Positions 1 to 64,000 of a stretch of 64,000 bases of DNA are shown piece by piece; within the stretch, counting starts at the first letter, position 1, and each line of letters begins with the position of its first letter. The notes beneath the pieces are model-generated. The model worked only from the letters and a program-made list of their open reading frames with translations, did no database searches and had not been told where the DNA came from. The translations under genes were made by a program, and so were the position numbers. The stretch covers positions 1 through 64,000 of the forward strand of contig CALFPJ010000022.1 in the NCBI GenBank assembly GCA_937919655.1, given 5' to 3'. Source of the stretch: an uncultured Gemmatimonadales bacterium (GTDB lineage Bacteria; Gemmatimonadota; Gemmatimonadetes; Longimicrobiales; Gaopeijiaceae).

Positions 1-364
1 AAACAATCGGGCAAGACACGCACGGACGGCGACCCGGTCTGGTACGGTCGTCAGGAAGGCCAGTCCAAAGCTCCTGCAGAGCCGCCCGGGACGCTCTCAG
101 CGCAGCCACTCCCTCTGGAGTGACCTTGAATCGCCTCCGGGGATGTCCACCCCGCCGTGGCGCTTCGGCTTCGATCTCCCACTACACGTACTGCTTTCCC
201 TCCAAGCGATCGAGCGTTCGGTACAGTGCACCTCGGGAAGTGTCGCGACCCGTCACCCGGATCAACTCACTCTGGACCTGGACCGGATAAGCTTCAGACC
301 CAAGTGGTAGGAGCGTGAGCAGAACGAGCTGTTCGAATTCCCCGATGAAGACACTTTTCGGCAC
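1..364 (-). pseudogene. PadR-family transcriptional regulator, interrupted by an in-frame stop
   Basis: The first 60 codons (364 down to 185) encode a PadR winged-helix N-terminus, with the typical stretch ending TSRGALYRTLDRLEGKQYV. A TAG at 182-184 then interrupts the frame. Reading through it, the same frame stays open to the window edge and gives a good PadR continuation (WEIEAEAPRRGGHPRRRF, then KVTPEGVAALRASRAALQEL), so the stop replaces one codon inside an otherwise intact gene. PadR repressors of this kind often sit beside exported-protein or permease genes in Gemmatimonadota and Acidobacteria. Either the gene is recently inactivated or there is a single-base sequencing error. The distal end lies outside the window. 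Confidence 0.75.
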
Positions 365-401
365 ATCCCTCTCCGGTGCAAGTCGCTAGTGCATACAATG
401 A

Positions 402-1088
402 CGACATCGGAAGCGAAAAGGTTTCGGGCTTCAGGTCATCCGCCCGCTAGAGCGTCGCCAGGCCACCCTTCCCAACCTCGCAGTCGGTATCGATCTTGGC
501 ACCTCAGCGGGCTCGAAGGCCGTGCCCGGCGACTACACCGTGCGGCTCACCGTGGGCGGTGTGGTGATGGAGCGCGCGTTGACGGTGTTGCCCGACCCGC
601 GCCTGGATCTGAGCCAGGCGGACCTCGTAGCACAGTTCGAAGCGGTCAAAGAGGTCACCGACCGCATCACCCCGGTAGCCGCGGAAACCCAACACATCTT
701 GGACCTCAAAGCCCAGATGGACGACCGTGTGAGCCAGACGTCGGACCAGCCCTACGCCGACCGGGTGAAAGACGCGACCAGCCCTGTCCAGGAAGCGTTG
801 GACTCGGTCCACGAGGCATTAGTAGACGTTTGCTGGACGAGCGACTACAAGTCACTCCACTACCCTGTGCGCGCTTACAACCAGCTGCTGAGCCTCAACG
901 GTTCGCTGCAGACCGGCCCCCGCGGGCCCACGGATGCACAGCGGCGTATCGCCTCCGAGTTGGGCGCGACCATCGATGCACAGCTGGCGCGGCTGAGGGA
1001 GATTGAGAGCACGGAGATCATGCAGCTCAATCAGGTGCTGGAGGAATTGGGGGTGCCCCCGGTTTATGTGCCGCGGCCGGTGAGTTGA
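402..1088 (+). pseudogene. C-terminal remnant of a BNR/VPS10-type exoprotein (glycosyl hydrolase-like)
   Basis: The frame is open from 402, with a possible GTG start at 522, and encodes only the tail of a much larger family. The strand-closing segment PGDYTVRLTVGG is followed by LPDPR and a long helical region rich in Gln and Glu. This is how WD40/YVTN/BNR-like exoproteins of roughly 1000 residues end. The propeller, signal peptide and start are missing, and the residues before PGDYTV do not look like the usual linker. The piece lies head to head with the broken PadR gene, so the whole locus looks decayed. The family assignment rests on the tail alone. Confidence 0.6.
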
Positions 1089-1136
1089 GGGGAGGCAGGG
1101 CTCAACGAGGGCCGGGTTTCAGCTCCCTGCCATCCG

Positions 1137-2369
1137 CTACTCCTGACTCGTCAGCCTGGCCTTCGGAATCTTCACCAACCCGACCCGGTTCGAGCTGGTC
1201 TGGTGAATCAGGAGATCCCCCGCCTCGGTAACCCACATATTCCGGATAATCCCGTATCCGGAGGGTAGCGCCCAACTCTGGAACTCTTCGGTCTTGGGAT
1301 CGAACCGCACTAATGCGTCCGGTCGCATTCCTGACTCGTTGTACCAGATCACGTCGTCCACGACGGCGAACGCATACGGGTGCGAAGTCGGCCCACTCGG
1401 CGACGGCCACTCCTTGATCTCGCCGGTCGCGGGGTCAAGCCGGCCGATGCGTCCCATGGTGGAGTTGCCGTACCAGACGATGCCGTCGCTGGCGATGTCC
1501 AGGCGACGGATTCTGGACCGCTCGTTCGGCACGTCGTAGTAGCGGACCTCCATCGTTTCCGGGTTCAGAGCGCCGATCTTGTTGGTGCCGTTGTACGCGA
1601 CCCAAACCGTCCCCCCCGCGTCGACCTTGATTCCATAGGGTCGTGCTTCCGTCGGGATCTCGGTGACGTCCCCGGTTGCCGGGTCGAGCCTGCCGAGCAT
1701 CGACGCGCCCTGGGCGGTGAAGTAGAGTTTGCCGTTCGGGTGAAACACCGCGCTGTGCGGATCACGCGCCTCAGTCGGATACTCGACGATCGCCCCGGTC
1801 GTGGGGTCGAGCTTCCCGATGGTCGCGTTGCTGTTGCCAGTGTACCAGATATTTCCATCTGCGTCGGGGACGATGGTGTGCGGCCGGGCACTCACCGGGA
1901 GCTTGTACTCCTCTATCTTCCCCGTCGCGGGATCTAAGCGACCCGCGAGGCTCGCCCACATTCCTGTCCACCAGATCGAACCGTCTGGTGCTTCGGCCGG
2001 ATCACGCAGGCGCTGGCCGAGCGTCGGCCCCATCCACTCGGTGATCTCGATCTCGAGGGCGCCGTCCATGAGGGTCGGGGCACGGTCCGTGGTCGCTGGG
2101 TAGTGCGACGCGAGGTAGTTCGCGGCGCGCCGGGCCTGGGCGTCGGGCAGCGCCACCATCGTACGCATCAGGTCGCGCCAGCCAGCGGCGTCGTAACCGG
2201 CCGAGCCCATGATCTGCCCGAGGCCGTGGCACGCAGTACAGGCGATCTCCACCACGTCCTTGCCGTCTCCGTCAGGGAGTGAAGCCTGTCCACCACCCCT
2301 TTGAGCGGCGACGGCAGCAGGGACGCACAAGCCGGTCACGAAAACCAACGCCAGCAGAACCTTCCTCAT
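1137..2369 (-). CDS. Heme c domain plus virginiamycin B lyase-like propeller, secreted
   Basis: This 410-residue exported protein starts at the ATG at 2369, preceded by a GGAAGG ribosome site, and has a signal peptide over residues 1-22. Residues 44-48 are CTACH, a c-type heme attachment motif inside a short cytochrome-like domain (about 30-105). From about residue 110 to the end run repeated LDPATG blades of the Vgb/streptogramin-lyase propeller type (GRLDPATGKIEEY, GKLDPTTGAIVEY). Such fusions are common in soil and marine bacteria and are usually annotated as Vgb-family proteins. Antibiotic lyase activity is not implied, and a periplasmic redox or sensing role is only a guess. It stands alone, 203 bases after the start of no other gene. 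Confidence 0.8.
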   Translation of the reverse strand: MRKVLLALVFVTGLCVPAAVAAQRGGGQASLPDGDGKDVVEIACTACHGLGQIMGSAGYDAAGWRDLMRTMVALPDAQARRAANYLASHYPATTDRAPTLMDGALEIEITEWMGPTLGQRLRDPAEAPDGSIWWTGMWASLAGRLDPATGKIEEYKLPVSARPHTIVPDADGNIWYTGNSNATIGKLDPTTGAIVEYPTEARDPHSAVFHPNGKLYFTAQGASMLGRLDPATGDVTEIPTEARPYGIKVDAGGTVWVAYNGTNKIGALNPETMEVRYYDVPNERSRIRRLDIASDGIVWYGNSTMGRIGRLDPATGEIKEWPSPSGPTSHPYAFAVVDDVIWYNESGMRPDALVRFDPKTEEFQSWALPSGYGIIRNMWVTEAGDLLIHQTSSNRVGLVKIPKARLTSQE

Positions 2370-2572
2370 AGTCGCCTTCCTCGGGCAGCGCATAACGCTC
2401 AATTCGATTCGTGCTCGACCCCGCTGCCCTCTACGGCCGCTTTTGAGGGGGATGATAGTGTCGGGCCCGTTCATGCGCACAAGATGCAGCACATATCCGA
2501 AAGCCGCGAATGTCAGGTCCACCCCCGCTCCGCCGCACCACTCAGCCGGTCTGCTTATCGGGTCAGCCCCAC

Positions 2573-3862
2573 TCACTCGGCCCGGAGCACCGACAGGTCC
2601 GTCCCCGCCAGATTTTGGAAGGCACGCAGCCCAAACTCGGGAAGCGTCGCAATGAGGTGGTCGAAGATGTCCGCCTGAAGTGCCTCGTACTTTCCCCAGT
2701 CCGTGTCGTTGGAGAAACAATAAATCTCCAGGGGAAGGCCCTGCGGCCCGGGCTGTAGCTGCCGGACTAGGAGTGTCATCTCCTGATGGACCATCGGGTG
2801 TCGGCGCAGGTAGTTCAACACATACGCGCGGAACGAACCCACATTGGTGAGGCGGCGCTGCTCCGGAACCACGTCATCGCCCGCCACCTCTCTCGCGTTG
2901 GCCTTCGCCAACTCCTCTCGCTTGCCCCTGAAATATTCATGCAAAAACTCGAAGCCGGAGAGTCGTGCCACCTCTTCATCCGACAGGAAATGAATCGAGT
3001 TCATATCCAGGTAGATCATACGCTTGATGCGCCGGCCACCCGATTCGCTCATCCCTCTCCAGTTTTTGAATGATTCGGAGATGAATTTGTGCGTCGGAAT
3101 GGTGGAGATCGTCTTGTCCCAATTCTGGATCTGCACCGAATGCAGCGCGATATCGATGACGTCACCATCTGCATTGGCCTGAGACATCTCGACCCAGTCG
3201 CCGATCCGTATCATTTGGTTGGACATGATCTGGACGCTGGCGACGAGTGACAGGATCGTGTCTCGAAACACGAGCATGAGGACCGCGGTGAGGGCCCCGA
3301 GTCCCGAGAGAAAGAAGATCGGAGATTTTCCTGCCAGCGCCGAAATCACCACGATCCCCGCGGTCACATAGAGGAAAAGGCTCACGACCTGCAGATAACC
3401 CTTGATCGGACGGTTGCGAGCCTCCGCGTTGGTCTCGGTGTAGATGTCGTTGAAGGCGTTGAGTAGGCCACCGCCGGCCATGGCGAGGGAGATCATGACC
3501 CACGCGACGGAGACGCGCCGTACGAGCACCGCCCCTGTCAGCGCGAGCGCGTCCCAGCCCGCTGTGGCGACGTCTGCCGGGGGAACGTCAGCGAGCCATT
3601 CGGGACTGACTGCGAGCGCCCCAGCGATTCCCGCGTACGTGACGAGCGCGGGGGCGATGTTGGCGAGCCGGTGAAATACTCGCCGTTCAATGATGCGGTC
3701 ATCCCAGGTGACGGCGGTCTTGCTGGCGACCCGATTGATGAGCGCAAGAAAGATGCGCCGGACCACGACGTTGGCGGCCCACGCGAGGATGGCGAGGGTG
3801 GCAAGTCCAATGATCGCCCGGAGCCACTCGTTCGCAGCGATGTTCGACAGCAGGTCCTGCAT
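2573..3862 (-). CDS. MscS-family mechanosensitive ion channel
   Basis: This 429-residue inner-membrane protein has four to five hydrophobic segments in its N-terminal half. The MscS pore helix region follows (about 190-230, GLGALTAVLMLVFRDTILS), then the soluble beta domain marker IGDWVEM. The C-terminal part resembles the YbdG/YnaI group of larger MscS homologues rather than the 286-residue E. coli MscS. The expected role is to open under membrane tension and release solutes during hypo-osmotic shock. Its ATG at 3862 precedes a 101-base gap to the next gene, so it probably has its own promoter. Confidence 0.85.
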   Translation of the reverse strand: MQDLLSNIAANEWLRAIIGLATLAILAWAANVVVRRIFLALINRVASKTAVTWDDRIIERRVFHRLANIAPALVTYAGIAGALAVSPEWLADVPPADVATAGWDALALTGAVLVRRVSVAWVMISLAMAGGGLLNAFNDIYTETNAEARNRPIKGYLQVVSLFLYVTAGIVVISALAGKSPIFFLSGLGALTAVLMLVFRDTILSLVASVQIMSNQMIRIGDWVEMSQANADGDVIDIALHSVQIQNWDKTISTIPTHKFISESFKNWRGMSESGGRRIKRMIYLDMNSIHFLSDEEVARLSGFEFLHEYFRGKREELAKANAREVAGDDVVPEQRRLTNVGSFRAYVLNYLRRHPMVHQEMTLLVRQLQPGPQGLPLEIYCFSNDTDWGKYEALQADIFDHLIATLPEFGLRAFQNLAGTDLSVLRAE

Positions 3863-3963
3863 GATCGTGCCCCTAGCGGTTGATGAGCGCGCCTAGTCCT
3901 GCGAGGCAGCGAGTTACGTGAAAGGTCGCATGCGATCGCCGGCAGCGTCCCGAAGTCGTTCGA

Positions 3964-5496
3964 TCAGCGGCGCACCTCGAGCAGTCCTCCGGCGAAGTCC
4001 GCGGGATCGACAGACCCCACAGTCACCGACACGCGCGTCCCACTGATGAGCACGGTTGCCTCGACGTCCACGCGCCGCACCCCCTCAGGGATCGCAAAAT
4101 GGAGCGGCGTCATACCCTGAGAGCTGTAACCGCCGCCAGTGTCGGAGGCGCGCAGGCCCAACAAACGGCCGGTCTCTGAGTCGCGCACGCGCACCTCGGC
4201 GCCTGTCCGGGTCCAGCGCCCCTCGCCGTCCAATACGACGACCTGCAGCGATCGCGCGGGCCCTGAAGCCTCTAGCAGATTTCCGTACAGAGGGTGGGTG
4301 CCGGCCTCCGGATCGTTGTTGGCGAGCGCCAGATCAAGGTCGCCGTCCTGGTCGAAATCGGCCCAGGTGACACCGTGACTACCGCCGCGTTCGTGCATGG
4401 CTTCGGTCGTGACGTCAGTGAAGACGCCCCCCACGTTCCGGAAGAGTTCGTCCGGCTCCTCCGGCGAGCCCGACACGAAGACGGTGACGTAGAGGTCGAG
4501 CCATCCATCCAGATCGTAGTCCCCCCAAGCGGCGCTCACCGAGTGATGATCGGCAGCGAGGGGCGTACCCGGCGCAACGTCTACGAAGCTGCCACCACCC
4601 TGGTTTTGCCAGAGCACATCGGGTCCGTACGAAGCGACGAACAGATCGAGGTCCCCGTCGTTGTCGTAGTCGGCCAACGCGGCGCCTACACTGCCGCCCT
4701 CCTCGGACCTACCGGGTTGGTTCATGCCCAGGGCAGGAGCTACGTCTGTGAAGTGCGCCCCATCATTTCGGTAGAACGCATCCTCATCGCCGTTCTGGTT
4801 GGCCACGAAGAGATCAAGATCCCCGTCGGTGTCCATGTCGAACCACACCGCGCCCACGGTGCGCCGGTCGTCGTCGATCCCGACTTCGCCAGCAACGTCG
4901 ACGAAGGCGCCATCCCGGTTGGCATAGAGTCGGTTGGGTTGGTCCCGCATCGCAAGAAAGAAGTCCAGATCGCCGTCACCATCGAAGTCGATCCAGGAGG
5001 CCTGGCGCGTCGTGCCCACGATGTCGAGGCCCAATTCTCCCGTCACGTCGAAGAAGCGCCGTCCGGGACCCTCGTTTCTATACAGCCGGCTGGGGATTTC
5101 CGTAGACGGCACGTACCCGACGAAAAGATCGGGGTCGCCGTCCGCGTCGAAGTCGCCCCAAGCCGCGGTGCGTGTTTCCTCCGCGTCCGCAATCCCGTAC
5201 TCCTCCGCAACATCAACGAGCGTCCCGGCGTCATTGCGGTACAGCCGATTCTGGGCGCCGCGAAAGCCCACGAAGAGATCCAGATCCCCATCTCCGTCGA
5301 AGTCGGCCCAAGCGTTCGGCTGCGCACCGGGGGAGGCAAACAGATCTTCCTGCAGTCGTTGGAAGGCAGGGGGCGCAGAGACCTGATCGGCGGAGACGGG
5401 CACCCGATTGGCCGGTGAGTCCGGCGCGCACGCGGCGAGTGCAAGAACGGCGAAGAGTGGAGCCAAGCCCACAGAGGGACGCCGCGTCGACGGCAC
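3964..5496 (-). CDS. FG-GAP/VCBS repeat lipoprotein with C-terminal ASPIC/UnbV domain
   Basis: At least seven repeats of the FG-GAP calcium-binding kind (DFDGDGDLDLFVG, DYDNDGDLDLFVA, DYDLDGWLDLYVT) form an integrin-like or CRTAC1-like propeller. The C-terminus (about 420-510) carries ASPIC/UnbV features such as TGAEVRVRD and GGGYSSQG. A GTG at 5496, after a G-rich ribosome site, gives a 510-residue lipoprotein with the lipobox LALAAC. An earlier ATG at 5556 would overlap the upstream peptidase gene by 44 bases and put extra residues before the signal sequence, so it is less likely. It is probably an outer-membrane or surface protein, with ligand unknown. The 16-base gap suggests cotranscription with the M28 peptidase gene. 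Confidence 0.8.
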   Translation of the reverse strand: MPSTRRPSVGLAPLFAVLALAACAPDSPANRVPVSADQVSAPPAFQRLQEDLFASPGAQPNAWADFDGDGDLDLFVGFRGAQNRLYRNDAGTLVDVAEEYGIADAEETRTAAWGDFDADGDPDLFVGYVPSTEIPSRLYRNEGPGRRFFDVTGELGLDIVGTTRQASWIDFDGDGDLDFFLAMRDQPNRLYANRDGAFVDVAGEVGIDDDRRTVGAVWFDMDTDGDLDLFVANQNGDEDAFYRNDGAHFTDVAPALGMNQPGRSEEGGSVGAALADYDNDGDLDLFVASYGPDVLWQNQGGGSFVDVAPGTPLAADHHSVSAAWGDYDLDGWLDLYVTVFVSGSPEEPDELFRNVGGVFTDVTTEAMHERGGSHGVTWADFDQDGDLDLALANNDPEAGTHPLYGNLLEASGPARSLQVVVLDGEGRWTRTGAEVRVRDSETGRLLGLRASDTGGGYSSQGMTPLHFAIPEGVRRVDVEATVLISGTRVSVTVGSVDPADFAGGLLEVRR

Positions 5497-5512
5497 AATC
5501 TCGCCCCCCACC

Positions 5513-7219
5513 CTAGCGACCACCCCCGAACAACCCACCGAAGAAGTCGCCCACATTCCACGCCGGCCGTGCGTCCTGCATCGTTACGTGATACCCCGTC
5601 AAGAAGTTCACCTGCGCGTGGCTGACACCTGCCCCGAAGTCGAAACCCTGGTCGGCCTCGTCCTGGGGCGTGTGATAGCGCTCTTGGCGGAAGGCGGTGT
5701 TGATCGCGCCGCCGTCCCGCTCATCTCCAGTCTCGAAACCGCTCTTGATGAAGAGCGCGGGTATGCCTCGGCGCACGAAGCTGTAGTGGTCGCTGCGGAT
5801 GAACAGGACCTGCTCTGGAATCGGGTCCGAACCGATCGCCATGCCCAGGTGGCCCGCCGCGGCCCCGACCGCCACCGAGAGATCGGAGTGCTCGGCGCCG
5901 TACGGCACGATGTCCAGAAGAGGATGGAACAGAAACGGCATGTCCAGCGTCATATTCGCCACGAGGCTCTCAGCGGGCACCGTGGGATGCTGCACGAAGT
6001 AGTCGGACCCGAGTAGCCCCCACTCCTCGGCTGTGGCAATCAGAAACAGCACGGAGCGCCTCGGGGCCTCCGGCAGACTGGCGAAGGCACGAGCGATCTC
6101 GATCACGATGGACGTTCCGGAGGCATTGTCGTGCGCTCCGTTGTAGATCGTGTCACCATCGACCGCGGTCCCGATGCCGAAGTGATCGACGTGGCCGACG
6201 TAAATCACGTGTTCTCCACTTAGCTCGGGGTCACTCCCAGGCAAGCGAGCCACCAAGTTGTGGCTCTCTACACGGCGGTGATGGGTGGTGGTGATCAGCG
6301 TCGCCTCCACCGCGAGATCGAAGGCCTGTGGGGTGCTCGCCGCCGCCGCGTCGAACACGTCCTCGATGTCCGTCGGCGCTCCTTCGAAAAGGACCCCGGC
6401 GGCACCGTGGTTGAGGTTCGCCGACCCCATGATCGGCGATGCAGCCCCACGACCACCCGGGGCGCCGGAGGCGTCTAGCCAGGCGAAGCCGCCTCGACGT
6501 GACCGCGCCACCCCGACCGCCCATCGGAATCGGGGATCGTCCGGGTAGGTGAAGCTGATCACTCCGACCGCGCCGCGAGAGGCGGCCTCGGAGGCCTTCA
6601 CCGCGTCGGACGAATAGTACGCGCGTTGGTTGCTCGGAAGGGACGGGGGCGCGCCCGTGAGATACGCGACGATCTTGCCTTCCACGTCGACGTTTGCGAA
6701 GTCGTCGTATCCAAGGCCGGGCGCGCTGACGCCGTACCCGACGAAAACGACCGGCGCGGTCACCTCTGACTCGGTGCGGCTCGCGTTGGCCCCGAGCGTG
6801 AAGTCCTCGCCGTAGACGAACGTATGTGTCCGACCGGCAACCGTCAGGGACATTCCGCTCGCGGCCTCGTCGACCAGACTCTCCTGCAGCGGCACCGGCT
6901 GACGGAAGCCTCCGTCCACACCAGCCGGCTCAAGCCCGAGCGCCGAAAGCTGCGCTTCGACGTAGCGAGATGCGCCTTCGTACCCCTCCGTTCCTGGGGC
7001 GCGCCCCGCGAGGCTGTCATCGGCAAGCACGCGGATGTGGCGCTCGATCGCGTCTGGGGTGATCGAGGCCAACGCGGCTTCGACCTCTGGCGTGTCGAAG
7101 GAGATAGCGGTCGAAGTGCCCTCCTCCCCAAGGGAGCAGCCCCCAAAGAGGAGCAGCGAGGCCAGTCCGGCGCCGGCGAGTCCACAGAAGGGATGGACGG
7201 TTGGGTGAGCTCGTTTCAT
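5513..7219 (-). CDS. M28-family zinc aminopeptidase, lipoprotein with PA domain
   Basis: This 568-residue lipoprotein (lipobox ending at Cys28) starts at the ATG at 7219 behind a GGAGG site. A protease-associated insert spans roughly 150-300. Zinc ligands and catalytic residues of family M28 are visible: His343 in GHVDHFG, Asp364 in GAHDNASG, Glu398-Glu399 in TAEEWGLLGS, and a late His in RSDHYSF. The expected activity is removal of N-terminal residues from peptides at the cell surface, which would suit a peptide-scavenging life. It is the first gene of a pair with the FG-GAP lipoprotein and is divergent from an SDR gene across 322 bases. Confidence 0.9.
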   Translation of the reverse strand: MKRAHPTVHPFCGLAGAGLASLLLFGGCSLGEEGTSTAISFDTPEVEAALASITPDAIERHIRVLADDSLAGRAPGTEGYEGASRYVEAQLSALGLEPAGVDGGFRQPVPLQESLVDEAASGMSLTVAGRTHTFVYGEDFTLGANASRTESEVTAPVVFVGYGVSAPGLGYDDFANVDVEGKIVAYLTGAPPSLPSNQRAYYSSDAVKASEAASRGAVGVISFTYPDDPRFRWAVGVARSRRGGFAWLDASGAPGGRGAASPIMGSANLNHGAAGVLFEGAPTDIEDVFDAAAASTPQAFDLAVEATLITTTHHRRVESHNLVARLPGSDPELSGEHVIYVGHVDHFGIGTAVDGDTIYNGAHDNASGTSIVIEIARAFASLPEAPRRSVLFLIATAEEWGLLGSDYFVQHPTVPAESLVANMTLDMPFLFHPLLDIVPYGAEHSDLSVAVGAAAGHLGMAIGSDPIPEQVLFIRSDHYSFVRRGIPALFIKSGFETGDERDGGAINTAFRQERYHTPQDEADQGFDFGAGVSHAQVNFLTGYHVTMQDARPAWNVGDFFGGLFGGGR

Positions 7220-7541
7220 GGCGGTCCTCCGGGGGTCGTCGTCAACCGACACTACGGAGGCGACATTCGCGCGGCAACTCTCTCGACCCGGGCGCGCGCC
7301 TCTGTGGGGCCTGGCCAATCACTCGCCCATTGCAGCGCGGGCCACGGCTATTGCAGCGCCGGCCACCGCCCAAGACGCGGGGCCTTTCTACGGGGCGATC
7401 TATCGTGGGCTTGCCGCGGCACCATCGCCGCGGACAACTTCGCACCTCTCGGGGGATTCGGCTGTCTCGGCGGGGCCGCCTCCGCGCGGTCGAGCTACCC
7501 GTTACTCCGACGCGTCCCTCCCCCGATCTGGAGTCCATACG

Positions 7542-8330
7542 TTGATCTCATTAGCCGGCAAGACCGCCATCGTCACGGGCGCGGCCCGTGGCATCGGTGC
7601 AGCGTGTTCCCGAGCCTTCGCCGAACACGGCGCCAATGTGGTCATGGCCGATGTCCTTCCGGAACTGTGTGCCGAGACCGCGGCGTCCATCTCCAGGGAT
7701 ACAGGCGCGGACACGCTCACGGTCCAGACGGATGTGAGCCAGGAGGCTGACTGTGAAGCTCTTCTCGTGAGGTGCGTCGAGCGCTTCGGCCAATGCGACA
7801 TCCTGCTCAACAACGCTGGTATCATTGTAGCGGGCTCGATTCTCGACGTATCCACTGAAGACTTCGATCGAGTTCTGGGGGTCAATCTGCGGGGCACGTT
7901 CATGCTGAGCCGTGCGGTGGCGAAACACATGGTTGAACGGTCCATCCACGGCGCGATCATCAACATGTCTTCCACTAACGCAGTGGTGACCATTCCCGAT
8001 CAACTCGCCTATGCGACGTCGAAGGGAGGCGTGGGCCAGCTCACCAAGGTCATGGCCATGGAACTCGCGGCCCACGACATCCGGGTCAACGCGATCGGTC
8101 CGGGCTCCATCGCCACCGACATGCTCGACGTCGTGATGCAGGACGACAACGCCCGCAGGACGATTCTGTCGCGGACGCCTATGGGTCGGGCCGGCGATCC
8201 CTCCGAGGTCGCTTCAGTGGCGGTATTCCTGGCCAGTGACTACGCCTCCTACGTGACTGGTCAAACGATCTATCCGGACGGGGGGAGGCTCTCGCTCAAC
8301 TACACCGTGCCGCTCAGAGAGGACGGATGA
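7542..8330 (+). CDS. SDR-family oxidoreductase
   Basis: This classical short-chain dehydrogenase of 262 residues has the cofactor motif TGAARGIG near the start, NNAG, the catalytic Ser in NMSSTNA, and the active-site pair YATSK. The cofactor loop (DVLPEL after VVMAD) suggests NAD rather than NADP. The start chosen is a TTG at 7542 preceded by GGAG; no ATG is available before the glycine motif. It resembles glucose or 3-oxoacyl reductase-like SDRs, but the substrate cannot be told. It ends by overlapping a possible 35-codon reading frame. Confidence 0.85.
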   Translation: MISLAGKTAIVTGAARGIGAACSRAFAEHGANVVMADVLPELCAETAASISRDTGADTLTVQTDVSQEADCEALLVRCVERFGQCDILLNNAGIIVAGSILDVSTEDFDRVLGVNLRGTFMLSRAVAKHMVERSIHGAIINMSSTNAVVTIPDQLAYATSKGGVGQLTKVMAMELAAHDIRVNAIGPGSIATDMLDVVMQDDNARRTILSRTPMGRAGDPSEVASVAVFLASDYASYVTGQTIYPDGGRLSLNYTVPLREDG

Positions 8331-8434
8331 CCCCCTCACAACTCAACAGAGCCGTCGGGATACCGCGCGTCCTGGACCCCATCGGACTCTTGGCGCAGAT
8401 CCTGTTCGCCAAGCGAAGACCGCACTTCGCCTGA
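8327..8434 (+). CDS. Short coupled reading frame (35 codons), unknown
   Basis: An ATG at 8327 overlaps the stop of the SDR gene in an ATGA arrangement and opens a 35-residue frame, MTPSQLNRAVGIPRVLDPIG and onward. It has no recognisable domain. It could be a genuine small coupled peptide, the leftover N-terminus of a lost downstream gene, or chance. Nothing recognisable was found from 8435 to 8665 on either strand. Confidence 0.2.
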   Translation: MTPSQLNRAVGIPRVLDPIGLLAQILFAKRRPHFA

Positions 8435-8665
8435 AATCGGCGATAGCACTGATGAGGGCGAGGGCTAGCTAGGCCGTCGTCCCAGCCTTTTGAGGCTTAC
8501 GATGACATCGCCGTCAAAGAGAGCCTGCGGCGTAAGCGCCAGCCACGTCGCAAAGAGCCCGTCGTAGGAATGACCAGGTCAACGGCGCGACAGAGTGGTG
8601 CCAGGCGGACCTGCACCTTCCGCTCTACAGCATCGACAATAGCGAGGGCGTGGGCATTTCAGGGC

Positions 8666-9061
8666 TCATCGGATGCCTGTGTCAAAGCTGATCGTCACCT
8701 CAGTGTACACACCTTCGAGCACGTCCACCTCAAGCTGCCCGGCGAACGGGAACGGATCGTCGGACTCAGGGTCGAGAATATACCGCCCGGCACGGAGCCC
8801 CACCTCGAAGCGTCCGTCCTCTCCGGCTCTTACTCGGGTCGCCAACCCGCCCCCTTCGCTCAGCACTTTGATCCAAGCGCTATAGGGAACGTCGGGGCAC
8901 GAGACGCCCGGACCGTGGACGGGACACTGAGGCCCCACTAGAACGAGGCCATAGATGCCTTGCGTAGCACCGGGGCCCAGCAAGTCATCATTGCCGCACG
9001 CGGGAATCGCGACGAGCGCGGCCAGCAAGATCCAACCATTGAGTCGTGTCAGGGTGCGCAT
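8666..9061 (-). CDS. Small lipoprotein with carboxypeptidase-regulatory-like domain
   Basis: This 131-residue protein has a lipoprotein signal ending ALVAIPACGND. The rest is a single beta-sandwich-like domain, beginning GIYGLVLVGPQCPV and passing through VRAGEDGRFEVGLRAGRY, the pattern of CarboxypepD_reg-like domains. The ATG at 9061 is chosen over one seven codons earlier because it directly precedes the charged signal start. The location is probably periplasmic or outer membrane, and the function is unknown. Confidence 0.65.
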   Translation of the reverse strand: MRTLTRLNGWILLAALVAIPACGNDDLLGPGATQGIYGLVLVGPQCPVHGPGVSCPDVPYSAWIKVLSEGGGLATRVRAGEDGRFEVGLRAGRYILDPESDDPFPFAGQLEVDVLEGVYTEVTISFDTGIR

Positions 9062-9240
9062 CTTTTCTCTTCCTGCCTCCACCTAGCTTGATCTTCGTCT
9101 ATTCAGACGACTGAGACCAACAAAACCTGACACCGACGCCCTTCGGGTTGTACACGCTGCGGAAAGCACGTCGCTGCAGAGGTCTTGTGCCTGTAAGGTC
9201 GTGGCCGCCATTTGGACGTCCACACGGTCCCGGAGACCTT

Positions 9241-9345
9241 CGTGACCGGTGGGGGCGTTTGGAGATCCAAACGGGCGTGGGCTTCGGCCTGACGGACGGG
9301 GATGACAACCTCACTTTCAAGCTCATACTGGCTCGCGACTTGAAT
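9241..9345 (+). pseudogene. Possible remnant of an outer-membrane beta-barrel C-terminus
   Basis: Within the otherwise gene-free stretch 9083-9384 one plus-strand frame reads RLEIQTGVGFGLTDGDDN and then LTFKLILARDLN. That alternating pattern is how many transporter-like outer-membrane barrels end. The frame does not stop where such a protein should (it runs on past ARDLN), and no upstream part of a gene is visible in any frame. It is best read as a decayed 3' end. The match is by eye only. Confidence 0.35.
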
Positions 9346-9384
9346 TACCGTCGGTGTCGATTGCGCGCGCTGACGCGCGGCCCT

Positions 9385-10623
9385 CTACCGTCCCGCTTCC
9401 CTTAGCAGTTCCTCCGTAAACTGAATCAGCTCCTGCTCTAGCTCTTCGTGTACCTCGCCGAGCGCTGGTCCGTAGAATCCGGAATGCACGCGTCGAACCT
9501 GACCAGACGGATCGATGAAGATCGCGGTCGGAAAAGCGATGGGGCCGCTGAGCTGCGGCTGGGTCTCGTGGGGCGAGTCATCATCGTTGACCCCGGCGAG
9601 CAACAGTGGGTACTCGATCCCGAATTTTTCGCCGAATCTCCGCACCAGCAGCCCGTCGATCTCCGGGTCCCCCGTCACTTCGTACGACAGACCCACGATC
9701 TCTAGGCCGCGGTCGTGAAACATGTCGTACAGCTTGACCATCGTGGGCGCGGAGTCGTGACAGGTGGGACACCACGTCCCGAAGATCTCCACGATCACGA
9801 CCTTGCCTTGGAATCGCTCGTCCAAGTTGCTGACGAAGTCTCCGTCCACATCCGGAAAATTCCACTCAAAGGCGGTGGTGGCGTCGACTGTGACCAGCTC
9901 AGTGGGTGCCTTCAAATGCGGCGCTCCCGTGGAGCGTACGGCCACGAACGGCCTCTGTGAGGTCGCCCCGGCGTGGAAGACACCCCGGAGGGTGTCTCCG
10001 TCGAGCCCGCCCGTCAGCATGTAGACGAAGGACCCATCGAAGTGCGACATGACGAATTGCCCATCCGAGGCTCCACCCCAGAACAGGCCCGAATCGCCGG
10101 TGTTGGAGATGACAGTGCCCTCCAGACCCCGCTCGGTATCGCGCAGCTCCAGCACGCGCGGGCTCGGGCTGTCATCCGGCGTGAAGATCGCGTCCCAGCT
10201 TCCGGTAATCGACGCGGGCGGGGCTTCGATGGGCCAGGAGCCACGCGTGGCCCGGAACGGAATCGTGCGCGGTCCCCGATTGCCGACATTCCGATAGAAA
10301 CCAACCAGCGAGTCCGCGCTCACGTGCGCCCGGATGACGGCGTCGTAATCGCCGATCTCCAAAAGCACCGAATCGCCTGGCAGGCTGCGCACAGCCGACA
10401 GCGCGTCGCAGATTGCACCATTACACAGGGTGCCGGACGCGCCCCCTTCCCCATTCAGATCCATGTGGAAGCGGAGCGGACCCCCGGCCAGGTCTAGTTG
10501 GGCGCGCCAATGTCCGTCGATCCCTTCCTGTCCGGCATCCGTCCCGGCTGTGGCGCAGCCGAGAACGAGGACAAGAGCCAGCATCGGCAAGCGCTGGACG
10601 GATGAGCGCAACGGGGATCGCAT
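9385..10623 (-). CDS. TlpA-like thioredoxin-fold lipoprotein with N-terminal beta domain
   Basis: This is a 412-residue lipoprotein (signal ending LALVLVLGCAT). Residues about 30-235 form a beta-rich region of unknown function with two similar halves (GHWRAQLDLAGG and GSWDAIFTPDD). The C-terminal 165 residues are a TlpA/AhpC-type thioredoxin domain with the redox motif WCPTC and the cis-proline region FPTAIFID. The expected role is periplasmic thiol-disulfide exchange. The gene follows the DUF1684 gene by only 7 bases and is probably its operon partner. Confidence 0.85.
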   Translation of the reverse strand: MRSPLRSSVQRLPMLALVLVLGCATAGTDAGQEGIDGHWRAQLDLAGGPLRFHMDLNGEGGASGTLCNGAICDALSAVRSLPGDSVLLEIGDYDAVIRAHVSADSLVGFYRNVGNRGPRTIPFRATRGSWPIEAPPASITGSWDAIFTPDDSPSPRVLELRDTERGLEGTVISNTGDSGLFWGGASDGQFVMSHFDGSFVYMLTGGLDGDTLRGVFHAGATSQRPFVAVRSTGAPHLKAPTELVTVDATTAFEWNFPDVDGDFVSNLDERFQGKVVIVEIFGTWCPTCHDSAPTMVKLYDMFHDRGLEIVGLSYEVTGDPEIDGLLVRRFGEKFGIEYPLLLAGVNDDDSPHETQPQLSGPIAFPTAIFIDPSGQVRRVHSGFYGPALGEVHEELEQELIQFTEELLREAGR

Positions 10624-10630
10624 GGAGGAA

Positions 10631-11443
10631 TCAGTAATGATACGGTTCGTAGAGTTCGCCGGCTTCGACGCGGAACTGCAGCGTGTTGCCCGACCATGGG
10701 AGAGGACAAGGAAAGCGTGGATTGTACGCGCAAAAAGGATTGCGGGAGCGGTTCAAGTCCATCTGGTAGCGCGCCCCACCCAGCGGCTCCAGAACCACAA
10801 AACGCCCAGGAGGATACGTCTCGGCCCCGCTCGTGCCGTCGCGGTAGAAGACTGTGAGTTCTGATTCTTCGGATCCCGGGATGGGAATGCGGTAGGCCGT
10901 GAGCCTCACGTTCTCTCCGAGCACGAGGCCGACGAATGTACCCGCCAGAGACGCCGACACCGCCACTCCGTCCAGCCCCAGCATGGCCTTCTCCGCAGGG
11001 CGATCGGGGCGCCCAAGCTCCCCTTCGATCACCAGGTTCACGCTGTAAGGAAACCACCCAGGATGCTCCACCTCCTGAGACGGTGGCGCGAAGACGGTCA
11101 CCATGTCGCCCTGGGGCGACGAGCTCACGCGCAGCCGCCAGTCACCCAGGGCCACCTCACGATTGCGCGGCACAGCCCGGCGCCCGGCGTCGGTGCGAAG
11201 CCCGAGACCGCGTAGCCCTTTCGATAGCGTCGCGGTCGGTGCCCCGCGGAGAGCAGCCTGCCCCTCCGACCCGAAGACCAGGTCGCCGCTCAGCGGCCCG
11301 TGGAAGACCGCGGCGTACGGCGACGAAGTGGAAGTGCGCAACCACTCGGCGTAGTCAGCCCTCTCCACCTGCACGGCGGCCGGGATCTGGGCGCCGAGGA
11401 AGCTGGGCGCGACGAGGCAGGCAAGAAGGATTCGGCTGAGCAT
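10631..11443 (-). CDS. DUF1684 domain secreted protein
   Basis: From the ATG near 11443 this is a 270-residue protein with a signal peptide (LSRILLACLVAPSFLGAQ). The body matches the DUF1684 pattern: GDWRLRVSSSPQGDMVTVF, then PGWFPYSVNLVIEG, and the conserved ending RNPFCAYNPRFPCPLPWSGN followed by LQFRVEAGE. DUF1684 proteins occur in many bacteria and archaea, and their biochemical function is not established. It is the first gene of a two-gene unit with the TlpA-like lipoprotein. Confidence 0.8.
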   Translation of the reverse strand: MLSRILLACLVAPSFLGAQIPAAVQVERADYAEWLRTSTSSPYAAVFHGPLSGDLVFGSEGQAALRGAPTATLSKGLRGLGLRTDAGRRAVPRNREVALGDWRLRVSSSPQGDMVTVFAPPSQEVEHPGWFPYSVNLVIEGELGRPDRPAEKAMLGLDGVAVSASLAGTFVGLVLGENVRLTAYRIPIPGSEESELTVFYRDGTSGAETYPPGRFVVLEPLGGARYQMDLNRSRNPFCAYNPRFPCPLPWSGNTLQFRVEAGELYEPYHY

Positions 11444-11588
11444 GGCGGATACAAGTAGGGGGCGAAGACGTTTCGCGCGAGTTCGCGTTGAGGGTCGGGG
11501 TGGTTCTGTCTCAATACAGGGCGGCCGCGTTTGGTTCGCAGGGCTCAGGTCGGCCACGTGACCTAGCCTGTGATCGACCCCGCCTACC

Positions 11589-13178
11589 CTACCCCGCCCG
11601 ATCCCCCAAGATCTGCCTAGCCGCCAGCATCCCCGGTCCCCCCGTCACACACCCACCGGGGTGCGTGCCCGACCCACACTGGTAGTACCCTGCAATCGGA
11701 GTCCGATACTGGTTCCAGCCGGGCGCGGGACGGTTAAGGAATAGTTGCGACTCGAAAAGCTCGCCGGCAAAAATGTTACCCTCGCTCAACCCCACGAGAT
11801 TCTCGATGTCGAGCGGCGTGACGATCTCGCGGTGCAGCACCAAGTCGCCGAAGCCAGGGAAGAACTCCTCGAGGGTCGCCTGAACTGTATCGCCCAGATT
11901 TTCCCGCTCGGTGTCCCAGTCGCTTTCAGCCAGGTGGTAGGGCGCGTACATGACGAAACACGACATGATGTGCTTGCCCGGTGGGCTCATGTCGGGATCC
12001 AGCGTCGACTGTACGCAGCAGTCCAGGAACGGGCGCCGACTGAACCGTCCGGCCTCACAGTCCGCGAAGGCCTCTTCCAGATAGTCGATCGAAGGCCCCA
12101 GATTCGTGAAACCCATATAGAGGTCTTCACGGCCTTCGAGTCCTGGAAACGTCGGCACAGCCGAGAGCGCGAAGTTCACCTTCGCAGCCGTGCCCTGGAA
12201 TTTGTATTCGGTGATGTGCTGGACTAGATCCTGGGGCAGATCGTCCGGGTCTACCAGCCGGGTGAAGGTCTGCCTCGGGTCGAGTGCACTGACGACCAGG
12301 TCGGCGCTGAGCGTTGTCCCATCTTGCAGCTCGACGCCCGTGGCTCGCCCGTCCTCATACAGGACCCGGGACACACCTGCGTTGGTCTGGATCGTACCTC
12401 CGAAGCCTTCAACGGCTCGAGCCAGCACCTGTGTGAAGCCTCCGTTGCCACCCTTGTGAAAGCCCCACTGGCCGGGCACGCCGTCGTAGTCCCCCATCTT
12501 GTGGAACAGCCAGACGAGTCCGGACTCTTTGCTCCGCGGCCCGACCCTACTGCCGATGATCCCGCTCGATGCGTAAAGCGCCTTCACTAGGTCGTTTTCG
12601 AAATACTCATCCAAAATTTCAGCGGCGCTGCGATTGACGAATTTTTCCATCAGACCGCGCACCTCAGGGTCCAGGCTCGCCATGTAATCGCGGAGTTCGG
12701 CGAGGGCTGCGACTTCCGCAGGGTCCGCACTGAGGGCGTTGGGAGGGATGCGGTCCATCCAAGGCTTGAGCGCGCGGCACAGGCGGCTGATTAGATGGTC
12801 CAGATCACGAGATGCCTCAGCGTCCTCAATCGAATGACGCGCGATTTCGTGATAATTGGCGTCTGCGTCCGCGCCCAGAAAGACATACTCCCCGTTCAGC
12901 CCAGGCTGGAACGTGTTGATCAAGGGCAGCACCATCATGCCGTGCTTGACCAGTTCCAGATCTTGAACAATATCCGGACGCATTAGACTGATGGCGTACG
13001 AGAACGTCGTGAACTTGTACCCAGGGACGAGTTCCTCGGTAATGGCGGCACCACCCACGAGGTGCCGTCGCTCCAGGAGCAGCGTCTTCAGGCCAGCCTT
13101 GCCGAGATAACCTGCATTGACCAAACCGTTGTGGCCGCCACCGATGACGATCGCGTCATAGCGCTCAGGGGTCGACAT
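11589..13178 (-). CDS. Phytoene desaturase-like FAD-dependent oxidoreductase (PYROXD2/CrtI superfamily)
   Basis: This 529-residue protein has the FAD-binding Rossmann motif GGGHNGLVNAGYLGKAG directly after the N-terminus and the C-terminal FAD signature GTHPGGCVTGGPGMLA. It belongs to the CrtI/PYROXD2-like amine-oxidase superfamily. The close pairing with a GcvT-like protein argues for an amine or methylated-amine oxidation role rather than carotenoid synthesis, since no crt gene is nearby. The ATG at 13178 shares its A with the upstream TGA stop, so translation is coupled. The substrate is unknown. Confidence 0.8.
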   Translation of the reverse strand: MSTPERYDAIVIGGGHNGLVNAGYLGKAGLKTLLLERRHLVGGAAITEELVPGYKFTTFSYAISLMRPDIVQDLELVKHGMMVLPLINTFQPGLNGEYVFLGADADANYHEIARHSIEDAEASRDLDHLISRLCRALKPWMDRIPPNALSADPAEVAALAELRDYMASLDPEVRGLMEKFVNRSAAEILDEYFENDLVKALYASSGIIGSRVGPRSKESGLVWLFHKMGDYDGVPGQWGFHKGGNGGFTQVLARAVEGFGGTIQTNAGVSRVLYEDGRATGVELQDGTTLSADLVVSALDPRQTFTRLVDPDDLPQDLVQHITEYKFQGTAAKVNFALSAVPTFPGLEGREDLYMGFTNLGPSIDYLEEAFADCEAGRFSRRPFLDCCVQSTLDPDMSPPGKHIMSCFVMYAPYHLAESDWDTERENLGDTVQATLEEFFPGFGDLVLHREIVTPLDIENLVGLSEGNIFAGELFESQLFLNRPAPGWNQYRTPIAGYYQCGSGTHPGGCVTGGPGMLAARQILGDRAG

Positions 13179-14416
13179 CACTCGGCGCTCCCGCTCATGA
13201 GTGCGGTTTTTCTCGGCGGGTTGAAGAAGGGCATCCGCTCGACCCTCGCCAGCACGTTCTTCGGTTTGCGGATGACGGAGATCTCGAGGTCGACCTCGGA
13301 GCCCGGCACGGACAGGTCTAGCGGCAGCTTGGCGAGCGCGATCGGCTTCCTCAGAAGCGACGAAGACAAGAAGCTGCTCGCGTATCCCGCGTAGTCCCAC
13401 TCCTTCGCGCCACGCCGGTAGATGCTCATCGTGGACTCGGAGTAGAGTTCGTGGCGGGGCGGAAGGATGCCGGCTTCGACGAACGCGCGCTCATAGTCGT
13501 GCCAGTCCACGGCCAGGCCCACGGTGGTCCAGCGACTCGTGCCTTGTTCGAGCTCCGTTGCGATCGCGGCGCGACCCACAAAGTCTCGCCCGTCCTGGGC
13601 CAGCTTCCTGAACATCCACCCCCAACCCAATTCATTGGGGGTCTCACGCTGTGCGTCCACCCAGGCGAACCTCGACGTGTGGAAGTCGGCACCCATCAGA
13701 AGCAGCCCCGCCTCAACCCTAGCCATCTTGAGTGCGGTCGTCCCCATCGGAGTGATGTTGTAACCCTTCCCCGCCATCATGAGGGCGTCCCACACGGTTA
13801 GGGCGTCGGCAGCATTGATCCACAACTCATAGCCCAAGTCCCCTGTGTAGCCGGTACGGGCCACCGTCACTTCACAGCCTGCGACCGTCGCCGAAGTGAC
13901 CCCGAAGTACTTCAGGGGAGTCGCGGCATCTGTGAGCTGGAGGAGCACACTGTGGGCGTGCGGCCCCTGCAAGGCCAGGATTCCAAAGGCGGACGAGATG
14001 TCTTCAACCTCGACGTGCGCGCACCCCATCTCGCGAGCCAGGACGCGGAAGTAATGCAACGCAGGCTCGGCGGCGGTGAGCCAGTACTCCCCATCTGCCA
14101 CCTGCATGACCACCCCGTCCTGCAGTACGTACCCACGCGCGTCGCACCAACAGGTGTATTGGGCCCGGCCGACAGGACAATCACCAATGTCGCGGGCCAT
14201 AGCGCGTTCGAGCAGTGCGCGGGCATCCGCCCCAGTGAACCGGTACTTGAACAGCGGTGAAGTGTCGAGGAGCGCCACCGAATTGCGGATCGCGTAGTAC
14301 TCTGCGTTCAGCGAGTACTGGTATTGCGGCGCGACCAGGTATCCAGACCAGTGTTTCCAGATTCCGGTCTGGTTCAGCGGCTCAAGGCGCGATTGAAACG
14401 GAGTTGTGCGGGGCAT
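13178..14416 (-). CDS. GcvT-like aminomethyltransferase, folate-dependent
   Basis: The protein has 412 residues and the GcvT/DmdA/sarcosine-oxidase-alpha C-terminal fold. Visible elements are LLDTSPLFKYRFTGADA, GILALQGPHAH, the folate-site loop VARTGYTGDLGYEL, and a C-terminal barrel with KPIALAKLPL. It is longer than the glycine cleavage T protein (about 365) and lies away from gcvH and gcvP. This fits a stand-alone demethylase or aminomethyltransferase working with the coupled FAD oxidoreductase downstream, for example in turnover of a methylated amine. The precise substrate cannot be read from the sequence. Confidence 0.8.
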   Translation of the reverse strand: MPRTTPFQSRLEPLNQTGIWKHWSGYLVAPQYQYSLNAEYYAIRNSVALLDTSPLFKYRFTGADARALLERAMARDIGDCPVGRAQYTCWCDARGYVLQDGVVMQVADGEYWLTAAEPALHYFRVLAREMGCAHVEVEDISSAFGILALQGPHAHSVLLQLTDAATPLKYFGVTSATVAGCEVTVARTGYTGDLGYELWINAADALTVWDALMMAGKGYNITPMGTTALKMARVEAGLLLMGADFHTSRFAWVDAQRETPNELGWGWMFRKLAQDGRDFVGRAAIATELEQGTSRWTTVGLAVDWHDYERAFVEAGILPPRHELYSESTMSIYRRGAKEWDYAGYASSFLSSSLLRKPIALAKLPLDLSVPGSEVDLEISVIRKPKNVLARVERMPFFNPPRKTALMSGSAE

Positions 14417-14467
14417 GAGCCTTCTGGGTTTGGAATCCGGCCGGGAAGCTAGACGGGTGACGCCCTC

Positions 14468-15604
14468 TCAGCCCTCTTTCAACGTCGGGAAGTCGTATCC
14501 CTGACTGTCTGGGAACTCGCGGTGGATACGCATGATGTCCGAGTGAGCGGCCTCGAAGGCACGGACCACATCGGGGTCGAAGTGCGCGCCGGACGCCTCT
14601 CTGATCATCTCAATCGTGTCTTCGACAGAGACCGCGCCGCGATAGGGGCGGTTTTGAGTCAGGGCGTCAAAGAAGTCCACAACCGCACAGATTCGGCCCT
14701 CGAGCGGAATGGCTTCCCCGGCGATCCTGTTCGGGTAGCCGTTCCCGTCCCAACGCTCGTGGTGGGACAACGCGATGATCTCACCCATCTGGATCTCTGG
14801 CGAATTCGAACCCGTGAGGATCCTGGCACCGATGGTGGGATGCTCCCGCATTGTGGCCTGCTCCTCTGGCGTCAGGGGGCCGGGCTTGAGGAGCACATAG
14901 TCGGGGATGCCGAGTTTGCCGACGTCGTGCATTGGCACGGCATGCGGCAGCAGATCGGTTACTTCTTCTGGCAGTCCCATCGCGATGCCAACCGCCTCAG
15001 AATAGAGCCCTGTGCGCGTGATGTGCTCTGCGGTCCCCTTGTCCTTGTACTCAGCAGCCAGTGTGAGACGCCGAATGGTGTCCAGGTGGGCGTCGTGGGT
15101 TAGGCTGCGCGCGAGCGTCACCTCTTCGAGCGCCTCACTCAATTCGTATGTGCGTTGCTCGACTTTTTCCTCCAGCGACGCCTGGTAGACCGCCAAATCG
15201 TCACGGGCGCGTTTCAATTCGATGAGCCAGCGCAGGCGCAACTTGAGCTCGTCCGGATCCACAGGCTTCAGAATGAAGTCGTTGATGCCAACCGTGAACG
15301 CCTTGAGCCGATCCTCGCGCTTCGGGAGACCGGACACCATGACGATGGGTAGATCTCCGTGGCCTGCCTGCTCGCGGACCTTAACGGCAACCTCGAAGCC
15401 GTCCAGGTTGGGCATCTGGGCATCGAGGAGAACCAGGTCGTGCTGCGGCCCGAGCTTCTCAAGCGCCTCCACACCGTCGCGCGCGGTTTCGACCTCGTAC
15501 CCGAAGGCCGTCACGAACGACGAATGCATCAACCGAGCCCCCTCGTCGTCATTTACGACGAGAATGCGCGCCGTAGGGCGTGATGCTTCAGTCGTTTGGG
15601 GCAT
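14468..15604 (-). CDS. Response regulator with HD-GYP phosphodiesterase output
   Basis: Of 378 residues, about 10-130 form a receiver domain (VVNDDEG, phospho-acceptor Asp in VLLDAQMPNLDG, Lys in DFILKPVD). A coiled-coil linker follows, then an HD-GYP domain with MHDVGKLGIPDYVLLKPGPL, HHERWDGNGYP and the conserved RPYRGAVS. All metal-binding positions and the GYP signature are kept, so it should hydrolyse cyclic di-GMP when phosphorylated. No histidine kinase is adjacent, so its partner is elsewhere. The ATG at 15604 has no strong ribosome site; a TTG 18 codons earlier is possible. Confidence 0.9.
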   Translation of the reverse strand: MPQTTEASRPTARILVVNDDEGARLMHSSFVTAFGYEVETARDGVEALEKLGPQHDLVLLDAQMPNLDGFEVAVKVREQAGHGDLPIVMVSGLPKREDRLKAFTVGINDFILKPVDPDELKLRLRWLIELKRARDDLAVYQASLEEKVEQRTYELSEALEEVTLARSLTHDAHLDTIRRLTLAAEYKDKGTAEHITRTGLYSEAVGIAMGLPEEVTDLLPHAVPMHDVGKLGIPDYVLLKPGPLTPEEQATMREHPTIGARILTGSNSPEIQMGEIIALSHHERWDGNGYPNRIAGEAIPLEGRICAVVDFFDALTQNRPYRGAVSVEDTIEMIREASGAHFDPDVVRAFEAAHSDIMRIHREFPDSQGYDFPTLKEG

Positions 15605-15725
15605 TTCGGATCGAGTCTGCAACGGGCGCGTCAGTCTGTGGGATGCGGACAATGACAAAGCTTAAGGCGGGTTGCCCTCGGTGCCAACCATTCCCGCGTC
15701 TCTGGTCGGGCAAAAGGCTAGCGTA

Positions 15726-16043
15726 TTACGTAGACTCCGTATCCCACAGCTCCCGCAGGTACTCAAACGTGAAGATCCCCGTCGAGTGCCCGTCGCTCCA
15801 AACGGGTTGAATCGCGTACCGGCCGACGTAGTGGATCGCCGTCGGATATACGGATTCGTCGACGTTGTCAGCCAACAGCGTACGGATACCCGTCATCTCA
15901 TCCACACAGCCGGCGCAGGGGCACAGTAGCCGCAGATACCTGGGCACGAACAACGACGCCACCCCGTCCTTCCATAAGATGCGGAGCTGAGACCCGTCCT
16001 CACTCGGGCCAATCTCAACGGGGTCAAAGTGGGGCTGTAGCAC
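15726..16043 (-). CDS. DUF971 (gamma-butyrobetaine hydroxylase-like N-terminal) protein
   Basis: A compact 105-residue DUF971 protein with the family hallmarks LRILWKDGVASLFVPRYLR, the Cys pair in CPCAGCVDE, and HYVGRYAIQPVWSDGHSTGI near the end. Stand-alone DUF971 proteins often lie near Mrp/ApbC iron-sulfur carriers; here it closes the rph-rdgB run instead. It begins at a GTG two bases after the rdgB stop. Metal or cluster binding is inferred from the cysteines and His only. Confidence 0.85.
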   Translation of the reverse strand: MLQPHFDPVEIGPSEDGSQLRILWKDGVASLFVPRYLRLLCPCAGCVDEMTGIRTLLADNVDESVYPTAIHYVGRYAIQPVWSDGHSTGIFTFEYLRELWDTEST

Positions 16044-16045
16044 GG

Positions 16046-16669
16046 TCAGGCATCCCTTCCTTCAAGTCGTTTAGCGAGCGCTCTGAACGCCGCGCCACGA
16101 TGGCTGCGGGCATTCTTTTCCTCTGCCGACAGCTGTGCAAACGTGCAGTCTAGCTCGGGGTCGAAGAAATACGGATCGTACCCAAATCCACCGGCGCCCT
16201 GAGGCTGGTGGAGGATCACACCCTCGGCTTCACCTCGAACCGAAATCGGCCCTTCATGGAAGCCGACCAAGACCGCTGCACACACGTAACGACCGGTGCG
16301 CGCACCCTCAGCGACATCGCTCAGGCGTTCCATGAGGTGGTGGTTATTCGACTGGTCTAGGGCCTTGCCGCTGAGCCCGCGGTCCGGGGCAAAACGTTTC
16401 GAGCGGACACCCGGCGCACCGCCGAGCGCATCCACCTCGAGGCCGGAGTCATCGGCGATCGTCGGGATGCCCGATTTCGCAAAAAAATATTCCGCCTTCG
16501 AGCGCGCGTTTTGTTCGAACGTGTCGTGTGGCTCCAGGTGATCTTCCTCGTCCGCCTCCGGGATTCCAGCCGCATCGAGATCGATTACACGGAGCCCTGG
16601 CACGACCGCCAAGATCCGCCGGATCTCCGTCAGCTTGTCCGCGCTGCGGGTGGCGACTAGTAGCTCCAC
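16046..16669 (-). CDS. rdgB: RdgB/HAM1-family non-canonical purine NTP pyrophosphatase
   Basis: At 207 residues this is the standard family length. The start LLVATRSADKLTEIRRIL is the substrate and phosphate-binding element, followed by IADDSGLEVDALGGAPGVRS and the C-terminal GFGYDPYF and SHRGAAF motifs. It hydrolyses dITP, XTP and dHAPTP to monophosphates and keeps deaminated purines out of DNA. The GTG start touches the rph stop with no gap. The rph-rdgB neighbour pair is common in bacteria, so the assignment is well supported by context. Confidence 0.93.
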   Translation of the reverse strand: MELLVATRSADKLTEIRRILAVVPGLRVIDLDAAGIPEADEEDHLEPHDTFEQNARSKAEYFFAKSGIPTIADDSGLEVDALGGAPGVRSKRFAPDRGLSGKALDQSNNHHLMERLSDVAEGARTGRYVCAAVLVGFHEGPISVRGEAEGVILHQPQGAGGFGYDPYFFDPELDCTFAQLSAEEKNARSHRGAAFRALAKRLEGRDA

Positions 16670-17389
16670 TCAGGCGTCCTTGAGCGCCTGAGCCTGCACC
16701 GCGAACAGCCTTTCGAGTCCAGCGGTCGCGAGATCGATGAGCGCGTCGAGCTCTTGGCGGCTGAATGGGTCGCCCTCGGCCGTCCCCTGCACTTCGACCA
16801 GCCCGCCGCCTTCGGTGCCGACCACGTTCATGTCGACCTGGGCGCGTGAGTCCTCCGGATAGTCCAGGTCCAGCCTGGGCTCACCATCGATCACGCCCAC
16901 ACTGACCGCGGCAACCCGCTGTCTCAGCGGACTCCGCGTGAGCAGGCTCTCGTTCATCATCCAACGGCCCGCCAAAGCGAGCGCCACGCATGCGCCGGTG
17001 ATGGACGCGGTACGGGTCCCCCCGTCGGCCTGCAGGACGTCACAATCGACGGTCACGGTGTTTTGTCCCAGCGCTTCCATGTCGGTCACGGAGCGCAATG
17101 ACCGGCCAATAAGGCGCTGAATTTCTTGCGTGCGGCCCTTGGGCCCGTTGCGCTCTCTGCCGGACCGAGTGTGCGTGGCGCGCGGCAGCATCGCGTACTC
17201 GGCGGTCACCCACCCCGCCCCACTCCGCTCGCGCCACGGCGGTACGCCCTGTACGACGGACGCCGTGCATAGCACCCTCGTGTTGCCGGTCGCGATGATG
17301 CACGACCCCTCCGCATACGGGGCGACGCCGGTCTCTATGGAGATCGTGCGTGGCTCGCTAGGGCTACGGCCTTCACTGCGATCGGTCAT
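16670..17389 (-). CDS. rph: Ribonuclease PH
   Basis: This 239-residue protein is a canonical phosphorolytic 3'-5' exoribonuclease. Diagnostic stretches are [16 protein letters not shown], the run of arginines in [31 protein letters not shown], and [14 protein letters not shown]. It trims tRNA 3' ends and helps degrade structured RNA. It overlaps the rfaE2 stop by four bases (ATGA), so the run rfaE2-rph-rdgB-DUF971 is translationally coupled. Confidence 0.96.
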
Positions 17390-17877
17390 GGTGTCAGGTC
17401 TCGGATTCGATGGATGAGGCGGGTGGTCGAGTACCCCTCAACATAAGGGATCAGTGCCACGCGTCCGCCCGCCGCTTCCACCTCTTCACGGCCGACAACC
17501 TCAGACGCTGCGTAGTCACCACCCTTGACTAGGACGTCCGGAAGAAGGGCGGCGATGAGGGCTCGCGGGGTGTCCTCATGGAAGAGGCAAACGGCATCCA
17601 CGGACGCCAATGCAGCAAGGACGACCGCTCGGTCCGCCTCCGCAACCAGAGGGCGCTCGCCGCCCTTGTCCAGTCGGCGAACGGATGCGTCCGTATTCAC
17701 CGCGACCAATAGCATGTCACCAAGCGCCCGCGCCTCAGCGAGATAACGCACGTGGCCGGGGTGAAGCAGGTCAAAGCACCCGTTGGTGAACACGAGGGTC
17801 CCCGTGCGGGGACGCCCGAAGCGCTCGAGTACCTCCGCGCGCGTGAGGACTTTGTGAGACGGGTCGGCAGGTGTCAC
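17386..17877 (-). CDS. rfaE2: D-glycero-beta-D-manno-heptose 1-phosphate adenylyltransferase
   Basis: This nucleotidyltransferase has 163 residues and corresponds to the C-terminal half of E. coli HldE. It contains [20 protein letters not shown] with the HxGH motif, [12 protein letters not shown], and the end motif [14 protein letters not shown]. It makes ADP-heptose for the LPS inner core. The kinase half is a separate gene at 40882-41865, so the enzyme is split between two loci in this genome. It overlaps both neighbours by four bases. Confidence 0.93.
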
Positions 17878-18725
17878 GGTGCGCTCGTGGCCAAGATCGT
17901 GGCGAGGCCGCGCTCGACCATCTGGTGGGCCACGGCTTCAGCCACATCGCGGGGCGCGTCATGCGGACCCGTCAGGTCGGACCGCACCATGGCGGCACCA
18001 TCTTCGCTTGCGGCCGCTGCCCATAAGCGGAGCCACCTACCCGTGGGTTGCGCGAGCGCGCCAATGGCTGACCCAGCGGGAACCGAGAGCGTATCCATCA
18101 GAATCAGCTCGGCCTCGAGCGCCATGCGGCTCGGCTTGTGATCCACCCGGTCCAAACCAGGTAGCGATTCCAATTCCCGCGCACCCACCAGCGCAAACGA
18201 ACCCTGAGCCGGCTCCGGCAGCCACTCCTTGGGGTCCAGCACCTCGGCGCCCATGGCGCCAAGTCCAACTCGGCGCGCTTCGACGACGCTCAGAATGGCG
18301 GCGTCGACCAACCCTGACTCCAAGGCACTTGCCGGGGTATTTCCTTTTGTGAGCGACACCACCTCGAGATCCGGCCGATGAAGGCGGAGGAAGGCACGCC
18401 TGCGCGCACCTGTAACACCCACCCTCGAGCCTGGAGGTAGGGCTCGCAGCGGGGTTGACCTTCCACCTCCGACAACGAGCACGTCGCGCGGCTCCAAGCG
18501 GGACAAGGCGGCCAAGATCGGGTGCGTATCTCGGCGTCGGTAGAGAAGCCTTCGGCCCGGCACGAGCGCGAGCGCGGCATCGCCACGGCCAAACGCGTCC
18601 ATGGGGTCGCCCGATCCGTTGTTCATCACGGAAATCGACACCTGTGTGCCCGCTGCAGCCAACTGCTCAGCAACCCACTGGGCTTGGCTCGTCGCGCCAG
18701 GGGGCGTCGCGAGGCGGAGGGTCAC
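17874..18725 (-). CDS. Hydroxymethylbilane synthase (HemC)-like protein lacking known catalytic positions
   Basis: The 283-residue sequence follows the HemC fold end to end. [19 protein letters not shown] resembles the start, [20 protein letters not shown] matches the SSLRRQ substrate-arginine region (about 98-115), and [16 protein letters not shown] and [15 protein letters not shown] match later blocks. Where HemC has HSMKDVP it has LVPGRR (about 54-59), and where the dipyrromethane-cofactor Cys lies in GGCxxPIG it has SVPAGSAIG (about 214-222). The R of RGNVGTRL is also lost. Either it is a divergent paralogue with a new role or a non-functional copy; it is not safe to call it hemC. It overlaps rfaE2 by four bases. 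Confidence 0.7.
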
Positions 18726-18756
18726 GTCACTGCCTTCCCCGCTACTGCGAGCCGGA

Positions 18757-20526
18757 TCAGAAGAGATAGAAGACTAAATAGGCTGCCAATAGAACGGCAA
18801 CCCATAGTACCATGCTACCTGTCGGCCACGACCGCGCGAGCGGACCCATACTCCCATGCCAACGATTCGCACCCTTCAACGCCGTGCCAACGACCTCCAT
18901 GACAGAGGAACGCACGTAGGCATCGATTCGTGCCACCGCCCCTCCCACCGAGCGCACGATCCACGGACCGAGCTTCCGATAAAGCACCTCGGCGTCGACA
19001 TGCACGGCCCGCTTCTCGTCGGGATAGATCCCCGACTTCATAAGGGTGACGAAGCCGATCGCCCCAAAACACAAGAGCTGCAGTTGGACCAAAACGTGTG
19101 TCGTGTCATAGGGATGGTAGTCCATCTCCATGGGCAGCAGCGTGTAGAAAGCCATCGGGAACACGCCGATCAGCACGCACAGTACCGCCCCGATCGACAT
19201 GGCGATGAGCATGTTCTTGGGCGGCTCCTTGGCACGGATACCCGAGTCGTGCGCGAAGAACGCGAAGAACGGAATCTTGATGCCTGCATGCTCCAGAACA
19301 CCCGCCGAGGCGAACAACATGAAGAGCCACACGATGTAGTGATGCTCTTCGATGGCCGCCACCATGATCATCGACTTCGTGACGAAGGCGCTGAACATGG
19401 GGAACGCCGAAATGGCGCTCGCGCCGAAGATGCACAACGTCGCGGTCAGCGGCATCGTCTTGTACAGGCCACCCAGGTCGGTGCCCTTCGTGCGGCCCGT
19501 CATGGTCATGACCGCACCCATCGACATAAAGAGTAGGCCCTTAAAGATGACGTCGGCGAAGGCGTGGGCCACCGCTCCGTTAACCGCGAGCCCCGTGCCG
19601 ATGCCAATGCCCGCGATCATGAAGCCAATCTGGTTGATCATCGAGTACCCAAGCACCCGGCGCAGATCGTTCTCGAGGACCGCGTAGAAGATCGGGAAGA
19701 ACGTCATGATCGTGCCGATGTAGATGAGCACATCGGCCCCGGCAAACCCGCGTGCAATCGCGTATACAGCGACTTTGGTCGTGAACGCGCTCAGAAACAC
19801 CGTCCCGGTAGGCGTGCTTTCCGGGTACGCGTCTGTGATCCAGTTGTGTGCGAGCGGGAAACCAGCCTTGATGCCGAAGGCGATCAGCAAGATCCAAGCA
19901 CCGGGCCCAGCCGTGCTCAGGTCAATATGCTCGAAGGCCACTGATCCAGAGCTGTGGGCGAGCATCAGCGCACCGGACAGCAGCAGAACGCCTGAGACGA
20001 CGTGGATGATGAGGTAGCGGAAACCCGTCGCGTACGACCGCTCCGAGTCCCGGGCCCAGATCAGAAACGCCGACGTGACCGCGAGCAGCTCCCAGAACAC
20101 GAACAAAGTGATGAGGTCGCCCGCAAAGACCGCACCGAGGGCGCTTCCCGCGTACAGCATCGCCGAGACATGCTGTAGGCCGGCAGTCTTGTCGCCCGTG
20201 ATGTCTTCTTCGCCGACATCTGAGGCCACAGAACCAACCGGAGTCCCGTCGCCGAGGTGCAGCGCGTACACAAAGCCCAAAAATGCGGCGATGTGAAAGA
20301 GGTATCCGAAGAGTAGGCTCAGTTTATCCGCGCGATACGGCGTCAGCGTATAACCAAGCAGTTCGATCTGCAGGTGTACGCCGGGCTCGACTCCGAACCA
20401 GAGGTTGAGTCCACCGATGAGCGGGATCGCCAAGACGAGGACCTTACGGACGGGCCCCTTGGTAAAGGCGACCGCAATCGCGCCTAGGAAGAACAGCGCG
20501 AACGGGGGGATGCTACTCAGCATCAC
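18757..20526 (-). CDS. Mrp-type antiporter subunit, third NuoL/M/N-like proton-conducting subunit
   Basis: This 589-residue polytopic membrane protein has the proton-translocation residues of the family: the TM5 Glu in FVFWELLAVTSAFL and the TM7 Lys in FGIKAGFPLAHNWITDAYPE, plus a conserved Lys in FTTKVAVYAIARGF. It is longer than the other two antiporter-like subunits in the operon and may fill the place of the missing MrpA N-terminal part. It overlaps the preceding small membrane gene by 14 bases and is the last gene of the operon. It is expected to exchange Na+ or another monovalent cation for H+. Confidence 0.85.
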   Translation of the reverse strand: MMLSSIPPFALFFLGAIAVAFTKGPVRKVLVLAIPLIGGLNLWFGVEPGVHLQIELLGYTLTPYRADKLSLLFGYLFHIAAFLGFVYALHLGDGTPVGSVASDVGEEDITGDKTAGLQHVSAMLYAGSALGAVFAGDLITLFVFWELLAVTSAFLIWARDSERSYATGFRYLIIHVVSGVLLLSGALMLAHSSGSVAFEHIDLSTAGPGAWILLIAFGIKAGFPLAHNWITDAYPESTPTGTVFLSAFTTKVAVYAIARGFAGADVLIYIGTIMTFFPIFYAVLENDLRRVLGYSMINQIGFMIAGIGIGTGLAVNGAVAHAFADVIFKGLLFMSMGAVMTMTGRTKGTDLGGLYKTMPLTATLCIFGASAISAFPMFSAFVTKSMIMVAAIEEHHYIVWLFMLFASAGVLEHAGIKIPFFAFFAHDSGIRAKEPPKNMLIAMSIGAVLCVLIGVFPMAFYTLLPMEMDYHPYDTTHVLVQLQLLCFGAIGFVTLMKSGIYPDEKRAVHVDAEVLYRKLGPWIVRSVGGAVARIDAYVRSSVMEVVGTALKGANRWHGSMGPLARSWPTGSMVLWVAVLLAAYLVFYLF

Positions 20527-20806
20527 TGGCCTCCCCGTCGTAGTAGTTCTCTGGGCGCATCAGCAGCTTGCGCATGGGCTTGGCGAGCAGCACTAAGAAC
20601 CAGAACGAAATGAAGCCGTAGATGGCGTAGAAGCCCGGGACTCCCTCCCACGGATGCGGATGCTCCGTATGCCGCCCCAAAATGAACTCGGCCGCGAACA
20701 GCAGACCCGCGATCACATACAGAATCACGAAGAGGCGCTTCACGGCGGCTGGCTTATCCATCCACCCGATGGGCTCCTTGGGAGCCGCGTGCGGATCGTG
20801 GCTCAC
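20513..20806 (-). CDS. Small membrane protein of the Mrp-like operon
   Basis: The 97-residue product has two hydrophobic helices (RLFVILYVIAGLLFAAEFIL and YAIYGFISFWFLVLLAKPM) flanked by charged ends that contain His-rich stretches such as GRHTEHPHPWEG. It has no assigned function. Its start and stop overlap the two flanking antiporter subunit genes, which argues for a structural or assembly part in the same complex. Similar two-helix proteins are seen beside Mrp-like operons of other bacteria. Confidence 0.7.
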   Translation of the reverse strand: MSHDPHAAPKEPIGWMDKPAAVKRLFVILYVIAGLLFAAEFILGRHTEHPHPWEGVPGFYAIYGFISFWFLVLLAKPMRKLLMRPENYYDGEASDAE

Positions 20807-22278
20807 TGGGCGCCTCCCGGTATGACCATCGCCATGAGTTCAAAGACCAGGTCGGGATACAAGAAGAGCCCCAAGGTGGCCGTCGCGGTAACAACCATGG
20901 CGATCACCATCGGCATAGGTGCTTCGTGGATGCCCTCAGCATGGTGCGCATCTGCCGGCGGTTTGAAGAAGAACGCCTTTACCGGCACCTCAAGGAGGTA
21001 GTACAGACCGAGCAAAGAACTGACCATCAGCACGGCTAAAAGCCCGACTTGCCCCGCTTCGAGCGTGCCCATGCCCAGGAACCACTTACTCCAGCTGCCC
21101 CCCGCGGGCGGCAGCCCGATGATCGACAGCGCGCCGATGAAGAACGCGCCGAAAGTGATCGGCATCCTGCGCCCCAGACCGTGCATCTGGCTGATGTTCC
21201 TCTCATGCGCGGCGACCATGACGGCGCCGGCGGCGAAAAAGAGCGTGATCTTGCCGAAGGCGTGCATCGCGATGTGCATGCCGCCGCCAATGATGCCCCA
21301 CTCGTTCGCCAACATCGCGCCGAGCACGATGTAGGAGAGCTGACTGATGGTCGAGTAGGCGAGCCGCGCCTTGAGGTTGTCCTTGGTCATCGCGACCAGC
21401 GAGCCAAGAATGATCGTGGTCGCCGCCACCCAGGCGAGCCAAGGGGTCGCGGACAGGGTGGCGAGCAGGTCGATGCCGAACACATAGACGGCGACCTTCA
21501 GGACCGTGAACACGCCCGCCTTTACGACCGCGACGGCATGCAGGAGCGCGGAAACGGGCGTGGGTGCCACCATCGCCGCCGGAAGCCATCGGTGGAACGG
21601 CATGACCGCTGCCTTCCCAACGCCGAATACATAGAGCACCAGAATCGCGCTCAGCACGCCGGCCGAAGCAGTCCCTGCGAGAATGCCCCCGTCTGTGAAG
21701 TCCACGGTACCGGCCAGCACCCAAGTCCAGATGATGGCAAGAAGTTGGAAGCCAATGGACGTCGTCAACAAGATACCGAGGTAGATCCGGCCGGCCTTCT
21801 TCGCCTCTTCCGTTTGATGATGCGTGACCAGGGGGAACGTGCAGAGCGTCAGAACCTCGTAGAACGCGAAGAGCGTGAAGAGGTTGGCGCTAAACGCGAC
21901 CCCGAGCGCCCCTGCGATGGCCACTGCAAAAAAGAAGAAGAATCGCGTCTGATTCTCTTCGTGGTGGCCCCGCATGTATCCGATGGCGTACAAGGAGGTG
22001 ATCGGCCACAAGAAGGATGCAACCAACGCGAATACCATGCCGAGCGGCTCAACCTCGAACGCGAGCTGAACGCCCGGCAGAACTTCGAAGAGGTCGAGGC
22101 GCGGACGCAGCCCGCTGCGGACCAATGGCAGGAGCTGGTACACGTGCCAGAAGGTCGCCGCACCGGTGATGAGGGTCACCGCCTCGCGAACGTTGGGCTT
22201 CTTGTCCCAGAACAGGAGCGCGAAGGCACCTGCCACCGGCAAGAGCATAGCCGTCGCGATCAGCACGCCCGGCGTCAC
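20803..22278 (-). CDS. Mrp-type antiporter subunit D-like, second proton-conducting subunit
   Basis: Starting at a GTG that overlaps the previous stop (GTGA at 22275-22278), this is a 491-residue member of the NuoM/MrpD family. The TM5 Glu is in LFAFYEVLTLCTFPLV, and the TM7 Lys in FGVGKAAVMPFHRWLPAAM. Further conserved pieces are VAPTPVSALLHAVAVVKAG and STISQLSYIVLGAM. A longer upstream frame exists but would run into the neighbouring subunit gene. It is the second of three antiporter-like subunits in this operon. Confidence 0.88.
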   Translation of the reverse strand: MTPGVLIATAMLLPVAGAFALLFWDKKPNVREAVTLITGAATFWHVYQLLPLVRSGLRPRLDLFEVLPGVQLAFEVEPLGMVFALVASFLWPITSLYAIGYMRGHHEENQTRFFFFFAVAIAGALGVAFSANLFTLFAFYEVLTLCTFPLVTHHQTEEAKKAGRIYLGILLTTSIGFQLLAIIWTWVLAGTVDFTDGGILAGTASAGVLSAILVLYVFGVGKAAVMPFHRWLPAAMVAPTPVSALLHAVAVVKAGVFTVLKVAVYVFGIDLLATLSATPWLAWVAATTIILGSLVAMTKDNLKARLAYSTISQLSYIVLGAMLANEWGIIGGGMHIAMHAFGKITLFFAAGAVMVAAHERNISQMHGLGRRMPITFGAFFIGALSIIGLPPAGGSWSKWFLGMGTLEAGQVGLLAVLMVSSLLGLYYLLEVPVKAFFFKPPADAHHAEGIHEAPMPMVIAMVVTATATLGLFLYPDLVFELMAMVIPGGAQ

Positions 22279-23750
22279 GGTCCGACTCCGAGTAACACTT
22301 CCGCAGCCCTGGTCGCGATGTCCGCCGTCGTCGTCGCATCGATGCCGAAGTAGAAGCTCGCGATCACAAGCGCCCACGTCGGTATCAGAAGCCCAAGCGG
22401 CGCCTCGCGAATGTCGTCGTCAGGATCGGCCTCTTGGAAGTACGCGACTTCGACAACCTTCCAGACGTAGATCACCGCCAGCAGCGATCCAAACATGACG
22501 ACCGCAGCCACCGGCCACATGCCCCGCTCGAGCGCGGCTTGCACCAGATACCACTTACTCACGAAGCCCACGGTGAACGGCACGCCGATCAGGCTCAATC
22601 CCCCACCCACGAAGGCGGCCATGGTCCACGGCATCTTCTTACCAAGTCCCTTCATTCTCTCCAATCGCACCGAACCCACGCGGTACATGACGCAGCCCAT
22701 CGCCATGAAGAGCGCGCCCTTCATGAGCGCATGATTAAAGAGGTGCAGAATGCCCGCCGTAACCCCGAGCACTGAGGCGAAGCTGATCCCCAGCACCATG
22801 TAGCCGATCTGGGCCACACTGGAATACGCGAGTAGCCGCTTCACGTTGTCCTGATAGATGGCGACCAGCGACATGGTCACGATGGCCACGAGCGCCAACG
22901 GCATCAGCACTTTGTCTAACTGCATCTGCTCGAACGAAAACTCCGCACCGAACACGGTAAAGAAGAACCGAAGGAGCAGGTAGACGGCCACCTTGGTCGC
23001 AGTCGACGCGATGAATGCGGTCACCGCGGAGGGCGCATACGTGTAGGCGTTCGGGAGCCACAAGTGCAGTGGGAACAGGGCCAGCTTAAGCGTGATGCCG
23101 ACGGTCAGAAACGTGAACGCAACCGGGATCGTGCGGTTATCGGCCACCGCGGGAAGTCGCTCGGCCAGGTCAGCAATGTTGAGTGTGCCGGTCATCGAGT
23201 ACATCAGCCCGATGCCAATGACGATGAACGTCGCTCCGACGCTGCCCATGATCAGATACTGATACGCCGCCGTGAGGGCGCGACGGTCCTGACCCATGGC
23301 GATCAGCGCATAGGCCGACAACGACGACACTTCCAGGAACACGAAGATGTTGAAGACATCGCCCGTGACACTAATGCCCAAAAGTCCCGTGAAGCAGAGA
23401 ATGAACGCGGAGTAAAAGAGCGCCCCGCGATCCTCCGAAACCTCTGCCCGCACGCTGGTACGCGCGTAGATGATGGCGACGGCGCCAATCGTGGCTACGA
23501 TCATCGCGACGAAAGCGCTTACGAGGTCAATGCGGTACTCAATTCCATACGGCGCCGCCCATCCGCCGATCTCGTAACTGATCGTTCCCTCGGCGAGCAC
23601 TCGGCGCACAAGAGCAATGGACACTCCGAAAGCCCACCAACTCGCGGCGGCAGCCACAATCCAGGCGGCCTTCCAGTTGCCGACCAGCGCAGCCAGCGGC
23701 GCAAGCAGAAGTGGAACAACTACGATCAAAACCGGGAGGTGCTGGCTCAC
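22275..23750 (-). CDS. mrpD: Mrp-type Na+/H+ antiporter subunit D
   Basis: This 491-residue NuoN/MrpD-like subunit is placed directly after mrpC, as in classical Mrp operons. The TM5 Glu is in IFVFLEVSSLSAYALIAMG and the TM7 Lys in GITLKLALFPLHLWLPNAYT. SSVAQIGYMVLGISF and NHALMKGALFMAMG mark later helices. It overlaps mrpC by four bases. It is the most typical MrpD of the three antiporter-like proteins here, and the gene name is used on order and similarity. Confidence 0.9.
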   Translation of the reverse strand: MSQHLPVLIVVVPLLLAPLAALVGNWKAAWIVAAAASWWAFGVSIALVRRVLAEGTISYEIGGWAAPYGIEYRIDLVSAFVAMIVATIGAVAIIYARTSVRAEVSEDRGALFYSAFILCFTGLLGISVTGDVFNIFVFLEVSSLSAYALIAMGQDRRALTAAYQYLIMGSVGATFIVIGIGLMYSMTGTLNIADLAERLPAVADNRTIPVAFTFLTVGITLKLALFPLHLWLPNAYTYAPSAVTAFIASTATKVAVYLLLRFFFTVFGAEFSFEQMQLDKVLMPLALVAIVTMSLVAIYQDNVKRLLAYSSVAQIGYMVLGISFASVLGVTAGILHLFNHALMKGALFMAMGCVMYRVGSVRLERMKGLGKKMPWTMAAFVGGGLSLIGVPFTVGFVSKWYLVQAALERGMWPVAAVVMFGSLLAVIYVWKVVEVAYFQEADPDDDIREAPLGLLIPTWALVIASFYFGIDATTTADIATRAAEVLLGVGP

Positions 23751-24100
23751 AGGCTCTCGTCCCGGAGTTCGTCGTCTTCCACGGTGCCAAACGCCTCGTT
23801 GATCCGGACCACGAGGCTAAGGCCCAACGCCGTGGTCGCGACGCCGACCACGATCGCGGTGAGCATGAGCACGTGCGGAATCGGATTGGAGTAGACCACG
23901 TGCTCAGCGCCCTCGACCAAGATGGGCGCCGTGCCGCCTGCGACCTTCCCCATCGAGACGTATAGCATGATCACCGAGGTCTGGAAAATGTTTAGGCCGA
24001 TGAGCTTCTTCACCAGATTGCCGCGTGCGATGAGGGTGTAGAACCCTACCATCATCAGTAGGATCACCGCCCAGTAGTTAAACAGGCCAAGCGCGATCAT
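23747..24100 (-). CDS. mrpC: Mrp-type antiporter subunit C (NuoK-like)
   Basis: Three transmembrane helices in 117 residues, of the NuoK/MrpC type: LIARGNLVKKLIGLNIFQTSVIMLYV and then HVLMLTAIVVGVATTALGLSLVVRI. The conserved NP of MrpC proteins is present in YSNPIPHVL. Four-base overlaps with mrpB and mrpD show tight coupling. Confidence 0.92.
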   Translation of the reverse strand: MIALGLFNYWAVILLMMVGFYTLIARGNLVKKLIGLNIFQTSVIMLYVSMGKVAGGTAPILVEGAEHVVYSNPIPHVLMLTAIVVGVATTALGLSLVVRINEAFGTVEDDELRDESL

Positions 24101-24522
24101 GGATCGAGCCTCCTGCGCCCAGCGAAGGCGTAGAAAATCGCGACCATCACGCCGAACACCGTGACGAGTACTCCGAGCTCAACCGCTATGATGCCGTAGT
24201 GCTGACCATGTGACGGCTCGTGCGCGAGCACGTTATAGTCGAGGAAGACTCCACCCAGACCCATAGTCACAAAGCCCGTCCCCACGAAGATCATGACGCC
24301 CACGGCACCGCACGCGTACACGACTTTGGCAGGCATCACTCTCAGGGCGTTGCCGATCCCGAATACCAAGGCGTAAAGCACGTAGGCTGCGGCGAAGATC
24401 ACGCCAGCCTGAAATCCACCTCCGGGGCCGTAGTCCCCGTGAAACTGGACGTAGAGCGCGAACAGGAGGATGAAGGGGATCAGGATTTTGGTCCCGACCC
24501 GAAGGACTACGAGATCATCCAT
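24097..24522 (-). CDS. mrpB: Mrp-type antiporter subunit B
   Basis: From the ATG at 24522 the product is 141 residues with the MnhB signature DYGPGGGFQAGVIFAAAYVL and four helices. The chosen start lies 8 bases inside the upstream gene. A longer version with 31 extra residues would begin with a run of Arg, Thr and Ala that has no counterpart in the family, so it is rejected. Confidence 0.9.
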   Translation of the reverse strand: MDDLVVLRVGTKILIPFILLFALYVQFHGDYGPGGGFQAGVIFAAAYVLYALVFGIGNALRVMPAKVVYACGAVGVMIFVGTGFVTMGLGGVFLDYNVLAHEPSHGQHYGIIAVELGVLVTVFGVMVAIFYAFAGRRRLDP

Positions 24523-25225
24523 GCTTGCCCCCCTGCTCTCCGACGATGTCCTCGGAGCCAGGGCTCCCCGGGGTCGTCCCGCCTGAGCCGTCCCCGTCCG
24601 AGCCGTCCGCGTCAAGCGCGTGGGCTGCCTCGGCCCTCAACTCTTCGCGGGTCGTGCCGGGCCGAACCGTCCTCCACTCGCCCCCAAGAAGCACGCGTCG
24701 CGGCAGCGGCCCTCGCGCCAGAAGGAGGAGCACTCCGACCATCGCCGTGAAAACCACCGCGGTCTCACCCATCGTGTCGTAGCCTCGGTACGATGACAGA
24801 ACCGACGTCACCACGTTCGGAATCTCGATATCGTGCTCTGACTCTTCTAGATAATAGGGCGCAACATGCTGATGGATCGGGTTGTCGGCATGTCCGAACG
24901 GTGGCATCTGCGAGGTGCCGTAGACGAGAATCCCGCCCGTGACCAATACAACGAACAAAGGCACGATCGCAGGGCGGCGCGGCTTCTTCTCTTGGTGCCC
25001 CACGAGGGCTAGTGTCCCGAGCATCAGCACGGTCGAGATACCGGCTCCCACCGCAGCCTCAGTAAACGCAACATCGACGGCGTCCATGACTACGAACAGG
25101 GCCGCAGACAGAAGGCTGTAGATGCCCGCCATCATCACGGCGGCAAACAGGTTCCGCAGTCGAATGATCGTGACGCCGGTGATCGCCAGGAGAACCAGGA
25201 GCGCGACGTCGACGAATTCAATCAT
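24515..25225 (-). CDS. MrpA C-terminal part (MbhD/MbhE-like, DUF4040)
   Basis: This 236-residue membrane protein corresponds to the region that in large MrpA proteins follows the NuoL-like part. The N-terminal MbhD-like helices (IRLRNLFAAVMMAGIYSLLS, VDVAFTEAAVGAGISTVLML) are joined to an MbhE-like segment (YRGYDTMGETAVVFTAMVGV). No NuoL-like N-terminal part is fused. The arrangement is therefore the split form seen in Mbh-type hydrogenases and some Mrp operons, with the NuoL-like proteins encoded further on. The hydrophilic tail rich in Glu, Asp and Gly is probably cytoplasmic. Confidence 0.85.
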   Translation of the reverse strand: MIEFVDVALLVLLAITGVTIIRLRNLFAAVMMAGIYSLLSAALFVVMDAVDVAFTEAAVGAGISTVLMLGTLALVGHQEKKPRRPAIVPLFVVLVTGGILVYGTSQMPPFGHADNPIHQHVAPYYLEESEHDIEIPNVVTSVLSSYRGYDTMGETAVVFTAMVGVLLLLARGPLPRRVLLGGEWRTVRPGTTREELRAEAAHALDADGSDGDGSGGTTPGSPGSEDIVGEQGGKHG

Positions 25226-25572
25226 GCGTCGTCCTCGTGATCGTTCGTCCAGGGTTCAAGACCACTCACGATCGCAGCCCGTGCCAGCGCATGGGTGCTG
25301 ATGGGGCTGGTGAACATCAAGAATGCATAGACGAACACCAGGCGGATCAGCACAGACCAGTAAGACGTCTCGCCGTGCATGATGCCGACGACGGTCTGAA
25401 ACGACATGCCCAGAATCAAGAGGCCAGCGCCCATGGTGTCCGTCATGCCGGCCGCGTGTAGGCGCGTAAATACGTCCGGCAGGCGCAAGACACCGATCGT
25501 GCCCACCACCATAAAGAACAGGCCGCCCAGAATGGAGGCCCAGCTCGCGTAGTCGAGCACCGTTTCGATCAT
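25222..25572 (-). CDS. mrpG: Mrp-type antiporter subunit G
   Basis: The 116-residue MnhG protein carries GVLRLPDVFTRLHAAGMTDTMGAG, the family hallmark, and the later SPISTHALARAA. Three helices are predicted. It overlaps both neighbours by four bases. Confidence 0.92.
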   Translation of the reverse strand: MIETVLDYASWASILGGLFFMVVGTIGVLRLPDVFTRLHAAGMTDTMGAGLLILGMSFQTVVGIMHGETSYWSVLIRLVFVYAFLMFTSPISTHALARAAIVSGLEPWTNDHEDDA

Positions 25573-25853
25573 TCGGGTCCTCGCTCCACGCGCCGCGTCA
25601 GACCGAGGTCACCAAAGGCGAAGAACTTCAGGACTGCGATCGTGCCAATGAAGTTGATCAGCGCATAGACCAGGGCCAGATCAAGGAACTCAGGGCGATC
25701 CGTGAGGAAGCCGAGGACGGCGATCAGCAAGACTGTCTTGGTCCCGAAGATGTTCACCGCCATCACCCGATCGTAGACCGTAGGACCCAACAGGGCACGC
25801 ACGAGCACAATCGCCATACTCGCCAAAATTCCGATGGTCGCGGCGACGAACAT
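25569..25853 (-). CDS. mrpF: Mrp-type antiporter subunit F
   Basis: The 94-residue MnhF protein has three helices and the conserved run LGPTVYDRVMAVNIFGTKTV followed by FLDLALVYALINFIGTIAVL. The ATG at 25853 overlaps the final base of the mrpE stop region, so the operon start E-F-G is translationally coupled. Confidence 0.92.
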   Translation of the reverse strand: MFVAATIGILASMAIVLVRALLGPTVYDRVMAVNIFGTKTVLLIAVLGFLTDRPEFLDLALVYALINFIGTIAVLKFFAFGDLGLTRRVERGPE

Positions 25854-26326
25854 CAGCCCTCTGCCACCTGAGTGCAGCGAGCGTCCATCTCATCCTGCTC
25901 GTTTGAATCGAGGTCAGCCGCACTCAAAGCGTGGATCAGATATTCCTGACCCGAGACACCGATGGTGATGGTCCCCGGCGTCAACGTGATGGAGTTGGCG
26001 TAGACCACCCGACCCAGGTCCGTCTTCGGAGAACCGTGGAAGGTCACGAGGCGCGGACTGATGGGGAGCCTTGGATCAAGAATGACCTTTGCGACCGCAA
26101 TGTTGGCGACCACGATCTCCTTCATGATCCAAGGGATGTAGAGAAGAAGCCGAGTACTGATGTGAATCGGCACGCCCTCGTGATCAATGACGTCCATCCG
26201 CATCGACAGGAATACCACGAGCGCAGTAGACCCCACCCCGAACCCAATGAGCAGGGGCGTATAATGGCCTGATAAAAGCAGCCAAAAGGTCAACAGAATT
26301 GCACCTAGACCGACGGCTCGGAGCAA
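25853..26326 (-). CDS. mrpE: Mrp-type antiporter subunit E; first gene of the operon
   Basis: This 157-residue MnhE protein has two N-terminal helices and the conserved motifs YIPWIMKEIVVANIAVAKVI and ANSITLTPGTITI. It opens the ten-gene run mrpE-F-G-A(C-terminal)-B-C-D-D'-small-D'' read toward lower coordinates. Gene overlaps are almost all four bases, so one transcript is very likely. The complex is expected to export Na+ (or K+, Li+) in exchange for protons. The 71 bases separating it from the LptE-like gene upstream are the only place for an operon promoter, unless it is read through. Confidence 0.92.
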   Translation of the reverse strand: MLRAVGLGAILLTFWLLLSGHYTPLLIGFGVGSTALVVFLSMRMDVIDHEGVPIHISTRLLLYIPWIMKEIVVANIAVAKVILDPRLPISPRLVTFHGSPKTDLGRVVYANSITLTPGTITIGVSGQEYLIHALSAADLDSNEQDEMDARCTQVAEG

Positions 26327-26397
26327 CGTTATCCCTTCTCAGAGTTGGGATCGGGGCGGCCCATCACGAGCCTACCCGGCGGGAAGAACGGCGTAAC

Positions 26398-26922
26398 CTA
26401 CCAGTTCGACTGGGCGCCGTCCACAATCTTCTGAACGAGCAATTCTATCGCTTCCGCACGACCTACGTCTTCGGTCTCGGACGCCTCGAGGAACTCGCCC
26501 AGGGCGACCACGCTGCGCGACTCCCACAAGACCACATTTTCTACCAGATCGACAATCTCGACCGTTACTGTGATCGATACCTGCCTCTGGAGAACCTGAG
26601 CGGCCTGACCCTCCGCTGCCGCGCGGTAGTTGGGGGCGATCACGTCATACCGGGTGATGGTGCCACGGACGATCGCGTCGGCGACATCCTCCCCCGCCGT
26701 GCGAATACCCAGCGCCCGCGGGAGATTGCGAAGTAGCTCATCGTAGAGCTCGCCGGCGAGTTCGAAACGATTCGTGTCGTTCTCGAAGGGCTGCACAGCG
26801 ATCGTCTTGACGTGCTCCGGTGGAAAGGAGCCCGCCTTGAACGAATAGCTGCATCCGGACGTGGACACGACAAGTGCTATCGCGCCGCGATACATAGCTC
26901 GGGACATCACCCTGGAGGTCAT
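26398..26922 (-). CDS. LptE-like LPS-assembly lipoprotein
   Basis: The 174-residue lipoprotein (VVSTSGCSYSFK) has the LptE-family outline: FPPEHVKTIAVQPFENDTNR, ELYDELLRNLPRALGI, DAIVRGTITRYDV, and a C-terminal helix with VGRAEAIELLVQKIVDG. LptE plugs the LptD barrel in the outer membrane. Its ATG overlaps the stop of the preceding lipoprotein gene (ATGA). The assignment is by domain pattern, as LptE proteins diverge strongly. Confidence 0.75.
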   Translation of the reverse strand: MTSRVMSRAMYRGAIALVVSTSGCSYSFKAGSFPPEHVKTIAVQPFENDTNRFELAGELYDELLRNLPRALGIRTAGEDVADAIVRGTITRYDVIAPNYRAAAEGQAAQVLQRQVSITVTVEIVDLVENVVLWESRSVVALGEFLEASETEDVGRAEAIELLVQKIVDGAQSNW

Positions 26923-27644
26923 CGGCTCTCGGCGCCTTCGGGCCCGACGGGATCCCAAATGTCAGGGGGAAAAGACTCGACTTGTGTCAATTCACGTCTC
27001 GTGATCTTGAGTTCACGAAAGGCCGCCAAGTTTCGGTAGATGGCAGTCACCGGATATCTACTCCCCTCTTCGAGATCGACTTCGACGCGCTGAACGACGG
27101 ACCCTCGTTCGATCAGTTCAAGCGTCTTGAGCACCCCATCCTTGAGCCCGTAGTGGAGTTCCGTCCCATCACCATACCTGTAGCGGAGCCGAAGGGCCTC
27201 CCCCACCAGTCGATCCCCGCCAATCAGCTCCGTGCCAAATTCCGGCCGAAACACGCCGAGTGTACCCCACATGAGGTCCGGAGGGGGCAAGATGTCGCGT
27301 GGGGCACCGGGTGGCATGCGGAGCTCCCCGTTTACCAAGGCGGCCCGCACCACCGCTGTGCCGCTGTTCAAGAAGAGGTCGAGACGCGCCTTGTACGGAG
27401 GCTCAATGCGCGCCACTCCGCGCCCTTTGACCCGTACACCTTGTTCGTTCAACTCCCAATCGAAGAGAATCCTGATCGGGTACTCAAGGCTCGTGTGGTC
27501 CTCCAGCGCGAGCGCGGTCTGCTCAGCGTCCACGGCTGGGGCGATGACGACCACACGGCGCTGCGAACAGGCGCCGACAACAAGCGCCAAAAAGAGCCCC
27601 AAGAGGGCTCGATGGAGAGAGTTAGCTGTCATCGGGTTGGTCAT
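26919..27644 (-). CDS. Lipoprotein with LolA/LolB-like or DUF4292-like fold
   Basis: This 241-residue lipoprotein (lipobox LALVVGACSQ) begins its mature part with a strand-rich segment YPIRILFDWELNEQGVRVKG and continues GVARIEPPYKARLDLFLNSG. The pattern of alternating strands resembles proteins of the LolA/LolB half-barrel class that bind acyl chains. The overlap with the LptE-like gene suggests a shared role in outer-membrane lipid or LPS assembly. No specific name can be given. Confidence 0.6.
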   Translation of the reverse strand: MTNPMTANSLHRALLGLFLALVVGACSQRRVVVIAPAVDAEQTALALEDHTSLEYPIRILFDWELNEQGVRVKGRGVARIEPPYKARLDLFLNSGTAVVRAALVNGELRMPPGAPRDILPPPDLMWGTLGVFRPEFGTELIGGDRLVGEALRLRYRYGDGTELHYGLKDGVLKTLELIERGSVVQRVEVDLEEGSRYPVTAIYRNLAAFRELKITRRELTQVESFPPDIWDPVGPEGAESR

Positions 27645-27690
27645 GAGCCAAAGCTAGTCGGGGGATTCTAGCCCTCCTACCCCTTCCAGG

Positions 27691-28476
27691 GTGGCTCGGT
27701 TCGTGGATCTTTCGCGTGTGCAAGCAAAAGACCCTTCCCGTACCGTCCTCGTCGCCTCCGACGTTCACCTCGGCTCGATCTCCGTTGAGCAGCAGCAGGC
27801 GTTCATGGAATGGCTTTGCCAGGCTCAGGAAGCCGCCTCCTGGATCGTGCTCAACGGGGACATCTTCGACTTCTGGTTCGAATACGCTTGGGGGACCACC
27901 CGCGGCCACGATCAGGCCCTGAGCCGCCTCAAGTCGATGGTTCAGGACGGGGTTCGCATCACATTCATGGGAGGCAATCACGACTGGTGGGGCGGCCGGT
28001 ACCTACGCGATGAGATCGGCGTGGAGTTCCTACAAGACCCGGTCGTGGTGGACATGGCTGGGCGACGCACGCTCTTGGCGCATGGTGACGGCCTGGGAAA
28101 AGGCGATCTGGGATACCGAGCTATGCGCCTCTTGCTGCGGGGGCGTCTCACGCGGTGGGCCTTCGCGTCTCTGCCGCCCGCCGTGGGCGACCGAGTGGCC
28201 CGCGGAGTTTCCAAGACGGAGAACCGGTGGACCGCCCCGGGTGAGACGGAGACCCGGCGCGCGGCGGCATTGAGGCACTGGGCCCTCGCCGAACTCGACG
28301 CCCACGCGGAACTCGACTTAGTCTTGCTTGGTCATACGCACGTACCTGATTTTGTCACGACGGGTGCGGCGCGTTGGTACATCAATTCCGGCGATTGGGT
28401 GTACCACCGCAGCTACATCATCCTGCGCGAGGGTGAGGACCCGAGGCTCGAAGAGTGGAACGGAACAATTCTGTGA
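27691..28476 (+). CDS. lpxH: LpxH-type UDP-2,3-diacylglucosamine diphosphatase
   Basis: The 261-residue calcineurin-like phosphoesterase has metal-binding motifs in order: ASDVHLGS, NGDIFDFWFE, GGNHDWWGG, LAHGDGLGKGD and LGHTHVPD. The spacing and the FWFE element are those of LpxH, which cleaves UDP-2,3-diacylglucosamine in lipid A synthesis. It lies divergent from the LptE-like pair across 46 bases. The start is a GTG at 27691; a later start is possible because the first 17 residues are poorly conserved. Confidence 0.85.
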   Translation: MARFVDLSRVQAKDPSRTVLVASDVHLGSISVEQQQAFMEWLCQAQEAASWIVLNGDIFDFWFEYAWGTTRGHDQALSRLKSMVQDGVRITFMGGNHDWWGGRYLRDEIGVEFLQDPVVVDMAGRRTLLAHGDGLGKGDLGYRAMRLLLRGRLTRWAFASLPPAVGDRVARGVSKTENRWTAPGETETRRAAALRHWALAELDAHAELDLVLLGHTHVPDFVTTGAARWYINSGDWVYHRSYIILREGEDPRLEEWNGTIL

Positions 28477-29162
28477 GATTCCTAGGTCAAGCTAGCGCGG
28501 TGCGGCGGCTGTCCTCGACCCTGAGGTCGGCCGTGTTTCGGGCCGTGATCGTGCTCGCGCTCGGCTTCGCAGGCGGGCCAACGGCGGGGCGCGCCCAGGT
28601 GGTGCCCCCTGCCCCGGTTGTAACTGAACCCGCGACACCAGAGGAGCTCACCAAGCCCGAGGCCGGTGTCACCCAGGGCACGCCATCAGCACTAGGGGTG
28701 AGTCCGAGTGGGGCGTTTCTGCGCGCTGTGGCGGTGCCAGGGTGGGGCCACGCCGCGATCGGCTCGAGTACTCGGGCCGGTTTCTATTTCTTTCTGCAAG
28801 CGACTGCTGCATACGGGCTCATTCGCACGCGTAAGCGGATTACGGAAGTCCGCACTCGGGCGGACTTTCGCGAGGCAACCCTTCGCCATGACCTCGCCGC
28901 GCAGGGCGTCACCGAGCCGACCGCCATTTCAGCCGCGCTGGACGGCGACGAGATGTTCGAAGACCTGAGCGCCCTCACGGAATCTCGCCTGCAACAGCAG
29001 GAAGACTGGGCGGCCATGGGAATCTTCCTACTCTTCCTGAGCGGAGCCGACGCCTACGTCTCGGCTCATCTCAAGAACTTCCCCACCCCGCTCGAGTTCG
29101 AAGCCGCCCCGGTGGGCGACGGTCGCATGGAAGTCGGGATCAGGATTCCGATCGGGTCCTGA
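28473..29162 (+). CDS. DUF5683 family secreted protein
   Basis: A GTG at 28473 overlaps the lpxH stop (GTGA) and gives 229 residues with a signal peptide (FRAVIVLALGFAGGPTAGRA). The DUF5683 features are the helical hairpin AVAVPGWGHAAIGSSTRAGFYFF and the later WAAMGIFLLFLSGADAYVSAHL. Members are common in Bacteroidota and Gemmatimonadota and have no proven function. The coupling to lpxH suggests an envelope role. Confidence 0.8.
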   Translation: MRFLGQASAVRRLSSTLRSAVFRAVIVLALGFAGGPTAGRAQVVPPAPVVTEPATPEELTKPEAGVTQGTPSALGVSPSGAFLRAVAVPGWGHAAIGSSTRAGFYFFLQATAAYGLIRTRKRITEVRTRADFREATLRHDLAAQGVTEPTAISAALDGDEMFEDLSALTESRLQQQEDWAAMGIFLLFLSGADAYVSAHLKNFPTPLEFEAAPVGDGRMEVGIRIPIGS

Positions 29163-29209
29163 TTCGATGGCGGCGCGGTACACAGCGGCGAGAGATGCGG
29201 ATCACGTAA

Positions 29210-29303
29210 CGGGAACGTGTGGGAATCGAACCCACCTACCCGGGTTCTAGCCGGGCTGCACAGTTTTGAAGACCGCCGGAGACACCAGTCCCCCTCCGCC
29301 CCC
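29210..29303 (-). tRNA. selC: tRNA-Sec (anticodon UCA)
   Basis: Read on the minus strand, the 94-base gene folds as a selenocysteine tRNA. It has a six-pair D stem with a four-base loop (GGGGAC TGGT GTCTCC), an anticodon stem GCGGT/ACTGT around the loop CTTCAAA with anticodon TCA, and a long variable arm pairing CCCGG with CCGGG. The T arm is GTGGG TTCGATT CCCAC. The acceptor pairs GGGGGCG with CGTTCCC, including two G-U pairs, and the eighth position is a G-A mismatch. CCA is not encoded. The long extra arm, four-base D loop and UCA anticodon exclude a suppressor or tRNA-Ser. selA, selB and selD are not in the window. Confidence 0.9.
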
Positions 29304-29453
29304 TCTTGTTACCGCCACGCGAGTGCGCACGGCGGGCAAAGACGATAGGCATGGGCACGAGCCGCGCCAAGGCCCTTCGGCCCCATTTCTGGCTCGTGAG
29401 GTGGGCCTCACGGCGCCGGTTCCGAGACGCCGCACTTGAGGTGCTCTCCTGGG
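29304..29453. other. Intergenic stretch with hairpins after the truncated acyltransferase
   Basis: No gene is seen here. Minus-strand reading shows GTGAGG CCCA CCTCAC (a perfect small hairpin) and a longer pairing CACGAGCC with GGCTCGTG around 29355-29398. These may act as a terminator for the acyltransferase gene or lie in the leader of selC. There is no T-run to prove it. Confidence 0.3.
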
Positions 29454-30590
29454 TTACTGGCTGTCGATGACCCAGGCGGCGCCGAGTCGATCGAATTCTT
29501 CGGTCAATTCCCGACGTAACTCGGCCAGGCGGTCACGTCCACTCGGGTGCCGCACGGCTCTGAGAAATACCCGAACGTCTTCTCGTACCTGGCCCTGCCG
29601 TTCCCTCCACGCGATCGCCGCCAGTCCGGCGACCGGCGTCAGGCCCACGACAGCGGCCGCGGCACCTACGCCCCAGATGAACCAGCTCGAAAGGGCCATC
29701 AACCCCCACCACGACGGGAAGGTCAGAAGGCTCGTAGCCATCTTGTAGGTCGCGATCTGATCGAGCTCGGGCCTGAATCGAGGCGTAACGTGGCTAACGG
29801 CCATATACGGCAGCACCCAAATCGCCATTCCGAGAAGCGCAGCGGGCACGACGAGCGCGAGCATGAAGAGCTGTCGCACGGAGTATCGCAACACCACCGT
29901 CAACCGGTAGTTGGGGGGGACGTCACCCTCAGTGGCGCCCAACAATTTCAGAAGTCGCAAGTACCGCCGCACCGAGTGGCTCAGACGCGCCAGCTGTTCC
30001 GGGTCGGTCGCGCGAAGCCATCGGATTCCGTCGGCGAAACGTTTCAGGCGGGGGAGTCGACTGGCCATCGCGTCGCGTTCACGCCACTGCACCAGCCTCT
30101 TTTCACGCGCGTACAACCGCTCCGCGACCTCGACCAGTTCTCGGTCCTGTGGGTGATCGAAGTTGAGCGTCAGTGCCTCGAGTTTCTCCCGAATGGTGTC
30201 GGTGAGCATCCTCACCGCGGCCCGATCGTCCTCCTCGTAAGCACTCCGTAGGTCGGCCACCCGAAACGGCTCCCCAAAAGCGGCCACCACCCGACCACGA
30301 AAGAGGTGTTTCCGCGTGTAGGTGAGCCCCACAGGCTGGATACAAACTCCAAGCTGCCAATCGCTCTGGCTCTCGGACATGAGCGCGATTCGGGCGGCCC
30401 CAGAACGAATCGGCGTAAGCGCGGGGCCGGAGTGGCTCAGCCCCTCGGGATAGATCTGAACCGCCTCTCCTCTGTGGAGCGCGCCAATCGCCGCATCGAA
30501 CGTGGTGTCGTTCAGGTGCATCTGGGCGGGATCGTCCTGCCTGCGGTACACCGGCAAGCCACCGAGCCCCCGTAGCATCGTCCCAACCAA
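29454..30590 (-). pseudogene. PlsC-like acyltransferase, N-terminal catalytic motif missing
   Basis: The frame encodes the region after the HX4D box of a 1-acylglycerol-3-phosphate acyltransferase-like protein. VGTMLRGLGGLPVYRRQ, the third motif as YPEGLSHSG, then PVGLTYTRKHLFRGRV and a long C-terminal part with membrane segments are present. Upstream the same frame reads PLAKAPLFEQV, the normal linker after the catalytic box, but stops come at 30651-30656. No NH....D segment was found upstream on the minus strand, and deoC begins within about 110 bases. The gene therefore seems to have lost its catalytic N-terminus; the TTG at 30590 is a weak substitute start. Confidence 0.65.
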
Positions 30591-30763
30591 GACCTGCTCA
30601 AAAAGCGGCGCCTTCGCGAGCGGTCGCGACGGACGCCCTCCGGGCCTGACCTATCAGTGGTGCCAAGATGAGTCTGAACCCACCATCCGGGAAAGCGGCT
30701 AGCTGTCATCCACTGCGGCGGCGGGGTACCTTAAGAGCCTTGAATTCACTCGATCGACGACCC

Positions 30764-31798
30764 GTGACAACTTCGAATCCTCCGGCCCGTGACCGCACCG
30801 GGACTTACGTGTCGGCGAGCCGCGAGGTAAGCCCCCTGAGCATTCGCGACGGCGCTCGTAACCCGGGAATGCCCCTCGAACTCGATTGGGTCCGCGAGCT
30901 TCGCGTCAATCTCAGCGCCGTAGAACGGCGGACCGGGACGCTGGGCACGCGTCGAACCGTCAAGAAGGAGTGGCAGGCCGCTTGGCTGTTAAAGGCAATC
31001 ACCCTGATGGACCTCACGACGCTGGCCGGCGACGACACCGAGGCGCGTGTGCGCCGCCTGTGCGCAAAAGCCCGACAACCTGTTCGTCGTGATCTGCTGC
31101 AGGCGCTTGGCATGCCGGATGGCGTGGTGAAGGTCGGTGCGGTTTGTGTCTATCATCAGATGGTCCCGGCAGCGGTTGCCGCACTCGAGGGCAGTGGGAT
31201 CCCGGTCGCAGCCGTGTCGACCGGTTTTCCGCACGGCCTCAGTCCCATGGACCAGCGCATTGCGGAGATCAAGGCATCTGTCGCGGCCGGAGCCCACGAG
31301 ATCGATATCGTCGTGACGCGGGGGCACGTGCTCAGAGGTGATTGGCAGGCGTTGTACGACGAAGTACGCGCCTTCCGCGAGGCGTGCGGCGACGCGCATA
31401 TCAAGACGATTCTGGCCACCGGTGAGCTCGCGATGCTCCGCAACGTCGCCAAGGCCAGCCTGGTGTGCATGATGGCCGGGGCCGACTTCGTGAAGACCTC
31501 AACCGGCAAGGAAAGCGTCAACGCCACCCTCCCCGTCGGGCTCACCATGGCTCGGACCGTGCGTGCCTACGCGGAGCGGACCGGCTACGCGGTCGGATTC
31601 AAGCCTGCAGGAGGGATCAGGTTGGCGAAAGAAGCCCTCTTGTGGCTCATCTTGATGAAGGAAGAACTCGGTATCGGCTGGATGCAGCCCGAGCTGTTCC
31701 GCTTCGGAGCTTCGTCCCTACTCGGCGACATCGAACGCCAACTGGAGCACCACGTGACCGGCCGCTACTCAGCCCAACACAGGCATCCCATCGCATGA
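30764..31798 (+). CDS. deoC: Deoxyribose-phosphate aldolase (DERA)
   Basis: DeoC cleaves 2-deoxyribose 5-phosphate to glyceraldehyde 3-phosphate and acetaldehyde. This 344-residue form belongs to the longer DERA group like the animal enzyme. Marker stretches are ITLMDLTTLAGDD, FPHGLSPMDQRIAEI, the catalytic lysine segment FVKTSTGK, and VGFKPAGGIR with the proton-relay Lys. The start is uncertain: a GTG at 30764 is used, and ATG at 30869 would still leave a full catalytic domain. It overlaps the aldehyde dehydrogenase gene (ATGA), which would remove the toxic acetaldehyde. Confidence 0.92.
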   Translation: MTTSNPPARDRTGTYVSASREVSPLSIRDGARNPGMPLELDWVRELRVNLSAVERRTGTLGTRRTVKKEWQAAWLLKAITLMDLTTLAGDDTEARVRRLCAKARQPVRRDLLQALGMPDGVVKVGAVCVYHQMVPAAVAALEGSGIPVAAVSTGFPHGLSPMDQRIAEIKASVAAGAHEIDIVVTRGHVLRGDWQALYDEVRAFREACGDAHIKTILATGELAMLRNVAKASLVCMMAGADFVKTSTGKESVNATLPVGLTMARTVRAYAERTGYAVGFKPAGGIRLAKEALLWLILMKEELGIGWMQPELFRFGASSLLGDIERQLEHHVTGRYSAQHRHPIA

Positions 31799-34188
31799 GC
31801 AAGGTCGCTGAAATCTTCGAGTCTTTGGAGTACGGTCCCGCTCCTGAGGCGGACAACCTGGCCAACGAATGGCTCGAGGCCCATGGTCGCGCCTTCGGCC
31901 ACTTCATTGACGGCGCTTGGACCGACTGTGAAGGCGAGTCCTTCGACGTCGCGAATCCGGCGACCGCGCAGATCATCGCAAGGGTCAGCCAGGGCACACC
32001 CGAAGACGTCGATCGGGCGGTGCGGGCCGCCCGAGCCGCACAGGCCGGATGGTGGGCGCTGGGCCCGCACGCGCGAGCACGGTATCTGTACGCGATCGCC
32101 CGACGCATTCAGAAACACGCCCGTCTCTTTGCGGTGCTGGAGACGATGGACAGCGGCAAGCCGATCCGCGAGTCCCGGGACCTCGATATCCCGCTGGTGG
32201 CGCGCCACTTCTATCACCACGCGGGCTGGGCTCAACTCATGGCAGACGAGTTCCCAGATGCGGAGCCTATCGGCGTGGTCGGCCAGATCATCCCCTGGAA
32301 CTTCCCGCTGCTCATGCTAGCGTGGAAGATCGCGCCTGCGCTCGCCATGGGTAACACGGTCGTGCTCAAGCCCGCGGAGTTCACACCCCTCACCGCCATG
32401 CTGTTCGCGCAGCTGTGTGATGAGGTCGGTCTGCCCGCGGGCGTGGTGAACATCCTCACGGGTGACGGCCTCACAGGTGCGGCGCTCGTGGCCCACCCTG
32501 AGGTCGACAAGATCGCCTTCACCGGCTCGACCGATGTCGGCCGGATTATCCGGGAAGCGACGGCGGGGAGCGGGAAGCGTTTGTCGCTGGAGCTGGGTGG
32601 CAAGTCGCCCTTCTTGGTGTTCGAGGACGCCGATCTCGACTCTGTGGTCGAGGGCGTGGTCGACGCGATCTGGTTCAACCAAGGCCAAGTGTGCTGCGCG
32701 GGATCGCGCATCTTGGTGCAGGAGGGTGTCGCTGAGGCGCTTGAGCGAAAGCTCCGCGCCCGCATGGAGACGCTGCGTATGGGCGACCCGCTGGACAAAG
32801 CGGTCGACATGGGCGCGATCGTCGCCCCCGTGCAGCTCGAGCGCATTGAGCGCCTTGTGGCCCAGGGCCGCACCGAGGGCGCCGAGATCTGGCAGCCCTC
32901 CTGGAGCGCGCCCCGTGAGGGGTGGTTCTACCCGCCCACGCTGTGCACGAACGTCGCTCCGTCCGGGACGCTCGCGCAGGTCGAGGTCTTCGGGCCTGTT
33001 GTCGTCATGATGACGTTCCGCACGCCTGTCGAAGCCGTGGAGATGGCCAATGACACGCGTTACGGCCTCGCCTCGTCGGTGTGGTCCGAAAACATCAACC
33101 TCGCCCTCGACGTGGCGCCCAAGATCAAGGCCGGCACGGTGTGGGTGAACTGTACAAACCTCTTCGACGCTGCTGCCGGATTCGGTGGTTATCGAGAGAG
33201 CGGCTACGGACGTGAGGGCGGCGAGGAGGGCCTCCACGAGTACATGCGCCCCACGTGGGAGCGCCAGGCGCTGCCTGAGGAGCCCTCCCTGCCCTTCACC
33301 GGATCCTCCACCCCCGCGCCCGGCAGTACGGCTGCCACGCCGGCGATCGACCGCACGGCCAAGCTGTACATTGGTGGAAAGCAGGCCCGCCCTGACGGCG
33401 ACTACAGTTCACCCGTGTACGGGCACGACGGGACCGTCCTCGGCGAAGTGGGCCGGGGCAACCGCAAGGACATACGCAACGCGGTAGAGGCCGCCAGAAA
33501 GGCCCAGGGCGACTGGTCGGGCCGCACGGCCCACAACCGGGCACAGGTGCTCTATTACCTGGCTGAGAACCTCCAGACCCGAAGAATTGAGACCATCGAG
33601 CGCCTAGCGGCCTTCTCCGGCGACGAAAAGCACGCGACCGCAGAATTCGACGCCAGCGTGGACCGGCTCTTCACCTACGCGGCTTGGGCCGACAAATGGG
33701 AGGGGCGAGTCCACCACACCCCGCTGCGGAACGTCACGCTGGCCATGAAGGAGCCGATGGGCGTGATGGGGCTTGTCCCGCCCGGCGCGCAGCCGCTACT
33801 GGGGCTTATCTCCTGCGTGGCGCCGGCTATCGCGGTAGGGAACGCCGTCGTCGTCTTACCCTCGGAGCAGGCCCCGCTCATCGCAACGGACCTGTATCAG
33901 GTGATCGACACGTCTGACGTACCGTCTGGGATTGTGAACATCGTGACCGGCCCGCACTCGGAGGTGCTCCCGACGTTGGCCGCGCACGATGACGTTGACG
34001 CGGTGTGGTATTTCGGGAGCGCGGAGGGGTCCCGTCTGGTGGAGGCTTCCTCGGTCGGCAATATGAAGCGGACCTGGGTGAGCTATGCTACGGCCCGTGA
34101 CTGGTTCGACCGGCATCAAGGCCAGGGCGAGGAGTTTCTGCGTGAGGCGACCCAGGTCAAGAATGTGTGGGTCCCGTACGGAGCGTGA
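31795..34188 (+). CDS. ALDH16-type aldehyde dehydrogenase with two ALDH domains
   Basis: This 797-residue protein holds two aldehyde dehydrogenase domains. The first is complete, with IPWNF (about 166-170), ELGGK with Glu266, and the nucleophile in GQVC at Cys300. The second begins near 518 (LYIGGKQARPDGDYSSP) and lacks the cysteine loop and the Glu motif, as in the non-catalytic second domain of the ALDH16 family. The start overlaps the deoC stop. DeoC and ALDH16 partnership is known in other bacteria. Here acetaldehyde from deoxyribose is the likely substrate, giving acetate and NADH. Confidence 0.88.
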   Translation: MSKVAEIFESLEYGPAPEADNLANEWLEAHGRAFGHFIDGAWTDCEGESFDVANPATAQIIARVSQGTPEDVDRAVRAARAAQAGWWALGPHARARYLYAIARRIQKHARLFAVLETMDSGKPIRESRDLDIPLVARHFYHHAGWAQLMADEFPDAEPIGVVGQIIPWNFPLLMLAWKIAPALAMGNTVVLKPAEFTPLTAMLFAQLCDEVGLPAGVVNILTGDGLTGAALVAHPEVDKIAFTGSTDVGRIIREATAGSGKRLSLELGGKSPFLVFEDADLDSVVEGVVDAIWFNQGQVCCAGSRILVQEGVAEALERKLRARMETLRMGDPLDKAVDMGAIVAPVQLERIERLVAQGRTEGAEIWQPSWSAPREGWFYPPTLCTNVAPSGTLAQVEVFGPVVVMMTFRTPVEAVEMANDTRYGLASSVWSENINLALDVAPKIKAGTVWVNCTNLFDAAAGFGGYRESGYGREGGEEGLHEYMRPTWERQALPEEPSLPFTGSSTPAPGSTAATPAIDRTAKLYIGGKQARPDGDYSSPVYGHDGTVLGEVGRGNRKDIRNAVEAARKAQGDWSGRTAHNRAQVLYYLAENLQTRRIETIERLAAFSGDEKHATAEFDASVDRLFTYAAWADKWEGRVHHTPLRNVTLAMKEPMGVMGLVPPGAQPLLGLISCVAPAIAVGNAVVVLPSEQAPLIATDLYQVIDTSDVPSGIVNIVTGPHSEVLPTLAAHDDVDAVWYFGSAEGSRLVEASSVGNMKRTWVSYATARDWFDRHQGQGEEFLREATQVKNVWVPYGA

Positions 34189-34202
34189 AGCGGGGGGCTG
34201 CC

Positions 34203-34580
34203 CTAACGGCGCCGCAGAATGGAGTTTCGCGGCTCTTGGGGAATCGTGAGCGTCAGCCGGTCACCTGGCGACGCGTTCACGAGGTTGGACTCGTAGTCGT
34301 CCCCGGCGAGAAACTCCATGCGAAGCCGGATCTCATCGAGGCCTCTCCAGTCGATCACGAACGTCTTTGTCGTGTGACCCCCGACCTGTCCCAACAACTG
34401 TCGACCCCGCGTGGTCACGGAAAAGAGCCGCATGTCGTTGAAGTTCTGGTTCTCGACGATAATTTGGATTTGGCCGGGCCCACGGCTACTACGCGAAAAG
34501 GGGTCCGAAACCGCTCGGACTCCGCACGCGCCCGTCGCGAGAAGGGCACCGAAAACGAGGCTACGGAAAGCGCGTTGCAT
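34203..34580 (-). CDS. Small lipoprotein, unknown
   Basis: The 125-residue protein has a lipoprotein signal (LATGACGV). The mature part has the strand pattern IQIIVENQNFNDMRLFSV and ends LTLTIPQEPRNSILRRR. The stretch RGRQLLGQVGGHTTKTFVIDW resembles other small Gemmatimonadota lipoproteins with a single beta domain. It ends 15 bases from the convergent ALDH16 gene and is 27 bases from the next lipoprotein gene, so it is the last of a three-gene run. The function is unknown. Confidence 0.6.
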   Translation of the reverse strand: MQRAFRSLVFGALLATGACGVRAVSDPFSRSSRGPGQIQIIVENQNFNDMRLFSVTTRGRQLLGQVGGHTTKTFVIDWRGLDEIRLRMEFLAGDDYESNLVNASPGDRLTLTIPQEPRNSILRRR

Positions 34581-34607
34581 TCCTGGCGGGGCTCCCAGCG
34601 AGAGAGG

Positions 34608-35114
34608 TCACTCGTTACTGATCAAGCGCCAGATTAGACCAACGATGGGCCTTAGGACGATGGTCCCGCTCGGCTTGATGCCGCCGTCGGGCCCGCCCCC
34701 CGCCTCGCCATTTTTTACGCCGAGCGCAGAGACGGCGAAGTAGGTTGCGGCCGCGGTCAACCCCACTCCGAGCGCAACACTCTTCTTCGCGGAAAATTCC
34801 TGCAGGTCGAGCGACGCCAACTCGTCCCGAGCCACTCGCACGGTGTCAAATCTCATGATTTCCCGAAACGCACCGTACTCCTGCCGACTCTTCGTGGCGA
34901 GGACAACCGTGTCTCCAGACGAGACCACGATGCCCTCGATCGTAATAAGCTGGGGGGCGGAATTGCGATTCGTGATCGCCGACTGAATGGGTACCTGGGC
35001 CCGGACCGTCACCCCAGGCACCGGGTTCCCGACCGGCGTGTAGGTGCTACAAGCCGCAAACAACATCGCGCCCACGAGCGAAAGCCCGGGCCGGACTGAA
35101 TGACGCCGCGCCAT
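34608..35114 (-). CDS. Lipoprotein with C-terminal transmembrane helix, unknown
   Basis: The 168-residue product has a lipobox (LFAACSTYTPVG), then a beta-rich domain with ITIEGIVVSSGDTVVLAT, and a hydrophobic segment VALGVGLTAAATYFAVSAL followed by a Gly-rich loop. The start ATG at 35114 shares its A with the upstream TGA stop, so the two are coupled. No domain is recognised. Confidence 0.6.
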   Translation of the reverse strand: MARRHSVRPGLSLVGAMLFAACSTYTPVGNPVPGVTVRAQVPIQSAITNRNSAPQLITIEGIVVSSGDTVVLATKSRQEYGAFREIMRFDTVRVARDELASLDLQEFSAKKSVALGVGLTAAATYFAVSALGVKNGEAGGGPDGGIKPSGTIVLRPIVGLIWRLISNE

Positions 35115-35551
35115 CAAATGATCACCTCGACCGACCGGGTGAGCGCGCGGTTAAACATGTACACGAAGTTCCACGGGCTTCCTGGTAAGATCAGCCCGGA
35201 CTCTGAAACCAAGTTCCGATTGTCCACGTCAATGATCACGTCGACGCTGAGCGGATCGCCGGGGAGCGCGCTGACCTGCACGAACCACTGCCGGGCGATC
35301 GCGATGGTGAACGTCGTGTCGATCGGCATCGTGTGTAGGACGGTGTCGGACGCGAAGACTGTGACGCCCGTGACCCCGAGGTCGTCGATACTCGCAATGA
35401 ACTGCGTCGCGTAGACCACCTGCACCTGAGTTCCAACCGGGCCGCGTAGTTCGAAGAAAATATCCGACGGTGTCGGGTCCTCGAACGCCCCGCATCCCCA
35501 CACACCGAGAAGCGACAGCAAGCTCAGACGAAAAATATGACGTTTCTTCAT
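35114..35551 (-). CDS. Lipoprotein, unknown
   Basis: From the ATG at 35551 the protein has 145 residues with a lipobox (LLGVWGCGAFED). The mature part has FELRGPVGTQVQVVYATQFI and later WFVQVSALPGDPLSVDV, which looks like a single beta-sandwich. A terminator after susD lies upstream, so the three-lipoprotein run has its own transcript or depends on readthrough. The longer frame beginning at 35635 would overlap the terminator and is rejected. Confidence 0.6.
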   Translation of the reverse strand: MKKRHIFRLSLLSLLGVWGCGAFEDPTPSDIFFELRGPVGTQVQVVYATQFIASIDDLGVTGVTVFASDTVLHTMPIDTTFTIAIARQWFVQVSALPGDPLSVDVIIDVDNRNLVSESGLILPGSPWNFVYMFNRALTRSVEVII

Positions 35552-35577
35552 GGCGCGGAATCTACACGTAATTAGGT

Positions 35578-35630
35578 AAAAAAGGCGAGGCGCACCCGCA
35601 CACAAGGTACGGATGCGCCCGCCTTTCTTT
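35578..35630 (-). terminator. Rho-independent terminator after susD
   Basis: On the minus strand an imperfect stem built from AGGCGGGCGCATCC and GGGTGCGCCTCGCCT is followed by six T. It starts about 20 bases after the susD stop. The opposite strand ends with a weaker T-rich run, so it could work a little in both directions, but no plus gene reads into it. Confidence 0.8.
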
Positions 35631-35649
35631 ACCACCTACTGAGCACCAG

Positions 35650-36996
35650 CTACTTGCAGCCGAGTCCGTTCAGGTAGCAGTTGGAACGAAGCTCAATGAT
35701 CGAGATGGGCAGCATCTCACCGGGGCGTGACCTCGCGGCCCCGTTGGCGTCCCACTTCGAATCTGTAAGCTTGAACCGATACATATCCCCGAGCCGGAGG
35801 CCCTGGAACAGTACGTTGACACGGCGTGTGTGCTGCATCATGACCGTGTTGGATACCTGCCCGCTGAACGGCGTCAAGCCGTCCATCGCACGGACGTGGT
35901 TGATGTGCGTCGTGAAACCGGCGTTGTCGCCGCTCGCGAGCGCGTTCTCAGCCACGATCAAGTGCATCATCCGCGTGGAAGCGAGCGTCAGATCCGGATA
36001 GACGCCGCCCTTGTCGAGGTAGCTGCCCGACGTGCCGGACGCGCCCTTCCACTGATTGAGCCACTTGATTGCTGCAGGATCGTCAACTCCGTCAATGGGA
36101 TCCTTAATGGCGATCCCGTTGATGTCGTTCGCCGCGTTAACCGTCACAAGCGACAGATCGATCTGGTTTTCCTTGCGATCATTAATCCAGCTTGCCATCG
36201 AGTTCCCGACAGTGCCGCTGGAATAAGTCAGATTGTATGACCAGTCTGCGGTCACACCTCCTGCCGCCGCGATGACGGCAAGAGCGTCAGTACCAGCGGA
36301 TGCCGAGTTGACAAACCCGCTGCCCGAAGGCGACGGATTAATCGCGTCCCAGATCGCACGTGACTGTTTGGCACGCGCACGAACTGACATCGCCTTCATC
36401 GCGCGATCCGAGTCACCCACACCGTTGAATCCGGTAATGGCGGCGTCGAGACGCGTGATCGCGCCATCGAGCACCTGGAACATGTTCGCCGGACCCACGG
36501 GAGGTCCGTCCTCGGTCTTGTCCGAGAACGCAAAGTCATCCTGCGTCTCCCCGATCACCATGTAGATGATCCCCGAGAACAGATTCGCGCGCGCCAGGTC
36601 CGTCTTATTCCCGGTACTCGGGTTGGTTCCGACGTGCTCAGTCAGGATCTCGATGGCCTCGTCACTGAACCACCGGGCCTGCCCCAAAGCTGGGAACGGA
36701 CCATCGATGAACTCGTTAGTGGCATCATCAACGAACCCCTGGTCAACCGACAACCAGGCGTCACGAGACCCGATCCAGTACATCTCGTCAGTTGCAACGA
36801 GGTACGGCTGCCAAGACTGTGACACGGAGGACGCGACTAACGAAAGCGCCCCATTCACCACGGCGGAGGCCGCGGCTTCGCTCCGGATCGATGCTTCGAC
36901 CAGGTTGTTCGGATTGCTCACGTCCAGGATGTCGCAGCCGGTCAGCGCCACTACGGCAAACATCGCGGTTGCGGGAGCTTTGATTCGATTCTTCAT
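35650..36996 (-). CDS. SusD/RagB-family outer-membrane lipoprotein
   Basis: The 448-residue lipoprotein has a lipobox (VVALTGCDIL) and the SusD/RagB start pattern CDILDVSNPNNLVEAS. Helical TPR-like segments follow (GIIYMVIGETQDDFAF, RVRAKQSRAIWDAINP). It should cap the SusC-type receptor encoded 15 bases upstream and bind the nutrient at the surface. No glycan hydrolase is adjacent, so the substrate is not indicated; in this lineage such pairs may take up peptides or other oligomers. A GGGGAG site precedes the start. Confidence 0.88.
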   Translation of the reverse strand: MKNRIKAPATAMFAVVALTGCDILDVSNPNNLVEASIRSEAAASAVVNGALSLVASSVSQSWQPYLVATDEMYWIGSRDAWLSVDQGFVDDATNEFIDGPFPALGQARWFSDEAIEILTEHVGTNPSTGNKTDLARANLFSGIIYMVIGETQDDFAFSDKTEDGPPVGPANMFQVLDGAITRLDAAITGFNGVGDSDRAMKAMSVRARAKQSRAIWDAINPSPSGSGFVNSASAGTDALAVIAAAGGVTADWSYNLTYSSGTVGNSMASWINDRKENQIDLSLVTVNAANDINGIAIKDPIDGVDDPAAIKWLNQWKGASGTSGSYLDKGGVYPDLTLASTRMMHLIVAENALASGDNAGFTTHINHVRAMDGLTPFSGQVSNTVMMQHTRRVNVLFQGLRLGDMYRFKLTDSKWDANGAARSRPGEMLPISIIELRSNCYLNGLGCK

Positions 36997-37011
36997 CGTA
37001 TGTTCTCCCCT

Positions 37012-40000
37012 TTAGAAGGTGACGCGAGTAGAGAGCGTCAACCGTCGCGGGATCGGAATGCCCCAACCTTCCGTGGAATCCAGGAAGTTGCAGTCCAGTC
37101 CGCCGTTGCAGCGCCCAAGCACGTTGCCTTCTGGGTCCATGCCGGTGTAGTCACCCAGCATGAACATCCTCAGGTTACGCGCCCCAAGGTTGATCGTGGC
37201 CGTGGAAAGACCCCACCCGGAGACGACGTCCGCCGGAACCCGATACGTGAGCGACAGCTCACGGAACTGGATCCAACTCGCATCGAAGACTCCGTTCAGT
37301 CCGCTCATTGGAGACAGACCTTCGACTTCACTGACCCATGCAACAGCCGCATCCAAACGCGACTGGGCCGAGGAGGCCGGGTTCTGCAGGATCGCTCCTA
37401 GCTCAGCAGCGCGCGGCGTGTTGCGACCAATAACCGCGTTTGCCCGGCGGAACATGCCGGACAGGTCCTGCACCTGGTGACCCAACTTGTACTCGAACAA
37501 CGTCGAAATCTCGAAGTGGGTAGCAAAGTTCATGCTGAAGCCGAACGAGCCGGCCCAATCTGGCGACGGCTTGCCCAGGTATGACTCCAGATAGCCTGAA
37601 CCGCAGTTGTGTGAAGCCAGCGAACCGTCCGCGTCATCGAACACGCTGTTCGACGCGTTGGTCCCCACCACGAGAGGCTTGAACTCGCTCGGGTTACGCG
37701 CGGTGGCGAAATACGCCAGCGCTGCTGCCTGCGTCGGCTCCGTGCAGGAACCGTCGATGTTTATCGGGATCGCCAGATCGGCAAGCTTGGCACCGAAGAA
37801 TGCACCTGGCGTAAAGCCTTCGGTCAGGTAATTCCGGTACCGCGGATAGCTACCACCCGTCTTCAACGGCGGCGCACCACCCATGCTGGTGATCTCTTCG
37901 TTCAGGTACGCCGTGTTGGCGAACACATTGACGGACAGCCCTTCTCTCTGAATCAGGGCCCCGCGCAGGTTCAGCTCAACACCCCACGACTTCAGCTCAC
38001 CAATGTTGTCGAGCTGTGTCCTCGAGAAGCCACCGGTCACCGGGAACTGACGCGCCACGAGGGCGTCGGTGACGGTGCGGTTCCAGTAGGTAGCGTCGAG
38101 CGACCATTTGTCGTTGAACAGGCCGAGTTCCGTACCCATCTCCCATTCCGTCGAGATCTCGGGCTTTAACGCGTCGTTACCCAAGTTCCACGGCCGGACA
38201 CCGGGCCCCTCAGCCGAAGGCAGAGGGTTGAAGGTCGTGAATTTGTCGAACGCGCCCGGCTGTAGGCCGGACTTACCCAGCGCGCCGCGAACGCGGAACG
38301 TCGAGATCGTCTCACTCGTCCAGTCGAGTCCCATGCTCGGCACAACTGACAGAGACACCTTCGGATAGAAGGCGGTCTCGAAGCTCTCACCGAAGGCGGA
38401 GTTGGCATCCCAACGACCACCAAGGGTCAAAAAGACCCAGTCGTCATAGCCGACCTGGTCCTGCAAGTAACCACCGATCTGCGTCACACGCAGCCAGCTC
38501 TCGAAAGAGCTCTCGCTGGCGAGTGCAGAAAGGGTCTCAAGGCCCGGACCCGGGAAGTCACGACCACCACCACCAGCCGACTGACGCTGACGGAGGAAGC
38601 CCTGACCGCCGAAGAGAAGCGTATTCTCAATCCTATCGGTTCTGAGAATGTAGGAACCCTTCAGGTCAGCAGTGATCTCGCGGCTGCGGTTCTCTGCTAC
38701 TGTCCGGTTGCCATCAGGCGTTGAGCCGGAGAAGTCATCGACGTTCCACGCATACGGACGGAACGCGACAGCGTCGTCAGACGTGAAGTCCAGCCCGAGC
38801 GTACCGTCGAGACGGAAATTGTCCGTCGGCGTGAAGCCGATGTTCGTGGAGCCCGCGAAGTGCTGCGAGTTCACGAAGTTCTGCTGGTAGCTGTTCTCAC
38901 GACCCGTCGCGAACGCCGGGTTGCCGTACAGATTGTCGGGCGTCGCGAGCCGCAGCTGCGTCATGAGCTGCGAAGAAAACACGCCATAGATGTTGTTCGA
39001 GTTATCAGGCGTGTGGTGCTCCATGTCCGAATACAGCGTGCTGACACCGATGCGGACCTTGCTGCTCGGGATCACCGTGAAGTTCGTGGTAATCGACGCA
39101 CGACGGTTCGTGTCAACTTCCGGCTCAAGATCGATGACCGGGAAGTTCTTTTGCGCGTCGTAAGGCCCGTCTTCAGTGGTCAGACGACCGGACACGAAAT
39201 ACTGGAAGGCTTCCGAACCGCCGGAAACCGAGCCCGAGTAGATCTGACCGAAGCCCGTCCCCAAAAGGTCAGGAATGATGTCGCGCTCGAACGGCTCATA
39301 AAGCGCAACGTTCTGGCCCCAACGCGCCGCGATCCGCGCCTGGTCTTCTGCGCTCTTCGCGTAGTCGGCAATCGGAAGAATTCGGTTGGTCGGCACCTGA
39401 ATGCCGGTCAAGTCGGCCTGCGCGGTGAACCGCGGTGCACCCGCGCGCCCACGCTTCGTGAAGATCTGGATTACGCCGTTGGAGGCTTCCGTGCCGTAAA
39501 GCGTGGCAGCGGCAGCACCCTTTAGGATCTCGATCCGCTCGATTGACTCGGGCGGGATGTCATCGAGGCGTGACGGCGAGCCCTGCCCGTTGAACGACTC
39601 AACGGCCGAGCGGTCTACGCGGATACCGTCCACGTAAATGATCGGCTCGTTGAGCTGAGACAAAGAAGCCGAGCCGCGGATGCGGATACGCGCGCCTTCG
39701 CCGGTATAACCCGACGACGGAAGCGAAACCACACCAGGCTCACGCCCCGCGATCATCTGACTGAAGTCAGCGATCGGAGCGTTGTCGAGCGAGGAAGCAT
39801 CGATCGTAGCGATCGTGTTTCCGAGCTTGCGCTTCTCCGTCGCGATGCCTGCACCCGTGACCACGATCTGGTCGAGCGAGATCGCCGTCTGGGCGAGTGT
39901 GAAGTCCGCGACTGCCGACTGCCCTGCGGCCACTGTGACCGTAGAAGAGCCCGCGCGATAACCAACGATCTCAGCGACGAGAACGTGCTCGCCTGCTGGA

Positions 40001-40227
40001 ACGTTGAGGAGTAGGAAACGGCCCGCTGCATTCGTAAGGGCGCCGATACCGGTGCCCCCGATGTAGACCTGGACCGCCTCCAAGGGACGCTGCGAAGAGC
40101 CATCCCTCACCGTTCCGACAAGCGTGCCCGTTGCTTGGGCCGCCACCGGAGCCGGTGACCATCCGACGAGCGCCGCTAAAGCGAGCGCTACGCCGAAGGT
40201 GAGGCGTGCTGACGTTGAACGCGTCAT
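37012..40227 (-). CDS. SusC/RagA-family TonB-linked outer-membrane receptor
   Basis: From the ATG at 40227 (GAGGA site before it) the protein has 1071 residues. A signal peptide precedes a carboxypeptidase-regulatory-like domain (GTVRDGSSQRPLEAVQVYIGG). A plug follows with DQIVVTGAGIATEKRKLGN, IRIRGSASLSQLNEPIIYVDG and the SusC signature ILKGAAAATLYGTEASNGVI. The barrel runs from about 280 to the end and closes with RLTLSTRVTF. It forms an operon with susD and imports a TonB-energised substrate. The 240-base leader before it (40228-40467) must carry the promoter; none could be assigned with confidence. Confidence 0.92.
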   Translation of the reverse strand: MTRSTSARLTFGVALALAALVGWSPAPVAAQATGTLVGTVRDGSSQRPLEAVQVYIGGTGIGALTNAAGRFLLLNVPAGEHVLVAEIVGYRAGSSTVTVAAGQSAVADFTLAQTAISLDQIVVTGAGIATEKRKLGNTIATIDASSLDNAPIADFSQMIAGREPGVVSLPSSGYTGEGARIRIRGSASLSQLNEPIIYVDGIRVDRSAVESFNGQGSPSRLDDIPPESIERIEILKGAAAATLYGTEASNGVIQIFTKRGRAGAPRFTAQADLTGIQVPTNRILPIADYAKSAEDQARIAARWGQNVALYEPFERDIIPDLLGTGFGQIYSGSVSGGSEAFQYFVSGRLTTEDGPYDAQKNFPVIDLEPEVDTNRRASITTNFTVIPSSKVRIGVSTLYSDMEHHTPDNSNNIYGVFSSQLMTQLRLATPDNLYGNPAFATGRENSYQQNFVNSQHFAGSTNIGFTPTDNFRLDGTLGLDFTSDDAVAFRPYAWNVDDFSGSTPDGNRTVAENRSREITADLKGSYILRTDRIENTLLFGGQGFLRQRQSAGGGGRDFPGPGLETLSALASESSFESWLRVTQIGGYLQDQVGYDDWVFLTLGGRWDANSAFGESFETAFYPKVSLSVVPSMGLDWTSETISTFRVRGALGKSGLQPGAFDKFTTFNPLPSAEGPGVRPWNLGNDALKPEISTEWEMGTELGLFNDKWSLDATYWNRTVTDALVARQFPVTGGFSRTQLDNIGELKSWGVELNLRGALIQREGLSVNVFANTAYLNEEITSMGGAPPLKTGGSYPRYRNYLTEGFTPGAFFGAKLADLAIPINIDGSCTEPTQAAALAYFATARNPSEFKPLVVGTNASNSVFDDADGSLASHNCGSGYLESYLGKPSPDWAGSFGFSMNFATHFEISTLFEYKLGHQVQDLSGMFRRANAVIGRNTPRAAELGAILQNPASSAQSRLDAAVAWVSEVEGLSPMSGLNGVFDASWIQFRELSLTYRVPADVVSGWGLSTATINLGARNLRMFMLGDYTGMDPEGNVLGRCNGGLDCNFLDSTEGWGIPIPRRLTLSTRVTF

Positions 40228-40467
40228 TTGTAGTCCTCGAATTGGGGTTTGGACGTTGCGAGTCACCCTTGTACTTACGGAAGCGCGCCCACGCTCCGAT
40301 TTTGGGTGGATATTGCTGATCCTCCACCTACACACAAATCCCCACTGGGGGCGTGGAGGGCTCCCCTAGTCGAGTCGTCGCTCACATGATACGGACCGGA
40401 ATCCCAGAAAGCAACACTTTCTACGGTCACAGAGTCCGAGTCAGATGGGCTCGGAATTGGCTCGTCC
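40228..40467 (-). promoter_or_regulatory. Leader and promoter region of the susCD operon
   Basis: This 240-base stretch separates ridA from susC, both on the minus strand. No gene is seen in it. It must carry the susCD promoter or a leader, but no -10/-35 pair or riboswitch could be identified. A partial terminator for the ridA transcript was looked for and not found as a clear stem with a T-run. Confidence 0.35.
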
Positions 40468-40857
40468 TCAGGAAGCCATCCGAGCGACGCATTCGATCTC
40501 CACATCGCAGCCCTTCGGAAGAGCCGCGGCCTGCACCGCAGCGCGGGCCGGACGATGCTCACCGAAGTGCCGTGCGTACACCTCGTTCATTTCTGCGAAC
40601 GTGCCCATGTCCGAGAGGAAGACCGTCGTTTTGACCACATGGGCGAGTGACGAACCTGCCGCCTGAAGCACCTGGCCCAGGTTGCTGAGGCAGAGGTCGG
40701 TCTGGTCCGCGACGCTGCCGAGCTTCAGTTCTCCAGAAGCCGGATCTAGCGGAATCTGGCCAGAACAAAAGACCCAGCCATCGCTAACGATCGCCTGAGA
40801 ATAGGGGCCAATGGCCGCCGGTGCTTGATCCGTGTGGATGCGCTTCAATTCGCTCAT
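40468..40857 (-). CDS. ridA: RidA/YER057c/UK114-family enamine deaminase
   Basis: The 129-residue protein is canonical: AIGPYSQAIVSDGWVFCSGQ, then SNLGQVLQAAGSSLAHVVKT and the signature PARAAVQAAALPKGCDVEIE with the substrate Arg. RidA removes reactive enamines made by PLP enzymes. This fits its place after a PLP-dependent D-threonine-aldolase-type gene in the same operon, and it is 24 bases from rfaE1. A GGAGAG site precedes the ATG. Confidence 0.95.
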   Translation of the reverse strand: MSELKRIHTDQAPAAIGPYSQAIVSDGWVFCSGQIPLDPASGELKLGSVADQTDLCLSNLGQVLQAAGSSLAHVVKTTVFLSDMGTFAEMNEVYARHFGEHRPARAAVQAAALPKGCDVEIECVARMAS

Positions 40858-40881
40858 TTCGTGCTCTCCAGAGGGTAAAAG

Positions 40882-41865
40882 TCAGACTTCGGGGTGTTGC
40901 TTCAGTCGTTGGCGTAGTTCGTCTGGCGTGACCGTCGAGACGCCCGCCTTGCCGACCTCGACTGCTGCGGCATGGTTGGCCAAGATGGCCGCTTCCGTGG
41001 CGCTCCCCCCCGCGGCCAAGACGAGAGCGACCACTGCGGTTACGGTGTCGCCAGCACCGGAAACGTCATAGACACCCAGTGCGGCCGCGGGAATCCGGAC
41101 TGACTCTCCTTTAGCGGTCCGCAAGGCCATCCCGCGCTCACCCAGCGTGACCAAGAGATTCGCACAGCCAAGACGGGCTCGGGTGGACTCCATCCAGTCA
41201 GGATCGTCAGCGTAGACAAAGTCGCCAAGTGCGTCACGGAGCTCGTTCGCGTTCGGCTTGAAAAGCGTCGCTCCCTCATATGCGAAGAAGCTTCTTCGTT
41301 TTGGATCTACAATGAGTGGCAGGTCGTGTGACATGGCGCATTGTCTGGCGGCGGCGATCACTGCCGGCACAAGCACACCCTTGTTGTAGTCCTCCACGAC
41401 AATGACATCCGCTTGCGCGGCAAAAGCCTGAAGACGCGCAACGAGCGATGCCGCGGTGGCCTCACTCACGTCGGCTTCGCTCTCTACGTCAAAACGGACG
41501 ACCTGCTGTTGGCGGGCTAGGACTCTCGTCTTCTCAGATGTCGGTCGGTCCAATGCGCGGACCACGCCGTCGGTACTCACGCCAAGCTCTGCGAGCGCGG
41601 CGGTGAGCTGATCCGCGGCCGCGTCGTCGCCCGTGCAGCCGACCAACTGGCAGCGCGCACCCAACGCCGTGACGTTTGCGGCAACGTTGCCTGCCCCACC
41701 CACGGCGGACCGCGTCGACTCAACACGGACGACCGGCACTGGGGCTTCGGGCGACACTCTGTCGACATGACCGGAGATGTAACGATCGAGCATGAGATCA
41801 CCTACAACGAGTACACTCACGCCCCGGACAGCCTCAAGGAGCTCATCGATTCGCTCGGGATTCAC
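40882..41865 (-). CDS. rfaE1: D-glycero-beta-D-manno-heptose 7-phosphate kinase
   Basis: This is the kinase half of HldE as a stand-alone ribokinase-family protein of 327 residues. It shows VVGDLMLDRYISGHVDRVSP, GGAGNVAANVTALG, the DYNKG and DPKRR motifs, FKPNANEL, and the catalytic GAGDT. It phosphorylates heptose 7-phosphate at O-1; its partner adenylyltransferase is rfaE2 at 17386. The GTG at 41865 overlaps the preceding stop (GTGA). The host operon otherwise carries no LPS gene, so the placement is unusual. Confidence 0.92.
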   Translation of the reverse strand: MNPERIDELLEAVRGVSVLVVGDLMLDRYISGHVDRVSPEAPVPVVRVESTRSAVGGAGNVAANVTALGARCQLVGCTGDDAAADQLTAALAELGVSTDGVVRALDRPTSEKTRVLARQQQVVRFDVESEADVSEATAASLVARLQAFAAQADVIVVEDYNKGVLVPAVIAAARQCAMSHDLPLIVDPKRRSFFAYEGATLFKPNANELRDALGDFVYADDPDWMESTRARLGCANLLVTLGERGMALRTAKGESVRIPAAALGVYDVSGAGDTVTAVVALVLAAGGSATEAAILANHAAAVEVGKAGVSTVTPDELRQRLKQHPEV

Positions 41866-42962
41866 TCCGACCAAGGCCCCCGGCCCCTGGCCTCCAACGC
41901 CAACAGTCTGTGCGCCTCGCCGTCGACGGCGAGGACCGCGTCCTGGAGGTTCACGGATACACACACGTGGTTGGGGACAATACGAACCCTGTCGCCGACT
42001 TCGGGGCTCCACGCGGTGCCACTCAGGTCGAGTACCCCGTGCTCTTCCGAAAGCGACGTGACCAAGACTTCGGGTCGGTCGAGCAGGACGCCGAACCCCG
42101 CGTCTCCGCCTCGACTCTCTTTGGCGAGAGCCTTTGACCCCGCGTCCACCACAGCCTGCCCGGGGACTGATCGACTTACCACCGTAGCCAGCACCGTATA
42201 CGCGATGTTATCAGGTTGGGCAAACCCCAGTGCGAGTCCCTCTCGATCATAAAAAATGCACGAGCCCGAACGGATCTCGGTGAGGCCCGGCATCAGGTGA
42301 CTCTGCTTGAGCGTTGGCGTGGAGCCCCCGCTCACGATCTCTGCCGGGAGCCCGGCGGCCTCAAGCGCCGCAAGCGCGTCCGACAGCCGAGCCGCGACGC
42401 GGGTGATCGGCTCTGCCTGGTCCGACTCATCCGAGCGAATGTGGCCGGGGTAGAACATGATCCCGCGGAACGCGACCCCATCAAGTGCTTCGGCCTGTTC
42501 CGCGAGGCGCACCATATCCGAATCTGTTTGCACACCGACCCGTCCCATGCCGGCGTCTAACTCTACCAAGACCCCAGTGGTGCGACCCACCGCAGCACAC
42601 GCGCTAGCCAACTCCTGCAACACGCGAGCGGAATCGAGGCCCACCTTGAGATCGAGTGACTCGGGGAGCGCGACAAGGCGACGGAGCTTCGCCTCACCGA
42701 CCGGTGGATAGGCGAGAAGGATATCGTCAGACACCGTCGCCATCACCTCTGCCTCTCGCAGCGTCGCGACGGTCAGGCCGCGAGCGCCCGAGTCCAATTG
42801 GATCCGCGCGATGTCACGAGACTTGTGCGTCTTGATATGCGGGCGCCACCCGAGGCCGTGCTGCGCGGCATAGGCCACCGAACCAGCCGCGTTCGATCGT
42901 ACGCGGCTCAGATCGACATAACCGATCGGCGTCTCAATGCTGTCCGGGTTCACATCGGTCAA
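41862..42962 (-). CDS. D-threonine aldolase/D-serine dehydratase-type PLP enzyme
   Basis: The 366-residue fold-III PLP protein has the internal-aldimine Lys in WRPHIKTHKS and the conserved VELDAGMGRVGV, GGSTPTLK, and EIRSGSCIFYD. The C-terminal metal-site pair near PNHVCVSVNLQD matches the D-threonine aldolase/DSD1 subgroup. It should split or dehydrate a D-hydroxy amino acid; which one is unknown. It overlaps the TlpA gene and rfaE1 by four bases each. Confidence 0.85.
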   Translation of the reverse strand: MTDVNPDSIETPIGYVDLSRVRSNAAGSVAYAAQHGLGWRPHIKTHKSRDIARIQLDSGARGLTVATLREAEVMATVSDDILLAYPPVGEAKLRRLVALPESLDLKVGLDSARVLQELASACAAVGRTTGVLVELDAGMGRVGVQTDSDMVRLAEQAEALDGVAFRGIMFYPGHIRSDESDQAEPITRVAARLSDALAALEAAGLPAEIVSGGSTPTLKQSHLMPGLTEIRSGSCIFYDREGLALGFAQPDNIAYTVLATVVSRSVPGQAVVDAGSKALAKESRGGDAGFGVLLDRPEVLVTSLSEEHGVLDLSGTAWSPEVGDRVRIVPNHVCVSVNLQDAVLAVDGEAHRLLALEARGRGPWSE

Positions 42963-43513
42963 TGGAGCGCGTCCTCAATGGCAGTAAAGAAGTCTGCGTC
43001 ACTCTCACCCACAGGTCCGAGACGCATCCAACGCAGGATGCCGTCACGGTCGAGCAGGAACGTGGCCGGGAGGCCAAGGACCTGATAGAGCTCCATGCCC
43101 CGCATCTGCGCGTCGTGGAGGATCGTGTAATCGACCCCGTATTCTTCGACGAACATGGCCACCTGATCGGCCGAGTCTTTGGTGTCCATCGAAATGCCTA
43201 CGATGCGAAAGCCGTCGGCGGAGTAGCGCTCATAGACCTCTTCAAGGAAGGGGGTCTCGTGCCGACACGGGGCGCACCAAGTGGCCCAAAAATTGAGGAG
43301 CACGACTTCACCGCGCAGAGACTCCAGCGATACCGTGTCGCCATCCAGGGTCGCGACCGCGTAGCTCGTTGGTCCATCCGACGCGGCATCCGCAGCCCGA
43401 TAACCCGGGGCCTGTTGGCCGATCCGTGGGCCGGCGTCCATCTCGGGCACCGTGCAACCAAAGATCACGGTGAGCGCCGCGAGCGTGCAAAACGTCTTCA
43501 TGTATTTCATCAT
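42959..43513 (-). CDS. TlpA/ResA-like thiol-disulfide lipoprotein
   Basis: This 184-residue lipoprotein ([11 protein letters not shown]) has a thioredoxin domain with the redox motif WCAPC in [19 protein letters not shown] and the cis-Pro segment [13 protein letters not shown]. It acts in the periplasm as a reductant or thiol exchanger. The first Met at 43513 overlaps the stop of the sialidase-like gene upstream. A second TlpA-like lipoprotein is at 9385, with a different motif (CPTC). Confidence 0.9.
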
Positions 43514-44724
43514 GACCCCAAAATGAGTCGGCTCACGCGAACCTGCGATGGATCCTGTGACGCGTCGGTCCACGCGACGATAAACGAACCGTCAGCAGAC
43601 GGAACGATACGGGGGAATCCGGTGGCGCGAGCCCCCCGCGAGGAGTCGGTCAGAGATGAGAGCGTGGTGCTCTCCGCGGCCGCTCCGGCCGCCCCCACCC
43701 GCCGCACGCGGACCTCCGCGTCTTCGCCGCCGGTGCGCTCCATCCATGTGACCAACACGCTTCCATCCGCCATGCCGACCAGGTCGACCCGTCCCGCCGG
43801 ATTCCCGTCGTCAATCACGATGGGATCCCCGAAGGACGCACCCAGGTCATCTGAGAACGCAAGCTTCACGCGCCCCTCGTCATCGGCTCCTGTAAACCAG
43901 GCGACCGCCAGACGGTCTCCCGCCATTTCCACCGATGGCCCGTTCACCGGGCAGCCCTCAATGTGCCAGCCGTCGTTGTGCACGGGCTGTCCCTCGGTCC
44001 AAACACCGTCGACCTGACGGGTGATATAGATATCTCGGATTTCCTCGGTGGAGCGGTTCCGATAGATCGCTACTGGCCCCGCGGGCGTGAGCGTCATGCC
44101 GGTCTGGCAACAGTCGCAGACGCGCGCATCCAAGAGGGTCTCGGGGCCCGGGGTGCCGTCCGAATTCACGGAGCGATAGCGCACCGTCATCTCACGCGTC
44201 GCCGGTGTCTCACGACCATCCAGCCAGGTGAAGCCGACGCCATCGGCAAGGCTTACCGTGCTTACGAAGCCATGTTCGGTTGGGGTCCCGTCTCCATGAA
44301 GCGTCCAAGGCTCAGACCAACTCGCTCCGAGATCGTGAGAGCGCACAACGCGGATGCCGTAGTCGTAGGTACTGGTACCGCCTCTTTGGAGCCAGTGCGC
44401 CCACAGTGTCCCGTCTTGCCCCTGAGTCACGGACGGGAAGTCGGCCCAGTTGACGAAGAACGCATCACTCTCGGCGATCACCGTAGGCTCCGACCAACCA
44501 TCATGGACAAGGTGGGCGAGCTTGAGCGCGTTAACGCCGTCGCCCGATCTCTCGATCCAAGTCATGAACACGCCGTCCTTCCCGGTGGACAAGAACGGCT
44601 CACCACTTCCCTGTGCCGCAGGAGTCGGCAACTCCTGGACGACCGAAGGAGACACGGGCACAACCTGCTCTGCGCACGCGATGAGAAGGCCGAGGACAGG
44701 CAGGAGAGAAAGCGCTTTCTTCAT
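43510..44724 (-). CDS. BNR/Asp-box sialidase-like lipoprotein
   Basis: The 404-residue lipoprotein (LLIACAEQ) is a six-bladed propeller with Asp-boxes SHDLGASWSEPW and SDDLGASFGDP. A conspicuous cysteine cluster lies at VCDCCQTGM, so a metal or disulfide role is possible. Sialidase active-site residues (Arg triad) could not all be placed, so enzymatic function is not claimed. It is first in a five-gene operon with TlpA, the PLP enzyme, rfaE1 and ridA, and diverges from the large gene at 45007. Confidence 0.75.
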   Translation of the reverse strand: MKKALSLLPVLGLLIACAEQVVPVSPSVVQELPTPAAQGSGEPFLSTGKDGVFMTWIERSGDGVNALKLAHLVHDGWSEPTVIAESDAFFVNWADFPSVTQGQDGTLWAHWLQRGGTSTYDYGIRVVRSHDLGASWSEPWTLHGDGTPTEHGFVSTVSLADGVGFTWLDGRETPATREMTVRYRSVNSDGTPGPETLLDARVCDCCQTGMTLTPAGPVAIYRNRSTEEIRDIYITRQVDGVWTEGQPVHNDGWHIEGCPVNGPSVEMAGDRLAVAWFTGADDEGRVKLAFSDDLGASFGDPIVIDDGNPAGRVDLVGMADGSVLVTWMERTGGEDAEVRVRRVGAAGAAAESTTLSSLTDSSRGARATGFPRIVPSADGSFIVAWTDASQDPSQVRVSRLILGS

Positions 44725-45006
44725 AGTGACGTACTTTGTACGAGAGCTAGGCGCAGAGACGGGAACGAGGGCTGCAAGTGGTGTGCTTGCATCCATCTCC
44801 GGAAGTCGGGAGAATCTGGATCAGGTTCCACTTGTGGGCAACGCGTGTGGAACCGCTCGGCGGCTCCTGCGGCATGTCGGGCAGGCTCCCTTATGCGAGC
44901 GTCGACATAACAAAATGATCGGTTCGATCTCTAAATGTGTGATTTCGCGTACCACGATCGTCTATGAGATCGGGTGGCGGCAATTCAATAAGAGGCGGTA
45001 AACACG
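44725..45006. promoter_or_regulatory. Divergent promoter region
   Basis: The 282 bases separate two genes that are transcribed away from each other, so both promoters must lie here. No coding frame is convincing. On the minus strand a segment near 44805-44850 forms paired arms (TCTCC with GGAGA, CCA with TGG) and looks a little like the second half of a TPP riboswitch, but the conserved CTGAGA of the first half is absent. Confidence 0.4.
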
Positions 45007-48000
45007 ATGGATTTCTCGAAGCTCGCGGGAATCGGCACTCGCTTCACTGTGGGGTTGGCGCTCGCCGCCGCCGTTCTGGCTGCCCTGCCCCAGGCGGGCA
45101 GTGCCCAGTTCGGCCGGAACAAGGTCCAGTTCGACGAATTCAATTTTGAAATCCTCAGGACCGACCATTTCGACATCCACTACTATCCGGAAGAGTCCGA
45201 AGCGGTCATGGACGCCGCCCGAATGGCGGAGCGGTGGTACGAGCGGTTCGCGCGTGCGTTCCAACACGAATTCGAGCAGTCCAAGCCGATCATTTTTTAC
45301 GCAGATCACCCTGACTTCCAGCAGACCAACACGTTGTCCGGATCCATTGGTGAGGGAACCGGCGGTGTCACGGAGTCATTGAAGAACCGCGTCATCATGC
45401 CGTTCACCGGCTCCTATTGGGACAATGACCACGTTCTGGGGCATGAGTTGGTCCACGCGTTCCAGTACAACATCGCGCAGTCCCGGCGGGGTGGTGGCCT
45501 GCAAGGGCTGGTTACGTTGCCGCTCTGGCTGATTGAAGGAATGGCCGAGTATATGTCGGTCGGTCGCGATGACCCACTCACGGCTATGTGGATTCGAGAC
45601 GCGATTCGCCGCGACGAGTTGCCGACGATCAAGCAGTTGACGCGGGACACCAAGTTCTTCCCCTACCGGTTCGGGCAAGCCCTGTGGGCCTACATCGGCG
45701 GCACGTATGGAGACGACGCGGTCGTCCAGGTATACAGCCGTGCGCTCCGGGTCGGATTCGAGGGCGCGATCAACTCAGTCTTGGGCCTCTCGACCGATAC
45801 GCTCTCAGTCCGTTGGAAAGAGAAGGTCGCCGAGGAGTATCTGCCCCTCATGGAAGGCCGCGATGCTCCTGGGGATCAAGGCACACTCATTTTGGCCCCC
45901 AGCACCGGCTCAGGTAGCGTCAACATCTCCCCTTCAATCAGTCCTGATGGGCGCTACGTCGCGTTCCTCTCGGAGAGAGACCTCTTCTCTGTGGACCTCT
46001 ACATGGCAGAGGTCGCGACCGGTCGAGTGGTTAGAAAGCTGTCCAGCGCCGACTCCGACCCCCACATCGAGGCGTTGCGCTACATCGACTCGTCGGGCAC
46101 ATGGTCACCGGACTCAAAGCTGTTCGCCTATGTGGTCACAGCCGACGGCGACAACCAGCTCGTCATCACGGCAACGGACAACGGTCAGGTTGAGCGAAGA
46201 ATCCCCTTCGACGCGATCGGGGCCGCGAGTAACCCTTCGTGGTCTCCGGACGGTCGGTCCATCGCCTTCTCCGGGTCAGTCGGAGGTATCAGCGACATTT
46301 TCGTTTACGACCTGGATACGGACGAGACCATCCAGCTGACGGACGACAAATTCGCGGACCTCCAGCCCACCTGGTCTCCGGATGGCTCCACGATCGCTTT
46401 TACGAGCGACCGTGGCCCTGAGACCAATTTTGAACGTCTCAGCTACAGCGCTTTCCAGCTTTCCCTGCTCGACGTGGCGACCGGCCAAGTCCGCGTCGTC
46501 CCTGTGTTCGGCAACGTCAAGCATATCAACCCCGTCTATGGCGGTGACGGTCAGCGTATCTATTTCATCTCCGATCAGGACGGCTTCAGCGACGTCTACG
46601 AGTTGAGCTTCCAGAACGGAGACGTGCGCCGGGTCACGAACGTCGCGACCGGTGTGAGTGGGCATACGTATATCTCCCCTGCGATGTCGGTATCGCCCAC
46701 CGGGCAGATGGCGTACACCGTGTTCGACGAGCTTGAGTTCCACATCTACACCAAACAGGTCGACGGTAGCGGACAACTGGTTGCCGTCGCGGACAACGCG
46801 CGCGATCAGCCTGGCCGTAAGCTGGTCCCGGCAAACCCAGATGGCTTCAGCCGAATCGCGACCTACCTCGCCGATGCGGAGACGGGTCTGCTCTCCTCTA
46901 CGACGTACACCGAAGAGGACGCCGAGGAATATTCGTCCGATCTGTCGTTGGACTTCGTTGGGCAGCCTTCAATCGGCGTCGGTACCGACAGCTACGGCAA
47001 CTACGTGGGTGGCGGTGCGTCCGCCTACTTCAGCGACATGCTCGGCGAGAAGATCCTCGGCATCTCGGCTCAGGCTCAGGGCACCTTCAAGGACATCGGC
47101 GGCCAGGTCTTTTACGCAGACCTATCAAATCGGTGGAATTGGGGCGTCAGCGGCGGTCGGATTCCCTATCTCCTCGGGTTCTATGACTTCGGTGCTGACC
47201 CGATTCTGGATGATGGGGGCGAGCCGATCATTGATATCGACGGGAATCCACTCGTGCGCCCCTACACGGGGCTGGCGCGCTACCGAATCTTCATCAACTC
47301 TGCGGCAGGTCAGGTGTCGTATCCGTTCTCATCGACGCAGCGGTTCGAAGTCTCGCTCGGCATGACCCGATACAGTTACGACATCGAGCTGGACAAGTTC
47401 TACATGGACGACTTCGGGCGAGTCGTCGATTTCGACCGCCAGGGGCAGGACGACCTGTGCACGACCCCTGGTGGCCGATTGTGCTCGCCGGACCCGCTCA
47501 ACATGGCTCAGGTCTCAGCCGCATTGGTCGGGGATAATTCGTCCTTCGGATTCGTCTCGCCCGTGCGCGGTGGGCGATACCGCTTCGAAGTCGAGCAAAC
47601 GACGGGCACGGTCGACTTCACTACGATCATCGCCGATTGGCGCCGGTACTACAGCCCCGCGAAGAACCTGACCGTGGGTGTCCGGGGCATGCACTACGGT
47701 CGCTACGGGCTCAGCGAAGTCGAGAACGCGGCAGACGGATTCGGGTTGCTACGGCCTCTATTCCTCGGGTACGAGACTTTCATCCGAGGATACGCATTCG
47801 AGTCGTTCACCGCCGACGAGTGTGGCGTCAACACGGGCAATGGGTGCCCAACGTTCGACCGTCTTTTCGGTCACCAGATCGCGGTCGCGAACTTCGAATT
47901 CCGAGTCCCCTTCATCGGAGTCGAGCAGTACGGAATTCTCGACTTCCCGTTCCTCCCCACTGAACTCGTGCTTTTCGCTGACGCTGGCCTGGCGTGGGAC

Positions 48001-48186
48001 TCCCAGAATTCTCCGACGCTCGAGTGGAGTCGCTCCGGTTCGGAGCGGGTGCCAGTCGTCTCGACCGGCGCCTCCGCCCGATTCAACGTCCTCGGCTTCA
48101 TGATCATGGAAGTGTATTACGCCTACCCCTGGCAGCGTCCAGACAAGGGATGGCATTGGGGGTTCAACCTGGCGCCGGGCTGGTAA
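45007..48186 (+). CDS. Metalloprotease plus TolB-like propeller plus outer-membrane barrel, one chain
   Basis: This 1059-residue exported protein has three parts. After the signal peptide (1-34), residues about 40-280 form a peptidase-MA-like gluzincin with HELVH at 146-150 and the third-ligand Glu in WLIEGMAEY (177-181). Residues about 290-620 are PD40/WD40-like beta-propeller repeats (ISPDGRYVAFLSERD, WSPDGRSIAFSGS). From about 640 to the end is a BamA/TamA-like barrel that closes with WGFNLAPGW. A ribosome site AGAGGCGG precedes the ATG. It is probably anchored in the outer membrane with the protease outside or in the periplasm. The fusion is known in related phyla; the substrate is not known. 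Confidence 0.85.
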   Translation: MDFSKLAGIGTRFTVGLALAAAVLAALPQAGSAQFGRNKVQFDEFNFEILRTDHFDIHYYPEESEAVMDAARMAERWYERFARAFQHEFEQSKPIIFYADHPDFQQTNTLSGSIGEGTGGVTESLKNRVIMPFTGSYWDNDHVLGHELVHAFQYNIAQSRRGGGLQGLVTLPLWLIEGMAEYMSVGRDDPLTAMWIRDAIRRDELPTIKQLTRDTKFFPYRFGQALWAYIGGTYGDDAVVQVYSRALRVGFEGAINSVLGLSTDTLSVRWKEKVAEEYLPLMEGRDAPGDQGTLILAPSTGSGSVNISPSISPDGRYVAFLSERDLFSVDLYMAEVATGRVVRKLSSADSDPHIEALRYIDSSGTWSPDSKLFAYVVTADGDNQLVITATDNGQVERRIPFDAIGAASNPSWSPDGRSIAFSGSVGGISDIFVYDLDTDETIQLTDDKFADLQPTWSPDGSTIAFTSDRGPETNFERLSYSAFQLSLLDVATGQVRVVPVFGNVKHINPVYGGDGQRIYFISDQDGFSDVYELSFQNGDVRRVTNVATGVSGHTYISPAMSVSPTGQMAYTVFDELEFHIYTKQVDGSGQLVAVADNARDQPGRKLVPANPDGFSRIATYLADAETGLLSSTTYTEEDAEEYSSDLSLDFVGQPSIGVGTDSYGNYVGGGASAYFSDMLGEKILGISAQAQGTFKDIGGQVFYADLSNRWNWGVSGGRIPYLLGFYDFGADPILDDGGEPIIDIDGNPLVRPYTGLARYRIFINSAAGQVSYPFSSTQRFEVSLGMTRYSYDIELDKFYMDDFGRVVDFDRQGQDDLCTTPGGRLCSPDPLNMAQVSAALVGDNSSFGFVSPVRGGRYRFEVEQTTGTVDFTTIIADWRRYYSPAKNLTVGVRGMHYGRYGLSEVENAADGFGLLRPLFLGYETFIRGYAFESFTADECGVNTGNGCPTFDRLFGHQIAVANFEFRVPFIGVEQYGILDFPFLPTELVLFADAGLAWDSQNSPTLEWSRSGSERVPVVSTGASARFNVLGFMIMEVYYAYPWQRPDKGWHWGFNLAPGW

Positions 48187-48215
48187 GCTGATGTGAAACG
48201 CGCTGAGTGGCGCTC

Positions 48216-48251
48216 AACCCCGGGGTGGCCTTCGTGTCGCCCCGGGGTTTT
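48216..48251 (+). terminator. Terminator after the metalloprotease-barrel gene
   Basis: AACCCCGGGG and CCCCGGGGTTTT form a strong GC-rich stem with a short loop, followed by T-rich bases, 30 bases after the stop codon. It is a classic rho-independent shape. Confidence 0.85.
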
Positions 48252-48287
48252 GCGTTTTGGGCGCTGGCGCGGGTCCCTCGGCTACCT

Positions 48288-48388
48288 CGTGCCCCGCCTC
48301 CGGAAGGTGGCTCTCCGGGGGCCAGGGCTTGTGAGGATTTCGAAGCGGGCAGCGGCCCCCTGCGCGATCCTTCCTCCGACGGGGCACG
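48288..48388 (+). repeat. Hairpin element D (family 2), downstream of the barrel gene
   Basis: Three nested stems are visible: P1 CGTGCCCCG (48288-48296) with CGGGGCACG (48380-48388), P2 GGAAGG (48302-48307) with CCTTCC (48369-48374), and P3 GGGGGCC (48317-48323) with GGCCCCC (48354-48360). The junction strings TGGCTCTCCG and CTGCGCGAT recur in element E, where all stems have different sequences that still pair. It lies on the same strand as the gene before it, after that gene's terminator. Confidence 0.7.
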
Positions 48389-48495
48389 GGCGCGCCGACG
48401 GACCGGACAGTGGCCAGATGTGGAGATCCCGGGCTACCGTGGCCCTGCGGGGTGCTCCACGCTGCGCGGGAGCATAGGCAGGGGCGCCCGCCGCC

Positions 48496-48692
48496 GGTGG
48501 TACTTTGGGGGCACGACGGGGAGGAGATCCCGACCGGTTGTGCGTACATGCAACGGTTGGAGGTTCCCGGCAGGCTCACTCGACCCCAAGTACCGCCGCC
48601 GGCGGTACTTGGGGAACCGGCGGGTAGAAATCCCGACCGGTCGCGCGTACCTGCAAGGGATCGCAGTTCTGCGGACAGGCTCACTCGACCCC
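48496..48692 (+). repeat. Two imperfect tandem copies of a ~95 base element (family 3)
   Basis: Copy 1 (48496-48597) and copy 2 (48601-48692) share GATCCCGACCGGT near the middle and CAGGCTCACTCGACCCC at the end, and differ by small indels. Copy 1 is bounded by pairing ends, GGTGGTACTTTGGGG and CCCCAAGTACCGCC. The start of copy 2 (GGCGGTACTTGGGG) can pair with the end of copy 1. No coding frame is plausible. Confidence 0.7.
48584..48614. repeat. Perfect 15+1+15 base inverted repeat
   Basis: CCCCAAGTACCGCCG, one base, then its exact reverse complement. It arises at the join between the two tandem copies: the end of the first and the start of the second are complementary. It could form a cruciform or a hairpin in RNA. 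Confidence 0.85.
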
Positions 48693-48707
48693 CGTGCCCC
48701 ACCTGAG

Positions 48708-48839
48708 CGGGGTGCGCGTGGCGACGCACCCCCGGAGGGCGCATCGCGCAGCGGCCCCTAACCCGGCAACCGTACCCAATAAGCACTAGGCCGCGGAGAG
48801 CCAGCGCCCCGGAGGGGGTGCGTCGCCACGCGCACCCCG
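48708..48839 (-). repeat. Hairpin element E (family 2), downstream of mlaD
   Basis: Outer stem P1 is a perfect 26-base inverted repeat (48708-48733 with 48814-48839). Inside it, on the minus strand, P2 is GGGCGC with GCGCCC (48804-48809 with 48737-48742) and P3 is GCGGCC with GGCCGC (48789-48794 with 48751-48756). The conserved junctions TGGCTCTCCG and CTGCGCGAT match element D, and so does CCTCCG on both sides of P2. It begins 8 bases after the mlaD stop and has the same strand as mlaD. Confidence 0.8.
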
Positions 48840-48846
48840 AATCACC

Positions 48847-49806
48847 CTAGAAGATCGATATGTTGATGTACTTCTTGGGGTTGTCCTGTAGGTCTTGCAG
48901 TAGCGCCGCAAACCGCTCTGAAGAGAGGTTCAGGTTGTCGTAGAGTGCCTCGTCATAGATCAGGCGCCCGAGCGTTCCTTCTCCGCGCTCCACCGACCCC
49001 AGAATTGACTGTAGGCTCGCTAAAGTCGCGTCGAGGGCTACACCCGTGTCGGTCAGGGTGGCCATGATGGAGTCGGCTCGCGATATGGCGCTCGCGATAT
49101 CTGGGCCGGCCGCAGCAGCGCCCTCTAGGCCTTCTGCGGATCTCTTGAGAGACGCCGTCAGGTCGCTCATCGCGCCGCGCTGCTCGGCGATGACACCCGA
49201 CATCTGGTTCAGGAGTCCTTCGAGTTCGCGCGCGCTCCCCTGCACCGAGCCGATGGCCTCAGTGCTGAGGAGCGTCTCGACCTGCGTGAGGACAGTGCCC
49301 ATCTGGCCGCTCAAGTCGTCCATCGAGCCGAGAATACCTGCTGCATTCCCGCCAATCCCGGAGATCGTGTCTCCGGCTTCGTGGTAGGTATCCCCCAAAA
49401 CTGGCATGATCTCGACCGTACGACCACCAAACATGCCAACCGCGCCCAAGCGCGCGGTCGACCCTACCGGCACCTCCCATTCGCCCTCGATTTCCAGCGT
49501 CATCTCGACAAGCCCGTCCGCTCGCATCCGGAACTTATTGAGGCGGCCCACGTTGACGCCCCGCATCTGAATCGGGTCGTTACGTCGCACGCCCCCCGCA
49601 TCGTCCACGACGGTGTGAAGCATATACCGGCCACGCATCCCCGCAGGGGAGGTGAGCATAAACAGCACGACGATGAAGGAAAGCAATCCGCCGATCACAA
49701 AGATCCCCAGGCGGGCTTCGCGTCCATGGCGCTGGAGTGGCACGTGGTCCGCAAGTTCCTGCTCGGAGGGCGTGCGGCGCGTGCCGCTGGGGGTCGCATC
49801 AGTCAT
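48847..49806 (-). CDS. mlaD: MlaD-family MCE-domain protein
   Basis: The 319-residue product has one N-terminal transmembrane helix (IFVIGGLLSFIVVLFML), then the MCE domain (DDAGGVRRNDPIQMRGVNVGRL, GSTARLGAVGMFGGRTVEIMP), then a long helical region (about 150-300). It forms the periplasmic ring that binds lipid for the MlaFED importer or exporter in retrograde phospholipid transport. It overlaps mlaF by 8 bases. mlaB, mlaC and mlaA are not in the window. Confidence 0.9.
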   Translation of the reverse strand: MTDATPSGTRRTPSEQELADHVPLQRHGREARLGIFVIGGLLSFIVVLFMLTSPAGMRGRYMLHTVVDDAGGVRRNDPIQMRGVNVGRLNKFRMRADGLVEMTLEIEGEWEVPVGSTARLGAVGMFGGRTVEIMPVLGDTYHEAGDTISGIGGNAAGILGSMDDLSGQMGTVLTQVETLLSTEAIGSVQGSARELEGLLNQMSGVIAEQRGAMSDLTASLKRSAEGLEGAAAAGPDIASAISRADSIMATLTDTGVALDATLASLQSILGSVERGEGTLGRLIYDEALYDNLNLSSERFAALLQDLQDNPKKYINISIF

Positions 49807-50566
49807 TGGCAGCCATATCTAGAGCGGCCTCCGCGGCCGCGCGATCAACAAACGCTTGGACCACCGGGTCCGGCGAAGCCCGAAACTCGGCAGGTGTGCC
49901 ACAAAAACGAAGGGTACCGCTGTCCAACATCGCGACCCTGTCACAAATCGTAAGGCCGCCTTCAACGTCGTGGGTCACGAGCAGCGACGTTACTTCAAGG
50001 TCGTGTGAAAGTCGCTTGATGAGTCTCTCGACCGCAGCCGTGTTGATCGGGTCGAGCCCCGTGGTGGGCTCGTCCCAGAGCAATACCTCCGGCCGGCCTA
50101 CGATCGCCCGGGCGATGCCGACCCTCTTTTTCATTCCGCCGGAGAGTTCGCTTGGGAGTCGCTCAAGAATGTCCCGGGGCTCAAGATTGACGAGTTCCAG
50201 CGCCTCCCAAGCCCTCTTGGCCGCCTCGTTTCTTGGCAGACTCTCCAATTCGGCCTCGGGGATACCCATGCAAACATTGTCGAACACATTGAGCGAATCG
50301 AAGAGGGCCGCATTTTGAAAAACGTATCCGACCTGATTGCGTACGGTTTCCAATGCCTTCTTCCCTCCTCGATACAACGACACGCCATCGACCTCGACGT
50401 CCCCTATATCGGGAATCACAAGTCCGATTGTGGTCTTGAGTAGCACGCTCTTGCCGGTCCCAGAGGGTCCAAACAGGGCGAACATCTCGCCGGCTTCCAC
50501 CCGCATCGAAACCCCGGTAAGCACCGGGAGATCGTAGGCTTTGTGAATATTGCGATACTCGATCAC
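49799..50566 (-). CDS. mlaF: MlaF-type ABC transporter ATP-binding protein
   Basis: The 255-residue ATPase has a Walker A GPSGTGKS, the ABC signature LSGGMKKRVGIARAI, Walker B VLLWDEPTTGLDP, and the switch His in LLVTHDVEGG. The C-terminal extension of MlaF is present. It powers phospholipid transfer between the two membranes. The GTG start at 50566 follows the mlaE stop by 13 bases. Confidence 0.93.
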   Translation of the reverse strand: MIEYRNIHKAYDLPVLTGVSMRVEAGEMFALFGPSGTGKSVLLKTTIGLVIPDIGDVEVDGVSLYRGGKKALETVRNQVGYVFQNAALFDSLNVFDNVCMGIPEAELESLPRNEAAKRAWEALELVNLEPRDILERLPSELSGGMKKRVGIARAIVGRPEVLLWDEPTTGLDPINTAAVERLIKRLSHDLEVTSLLVTHDVEGGLTICDRVAMLDSGTLRFCGTPAEFRASPDPVVQAFVDRAAAEAALDMAAND

Positions 50567-50579
50567 GCGCCCATCCCCG

Positions 50580-51395
50580 TCAATTCAGCATCAAGGGTGG
50601 GAACATCGCGTCCAGGATCAGGATCGTCAGCGTCATGAACATGACGGCCTGGGTGGTGGTGATCCCGACCCCTTCCGCTCCGCCCTTGGTCTTTAGCCCC
50701 ATGTGGACCGAGATGAGCGGAATCGCGAGTCCAAAGACAACGGCCTTCGTCAGCGAATAGAGCAAGTCCCAACTATGCCAAAAAAGCTGGGCCCCGTAGA
50801 GGAACGAGTCGACGCCAAGTCCGGCCGTCAGATACGCCGCACCCATACCCGCCACGATCCCGATAAAGTCCGCGATACCCACGAGTAAGGGCAGCACCAG
50901 TACTCCCGCGATGACACGAGGCGCCGCTAGGATCGCGACCGGATCGCGACCGAGTGACTCGAATGCGTCGATCTGCTCGGAAACCACCATGGTCCCAAGC
51001 TCGGCGGTGATGCGCGCGCCGATGCGCCCAACGAGGACGAGGGCGGTTAAGACCGGGCCCATTTCCAGGACGACCGTTTCCACGACTAGGCTGCCCAGCA
51101 CGTAGGCGGGCATCGCACTGGTCATCTGATAGCCACCCTGCTGACTGGTGACGATCCCCGCTAGGGACCCGGTCACGAGCACAATCGGGAGGCTCTGGAT
51201 GCCCATGATGTACATCTGATTCAGGACCGAGCGCAACGAGACCCTGAGGCCCACGATGGCCTGAAGGATCTGCCATGCCAGTAGGCCGAGGCCACCCGCG
51301 TGCTCGAGCGTCACTGTGGAAGCCCGCCCAACGCCTGCGAACCAGTTTACGATTGGTGCCGGGAGCGGAAGTGCCCCGGGAGATTGGCGCTTCAC
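50580..51395 (-). CDS. mlaE: MlaE-family ABC transporter permease
   Basis: The 271-residue MlaE permease has five helices and the conserved EQ-containing stretch TELGTMVVSEQIDAFESLGRD, the loop MTSAMPAYVLGSLVVE, and LTKAVVFGLAIPLISVHMG. It begins at a GTG and opens the mlaEFD run. The 251-base divergent region before it (51396-51646) shows no gene; it should carry promoters for mlaE and for the M20 gene. Confidence 0.92.
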   Translation of the reverse strand: MKRQSPGALPLPAPIVNWFAGVGRASTVTLEHAGGLGLLAWQILQAIVGLRVSLRSVLNQMYIMGIQSLPIVLVTGSLAGIVTSQQGGYQMTSAMPAYVLGSLVVETVVLEMGPVLTALVLVGRIGARITAELGTMVVSEQIDAFESLGRDPVAILAAPRVIAGVLVLPLLVGIADFIGIVAGMGAAYLTAGLGVDSFLYGAQLFWHSWDLLYSLTKAVVFGLAIPLISVHMGLKTKGGAEGVGITTTQAVMFMTLTILILDAMFPPLMLN

Positions 51396-51646
51396 CGTGA
51401 AGGTGGCTCCGGTAAAGTCAAAGCCCCATAAAGGGAGGGCTAGACGCGAATAATGTCGGTCAAAGGTTCGGTGAAACTCCTACAAAGATCAACTGGTTCC
51501 TGTTCCCTCCTGGCCCGATTCATGCGGGTTTACGAGTTTCCCCACGCCGGCAGAGGCTGGCAGGGAATTTCTGCTTATCTTCCTTTCCACCCTTTCGGGG
51601 TGTTTGAATGCACAGATCGACCGACCGCGACCGGAGCCTCGGTGTG
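51396..51646. promoter_or_regulatory. Divergent promoter region between mlaE and the M20 peptidase gene
   Basis: No coding frame is convincing in these 251 bases. Before the M20 gene a small hairpin (CACCC TTTCG GGGTG) sits near 51588-51602. The promoters for both flanking genes must lie here, but no box was assigned. Confidence 0.35.
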
Positions 51647-52942
51647 ATGAACAGAGCCTTGAGAACGAGCATATTCCCATTCGCCGTTGGACTGATCGTG
51701 CTCGCCAGTCCCGCAGTTGCACAAGAGCCCGACTATTCGGCTGAGGTCGCCGCGCTTATGGCGAACCCCGCAGTAGTCGAGGCCCTGGACCTCATCGACC
51801 AGCGAGACGCGCGCACGATGGCGGACCTGCTGGAGCTGACGGAGATCCCGGCTCCACCGTTTGGTGAACAGGCCCGCGGCATTCGGTTTCTGCGCATGCT
51901 TGGAGAGTTGGGCGTCGACTCCGCTTGGGTGGACGAGGTCGGGAACGTACTGGGTCTTCGCCGAGGCACGGGATCTGACGAGGTGGTCGCGGTCACAGGG
52001 CACCTCGACACGGTCTTTCCCGAAGGGACGGATGTGACAGTGAGGCAACGCGGAGACACACTGTTCGCCCCTGGAATCGGGGACGACACCCGAGGGCTGG
52101 CTACCGTTTTGGCCATACTCCGCACGCTCAACGAAGCCGACATTCGGACCAATGCTAACCTCCTCTTCATCGCCACTGTGGGCGAGGAAGGGTTGGGGGA
52201 TCTGCGAGGGGTGAAGCATCTCTTCCGTCCTGGCGGACCGAGGATCGACGCCTTCATCTCGATCGACGGCACGGGTCACACGAGCCTTACGCATCAGGGC
52301 CTCGGCTCACACCGATACCGCGTGACGATCCGCGGCCCAGGAGGTCATTCCTGGGGCGACTTCGGGTTCGCCAATCCTGCCCACGCCCTCGGCCGCGCGA
52401 TAGACAACTTCGACCTCTCCGCTGACGCCATCACGCGTTCTGGCGCCGCGACGAGCTACAACGTGGGTCGTCTCGGCGGCGGCACGTCCGTGAATTCGAT
52501 CCCGTTCGAGGCCTGGATGGAGGTCGACATGCGCTCGGCCAGCCCCCAGAGCCTGGCAACGATCGACGATGTATTTCGGCGGGCGATGACCCGCGCAGTC
52601 GACGAAGCCAACGCTCAGCGCCGCGATGGTGCCCTGCTCTCTCTAGAGCTGGAGCTCATAGGGAATCGGCCCTCAGGTGAAATCCCAGAGACAGATCCTT
52701 TCGTGCAACGAGCGCTCGCGGCGGGCCGTGCACTCGGCATCGAGTCAGAGCTTGAACGTGGCTCGACCGATTCGAACATCCCTATCTCGATGGGCATTCC
52801 GGCCATCACGATCGGCGGCGGCGGCGTGGCGGGTGCCGCACACTCTCCCGGCGAGTGGTTCATCAATCGCAACGGTGCACTCGGCATCAAGCGCGCACTC
52901 ATGATCACGCTGGCTCAGGTCGGCACTGCCATCGCGAGTTGA
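51647..52942 (+). CDS. M20/M25-family secreted metallopeptidase
   Basis: The 431-residue exported protein (signal FPFAVGLIVLASPAVAQ) has M20 metal ligands His in VTGHLDTVFP, Asp in GIGDDTRGLATVL, and the Glu pair in TVGEEGLGD. A dimerisation-like insert spans about 215-325 (SLTHQGLGSHRYRVTIRGPGG). The expected activity is dipeptide or N-acyl amino acid hydrolysis outside the cytoplasm. The ATG at 51647 is chosen so that the signal peptide is intact; an earlier ATG at 51608 adds 13 charged residues. The downstream SDR is 2 bases away. Confidence 0.85.
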   Translation: MNRALRTSIFPFAVGLIVLASPAVAQEPDYSAEVAALMANPAVVEALDLIDQRDARTMADLLELTEIPAPPFGEQARGIRFLRMLGELGVDSAWVDEVGNVLGLRRGTGSDEVVAVTGHLDTVFPEGTDVTVRQRGDTLFAPGIGDDTRGLATVLAILRTLNEADIRTNANLLFIATVGEEGLGDLRGVKHLFRPGGPRIDAFISIDGTGHTSLTHQGLGSHRYRVTIRGPGGHSWGDFGFANPAHALGRAIDNFDLSADAITRSGAATSYNVGRLGGGTSVNSIPFEAWMEVDMRSASPQSLATIDDVFRRAMTRAVDEANAQRRDGALLSLELELIGNRPSGEIPETDPFVQRALAAGRALGIESELERGSTDSNIPISMGIPAITIGGGGVAGAAHSPGEWFINRNGALGIKRALMITLAQVGTAIAS

Positions 52943-52944
52943 CC

Positions 52945-53700
52945 ATGGAACCAGGACCCCTCACAGGCCGGGTGGCGATCGTCACCGGCGCCTCCGCCGG
53001 CATCGGCGAGGCCATCGCCATCACCCTGGCTGAAGCGGGGGCATCGGTCGTCCTGGCTGCCCGCCGGATCGATCGGCTACAAGCCACGGTGAGTGCGCTT
53101 GAGGAGGCGGGCTTCGAGGCAGTAGCAGTGCAAGCAGATGTGAGTCGTATAGAGGATGTGCAGGCCGTCGCCGCAGCAGCGACCACCGAGTTCGGACGCA
53201 TCGACATTCTTGTGAACAACGCAGGCACCATGTCGGTGTCTCCCATTGCAGACGCACGGGTGGACGACTGGAAGCTCATGGTGGATGTGAATCTGAACGG
53301 AGTGCTGCACGGCATCTCGGCAGTCCTGCCGACAATGCTGGCTCAGAACGGTGGCCACATCGTCAACATCGGCTCGGTTGCAGGTCGGCGTCCATTTCCG
53401 GGAGGCTCAGTGTACGCCGCGACGAAGTTCGCCGTCCGCGCCCTCTCGTGGGGTCTCCACCTCGAACTTGGCGCCAAGCACGGGATTCGCGTCACCGACA
53501 TCCAGCCCGGCTTCGTGTCCACCGAGTTACTCGACACGGTGGCCAACGCCGACATGCGCGAGGGGTGGATGGAGAGTTGGGAGGGGAAACGACCGCTTCA
53601 GCCCAACGACATCGCTCAGGCGGTACTCTTCGCGGTCACTGCGCCGGCGCATGTGTCGGTCAGCGAGATCCTCGTCCGCCCGGTGGACCAAGCCACGTAG
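52945..53700 (+). CDS. SDR-family oxidoreductase
   Basis: The classical SDR of 251 residues has TGASAGIGEAIA, NNAG in ILVNNAGTMS, Ser in NIGSVAGRR, and YAATKFAVRAL for the catalytic Tyr and Lys. VVLAARRIDRL suggests an NADP preference through its Arg pair. It follows the M20 gene by 2 bases, so the two are probably cotranscribed. The substrate is unknown. Repeat element A starts 15 bases after its stop. Confidence 0.87.
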   Translation: MEPGPLTGRVAIVTGASAGIGEAIAITLAEAGASVVLAARRIDRLQATVSALEEAGFEAVAVQADVSRIEDVQAVAAAATTEFGRIDILVNNAGTMSVSPIADARVDDWKLMVDVNLNGVLHGISAVLPTMLAQNGGHIVNIGSVAGRRPFPGGSVYAATKFAVRALSWGLHLELGAKHGIRVTDIQPGFVSTELLDTVANADMREGWMESWEGKRPLQPNDIAQAVLFAVTAPAHVSVSEILVRPVDQAT

Positions 53701-53714
53701 TTGGTTTTGGGACG

Positions 53715-53883
53715 CCCGGGTTGGAGACGGCTGCCGGTCTCGGGGCCGCTCGCCCTCGTTTTGGGAGGTCTGGGTTCGGGGGCTCGCTAAACGACGCACC
53801 TCTTCTTTTTATTTCGCGTCCTCTTTTTTACTCCGCTTCGGCGCGCCGATTGCCCCGTGACCGGCAGCCGTCTCCACCCCGGG
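53715..53883 (+). repeat. Hairpin element A (family 1), downstream of the SDR gene
   Basis: The outer stem pairs 53715-53746 with 53852-53883, 30 of 32 positions, built around GGAGACGGCTGCCGGTC. Inside, CGCTCGCCC and the 20-base core GGGGGCTCGCTAAACGACGC (53778-53797) are shared with elements B and C, as is CGGCGCGCCGATTG (with element B). The outer stem sequence is unlike the other copies. It stands on the same strand as the SDR gene. Confidence 0.8.
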
Positions 53884-54211
53884 CTCCCGGTTGTGTCGCG
53901 GGCACGGGGGTCGTGTTGGCGTGAGGCCTTGGGACGGCTGGTTGGTGGGGTGAGCATTGGCTCAGTGGTTCGAGCGGGGGGCACGGGAACGGCCGCGGCT
54001 ATCGCCGGCGCGGGGGGGGTTCGTAGCGGCTGCATGCATGATAGCCGGAGCCGGCAGATGCACGCGCGGTTAATACGCCAATGTGTCGCGCGCAGTGGCC
54101 CCCTCTTCGAGCCGACCAGGGCCAGCCACCCAGCGAGCCCGTCGCGAGCGACTCAAGTCATGCCGGCCCAACCGGCGCAGCCGGACAGTGTTCAAAAAGC
54201 CGTTGTGGTTG
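53884..54211. other. Spacer between hairpin elements A and C
   Basis: No gene is seen on either strand. The stretch is GC-rich with G-runs (for example GCGGGGGGGG near 54012) and several short palindromes such as GCCGG CCCAA CCGGC near 54153. None could be matched to the hairpin families. Confidence 0.4.
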
Positions 54212-54382
54212 GGTGAGCGCGACGAAGGGTGTGGTTCCCGGGGTATCGACGCGGTGCGAGCGGAAGTACTAAGAGGATGCGAGCAAACCGGAAGCACCGC
54301 GTCGTTAAGCGAGCCCCCGAACGAAGAAACCCCCACCGACGGGCGAGCGAACCCGAGAACCACACCCTTGGTCGTGCTCACC
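54212..54382 (-). repeat. Hairpin element C (family 1), downstream of the M14 gene
   Basis: The arms 54212-54242 and 54352-54382 pair over 31 positions with three mismatches (AGGGTGTGGTTC against its complement). On the minus strand the core GGGGGCTCGCTTAACGACGC (54299-54318) differs from elements A and B at one base. A perfect inner stem, CGACGCGGTGC with GCACCGCGTCG, follows. It is on the strand of the M14 gene, just beyond its terminator. Confidence 0.8.
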
Positions 54383-54392
54383 ACCCCCCCAC

Positions 54393-54439
54393 AAAAGCAA
54401 AACGGGGCACCCAGCCAGAACGATCAGCCGGATGCCCCG
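54393..54439 (-). terminator. Terminator after the M14 gene
   Basis: On the minus strand CGGGGCATCCGGCTG and GGCTGGGTGCCCCG pair imperfectly and are followed by TTTTGCTTTT. It begins about 18 bases after the M14 stop codon. Confidence 0.75.
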
Positions 54440-54456
54440 AAGGCCCACAAAGAGAT

Positions 54457-57180
54457 CTACGAGATCGGTCGCTGCTTAGCCGCCCCGTAGTAGATCCCGT
54501 TGAAGAGGAACCCAAACGTCCCGTGCGGTTGTGCCCGGAAGGTGATCTTCGGGCCGAAGATGAACAGCTTGCCCTGCCCGTAGTCGGCCTCAATCGCGCC
54601 TACGCCGTTCTCCAGGTACTTCTCTCCCCAAGACCATCCACTCTTCAGCGGACTGGCTGTGTCGTACCAGCCCACACGGCGAACGCCTTGGGCTGCTGCC
54701 CCGGCCCCCAGCGTGAACGTCGGGCTGTGGCTGAAGAGTACGTCCACGCGATCCTTGAATCCGTGCGTTAGGGGACTCGTGTGATCGACCTTCATGTCGA
54801 GCACCGAGCCCGGCGTGAAGTACTGCTCACGGGTCAGCGGAACCCCGTTTTCCATGAGGTGGTTGGTCACCGGCAGCCCCGCGTGCTGGGCCAGGCTCGC
54901 CGATGAGCCGATCGCGATGGCGGCGCCGCCTGCACGCACGTAATCGAGAATGTTAGAAACACTGCCATCCACACTCATCGAGCCCACCCGACCACGGTAC
55001 TCGGCCGGCAGGTCGGAGAGGTCCGGGCCACTGCCGCCGCGCCCACCGCGGCCACCCTGACCTCCCTCGGCCACCGCCTCGGGAATCGCGCCGTCATCGA
55101 ACACCAAGACGTCGTACTGAGAAAGGTCACCGTCAAAGTCCGGCGGATACAGCACGTCGAAGTCGAACTCGAAGTCTTCAAGGATCATGCGTGTCCAGCC
55201 GGACGGCATGGACCCGCCGTATTGGTCCCAGAGCCCGATCTTCACCGGCTCAAGTTCCATCGCGTTGCCCGTCGGCCGACTCGCGACCCCCATGAACCTG
55301 AGGCCCTTCTCAGACGCCAGTCGATCGACGGTCGCTCTATCTGTCTCGAGGTAGAACGCACCCTCTTCGAAGTCCTGTCCACCGGCACTGACAGCGTCCG
55401 TATACCAATAAGCGCTCCCGCCGCCGGCGAGCACTCGGTTCACCGCAATGAACGCGTCGTTGATGTGGTCGACCAAGTATCCGCTGGCGTTGTCCGCCCC
55501 GGCCACGATGCCCGTCGGCGGTGCCGACAGAATGTCATCGATCAGCTCGAAGGGTCCATCGAAGCCGTCCATGACCCGATCGAATTCCACACCCATCTGC
55601 CAAGCCAGGGTCCACCCCGTGTTGTCGTACGGTGCCGTTGGGGGCGCTCCCGGATACGCAAAGTCATTGGGGTGATCCTGCTTCTCAAACATGTCGAGCA
55701 CGTGCGGCCTGAAGGCCTGAGCAGTGCTCACGACGTAGGAGCCCGCGTCATACGACTTGCCAGCCACGGTGAAGGCGGAGGTCGCGCGATGCACATCGAC
55801 TCCGTTGTACAGCAGCGTATTCACGAACTTTGTTGCCGTGAGAAAGTCGCGCTGGATTGAAGGGATTATGAAGCCGCGAGGATCTCGGTCGGCGGGCGCC
55901 CGTAACACCATCTCCCAGTCGGCCCGAGTCCCGCGTCCAACTGTCGCCTCAGCGGCGTCGATCTCACTGGGGAACGTTGTCCACGAGTCGGCAGTGCCGC
56001 GCTCGATCGAGTTGGTGCCCATCTGCCAGATATTGAACAGCAAATGATCTGAATTCCTCGACGCGAAGTCGAGAACGGCCCAGTTAGCGGTCTGCGAGTA
56101 TTCGATCGACTGCCGGAAATGCCAGATGCCCGGCTCGACCGGCAGCGGGATATCTGCTCGCGAAATTTGGTTTCGAGGGATGAACGGAATTTCGACCGGC
56201 GTCGGGTTCCCGATGGTCTCCGTCAAGAGCCCGATCATGTTCTTGAAGTAGGGCGTAGTCCTCAGCCCACCGTTCCACCAAGTCGAGTAGGACGCGCCCG
56301 AGCGCATGGTTGTGCCCCCCTTCCCCTCCTCGACGAAGCGGTCGTGCATGGCCGAACCCACCCGGTCCAGCCCCGTGATGATAAGCGGGTCGAGGTAGTG
56401 ATTCGGCGGATCCCGGAACGGCGGAGCGAACATCACCGTTCCAGCTGGGCCGGTCTGGTGATGATTGTACACGATTTGCGGATACCACGTCCGGTACATC
56501 GACGTGTTGATGTTTTGGGTCTCGGCCAGCGCAGCCATGTAGAAGTCACGGTTGTTATCGTGACCTGCATACTTGTTATAGAGGACGGGCACGCCGCTTG
56601 TAGTACGCTCCATCGGATCGTCGTGGCGCATATACCAGTTGGCCACCAATGCGTGACCATCAGGGTTCGCGTGCGTCGCCAAGATGATCACGTCATCCAG
56701 AATTCGTAGCGTCTCTGCATCGGTGTAGTCGTTCAGGCGATACACCAATTCGGCGAGCTGCTGCGCACCGAGGACCTCGGTCGCGTGCAGTCCGCCATCA
56801 ATCCAAATGATCGCCTTGCCCTCGTCAGCCAACTCGCGCGCTTCGGTCTCGCTCAGCCCTTCGGCCTTCGCCAAGCGCCGCGCGATGTCGCGATACCGGT
56901 CTAGATTGCGATGATTCTCCGGCGACGTGATGACCGCCTGGATGTGCGGACGACCTTCCTCAGTGAAGCCGATCGTGTCCAAAATCATCCGATCGGACTC
57001 GTTCGCGAGCTTCACCCAGTACTGATGGAGCTCTTCATAGTTGATCAGTTCATAGTCAGCCCCGATCTCGTGACCGAATTCCTCCTCCGGCGTGGTAACC
57101 CGGTGCTGCGCCTGCAGGGGGGAGGCAAAAGCCACGACCGCGAGGGCAAAGAATACTGTCCAGCGAACACAAGTTTTCAT
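54457..57180 (-). CDS. M14-family zinc carboxypeptidase, large secreted form
   Basis: The 907-residue exported protein (signal FFALAVVAFASPLQAQ) has the M14 zinc site HATE in WIDGGLHATEVLG and the third ligand His in YNHHQTGPAGT. The substrate-site NNRD is in YAGHDNNRDFYM, and the catalytic Glu in LLTETIGNP. About 450 residues after the catalytic domain form a separate beta-rich tail, with a Gly-rich loop (GQGGRGGRGGSGP). Peptidases of this size are typical of Gemmatimonadota. The start ATG at 57180 is picked by the signal peptide. Confidence 0.88.
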   Translation of the reverse strand: MKTCVRWTVFFALAVVAFASPLQAQHRVTTPEEEFGHEIGADYELINYEELHQYWVKLANESDRMILDTIGFTEEGRPHIQAVITSPENHRNLDRYRDIARRLAKAEGLSETEARELADEGKAIIWIDGGLHATEVLGAQQLAELVYRLNDYTDAETLRILDDVIILATHANPDGHALVANWYMRHDDPMERTTSGVPVLYNKYAGHDNNRDFYMAALAETQNINTSMYRTWYPQIVYNHHQTGPAGTVMFAPPFRDPPNHYLDPLIITGLDRVGSAMHDRFVEEGKGGTTMRSGASYSTWWNGGLRTTPYFKNMIGLLTETIGNPTPVEIPFIPRNQISRADIPLPVEPGIWHFRQSIEYSQTANWAVLDFASRNSDHLLFNIWQMGTNSIERGTADSWTTFPSEIDAAEATVGRGTRADWEMVLRAPADRDPRGFIIPSIQRDFLTATKFVNTLLYNGVDVHRATSAFTVAGKSYDAGSYVVSTAQAFRPHVLDMFEKQDHPNDFAYPGAPPTAPYDNTGWTLAWQMGVEFDRVMDGFDGPFELIDDILSAPPTGIVAGADNASGYLVDHINDAFIAVNRVLAGGGSAYWYTDAVSAGGQDFEEGAFYLETDRATVDRLASEKGLRFMGVASRPTGNAMELEPVKIGLWDQYGGSMPSGWTRMILEDFEFDFDVLYPPDFDGDLSQYDVLVFDDGAIPEAVAEGGQGGRGGRGGSGPDLSDLPAEYRGRVGSMSVDGSVSNILDYVRAGGAAIAIGSSASLAQHAGLPVTNHLMENGVPLTREQYFTPGSVLDMKVDHTSPLTHGFKDRVDVLFSHSPTFTLGAGAAAQGVRRVGWYDTASPLKSGWSWGEKYLENGVGAIEADYGQGKLFIFGPKITFRAQPHGTFGFLFNGIYYGAAKQRPIS

Positions 57181-57313
57181 GCCGGTCACTTTTCTCCAAA
57201 AGTTGATCATCCTACCCAGATGACTGATTCTATTGTTGCTCTTCCACCGAAACAAAGTACGGCTTCACTCCCGTTCCCGCCCTACCTTCCCGGCCTCAGC
57301 GCGAAAGACTCCG

Positions 57314-59347
57314 ATGGCTATTGTTAGACACTTTTCGACCGCCCTTCTGTTGAGTGCAGGCCTCGTGTTCGCCGGCGGCGCGAACGCACAGCAGGGTCCC
57401 GTTCGTCTGCTCGCTGACCCCGCGACTGCAGTTCTCGAGGTCGGCACGTCCATGACGCTGGTTGTGCGCGCTGTGGACACCGCGGGTCAGTCGGTCGAAC
57501 TAGACCTCCGTTTCGCGGCTCCCATGTCGGTTCTCCGCTACCGCGACGGGACGCTCCAAGCGTTCTCGGCCGGAGACTTCGAGATCATCGCCACGGCGGT
57601 GGTGGCCGCCGGAGGAGTTGCCCCGGAACCACTACGGATCCCGGTAACGATCACCTGGCCTGCCATCGACCGCGTGGACCTGAATGCTTCGGGTGAGCGA
57701 CTTTTCGTGGGTACGATGATCGCGCATGACCCCGCCGTCTTCCACCGCGATGGGACCCGGCGACCGGAACCCTCGATCACATGGACCTCATCCGAGCCCG
57801 ACGTCGCCACGGTCAACCGATACGGAGACGTCACGGCCTTCATGACCGGCGGGGTGACAATCACCGCTTCCGTGGAAGGTGAGATCGACGTCCCAATCAT
57901 GTTCGAGGTCGCCACCTTCCCGGCCACCGAATTGAGTATCCAGGGCGGAGTCGACGCGGCACGCACCGGCGACGTGGTCCACTTCTCCGCCGCCGCCCGA
58001 GGGCCTGCGGGTGAGCTCGGAGACCTGCCGATCACCTGGGCCTACACCTTCGTGCCAGACGATTCCATTCGATCGCCTGGTTCAGCAGCGATCGTTCACG
58101 ATGGGGCGTTCGTGGCGGAAGTGCCCGGCCGCTACACCGTCCTCGCAATTTCTGGCCCACTGACGGCCCGTAAGAGCGTCCTCGTGCATGGCCGTGATGC
58201 GGTCCAACAGATCGAACTCGAGGGACGCGGCTCCGTGTCGAACGTCCACACCTCCGACCTGTGGGTCTTCGAAGGGGTGGACCGGCGCGACTACGCGATC
58301 ACCGGGACATGGTCCGCCTCTGGCTGGGCATATTTCTGGGACGTTACGGACCCGACCCACATCACCAAGACCGACTCGATTCAGGTGGACGCACGCACGG
58401 TCAACGACGTAAAGGTTTCGCCGAACGGGCGGTACGCCGCGCTTTCTCGAGAGGGAGCTTCGAACCGTAGCAACGGCGTGGTGATTCTCGACATGGCCGA
58501 CCCGGCGCATCCTCGGGTGGCTTCGACGTTCGAATCGCACGGAGTCACTGGCGGCGTACACAACATGTTCGCCACTGATGACTACCTGTTTGCGCTCGCC
58601 AACGGCGATAAGTACGTCATCATCGACGTCAGAGACCCCTACGACCCCAAGTACGTCAGCGAATACAACCACCCAAACAGCCGCGTGCACGACGTCTGGG
58701 TGCGCGACGGCATCGCTTACTCATCTGAATGGCAGACTGGCGTGGTGGTCGTGGACGTGGGCAATGGAAAGTGGGGAGGCACGATCGAACATCCGGTATT
58801 TGTCACGGCTGTCCCCTACCCCGTTGGCGCGACACACGCGGCTTTTCCATACGAGCAAGTGGCGACCGGGAAGTTCTACCTCTTCCTGGGAGACGAAATT
58901 TCTGGCGGGCGCGGTGCGGCCTGGGAAGGCCCCGGAGCAGACAACCAGCGCTACAACCCGGCGACCGGCGAAGGGGGCGTTCAAGGTCGGATGAGTGGTT
59001 ACCTGCACGTCATTGACTTCACCGACCCTGAAAATCCGAAGGATGTCGCACGCTACGAGGTCCCGGAAGCCGGAGCCCACAACCTGTGGGTAGAGGACGA
59101 CGTGCTCTACCAGGCTTACTACAAGGGCGGGCTGAGGGTCGTCGACGTCTCGGGTGAGCTCATGGGCGACTTAGGCGCACAGGGCCGCGAGATCGCCGTT
59201 TACAAGCCTCAGGATCCGGGTGGCTTCTTGGCGAACCAAGTGAGCGTGTGGGGGGGGCAGCCGTATAAGGGGCACGTGTTCTTTTCGGACATGAACTCCG
59301 GACTGTGGGCGGCCAAGGTCATGCCAAAAGGGAGCCCGATCAGTTAG
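57314..59347 (+). CDS. Secreted protein with Ig-like domains and LVIVD repeats
   Basis: The exported protein has 677 residues (signal STALLLSAGLVFAGGANA). Two to three bacterial Ig-like (BIG2-type) segments fill residues 30-300 (VELDLRFAAP, TWTSSEPDVATVNRYGDVT). From about 320, LVIVD-type propeller repeats follow (SNGVVILDMADPAHPRVAST, KYVIIDVRDPYDPKYV, HVIDFTDPENPKDVARY). It is probably surface-exposed with binding function; no enzyme motif is seen. It is divergent from the M14 gene over 133 bases, and hairpin element B begins 4 bases after the stop. Confidence 0.75.
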   Translation: MAIVRHFSTALLLSAGLVFAGGANAQQGPVRLLADPATAVLEVGTSMTLVVRAVDTAGQSVELDLRFAAPMSVLRYRDGTLQAFSAGDFEIIATAVVAAGGVAPEPLRIPVTITWPAIDRVDLNASGERLFVGTMIAHDPAVFHRDGTRRPEPSITWTSSEPDVATVNRYGDVTAFMTGGVTITASVEGEIDVPIMFEVATFPATELSIQGGVDAARTGDVVHFSAAARGPAGELGDLPITWAYTFVPDDSIRSPGSAAIVHDGAFVAEVPGRYTVLAISGPLTARKSVLVHGRDAVQQIELEGRGSVSNVHTSDLWVFEGVDRRDYAITGTWSASGWAYFWDVTDPTHITKTDSIQVDARTVNDVKVSPNGRYAALSREGASNRSNGVVILDMADPAHPRVASTFESHGVTGGVHNMFATDDYLFALANGDKYVIIDVRDPYDPKYVSEYNHPNSRVHDVWVRDGIAYSSEWQTGVVVVDVGNGKWGGTIEHPVFVTAVPYPVGATHAAFPYEQVATGKFYLFLGDEISGGRGAAWEGPGADNQRYNPATGEGGVQGRMSGYLHVIDFTDPENPKDVARYEVPEAGAHNLWVEDDVLYQAYYKGGLRVVDVSGELMGDLGAQGREIAVYKPQDPGGFLANQVSVWGGQPYKGHVFFSDMNSGLWAAKVMPKGSPIS

Positions 59348-59351
59348 GGAT

Positions 59352-59518
59352 GGTGGCGTCGATTTGGCTTGGTGCCCCGGGGCCGCTCGCCCAACTGCGG
59401 GGGGTCTGGGGGCGGGGGCTCGCTAAACGACGCGCCGAGTCTTGTTTTTCGGGGAGGGGCTACTCACTCCTCGTCGGCGCGCCGATTGCCCGGGGCACCA
59501 AGCCAAATCGGCGCCACC
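59352..59518 (+). repeat. Hairpin element B (family 1), downstream of the LVIVD gene
   Basis: Arms 59352-59381 and 59489-59518 pair at all but one of 30 positions, and that one is a G-U pair. The stem sequence (CGATTTGGCTTGGTGCCC) shares nothing with those of elements A and C. The core GGGGGCTCGCTAAACGACGC is at 59414-59433, and CGGCGCGCCGATTG is at the inner edge, as in A. It has the same strand as the LVIVD gene. Confidence 0.8.
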
Positions 59519-59584
59519 CCGTACTTTTGGGGACACAACTGCATCGGAATTTTCCTTATTTCCGGTGGGGTTGGCGGAGATGCC

Positions 59585-59656
59585 TTGGTTCTGGACCTGC
59601 GGTCGTCGGCGCGGGAGCATCGCTTTGGTCCTCGACCTTCGGTCGTCGGCGCGGCG
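59585..59656. repeat. Two tandem copies, period 43 bases
   Basis: GGTTCTGGACCTGCGGTCG and GGTCCTCGACCTTCGGTCG recur 43 bases apart, each followed by TCGGCGCGG. They lie within 4 bases of the nadE stop, so they are in the 3' end of that minus-strand transcript. Confidence 0.7.
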
Positions 59657-59659
59657 GGG

Positions 59660-61468
59660 CTAGTAGTCGACGGGCCTTAGGTAGAACTCGCCGATTGCCG
59701 TCGAAGACAGGACCGCCACCGTGGGCAGCTCGCGCTTCCAGTGGGTGCTGTGAAGACGACGCCAGACTACCTCCACGGGGGCACGATCGAAGCCCAGTTG
59801 TACGAGGTCTTCGACTCCGTAGCCTCGCACGAAGGCGTGAAGGATGGGGTCGGCTTCGTGGTAGGCGATGCCGAGTTCGTCTTCGTCCGTCACACCTTTC
59901 ACGAGGTCGGCGGTCGCCGGCTTTTCGATGATCACTTCTGGGACGCCGAGGTGTCTGGCTAGTGCCCACACTTGGGTCTTGAAGAGATCACCGATCGGGT
60001 TGATCGGCGGAGAATCGTCGGCGTGCCAAGTGAAGTAGCCTAGCAGCCGTTCGCTCTTGTTTCCGGTCCCTAACGGCAGGGCCCGTAACTTGGCAGACTG
60101 GTCGAAGAGGATCACGGCCCGGAGTCGGGCCATGAGATTCCCCTTCCGCAGCGGAGAGAGGTCTGGCTCGAACTCCTCGACGTAGCGGTCGATCGGATTC
60201 GTGATCTCGATGGTGCGGGCGTGGGCCCCTGTGGCGTCTATCGCCAACTGCGCGTGATCTAAGCTCTCGGCGCTCGACGCCCGATATGGGAGCCTGAAGC
60301 CAAATACGTTTTCGGGACCCAACGCACGGCACGCCAGCGCGAGCGACACGGCGGAGTCCACGCCTCCGCTGACGCCGATGACGACCCGCTCGAAGGAACG
60401 GCGACGACGGACCTCGTCGCGAATGAACTCGACGAGCGTGCGTTCGACGAGTTCCACGTCGATCTCGAGCGCGGCGGGGTCTCGCAGCGTAGGATCGTCG
60501 GTGGAGACCGCGCCCCGGCCCACGAGCGAGGGGGCCTCGATGCGGTCCGTGAGGTCGGGGCCCTCGTCGGGGTCCCCTTCTCCGTTCGCACTGGCACGGG
60601 TGGCGTCCAGCGCTCGCTGGAGGTGCGGTAGCATCTGCTCGAGGTCTGCGAGGAGCGGCGCAGTCACACGGGCACGGTCGATGGCCGATGCGTCGAGCTC
60701 CGCGATCGTGACGCCCTCGTCCCACAAGGGACCCCGTTCGAGGATCCGTCCGTCGGGTCTGACCGCGATGGAGCCTCCGGGAAAGAGCTTCCCGCCTTCC
60801 GATCCGACGAGTTGGGCAACCACCACGAAAATCCCATGCTCCCTGGCAGCCTGCGGCGCAATTTCATCCCATCGCTCAAGATTTGCGGGCCGGCTCGAGG
60901 GTCCGGGCTGGAAATCGCGCGCGGGGGAAGCGCTCACGACAATCAGAAGTTCAGCGCCGCCGAGCGCCAGAACCGTCGACGGGAGAGAATGCCACATCTC
61001 CTCGCAGATCAGCAGACCCATACGGCCAAAGCGCGTGTCGAACGCGCGCAGATCGGTCCCGGGCTCCACGAAACGCGCCTCGTCGAAAACCCCGTAGGTT
61101 GGCGGGAACATCTTCCGGTGAACGTGCCTCACCGTCCACGTACCGTCCCTGGGTTCCAGATAAACCACACTGTTGTAAAGCCGTCTCCGCCAGCGCTCGT
61201 AGAAGCCGATTACGACGTCCGGCGCGTTTTCCGCAGGCGCGCCAAGCAGTTCGACCAGCGTATCGACCGCCAGCGCGGCCTCTGCGACACCACCCTCCAA
61301 GAAGTACCCACTTAGCGCCGACTCAGGAAACACGACGAGATCGGCCAGCGCCGCCTGTGCCGCGACCAATTCCCGCACCGCCTCAATATTCGCGGGAACA
61401 GCGCCCTTGGTCGGCTTGAATTGCACCAGCGCTACGCGCAGAGGAGGCCGGGCTAGTGATGGATTCAT
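59660..61468 (-). CDS. nadE: Glutamine-dependent NAD+ synthetase
   Basis: The 602-residue protein joins a nitrilase-type glutaminase (about 1-270; catalytic Glu in FPESALSG, Lys in RKMFPPTYG, Cys in LLICEEMWHS) to a NAD+ synthetase (ATP loop VIGVSGGVDSAVSLAL, then GTGNKSERLLGYFT). It amidates nicotinic acid adenine dinucleotide with ammonia channelled from glutamine. The ATG at 61468 is used; a TTG 8 codons earlier is possible. It shares its convergent end with the LVIVD gene. Confidence 0.95.
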   Translation of the reverse strand: MNPSLARPPLRVALVQFKPTKGAVPANIEAVRELVAAQAALADLVVFPESALSGYFLEGGVAEAALAVDTLVELLGAPAENAPDVVIGFYERWRRRLYNSVVYLEPRDGTWTVRHVHRKMFPPTYGVFDEARFVEPGTDLRAFDTRFGRMGLLICEEMWHSLPSTVLALGGAELLIVVSASPARDFQPGPSSRPANLERWDEIAPQAAREHGIFVVVAQLVGSEGGKLFPGGSIAVRPDGRILERGPLWDEGVTIAELDASAIDRARVTAPLLADLEQMLPHLQRALDATRASANGEGDPDEGPDLTDRIEAPSLVGRGAVSTDDPTLRDPAALEIDVELVERTLVEFIRDEVRRRRSFERVVIGVSGGVDSAVSLALACRALGPENVFGFRLPYRASSAESLDHAQLAIDATGAHARTIEITNPIDRYVEEFEPDLSPLRKGNLMARLRAVILFDQSAKLRALPLGTGNKSERLLGYFTWHADDSPPINPIGDLFKTQVWALARHLGVPEVIIEKPATADLVKGVTDEDELGIAYHEADPILHAFVRGYGVEDLVQLGFDRAPVEVVWRRLHSTHWKRELPTVAVLSSTAIGEFYLRPVDY

Positions 61469-61492
61469 GAGTCGCTGTGCGGTGAGGTCCAA

Positions 61493-61659
61493 AGCCCAGA
61501 AAGCCTTCTAGGCCTTTCGGCCGTGAGGCAAGAAAGGTATCCCTTCGGTCCCGAAGTTACAGAGGACGCTCCTGCTCGGCCGGTAATGAAGGGAACGCGA
61601 TTTCGTACGCCGGGGTTAGACAGGAGTTCTCAAACAATACGCTGACGCCGAGCGCTTGA
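61493..61659. promoter_or_regulatory. Divergent promoter region between nadE and the S41 peptidase gene
   Basis: No coding frame is convincing in this 167-base stretch. A short dyad around AGGCC TTTC GGCC lies near 61511. Both flanking promoters are expected here, though no box was assigned with confidence. Confidence 0.35.
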
Positions 61660-63258
61660 ATGAAAGACCGCATCGCATCTCTCGTCCTGATCCTTGCCCT
61701 GGCTCCGCTCGCGGCGCCCTCCACGGTCGCCGGTCAGGCGGGCCCTCCGCCGCCGCCTGGGGTCGATGTCCTGACAGATGCAGTCGATGCCATCGCAAGC
61801 ATGCATATGGGTGGCTTCAATGACTCCACCCTGTGGGAGGCCGCGATTGATGGTCTCATTGGCGCGCTGAACGACCCATACGCTGAGCTGTTCACCGAGG
61901 TCGATGCGGATGCGTGGGAAGAGGAGACGACCGGCAACTATACGGGAATCGGCCTCCAGATCACGCCTCTGAATGACGCGGTGACGGTTACCGGGGTCTT
62001 CAGAAGTACCCCAGCCAAGGAGGTCGGTATTCTTCTTGGCGACGTGCTCATCGGGGTGAACGACAATGATGCGTCCGGGTGGACCACGGCGATGGCGGCG
62101 GACTCAATCCGAGGCCCCATCGGCTCGAGCGTGATCGTCACGCTCAAACGGGCGGGCTACGATGAGCCTATCGTGTTCGACATCAAGCGGGCGCAGGTCC
62201 ATGTGCCAGCAGTTGAATCCGGGATCTTGGCGTCCGGCATCGGCTACGTGGTTCTAGACCGAGTAGCCCGCAACGCAGCCCGGGAAATGAACGCGGCGCT
62301 GGCTGAACTGGCCGATACGCGCGGGTTGATCATCGACCTACGGAGAAATCCGGGCGGGTTCCTCGACGAATCTTTGATGCTAGCCGACTTGTTCCTGAAG
62401 CCCGGCTCAACGCTCGCGAGCACCGTACAGCGCGTTCCCGGCAGCGCTCCGGGCGAAATGTCTACTGATTCCTTCGACGACCGTTGGCCTCAGCTGGTTC
62501 CGAACCTCCCGATCGCGGTCCTCGTGGATCGATATACGGCCTCAGGCGCCGAGATCCTCGCGGGCGCGCTTCAGGACTTTGACCGGGCGCTCGTGCTCGG
62601 CGAGCGGTCCTTTGGAAAAGGCGTCGTGCAAACTGTGCTGGACCTGCCGCACAATCGTCGGTTGAAGTTCACGACCGGCACGTGGAATACGCCGCTTGGT
62701 CGATCACTTCAACGCGCGCGGGATTCCCAGGGTCGCTTGCTGGAGGAGAACCTCGACACGTTCCCCCGCGTCACGACTCCTGAGGGTCGCGTGCTCATCA
62801 ATGGCGGCGGGATCTTTCCGGATCTCGAGGTCGAAGACGACACCCTGCGGATCATCGAACGCGAGCTGATTCAAGAGGTCAACGAGAAACAGATCCCGCT
62901 GGGCCTCAGGCTCGCGGAACTCGGTTTTGAAGCCGCCGCAACGAGACGCGCCTCAGGCGGCGAACCCGGCCTGGACGACGCAGAATTCGAGAGCCTCATG
63001 GTGATACTCGCGGACGCGGGCCTGTCGCCTGCTATGATGGAAAATCAGGATATTCGCGAGTACCTCCGGTGGAGAGCCCTGATGAGCGTCGCGGAACGGA
63101 TGGAAGACCTGGGCGCCGAAGCTGACTTCCGCATGCAGCGCGATCCGGTTCTTTCTGAGGCGGTGCGGCTTATTGGTGCCACGACTTCGCAAGCACAACT
63201 CTTTCAGGCGGCGACCGAGGCCAGCAACCGACGCGGGGATGGCCAGACCGGCCGTTAG
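61660..63258 (+). CDS. S41-family C-terminal processing peptidase
   Basis: This 532-residue secreted protein (signal LILALAPLAAPSTVAGQ) has an N-terminal cap, a PDZ domain (about 95-175, GIGLQITPLNDAVTVTGVF), then the S41 core. Catalytic Ser is in DRYTASGAEILAGAL and catalytic Lys in RSFGKGVVQ. The C-terminal 120 residues are helical. CtpA/Prc-type enzymes trim C-termini of periplasmic or outer-membrane proteins. It ends 66 bases before the convergent xerD. Confidence 0.9.
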   Translation: MKDRIASLVLILALAPLAAPSTVAGQAGPPPPPGVDVLTDAVDAIASMHMGGFNDSTLWEAAIDGLIGALNDPYAELFTEVDADAWEEETTGNYTGIGLQITPLNDAVTVTGVFRSTPAKEVGILLGDVLIGVNDNDASGWTTAMAADSIRGPIGSSVIVTLKRAGYDEPIVFDIKRAQVHVPAVESGILASGIGYVVLDRVARNAAREMNAALAELADTRGLIIDLRRNPGGFLDESLMLADLFLKPGSTLASTVQRVPGSAPGEMSTDSFDDRWPQLVPNLPIAVLVDRYTASGAEILAGALQDFDRALVLGERSFGKGVVQTVLDLPHNRRLKFTTGTWNTPLGRSLQRARDSQGRLLEENLDTFPRVTTPEGRVLINGGGIFPDLEVEDDTLRIIERELIQEVNEKQIPLGLRLAELGFEAAATRRASGGEPGLDDAEFESLMVILADAGLSPAMMENQDIREYLRWRALMSVAERMEDLGAEADFRMQRDPVLSEAVRLIGATTSQAQLFQAATEASNRRGDGQTGR

Positions 63259-63324
63259 CAGGACTCTTCCGTTAAGCAGGACTCGGCCGCTGGCAGAGAT
63301 CGGGAGGTCGTCTGGGAAGGGGGA

Positions 63325-64000
63325 CTAAGCCCGGGGGTGATACCTGCGGTGCACGTCTCTGAGGTGATCGCGGTCCAAGTGGGTGTAGATCTGGGTGGTG
63401 GAGATGTCGGCATGCCCGAGCAGCTCCTGGACCGCCGCCAGATCGGCCCCTCCCTCCACAAGATGTGTGGCGAATGTGTGGCGTAGGGTGTGGGGAGAGA
63501 CCTTTCGCGTAATCCCCGCCCGCACCGCGTTGTCCCTGACAATCTTCCAGACGGATTCACGCCTCATTGGCTGGCCGCGGACGTTCAAGAACACCCTCCC
63601 CTGCCCTTTCCCCTTATCGAGCCGGGGCCTTACCTCACGTTCGTATCGACCCAGCGCCCGGAGCGCCGGCCCACCCACCGGGACGATTCGTTCCTTAGAT
63701 CCCTTGCCGAAGACGAGGAGAAAGGACTCTTGTCGGTCGACGCTGGAGAGCGGGAGATCGACAAGTTCAGACACGCGCACGCCCGCGCCGTAGAGTACCT
63801 CGAGAATCGCCCGATCTCGCCAGAACGTGATCTTGCTCTCGTCGGGAGCCTCCAGCAGCCGCGCGACCTCTTCGTGCGTGAGAAATTCCGGCAGTTTTCT
63901 CCCAACCTTCGGGCTTTTGAGGCGGACCGAGGGATCCACCTTCAGCACACCCTCGGCCAACAAGAAACTGAAGTACGTACGTACGGCTGACTGCGCCCGG
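63325..64000 (-). CDS. xerD: Tyrosine recombinase XerD-like, partial (runs off the right edge)
   Basis: About 225 C-terminal residues are in the window. The frame stays open to base 64000 (RAQSAVRTYFSFLLAEG), so the N-terminal core-binding part continues beyond it. Active-site residues: Arg in GAGVRVSELVDL, the Lys region in GKGSKERIVP, HTLRHTFATHLVEGG with His and Arg, and His/Tyr in LGHADISTTQIYTHL. Length and motifs fit XerD of the chromosome dimer resolution system rather than a phage integrase. XerC should be elsewhere. Confidence 0.88.
   Translation of the reverse strand, partial: RAQSAVRTYFSFLLAEGVLKVDPSVRLKSPKVGRKLPEFLTHEEVARLLEAPDESKITFWRDRAILEVLYGAGVRVSELVDLPLSSVDRQESFLLVFGKGSKERIVPVGGPALRALGRYEREVRPRLDKGKGQGRVFLNVRGQPMRRESVWKIVRDNAVRAGITRKVSPHTLRHTFATHLVEGGADLAAVQELLGHADISTTQIYTHLDRDHLRDVHRRYHPRA

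Follow-up and report, generated by a model that had tools for sequence, protein, structure and literature searches.

Two long hairpin elements, D and E, lie between a pair of convergent genes in a 64,000-nucleotide stretch of DNA from an uncultured Gemmatimonadales bacterium (the whole stretch is referred to below as the window), and the locus raises the question of whether they are structured RNAs, mobile DNA or a product of base composition. A first-pass annotation, made from the letters of the window, had placed D at 48288-48388 on the plus strand and E at 48708-48839 on the minus strand. The coordinates, strands, fixed strings and stems that it gave were rechecked in the sequence and are correct.

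Organisation of the locus

The 660-bp gap 48187-48846 is intergenic and is flanked by a convergent PD40/Omp85-domain gene and an MlaD-domain gene (Table 1). A homologue of mlaD is present in 110 of 117 family genomes. The gap contains, in order, the terminator of the Omp85 gene, D (+), elements F and G (+) and E (-). No promoter-like site was found in 48150-48900. In the sister species G035 both genes are kept, with 71-75% identity, and so is the terminator hairpin, while D-E is absent and the intergenic distance is only about 85 bp. The elements are dispensable, since this species has no D-E.

F and G (48497-48703) represent a third kind of element. They have CAGGCTCACTCGACCCC and ATCCCGACCGGT in common and were found only in the source genome. 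No sequence kinship between D/E, F/G and the A, B and C elements described below was evident by eye.

Table 1. Genes, hairpin elements and stems of the window
Feature	Position	Strand	Remarks
PD40/Omp85-domain outer-membrane protein gene	45007-48186	+	5' of D; stop codon 101 nt before D inner arm
Intrinsic terminator hairpin of Omp85 gene, ordinary	48216-48249	+	Precedes D; terminator scan
Element D with full outer arms	48272-48404	+	P1 arms 48272-48296 and 48380-48404; inverted repeat
D, stem P2	48302-48307	+	GGAAGG, partner CCTTCC (48369-48374); compensatory vs GGGCGC/GCGCCC of other copies
D, internal loop	48308-48316	+	TGGCTCTCC, opposite strand TGCGCGAT (48361-48368); identical in D and E, altered in other genera
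D, stem P3	48317-48323	+	GGGGGCC, partner GGCCCCC (48354-48360)
Element F, third kind, between D and E	48497-48598	+	Direct repeat; seen in source genome only
Element G, tandem relative of F	48602-48703	+	vs F: 73% identical over 59 nt, 100% over 17 nt
Element E, complete	48708-48839	-	P1 arms 48814-48839 and 48708-48733, 26 bp perfect (100% complementary)
E, stem P2	48804-48809	-	GGGCGC, partner GCGCCC (48737-48742)
E, internal loop	48794-48803	-	TGGCTCTCCG, opposite strand CTGCGCGAT (48743-48751)
E, stem P3	48789-48794	-	GCGGCC, partner GGCCGC (48751-48756)
MlaD-domain protein gene (mlaD)	48847-49806	-	5' of E; stop codon 7 nt from E
Element A, three-way junction	53722-53876	+	21 nt 3' of SDR gene 52855-53700
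Element B	54225-54369	-	87 nt 3' of M14-peptidase gene 54457-57255 (-)
Element C	59360-59510	+	12 nt 3' of gene 57233-59347; missing at G035 locus

Structure of elements D and E

Both elements share the plan of a family, in which P1 (about 16-26 nt of free sequence) is followed by a short internal loop CUCC/UCCG and a near-constant P2, GGGCGC/GCGCCC; beyond P2 the core consists of a semi-conserved internal loop and a covarying P3. The outer arms of D were present as annotated and proved longer, with 20 of 25 positions paired and the innermost 9 bp perfect. P2 does differ between D and E with its pairing kept; the sequence in E is the family norm and that in D a derived change. The internal loops, which had been described as fixed, are identical in D and E and less fixed in the family, G111 having AGAGCATCC where D and E have TGGCTCTCC.

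The fold of E is far more stable than those of its shuffles (DNA z -7.6, RNA z -3.6). The gain of D alone is modest (RNA z -1.7, 13 of 200 shuffles as good; DNA z -0.8), so D taken by itself leaves room for GC richness as the cause.

Relatives in other genomes and covariation

The covariance model built from D and E (R2) found no further copy in the source genome, and none that was certain in 40 family genomes. The search widened to 394 genomes gave matches in G110, G111 and G104, and E-type copies in G109 and G101 were recovered by reading the mlaD loci of the family. The G101 copy has a low score (20 bits) yet carries TCCGGGCGCTGG...AATGCGCCCTCCGG. The annotation had looked to such a search for more copies in the genome; instead, six relatives turned up outside it, in five genomes from genera g36 and g37 of the same family, two of them in G111. 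All six sit at the same locus, between the same Omp85/PD40 and mlaD convergent genes, this assignment being made in G109 and G101 from the mlaD side, as the Omp85 gene end is unrecognised in both. The flanks in G110, G111 and G104 match on both sides, one by the gene end GGCTGGTAR and the other by the mlaD end. The place just 3' of the Omp85 gene is taken by D-type copies (G110, G111, G104), that just 3' of mlaD by E-type copies (G111, G109, G101), all in sense orientation. The family has these two places in genera g1, g36 and g37; in every carrier genome one or two copies were found, at this one locus only.

In the alignment of eight sequences, two-sided changes are seen in 11 of 19 pairs (mean of the shuffles 6.2, with 2 of 500 reaching 11) and the covariation score is 0.314 against 0.145 for shuffles, none of 500 being as high. 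Paired cells amount to 86%, compared with 36-58% in slid controls. P3 is the weakest helix, at 76% of cells paired, in part owing to a register that shifts from copy to copy. D and E are homologous, and from genus to genus their shape is conserved although much of the sequence differs. The claim that compensatory change reflected selection on structure is borne out by these independent homologues and by a larger second family, and the covariation persists against shuffles once more copies are aligned. General GC richness, named in the annotation as what could undo the match, does not explain D and E, because homologues occupy the same locus in G110, G111, G104, G109 and G101.

The internal loop is alike within a genome (TGGCTCTCC in both G000 copies, AGAGCATCC in both G111 copies), which suggests concerted change or renewed duplication.

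Several candidate relatives were rejected. R2 matches in G048, G070, G073, G052, G082, G288 and G033 were weak, and the two inspected (G288 and G033) had no conserved flanking strings. From 121 family genomes the exact D/E pattern recovered only D, E and two further matches that have no similarity in the part between the strings; from IMG/VR it recovered 12 matches, none of which was scored by the D/E model.

A second family of elements

A scan of the window for hairpins with arms of at least 12 nt and a spacer of 50-180 nt found four, namely E and the elements A, B and C; the three longest have arms of 18-26 nt. The same threshold gave 0-3 hairpins per control in 20 Markov controls. A, B and C have a core CGCTCGCC...GGGGCTCGCTNAACGACGC...GCGNCGATNNCCCC in common, which can be drawn as a three-way junction, and a long outer stem of unrelated sequence in each copy. 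Searches with models R1 and R3 found about 60 copies of this family, spread over 21 of the 121 family genomes and 10 of the 40 genera; a single genome has at most about 10. Two other families of the order, represented by 24 genomes, yielded one marginal R1 match (E 0.86) and no more. The core pattern, which was too strict, matched one Gemmatimonadetes contig (SZUA-1190) only among all GTDB genome contigs.

The second family also covaries. Among 19 sequences, 13 of 20 pairs changed on both sides (5.2 in shuffles) and 91% of cells are paired, compared with 31-46% in slid controls. P3 occurs as CGACGCGGC/GCCGCGTCG, CTTCGGGGC/GCCCCGAAG, CAACGGCGCA/TGCGCCGCTG (with one A-C mismatch) and CGATGCGGC/GCCGCATCG.

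The median alignment length of P1 is 27.5 nt (46 elements). The stem is nearly perfect and its sequences are mostly unrelated, while the core is kept. No relation is seen between the arms of different genera or of most copies in G109; only similar copies have arms in common. Such copies within a genome are alike in core and arms, over 132-154 nt at 89-90% (G051, G083) and over 165 nt at 84% (G088). These common arms indicate that the second family duplicates within genomes.

Two loci show further peculiarities of the arms. In L052 (G083:C216), three full or partial copies lie within 5 kb and one 5' arm is tandemly duplicated (3080-3102, 3113-3135). G109 has six second-family copies (L164-L169), most with arms of their own, about 20-35 nt long, and several of them have an inner CCCCTNCGGGG-like motif common to the arms.

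Position relative to genes

A same-strand upstream gene was found for 35 of the 39 second-family copies with a readable upstream gene, and where both neighbours are on one strand, 12 elements are sense and 3 antisense, these orientation counts being approximate since the simple gene caller missed some genes (e.g., 52855-53700). The distance from the upstream stop codon is mostly 3-130 nt. Both families combine a covarying secondary structure with a sense position just past a stop codon, the two features looked for in a 3'-UTR element. A common function of the host genes was considered and rejected: the upstream genes are unrelated (PilC, SDR, M14, PBP, adenosine deaminase, E2 subunit, NADH-G-like, M1, M20 and others).

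The 3' site of pilC is occupied by the second family in G000, G088, G084, G105 and G065; it is present in degraded form in G035, G079 and G085, and most other genomes have none. In a tree of the pilC-site cores, G000, G088 and G105 group together and G065 and G084 stand apart, so the occupancy is partly ancestral and perhaps partly a re-occupation. Between G000 and G035, three P1 positions have changed on both sides (GGGAACGCC/GCGTTCCC vs GGAGACCCT/GGGTCTCC).

The pilC loci (L101, which is G000:C96, L102-L130 and L154-L163) form a recurrent second-family site in several genera. The G000 pilC site (L101) carries an inverted pair, as is the case with A/B and D/E.

A proposed role as 3'-UTR elements

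The account to which we give about half of our confidence is that D and E are structured 3'-UTR RNA elements, in which P1 is a double-stranded processing or protection signal and the core is the specific part. The annotation had proposed a noncoding RNA, a structured 3' UTR or a mobile hairpin, and the structured 3' UTR fits best, the elements being sense, just past one gene and in matching places in three genera. Each closely follows a stop codon and reads in the same direction as the gene before it, and the Omp85-like and mlaD transcripts should therefore run into D and E. We infer transcription, an action as RNA and the involvement of a nuclease. Each element would fold in RNA into one long hairpin, with P1 acting, whatever its sequence, as double-stranded RNA some two helical turns long, which would be cut by RNase III or would block 3'-to-5' exonucleases. 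The element would in this way set the 3' end or the lifetime of the mRNA, and the core would give specificity. RNase III needs two helical turns of duplex, and this need would explain why the length and pairing of P1 are kept and its sequence is free.

The covariation at one locus over three genera, together with the pilC site in several genera, argues for the 3'-UTR reading. The second-family fold energies, which favour the sense strand, point the same way, as does the lack, by eye, of an ordinary terminator in several genomes with an element at the D/E locus. Against it, the arm mismatches show no G-U excess of the kind expected of selection on sense RNA, in D/E or in the second family, the fold energies favour neither strand in D/E, and the sister species G035 does without D-E. 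Palindrome (template-switch) correction in DNA could also produce compensatory pairs in the long outer arms. As D comes after a normal terminator, it may be transcribed in the source genome by read-through only.

More broadly, and more tentatively, the elements may represent a new bacterial 3'-UTR RNA class of at least two sequence families, which would replace the terminator, form or protect mRNA 3' ends and have been slowly copied to further gene ends in a Gemmatimonadota lineage. Two families with covariation, downstream and sense, occur at sites common to genera, in genomes whose other option is the ordinary terminator. Action as RNA would make them a testable case of a lineage that replaces or supplements termination with processed 3' ends. 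Action as DNA would make them a mobile palindrome whose arms are free to vary and whose core is not, contrary to the usual pattern. Either outcome would be new.

Alternative explanations

A non-autonomous mobile DNA palindrome of MITE-like type is the main rival explanation and a serious one, though less likely than the 3'-UTR reading. Its arms would be terminal inverted repeats or an extruded hairpin served by a transposase in trans, its copies would pile up past gene ends as the least harmful places, and pairing of the arms would be maintained by palindrome correction in DNA. The likeness of core and arms among second-family copies of G051, G083 and G088 agrees with this, as do the lack of C at the orthologous locus of G035, the length and long arms, which resemble those of Correia/NEMIS and ERIC (PMC2229807), and the sense-strand mismatches in second-family P1 (10 A-C vs 14 G-T), which favour neither strand. 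However, conservation across genera is found in the core and not in the arms, which is the opposite of transposase-recognised terminal repeats, and terminal inverted repeats conserved between copies, as in MITE-type elements, were not found. Dispersed copies in one genome number up to about 10 for the second family, which does duplicate as the mobile-hairpin proposal would have it, whereas D/E copies number one or two and remain at one locus. Sense orientation in most copies is also unexpected of blind insertion. No target-site duplication was seen by eye in the flanks, the nearest empty site (G035) being too diverged for exact ends, and no transposase domain was present among the flanking proteins scanned.

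That the elements are elaborate intrinsic terminators, which replace the ordinary terminator hairpin and stop transcription themselves, seems improbable. Many copies do follow the stop codon by 3-130 nt, and by eye many other genomes have an ordinary hairpin at the D/E locus. However, no U-tract was found after the 3' arm (T makes up 19% of the next 15 nt in 44 elements), and therefore neither the D/E nor the second-family elements are intrinsic terminators. The terminator scan called none at D or E, only the one before D, and a conserved core of about 80 nt would be superfluous for termination. A further candidate, insertion of the core into terminator loops, was disfavoured, as similar copies in one genome have the same arms and no U-tract.

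A functional RNA on the opposite strand, antisense or trans-acting and read towards the gene end, is more doubtful still. The sense-strand mismatches in D/E P1 (11 A-C vs 1 G-T) would be G-U pairs on the opposite strand, but the numbers are small, and the second-family arms have no such bias. For the second family the fold energies are better on the sense strand (mean -4.6 kcal/mol, p 0.01; controls -1.7; copies not independent), for D/E neither strand has the advantage, and the region 48150-48900 yielded no promoter-like site.

Chance pairing in GC-rich intergenic DNA, to which only the modest fold of D alone lends support, is refuted by the same-locus homologues with covariation and by the excess of long-armed hairpins in the window over the Markov controls.

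Comparison with known elements

Correia/NEMIS elements (CREE) of Neisseria are 100-160 bp long, with long inverted-repeat arms around a conserved core, and their transcripts are a substrate of RNase III and are cleaved or protected (PMC2229807; PMC2649163). The present elements are similar in size, long arms and conserved core. However, the arms of Correia/NEMIS elements are a common 24-bp terminal repeat with a target-site duplication, whereas the present arms are unrelated from genus to genus and no visible duplication accompanies them; the present elements are also set apart by few copies, conservation of the core and sense 3' placement. The ERIC/IRU (RU-1) elements of enterobacteria are about 127 bp long, intergenic and co-transcribed, with an orientation-dependent effect on the stability of upstream mRNA; they have 7-bp terminal repeats and a proposed RNase E site (PMC2229807). 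They have no long variable stem of the kind present here. On the simplest account, the cleavage or protection of Correia/NEMIS transcripts would be a precedent for P1, and ERIC a second one, for an orientation-dependent effect on mRNA.

REP, BIME and REPIN elements are hairpins past gene ends, sometimes in inverted pairs, and stabilise the upstream mRNA. REP/REPIN units are 20-40 bp long with a GTAG or CGTC tag, often in more than 100 copies (PMC3733652, PMC2817692). The present elements differ from them in unit size (100-160 bp), copy number (1-10 per genome) and a branched or multi-loop core.

Most described cis-acting bacterial mRNA motifs sit 5' of genes. Candidate structured RNA motifs from comparative genomics (e.g., PMC2864571) were likewise found by covariation and are intergenic and of unknown function; the present elements differ in lying 3' of genes and in having no match in Rfam 15. 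No description of such elements was found in open-access papers. At the gathering cut-off of Rfam 15 no element of the window was matched, and at permissive E-values the element loci gave only chance matches of miRNA/lncRNA type, in agreement with the initial remark that no such family was known. The elements form one new family, or two, within a known general kind, the structured intergenic elements. What is unusual in D/E and in the A, B and C family is the free stem set against a fixed core, and the sense 3' placement.

The only Rfam match in the window at the gathering cut-off was a selenocysteine tRNA gene (29211-29303, minus strand), on which Rfam RF01852 and ARAGORN agree.

Follow-up and report, generated by a model that had tools for sequence, protein, structure and literature searches.

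A stretch of 64,000 nucleotides of Gemmatimonadota DNA, analysed as a whole and called the window here, contains three hairpin elements, A, B and C, in which a common core is enclosed by long outer stems that are dissimilar in sequence and yet well paired in each case. The question raised by this locus is how such stems can lose their sequence and keep their pairing, and to what kind of element they belong. The features concerned, together with one further predicted gene of the window, are as follows.

53714-53884 (+), element A, whole unit; outer arms (P1b) 53714-53746 and 53852-53884
53747-53797 (+), A: P2 hairpin (CGCTCGCCC ... GGGGGCTCGC), junction and 5′ strand of P3 (CGACGC)
53843-53856 (+), A: 3′ strand of P3, junction ATT and basal P1a strand GCCCC
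59352-59518 (+), element B, whole unit; arms 59352-59381 and 59489-59518; core-model match 59377-59496
54212-54382 (−), element C, whole unit; arms 54352-54382 (5′) and 54212-54242 (3′); core-model match 54235-54356
54403-54439 (−), canonical U-tract terminator of the M14 peptidase gene, upstream of C and outside the element
29210-29303 (−), tRNA-Sec gene (anticodon tca), predicted by ARAGORN

The coordinates of A, B and C given in an earlier note on this DNA were reproduced, and the sequences described there as common to the three were located. The 20-mer GGGGGCTCGCTAAACGACGC is found at 53778-53797 (+) in A and at 59414-59433 (+) in B, its version in C is GGGGGCTCGCTTAACGACGC with one difference (54299-54318, −), and CGCTCGCCC stands upstream of the 20-mer in each element. 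The outer arms are 94% (A), 97% (B) and 90% (C) complementary, are the top three of the 16 inverted repeats of at least 16 nt in the window, and cannot be aligned with one another, as had been described. Among 49 copies of the family, cognate arms paired with a mean score of 40 (A 50, B 47, C 42), compared with 13 (sd 4) for arms swapped between copies. Element A begins about 14 nt past the stop codon of an SDR gene (gene end 53700) and B 5 nt past the stop of its upstream gene (end 59347), and C follows just beyond the canonical terminator that belongs to the M14 peptidase gene. Hairpins of a second type, built on the same plan with long arms of unrelated sequence but with the core TGGCTCTCCG ... 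GCGCGAT, are present at 48272-48404 (+) and 48708-48839 (−); when the exact pattern was searched for in 121 family genomes, only these two copies were returned as such, the rest being coding-like by eye.

The covariance model was built on the core only (R1, refined as R2), starting from an alignment of the five intact copies found first in the window genome and of copies from related genomes. With this model, a search of the kind the earlier note had proposed recovered about 60 copies; of the 121 genomes covered from this Gemmatimonadota family, 23-24 carry the element, with 1-10 copies per genome and G029 as the richest. The window genome (G000) carries at least four copies besides A, B and C, namely C96:14237+, C96:14541−, C96:123748+ and a decayed one at C89:1966−. 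In a phylum-wide sample of 395 genomes every match fell within the same family, except for one in G060, which was rejected as a copy after its sequence had been read by eye as a cobalamin riboswitch. For the window and 11 loci no Rfam 15 family reached its gathering score (C matched MIR1437 at 23 bits, with a gathering score of 168), and neither a pattern scan of IMG/VR nor phage and plasmid BLAST gave a match. A pan-bacterial pattern scan yielded 52 matches; the clear model matches were Gemmatimonadota records already included (PL23a_bin.107, CSSed162cmA_149) and the remaining ones were weak, the best (E 4e-5) belonging to an Actinomycetes MAG (L200). Assemblies of several relatives end within or beside the element (e.g. 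G047:C95, G017:C42 and G017:C168), and copy numbers from draft genomes are therefore probably low. Two loci have an altered form. At L123 (G135 C324, 2620-3149) there are tandem units of about 138 bp, corresponding to most of the element minus the start of P2. In L105 (G000 C89:1853-2110), a decayed copy of A is preceded by about 50 nt of its original flank, in which the 3′ end of the SDR gene is included, and some distance after it comes a piece similar to C's outer arm; the locus is a displaced A-C segment behind a penicillin-binding-protein-like gene.

The copies share a fold of about 170 nt, in which the long outer stem P1b and the short basal stem P1a lead to a three-way junction with the inner hairpins P2 and P3. 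The consensus consists of P1a (GGGC/GCCC), P2 (CGCTCGCC ... GGGGCTCGC), a short junction, P3 and GATN. The invariant part of P2 is (C)GCTCGC opposite GGCTCGCT, and as the sequence reads, a GC-TC/TC-GC pairing that leaves a symmetric TC/TC internal loop is open to GCTCGC/GGCTCGCT; the stem P3 varies freely, with strong covariation. Over 48 copies, 91% of the cells pair and two-sided changes occur in 15 of 21 pairs, among them 10 of the 11 in P3. Cells with a two-sided change number 116, versus 32 in shuffles, the covariation score is 0.36 versus 0.13, and none of 500 shuffles attained any structure measure. The alignment was fitted to the model and is thereby biased toward structure, but the slid structures used as controls carry the same bias and do not reach these values. 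These values bear out the idea of a structured element in which stems are kept as stems. In the copy L106 the core is intact, but P1 comprises only about 8 bp.

Most copies stand at the ends of genes. In sense direction and directly downstream of a gene or tRNA gene are 39 of the 45 placeable copies (39 versus 6, p ~5e-7), a count that includes the same gene in several genomes; over about 37 independent loci the sense placement has p ~4e-5. Placement was based on ORF length and codon-position composition, with doubtful cases decided by hand, so that individual assignments may be in error. Between the stop codon and the start of the arm there are usually no more than a few tens of nt, and the copies not in sense behind a gene are C96:14237+ and C96:123748+ in the window genome and four others. 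According to our reading of the translations, the upstream genes are functionally mixed (pilC, rpoC, PDH-E2, ssb, dipeptidase, tRNA-Leu), and the element is found behind pilC in six genera. At L117/L236 (G017 C123) it lies directly 3′ of a tRNA-Leu(taa) gene, and the related copies L233 and L238 lie behind apparent remnants of tRNA 3′ ends.

A vertically inherited 3′-UTR RNA, that is a regulatory terminator or a protein- or ligand-binding RNA fixed behind genes such as pilC, with the core as functional domain and the outer stem as a clamp, would account for the sense bias, the nearness to stop codons, the recurrence behind pilC in six genera and the invariant junction nucleotides with their covariation. 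We regard it as unlikely, as the upstream genes are of mixed function, several copies are not in sense, the element is patchy at the same genes within a genus, and core clusters follow the genus and not the gene. At site B, the convergent gene pair is retained in the genomes G001, G049 and G020, where its stop codons are roughly 20-45 nt apart and both element and arms are absent; the SDR/M14 junction in G049 spans about 27 nt, and PDH-E2 in G138 is without the element. Presence and absence vary among relatives, a comparison that the earlier note had proposed for close strains, and since these empty sites come from sister species, not strains, the direction of change at each site follows from parsimony. 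For 41 of 48 copies the nearest core lies within the same genus, and pilC cores of different genera (0.58) are no closer than same-genus copies (0.65). Due to the empty sites and the cores nearest within the genus, copying within lineages is better supported than simple descent at fixed genes; at some sites independent loss of an old element is possible, most easily at PDH-E2, where the downstream gene order has also changed.

The fate of the outer arms can be followed in closely related copies. Same-genus pairs with a core identity of at least 0.78, which include some orthologous or neighbouring duplicates, had a mean arm score of 30.8, versus 9.5 (sd 4.4) for cross-genus pairs, and 7 of 8 exceeded the 99th percentile of the cross-genus scores; arm similarity declines with core divergence. 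Homologous arms occur at different genes in L117/L099, L109/L108 and others (core identity at least 0.78) and, slightly under this cut, in L112/L091 and L098/L100, and the genes of such arm-sharing copies can be unrelated (tRNA-Leu versus an ORF; dipeptidase versus rpoC). In four aligned copy pairs, chosen with their register by the authors, the arm differences comprised 10 two-sided pair-keeping changes, one G-T and four broken pairs. The arms are kept between the PDH-E2 orthologues of G017 and G047, and the pilC orthologues of G000 and G001 have arm changes on both strands. Within the window genus arm homology is not visible between loci, the pilC orthologues excepted, and the copies of the window genome combine cores about 68-76% identical with mutually unrelated arms; it is because arms at different loci are at background level in this genus that A, B and C look unrelated. 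The earlier note had held that inheritance of one repeat was impossible and had named arms conserved like those of an ordinary repeat as the observation that would speak against it; such arms are what the young copies possess (7 of 8 pairs), also at different genes, and this conclusion is not supported.

The same arm homology bears on the proposal that the core is a mobile insert entering the loop of pre-existing terminator hairpins, with the arms being those of the target. The conserved unit does end near the internal loop between P1a and P1b, and among 41 pilC 3′ ends not called core-bearing, which include the two diverged element copies L124 and L125, 12 form a stem of a length that none of 20 shuffles reaches. 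However, independent targets would not give young copies at unrelated genes a shared arm sequence, and the empty sites of B, PDH-E2 and SDR/M14 are without a long hairpin; owing to the same-genus arm homology this proposal was downgraded and now appears very unlikely. Rewriting of the arms at insertion, for example by copying of flanking DNA into an inverted repeat, had been suggested in the earlier note and would suit the mutually unrelated arms around similar cores in the window genome, but it is extremely improbable, given that young copies of several genera have homologous arms differing mostly by two-sided pair-keeping changes and that arms are conserved between orthologues. Capture of the arms from elsewhere in the window genome was also considered and rejected, as BLAST of the arms returned only the arms themselves and the decayed A-C segment at C89. 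The palindromic, extragenic copies with some inverted pairs (A/C; C96:14237+/14541−) recall REP/REPIN-type sequences for which a RAYT (Y1) transposase provides the mobility, or else an RNA mobilised by RT, but unless a highly diverged enzyme is at work either can hardly be credited, as Y1_Tnp (PF01797), the enzyme type the earlier note had suggested looking for, occurs in 4 of 121 family genomes and in none that bears the element, and reverse transcriptase does not track the element, most element-rich genomes, G000 and G001 among them, having no RVT_1 listed.

Among known systems, the stem-loop repeats (SLS) described from intergenic regions of bacteria, with 92 published families (Cozzuto et al. 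2008, PMC2267715), are as a type similar to the element in that several intergenic copies have a common secondary structure. The present element, compared here with the SLS type in general, is one of Gemmatimonadota, and it differs in its covarying three-way junction and in its outer 30 bp, which remain paired although no sequence similarity is left between copies. With REP/REPIN sequences and their RAYT (PMC2817692) it has in common extragenic palindromes, lineage-specific copies and palindrome-keeping paired changes, whereas it differs in its length of about 170 nt with a three-way junction, in its 1-10 copies compared with often more than 100, and in the lack of a Y1 transposase in element-bearing genomes. 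By eye, no REP-type head tetranucleotide (GTAG-like) is common to the flanks of the copies. The element is also unlike integron attC sites, as had been noted before: its ends are the arms, which are not conserved between copies in the manner of RYYYAAC/GTTRRRY. Bacterial MITEs include families carrying terminators, e.g. the Correia and EFAR repeats. The element is MITE-like in being short, non-autonomous, often at gene ends and amplified in a lineage-specific manner with presence or absence at orthologous sites; no conserved terminal repeats, target-site duplication, parent transposase or autonomous relative were identified for the copies, whose exact borders no close empty site fixes.

On balance it is rather probable that the three hairpins of the window have diverged from one structured element, non-autonomous and MITE-like, about 170 nt long and confined to one Gemmatimonadota family, which is copied within lineages as a whole unit to gene ends, with arms drifting in pairs and a probable role as terminator or at the 3′ end. 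The family, its fold, the multiplication within each lineage, the passing on of arms with paired changes and the position at gene ends are evident from the data described above, and we infer transposition as the copying route; new copies would settle mostly just 3′ of stop codons in sense direction. After copying, the conserved junction nucleotides would hold while the arms drift with pairing retained, either through selection or through replication template switching. As only pairing would matter in the arms, both strands could change together until copies appear unrelated. Template switching can yield multibase compensatory changes in stems (Monttinen and Loytynoja 2022, PMC8794818), and the RNA hairpins maintained by it illustrate a route to compensatory change without single-mutant intermediates; it is a process and not an element family, and its role for the present arms is that of a candidate. 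More speculatively, the three-way junction with the invariant GCTCGC/GGCTCGCT might be the recognition or catalytic fold, as folded ssDNA or RNA, of an undescribed mobilising system that copies hairpins, arms included, to gene 3′ ends in transcript orientation.

With respect to termination, neither a U-tract nor a hairpin with a direct T-run occurs at the intact outer stems of the three window elements, which are in this respect indeed unlike a plain U-tract terminator, and the M14 gene has a canonical terminator of its own ahead of C. Behind pilC of G000, G001 and G043, the 5′ half of the element is a hairpin of 15-18 bp followed by a T-rich stretch, and some diverged or truncated copies form a hairpin with a T-run. 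L116 has a core from which invariant nucleotides have been lost and arms that match those of its orthologue L099. These pilC hairpins and the arms of L116 fit the use of a hairpin at the gene end, with a core that is dispensable at some sites. From such sequence features, the sense hairpin probably serves, or is tolerated, as a transcription terminator or 3′-end stabiliser of the upstream gene.

The family represents an uncatalogued structured element that accompanies the 3′ ends of core genes, in a phylum that has received little study. It also calls for caution, as a fixed core between unrelated arms need not mean that arms have been replaced. Young, intermediate and old copies in related genomes form a natural series in which long stems range from near-identical to unrecognisable yet paired, and due to this graded series the question of how stems keep their pairing, by selection or by template-switch repair, becomes directly testable.
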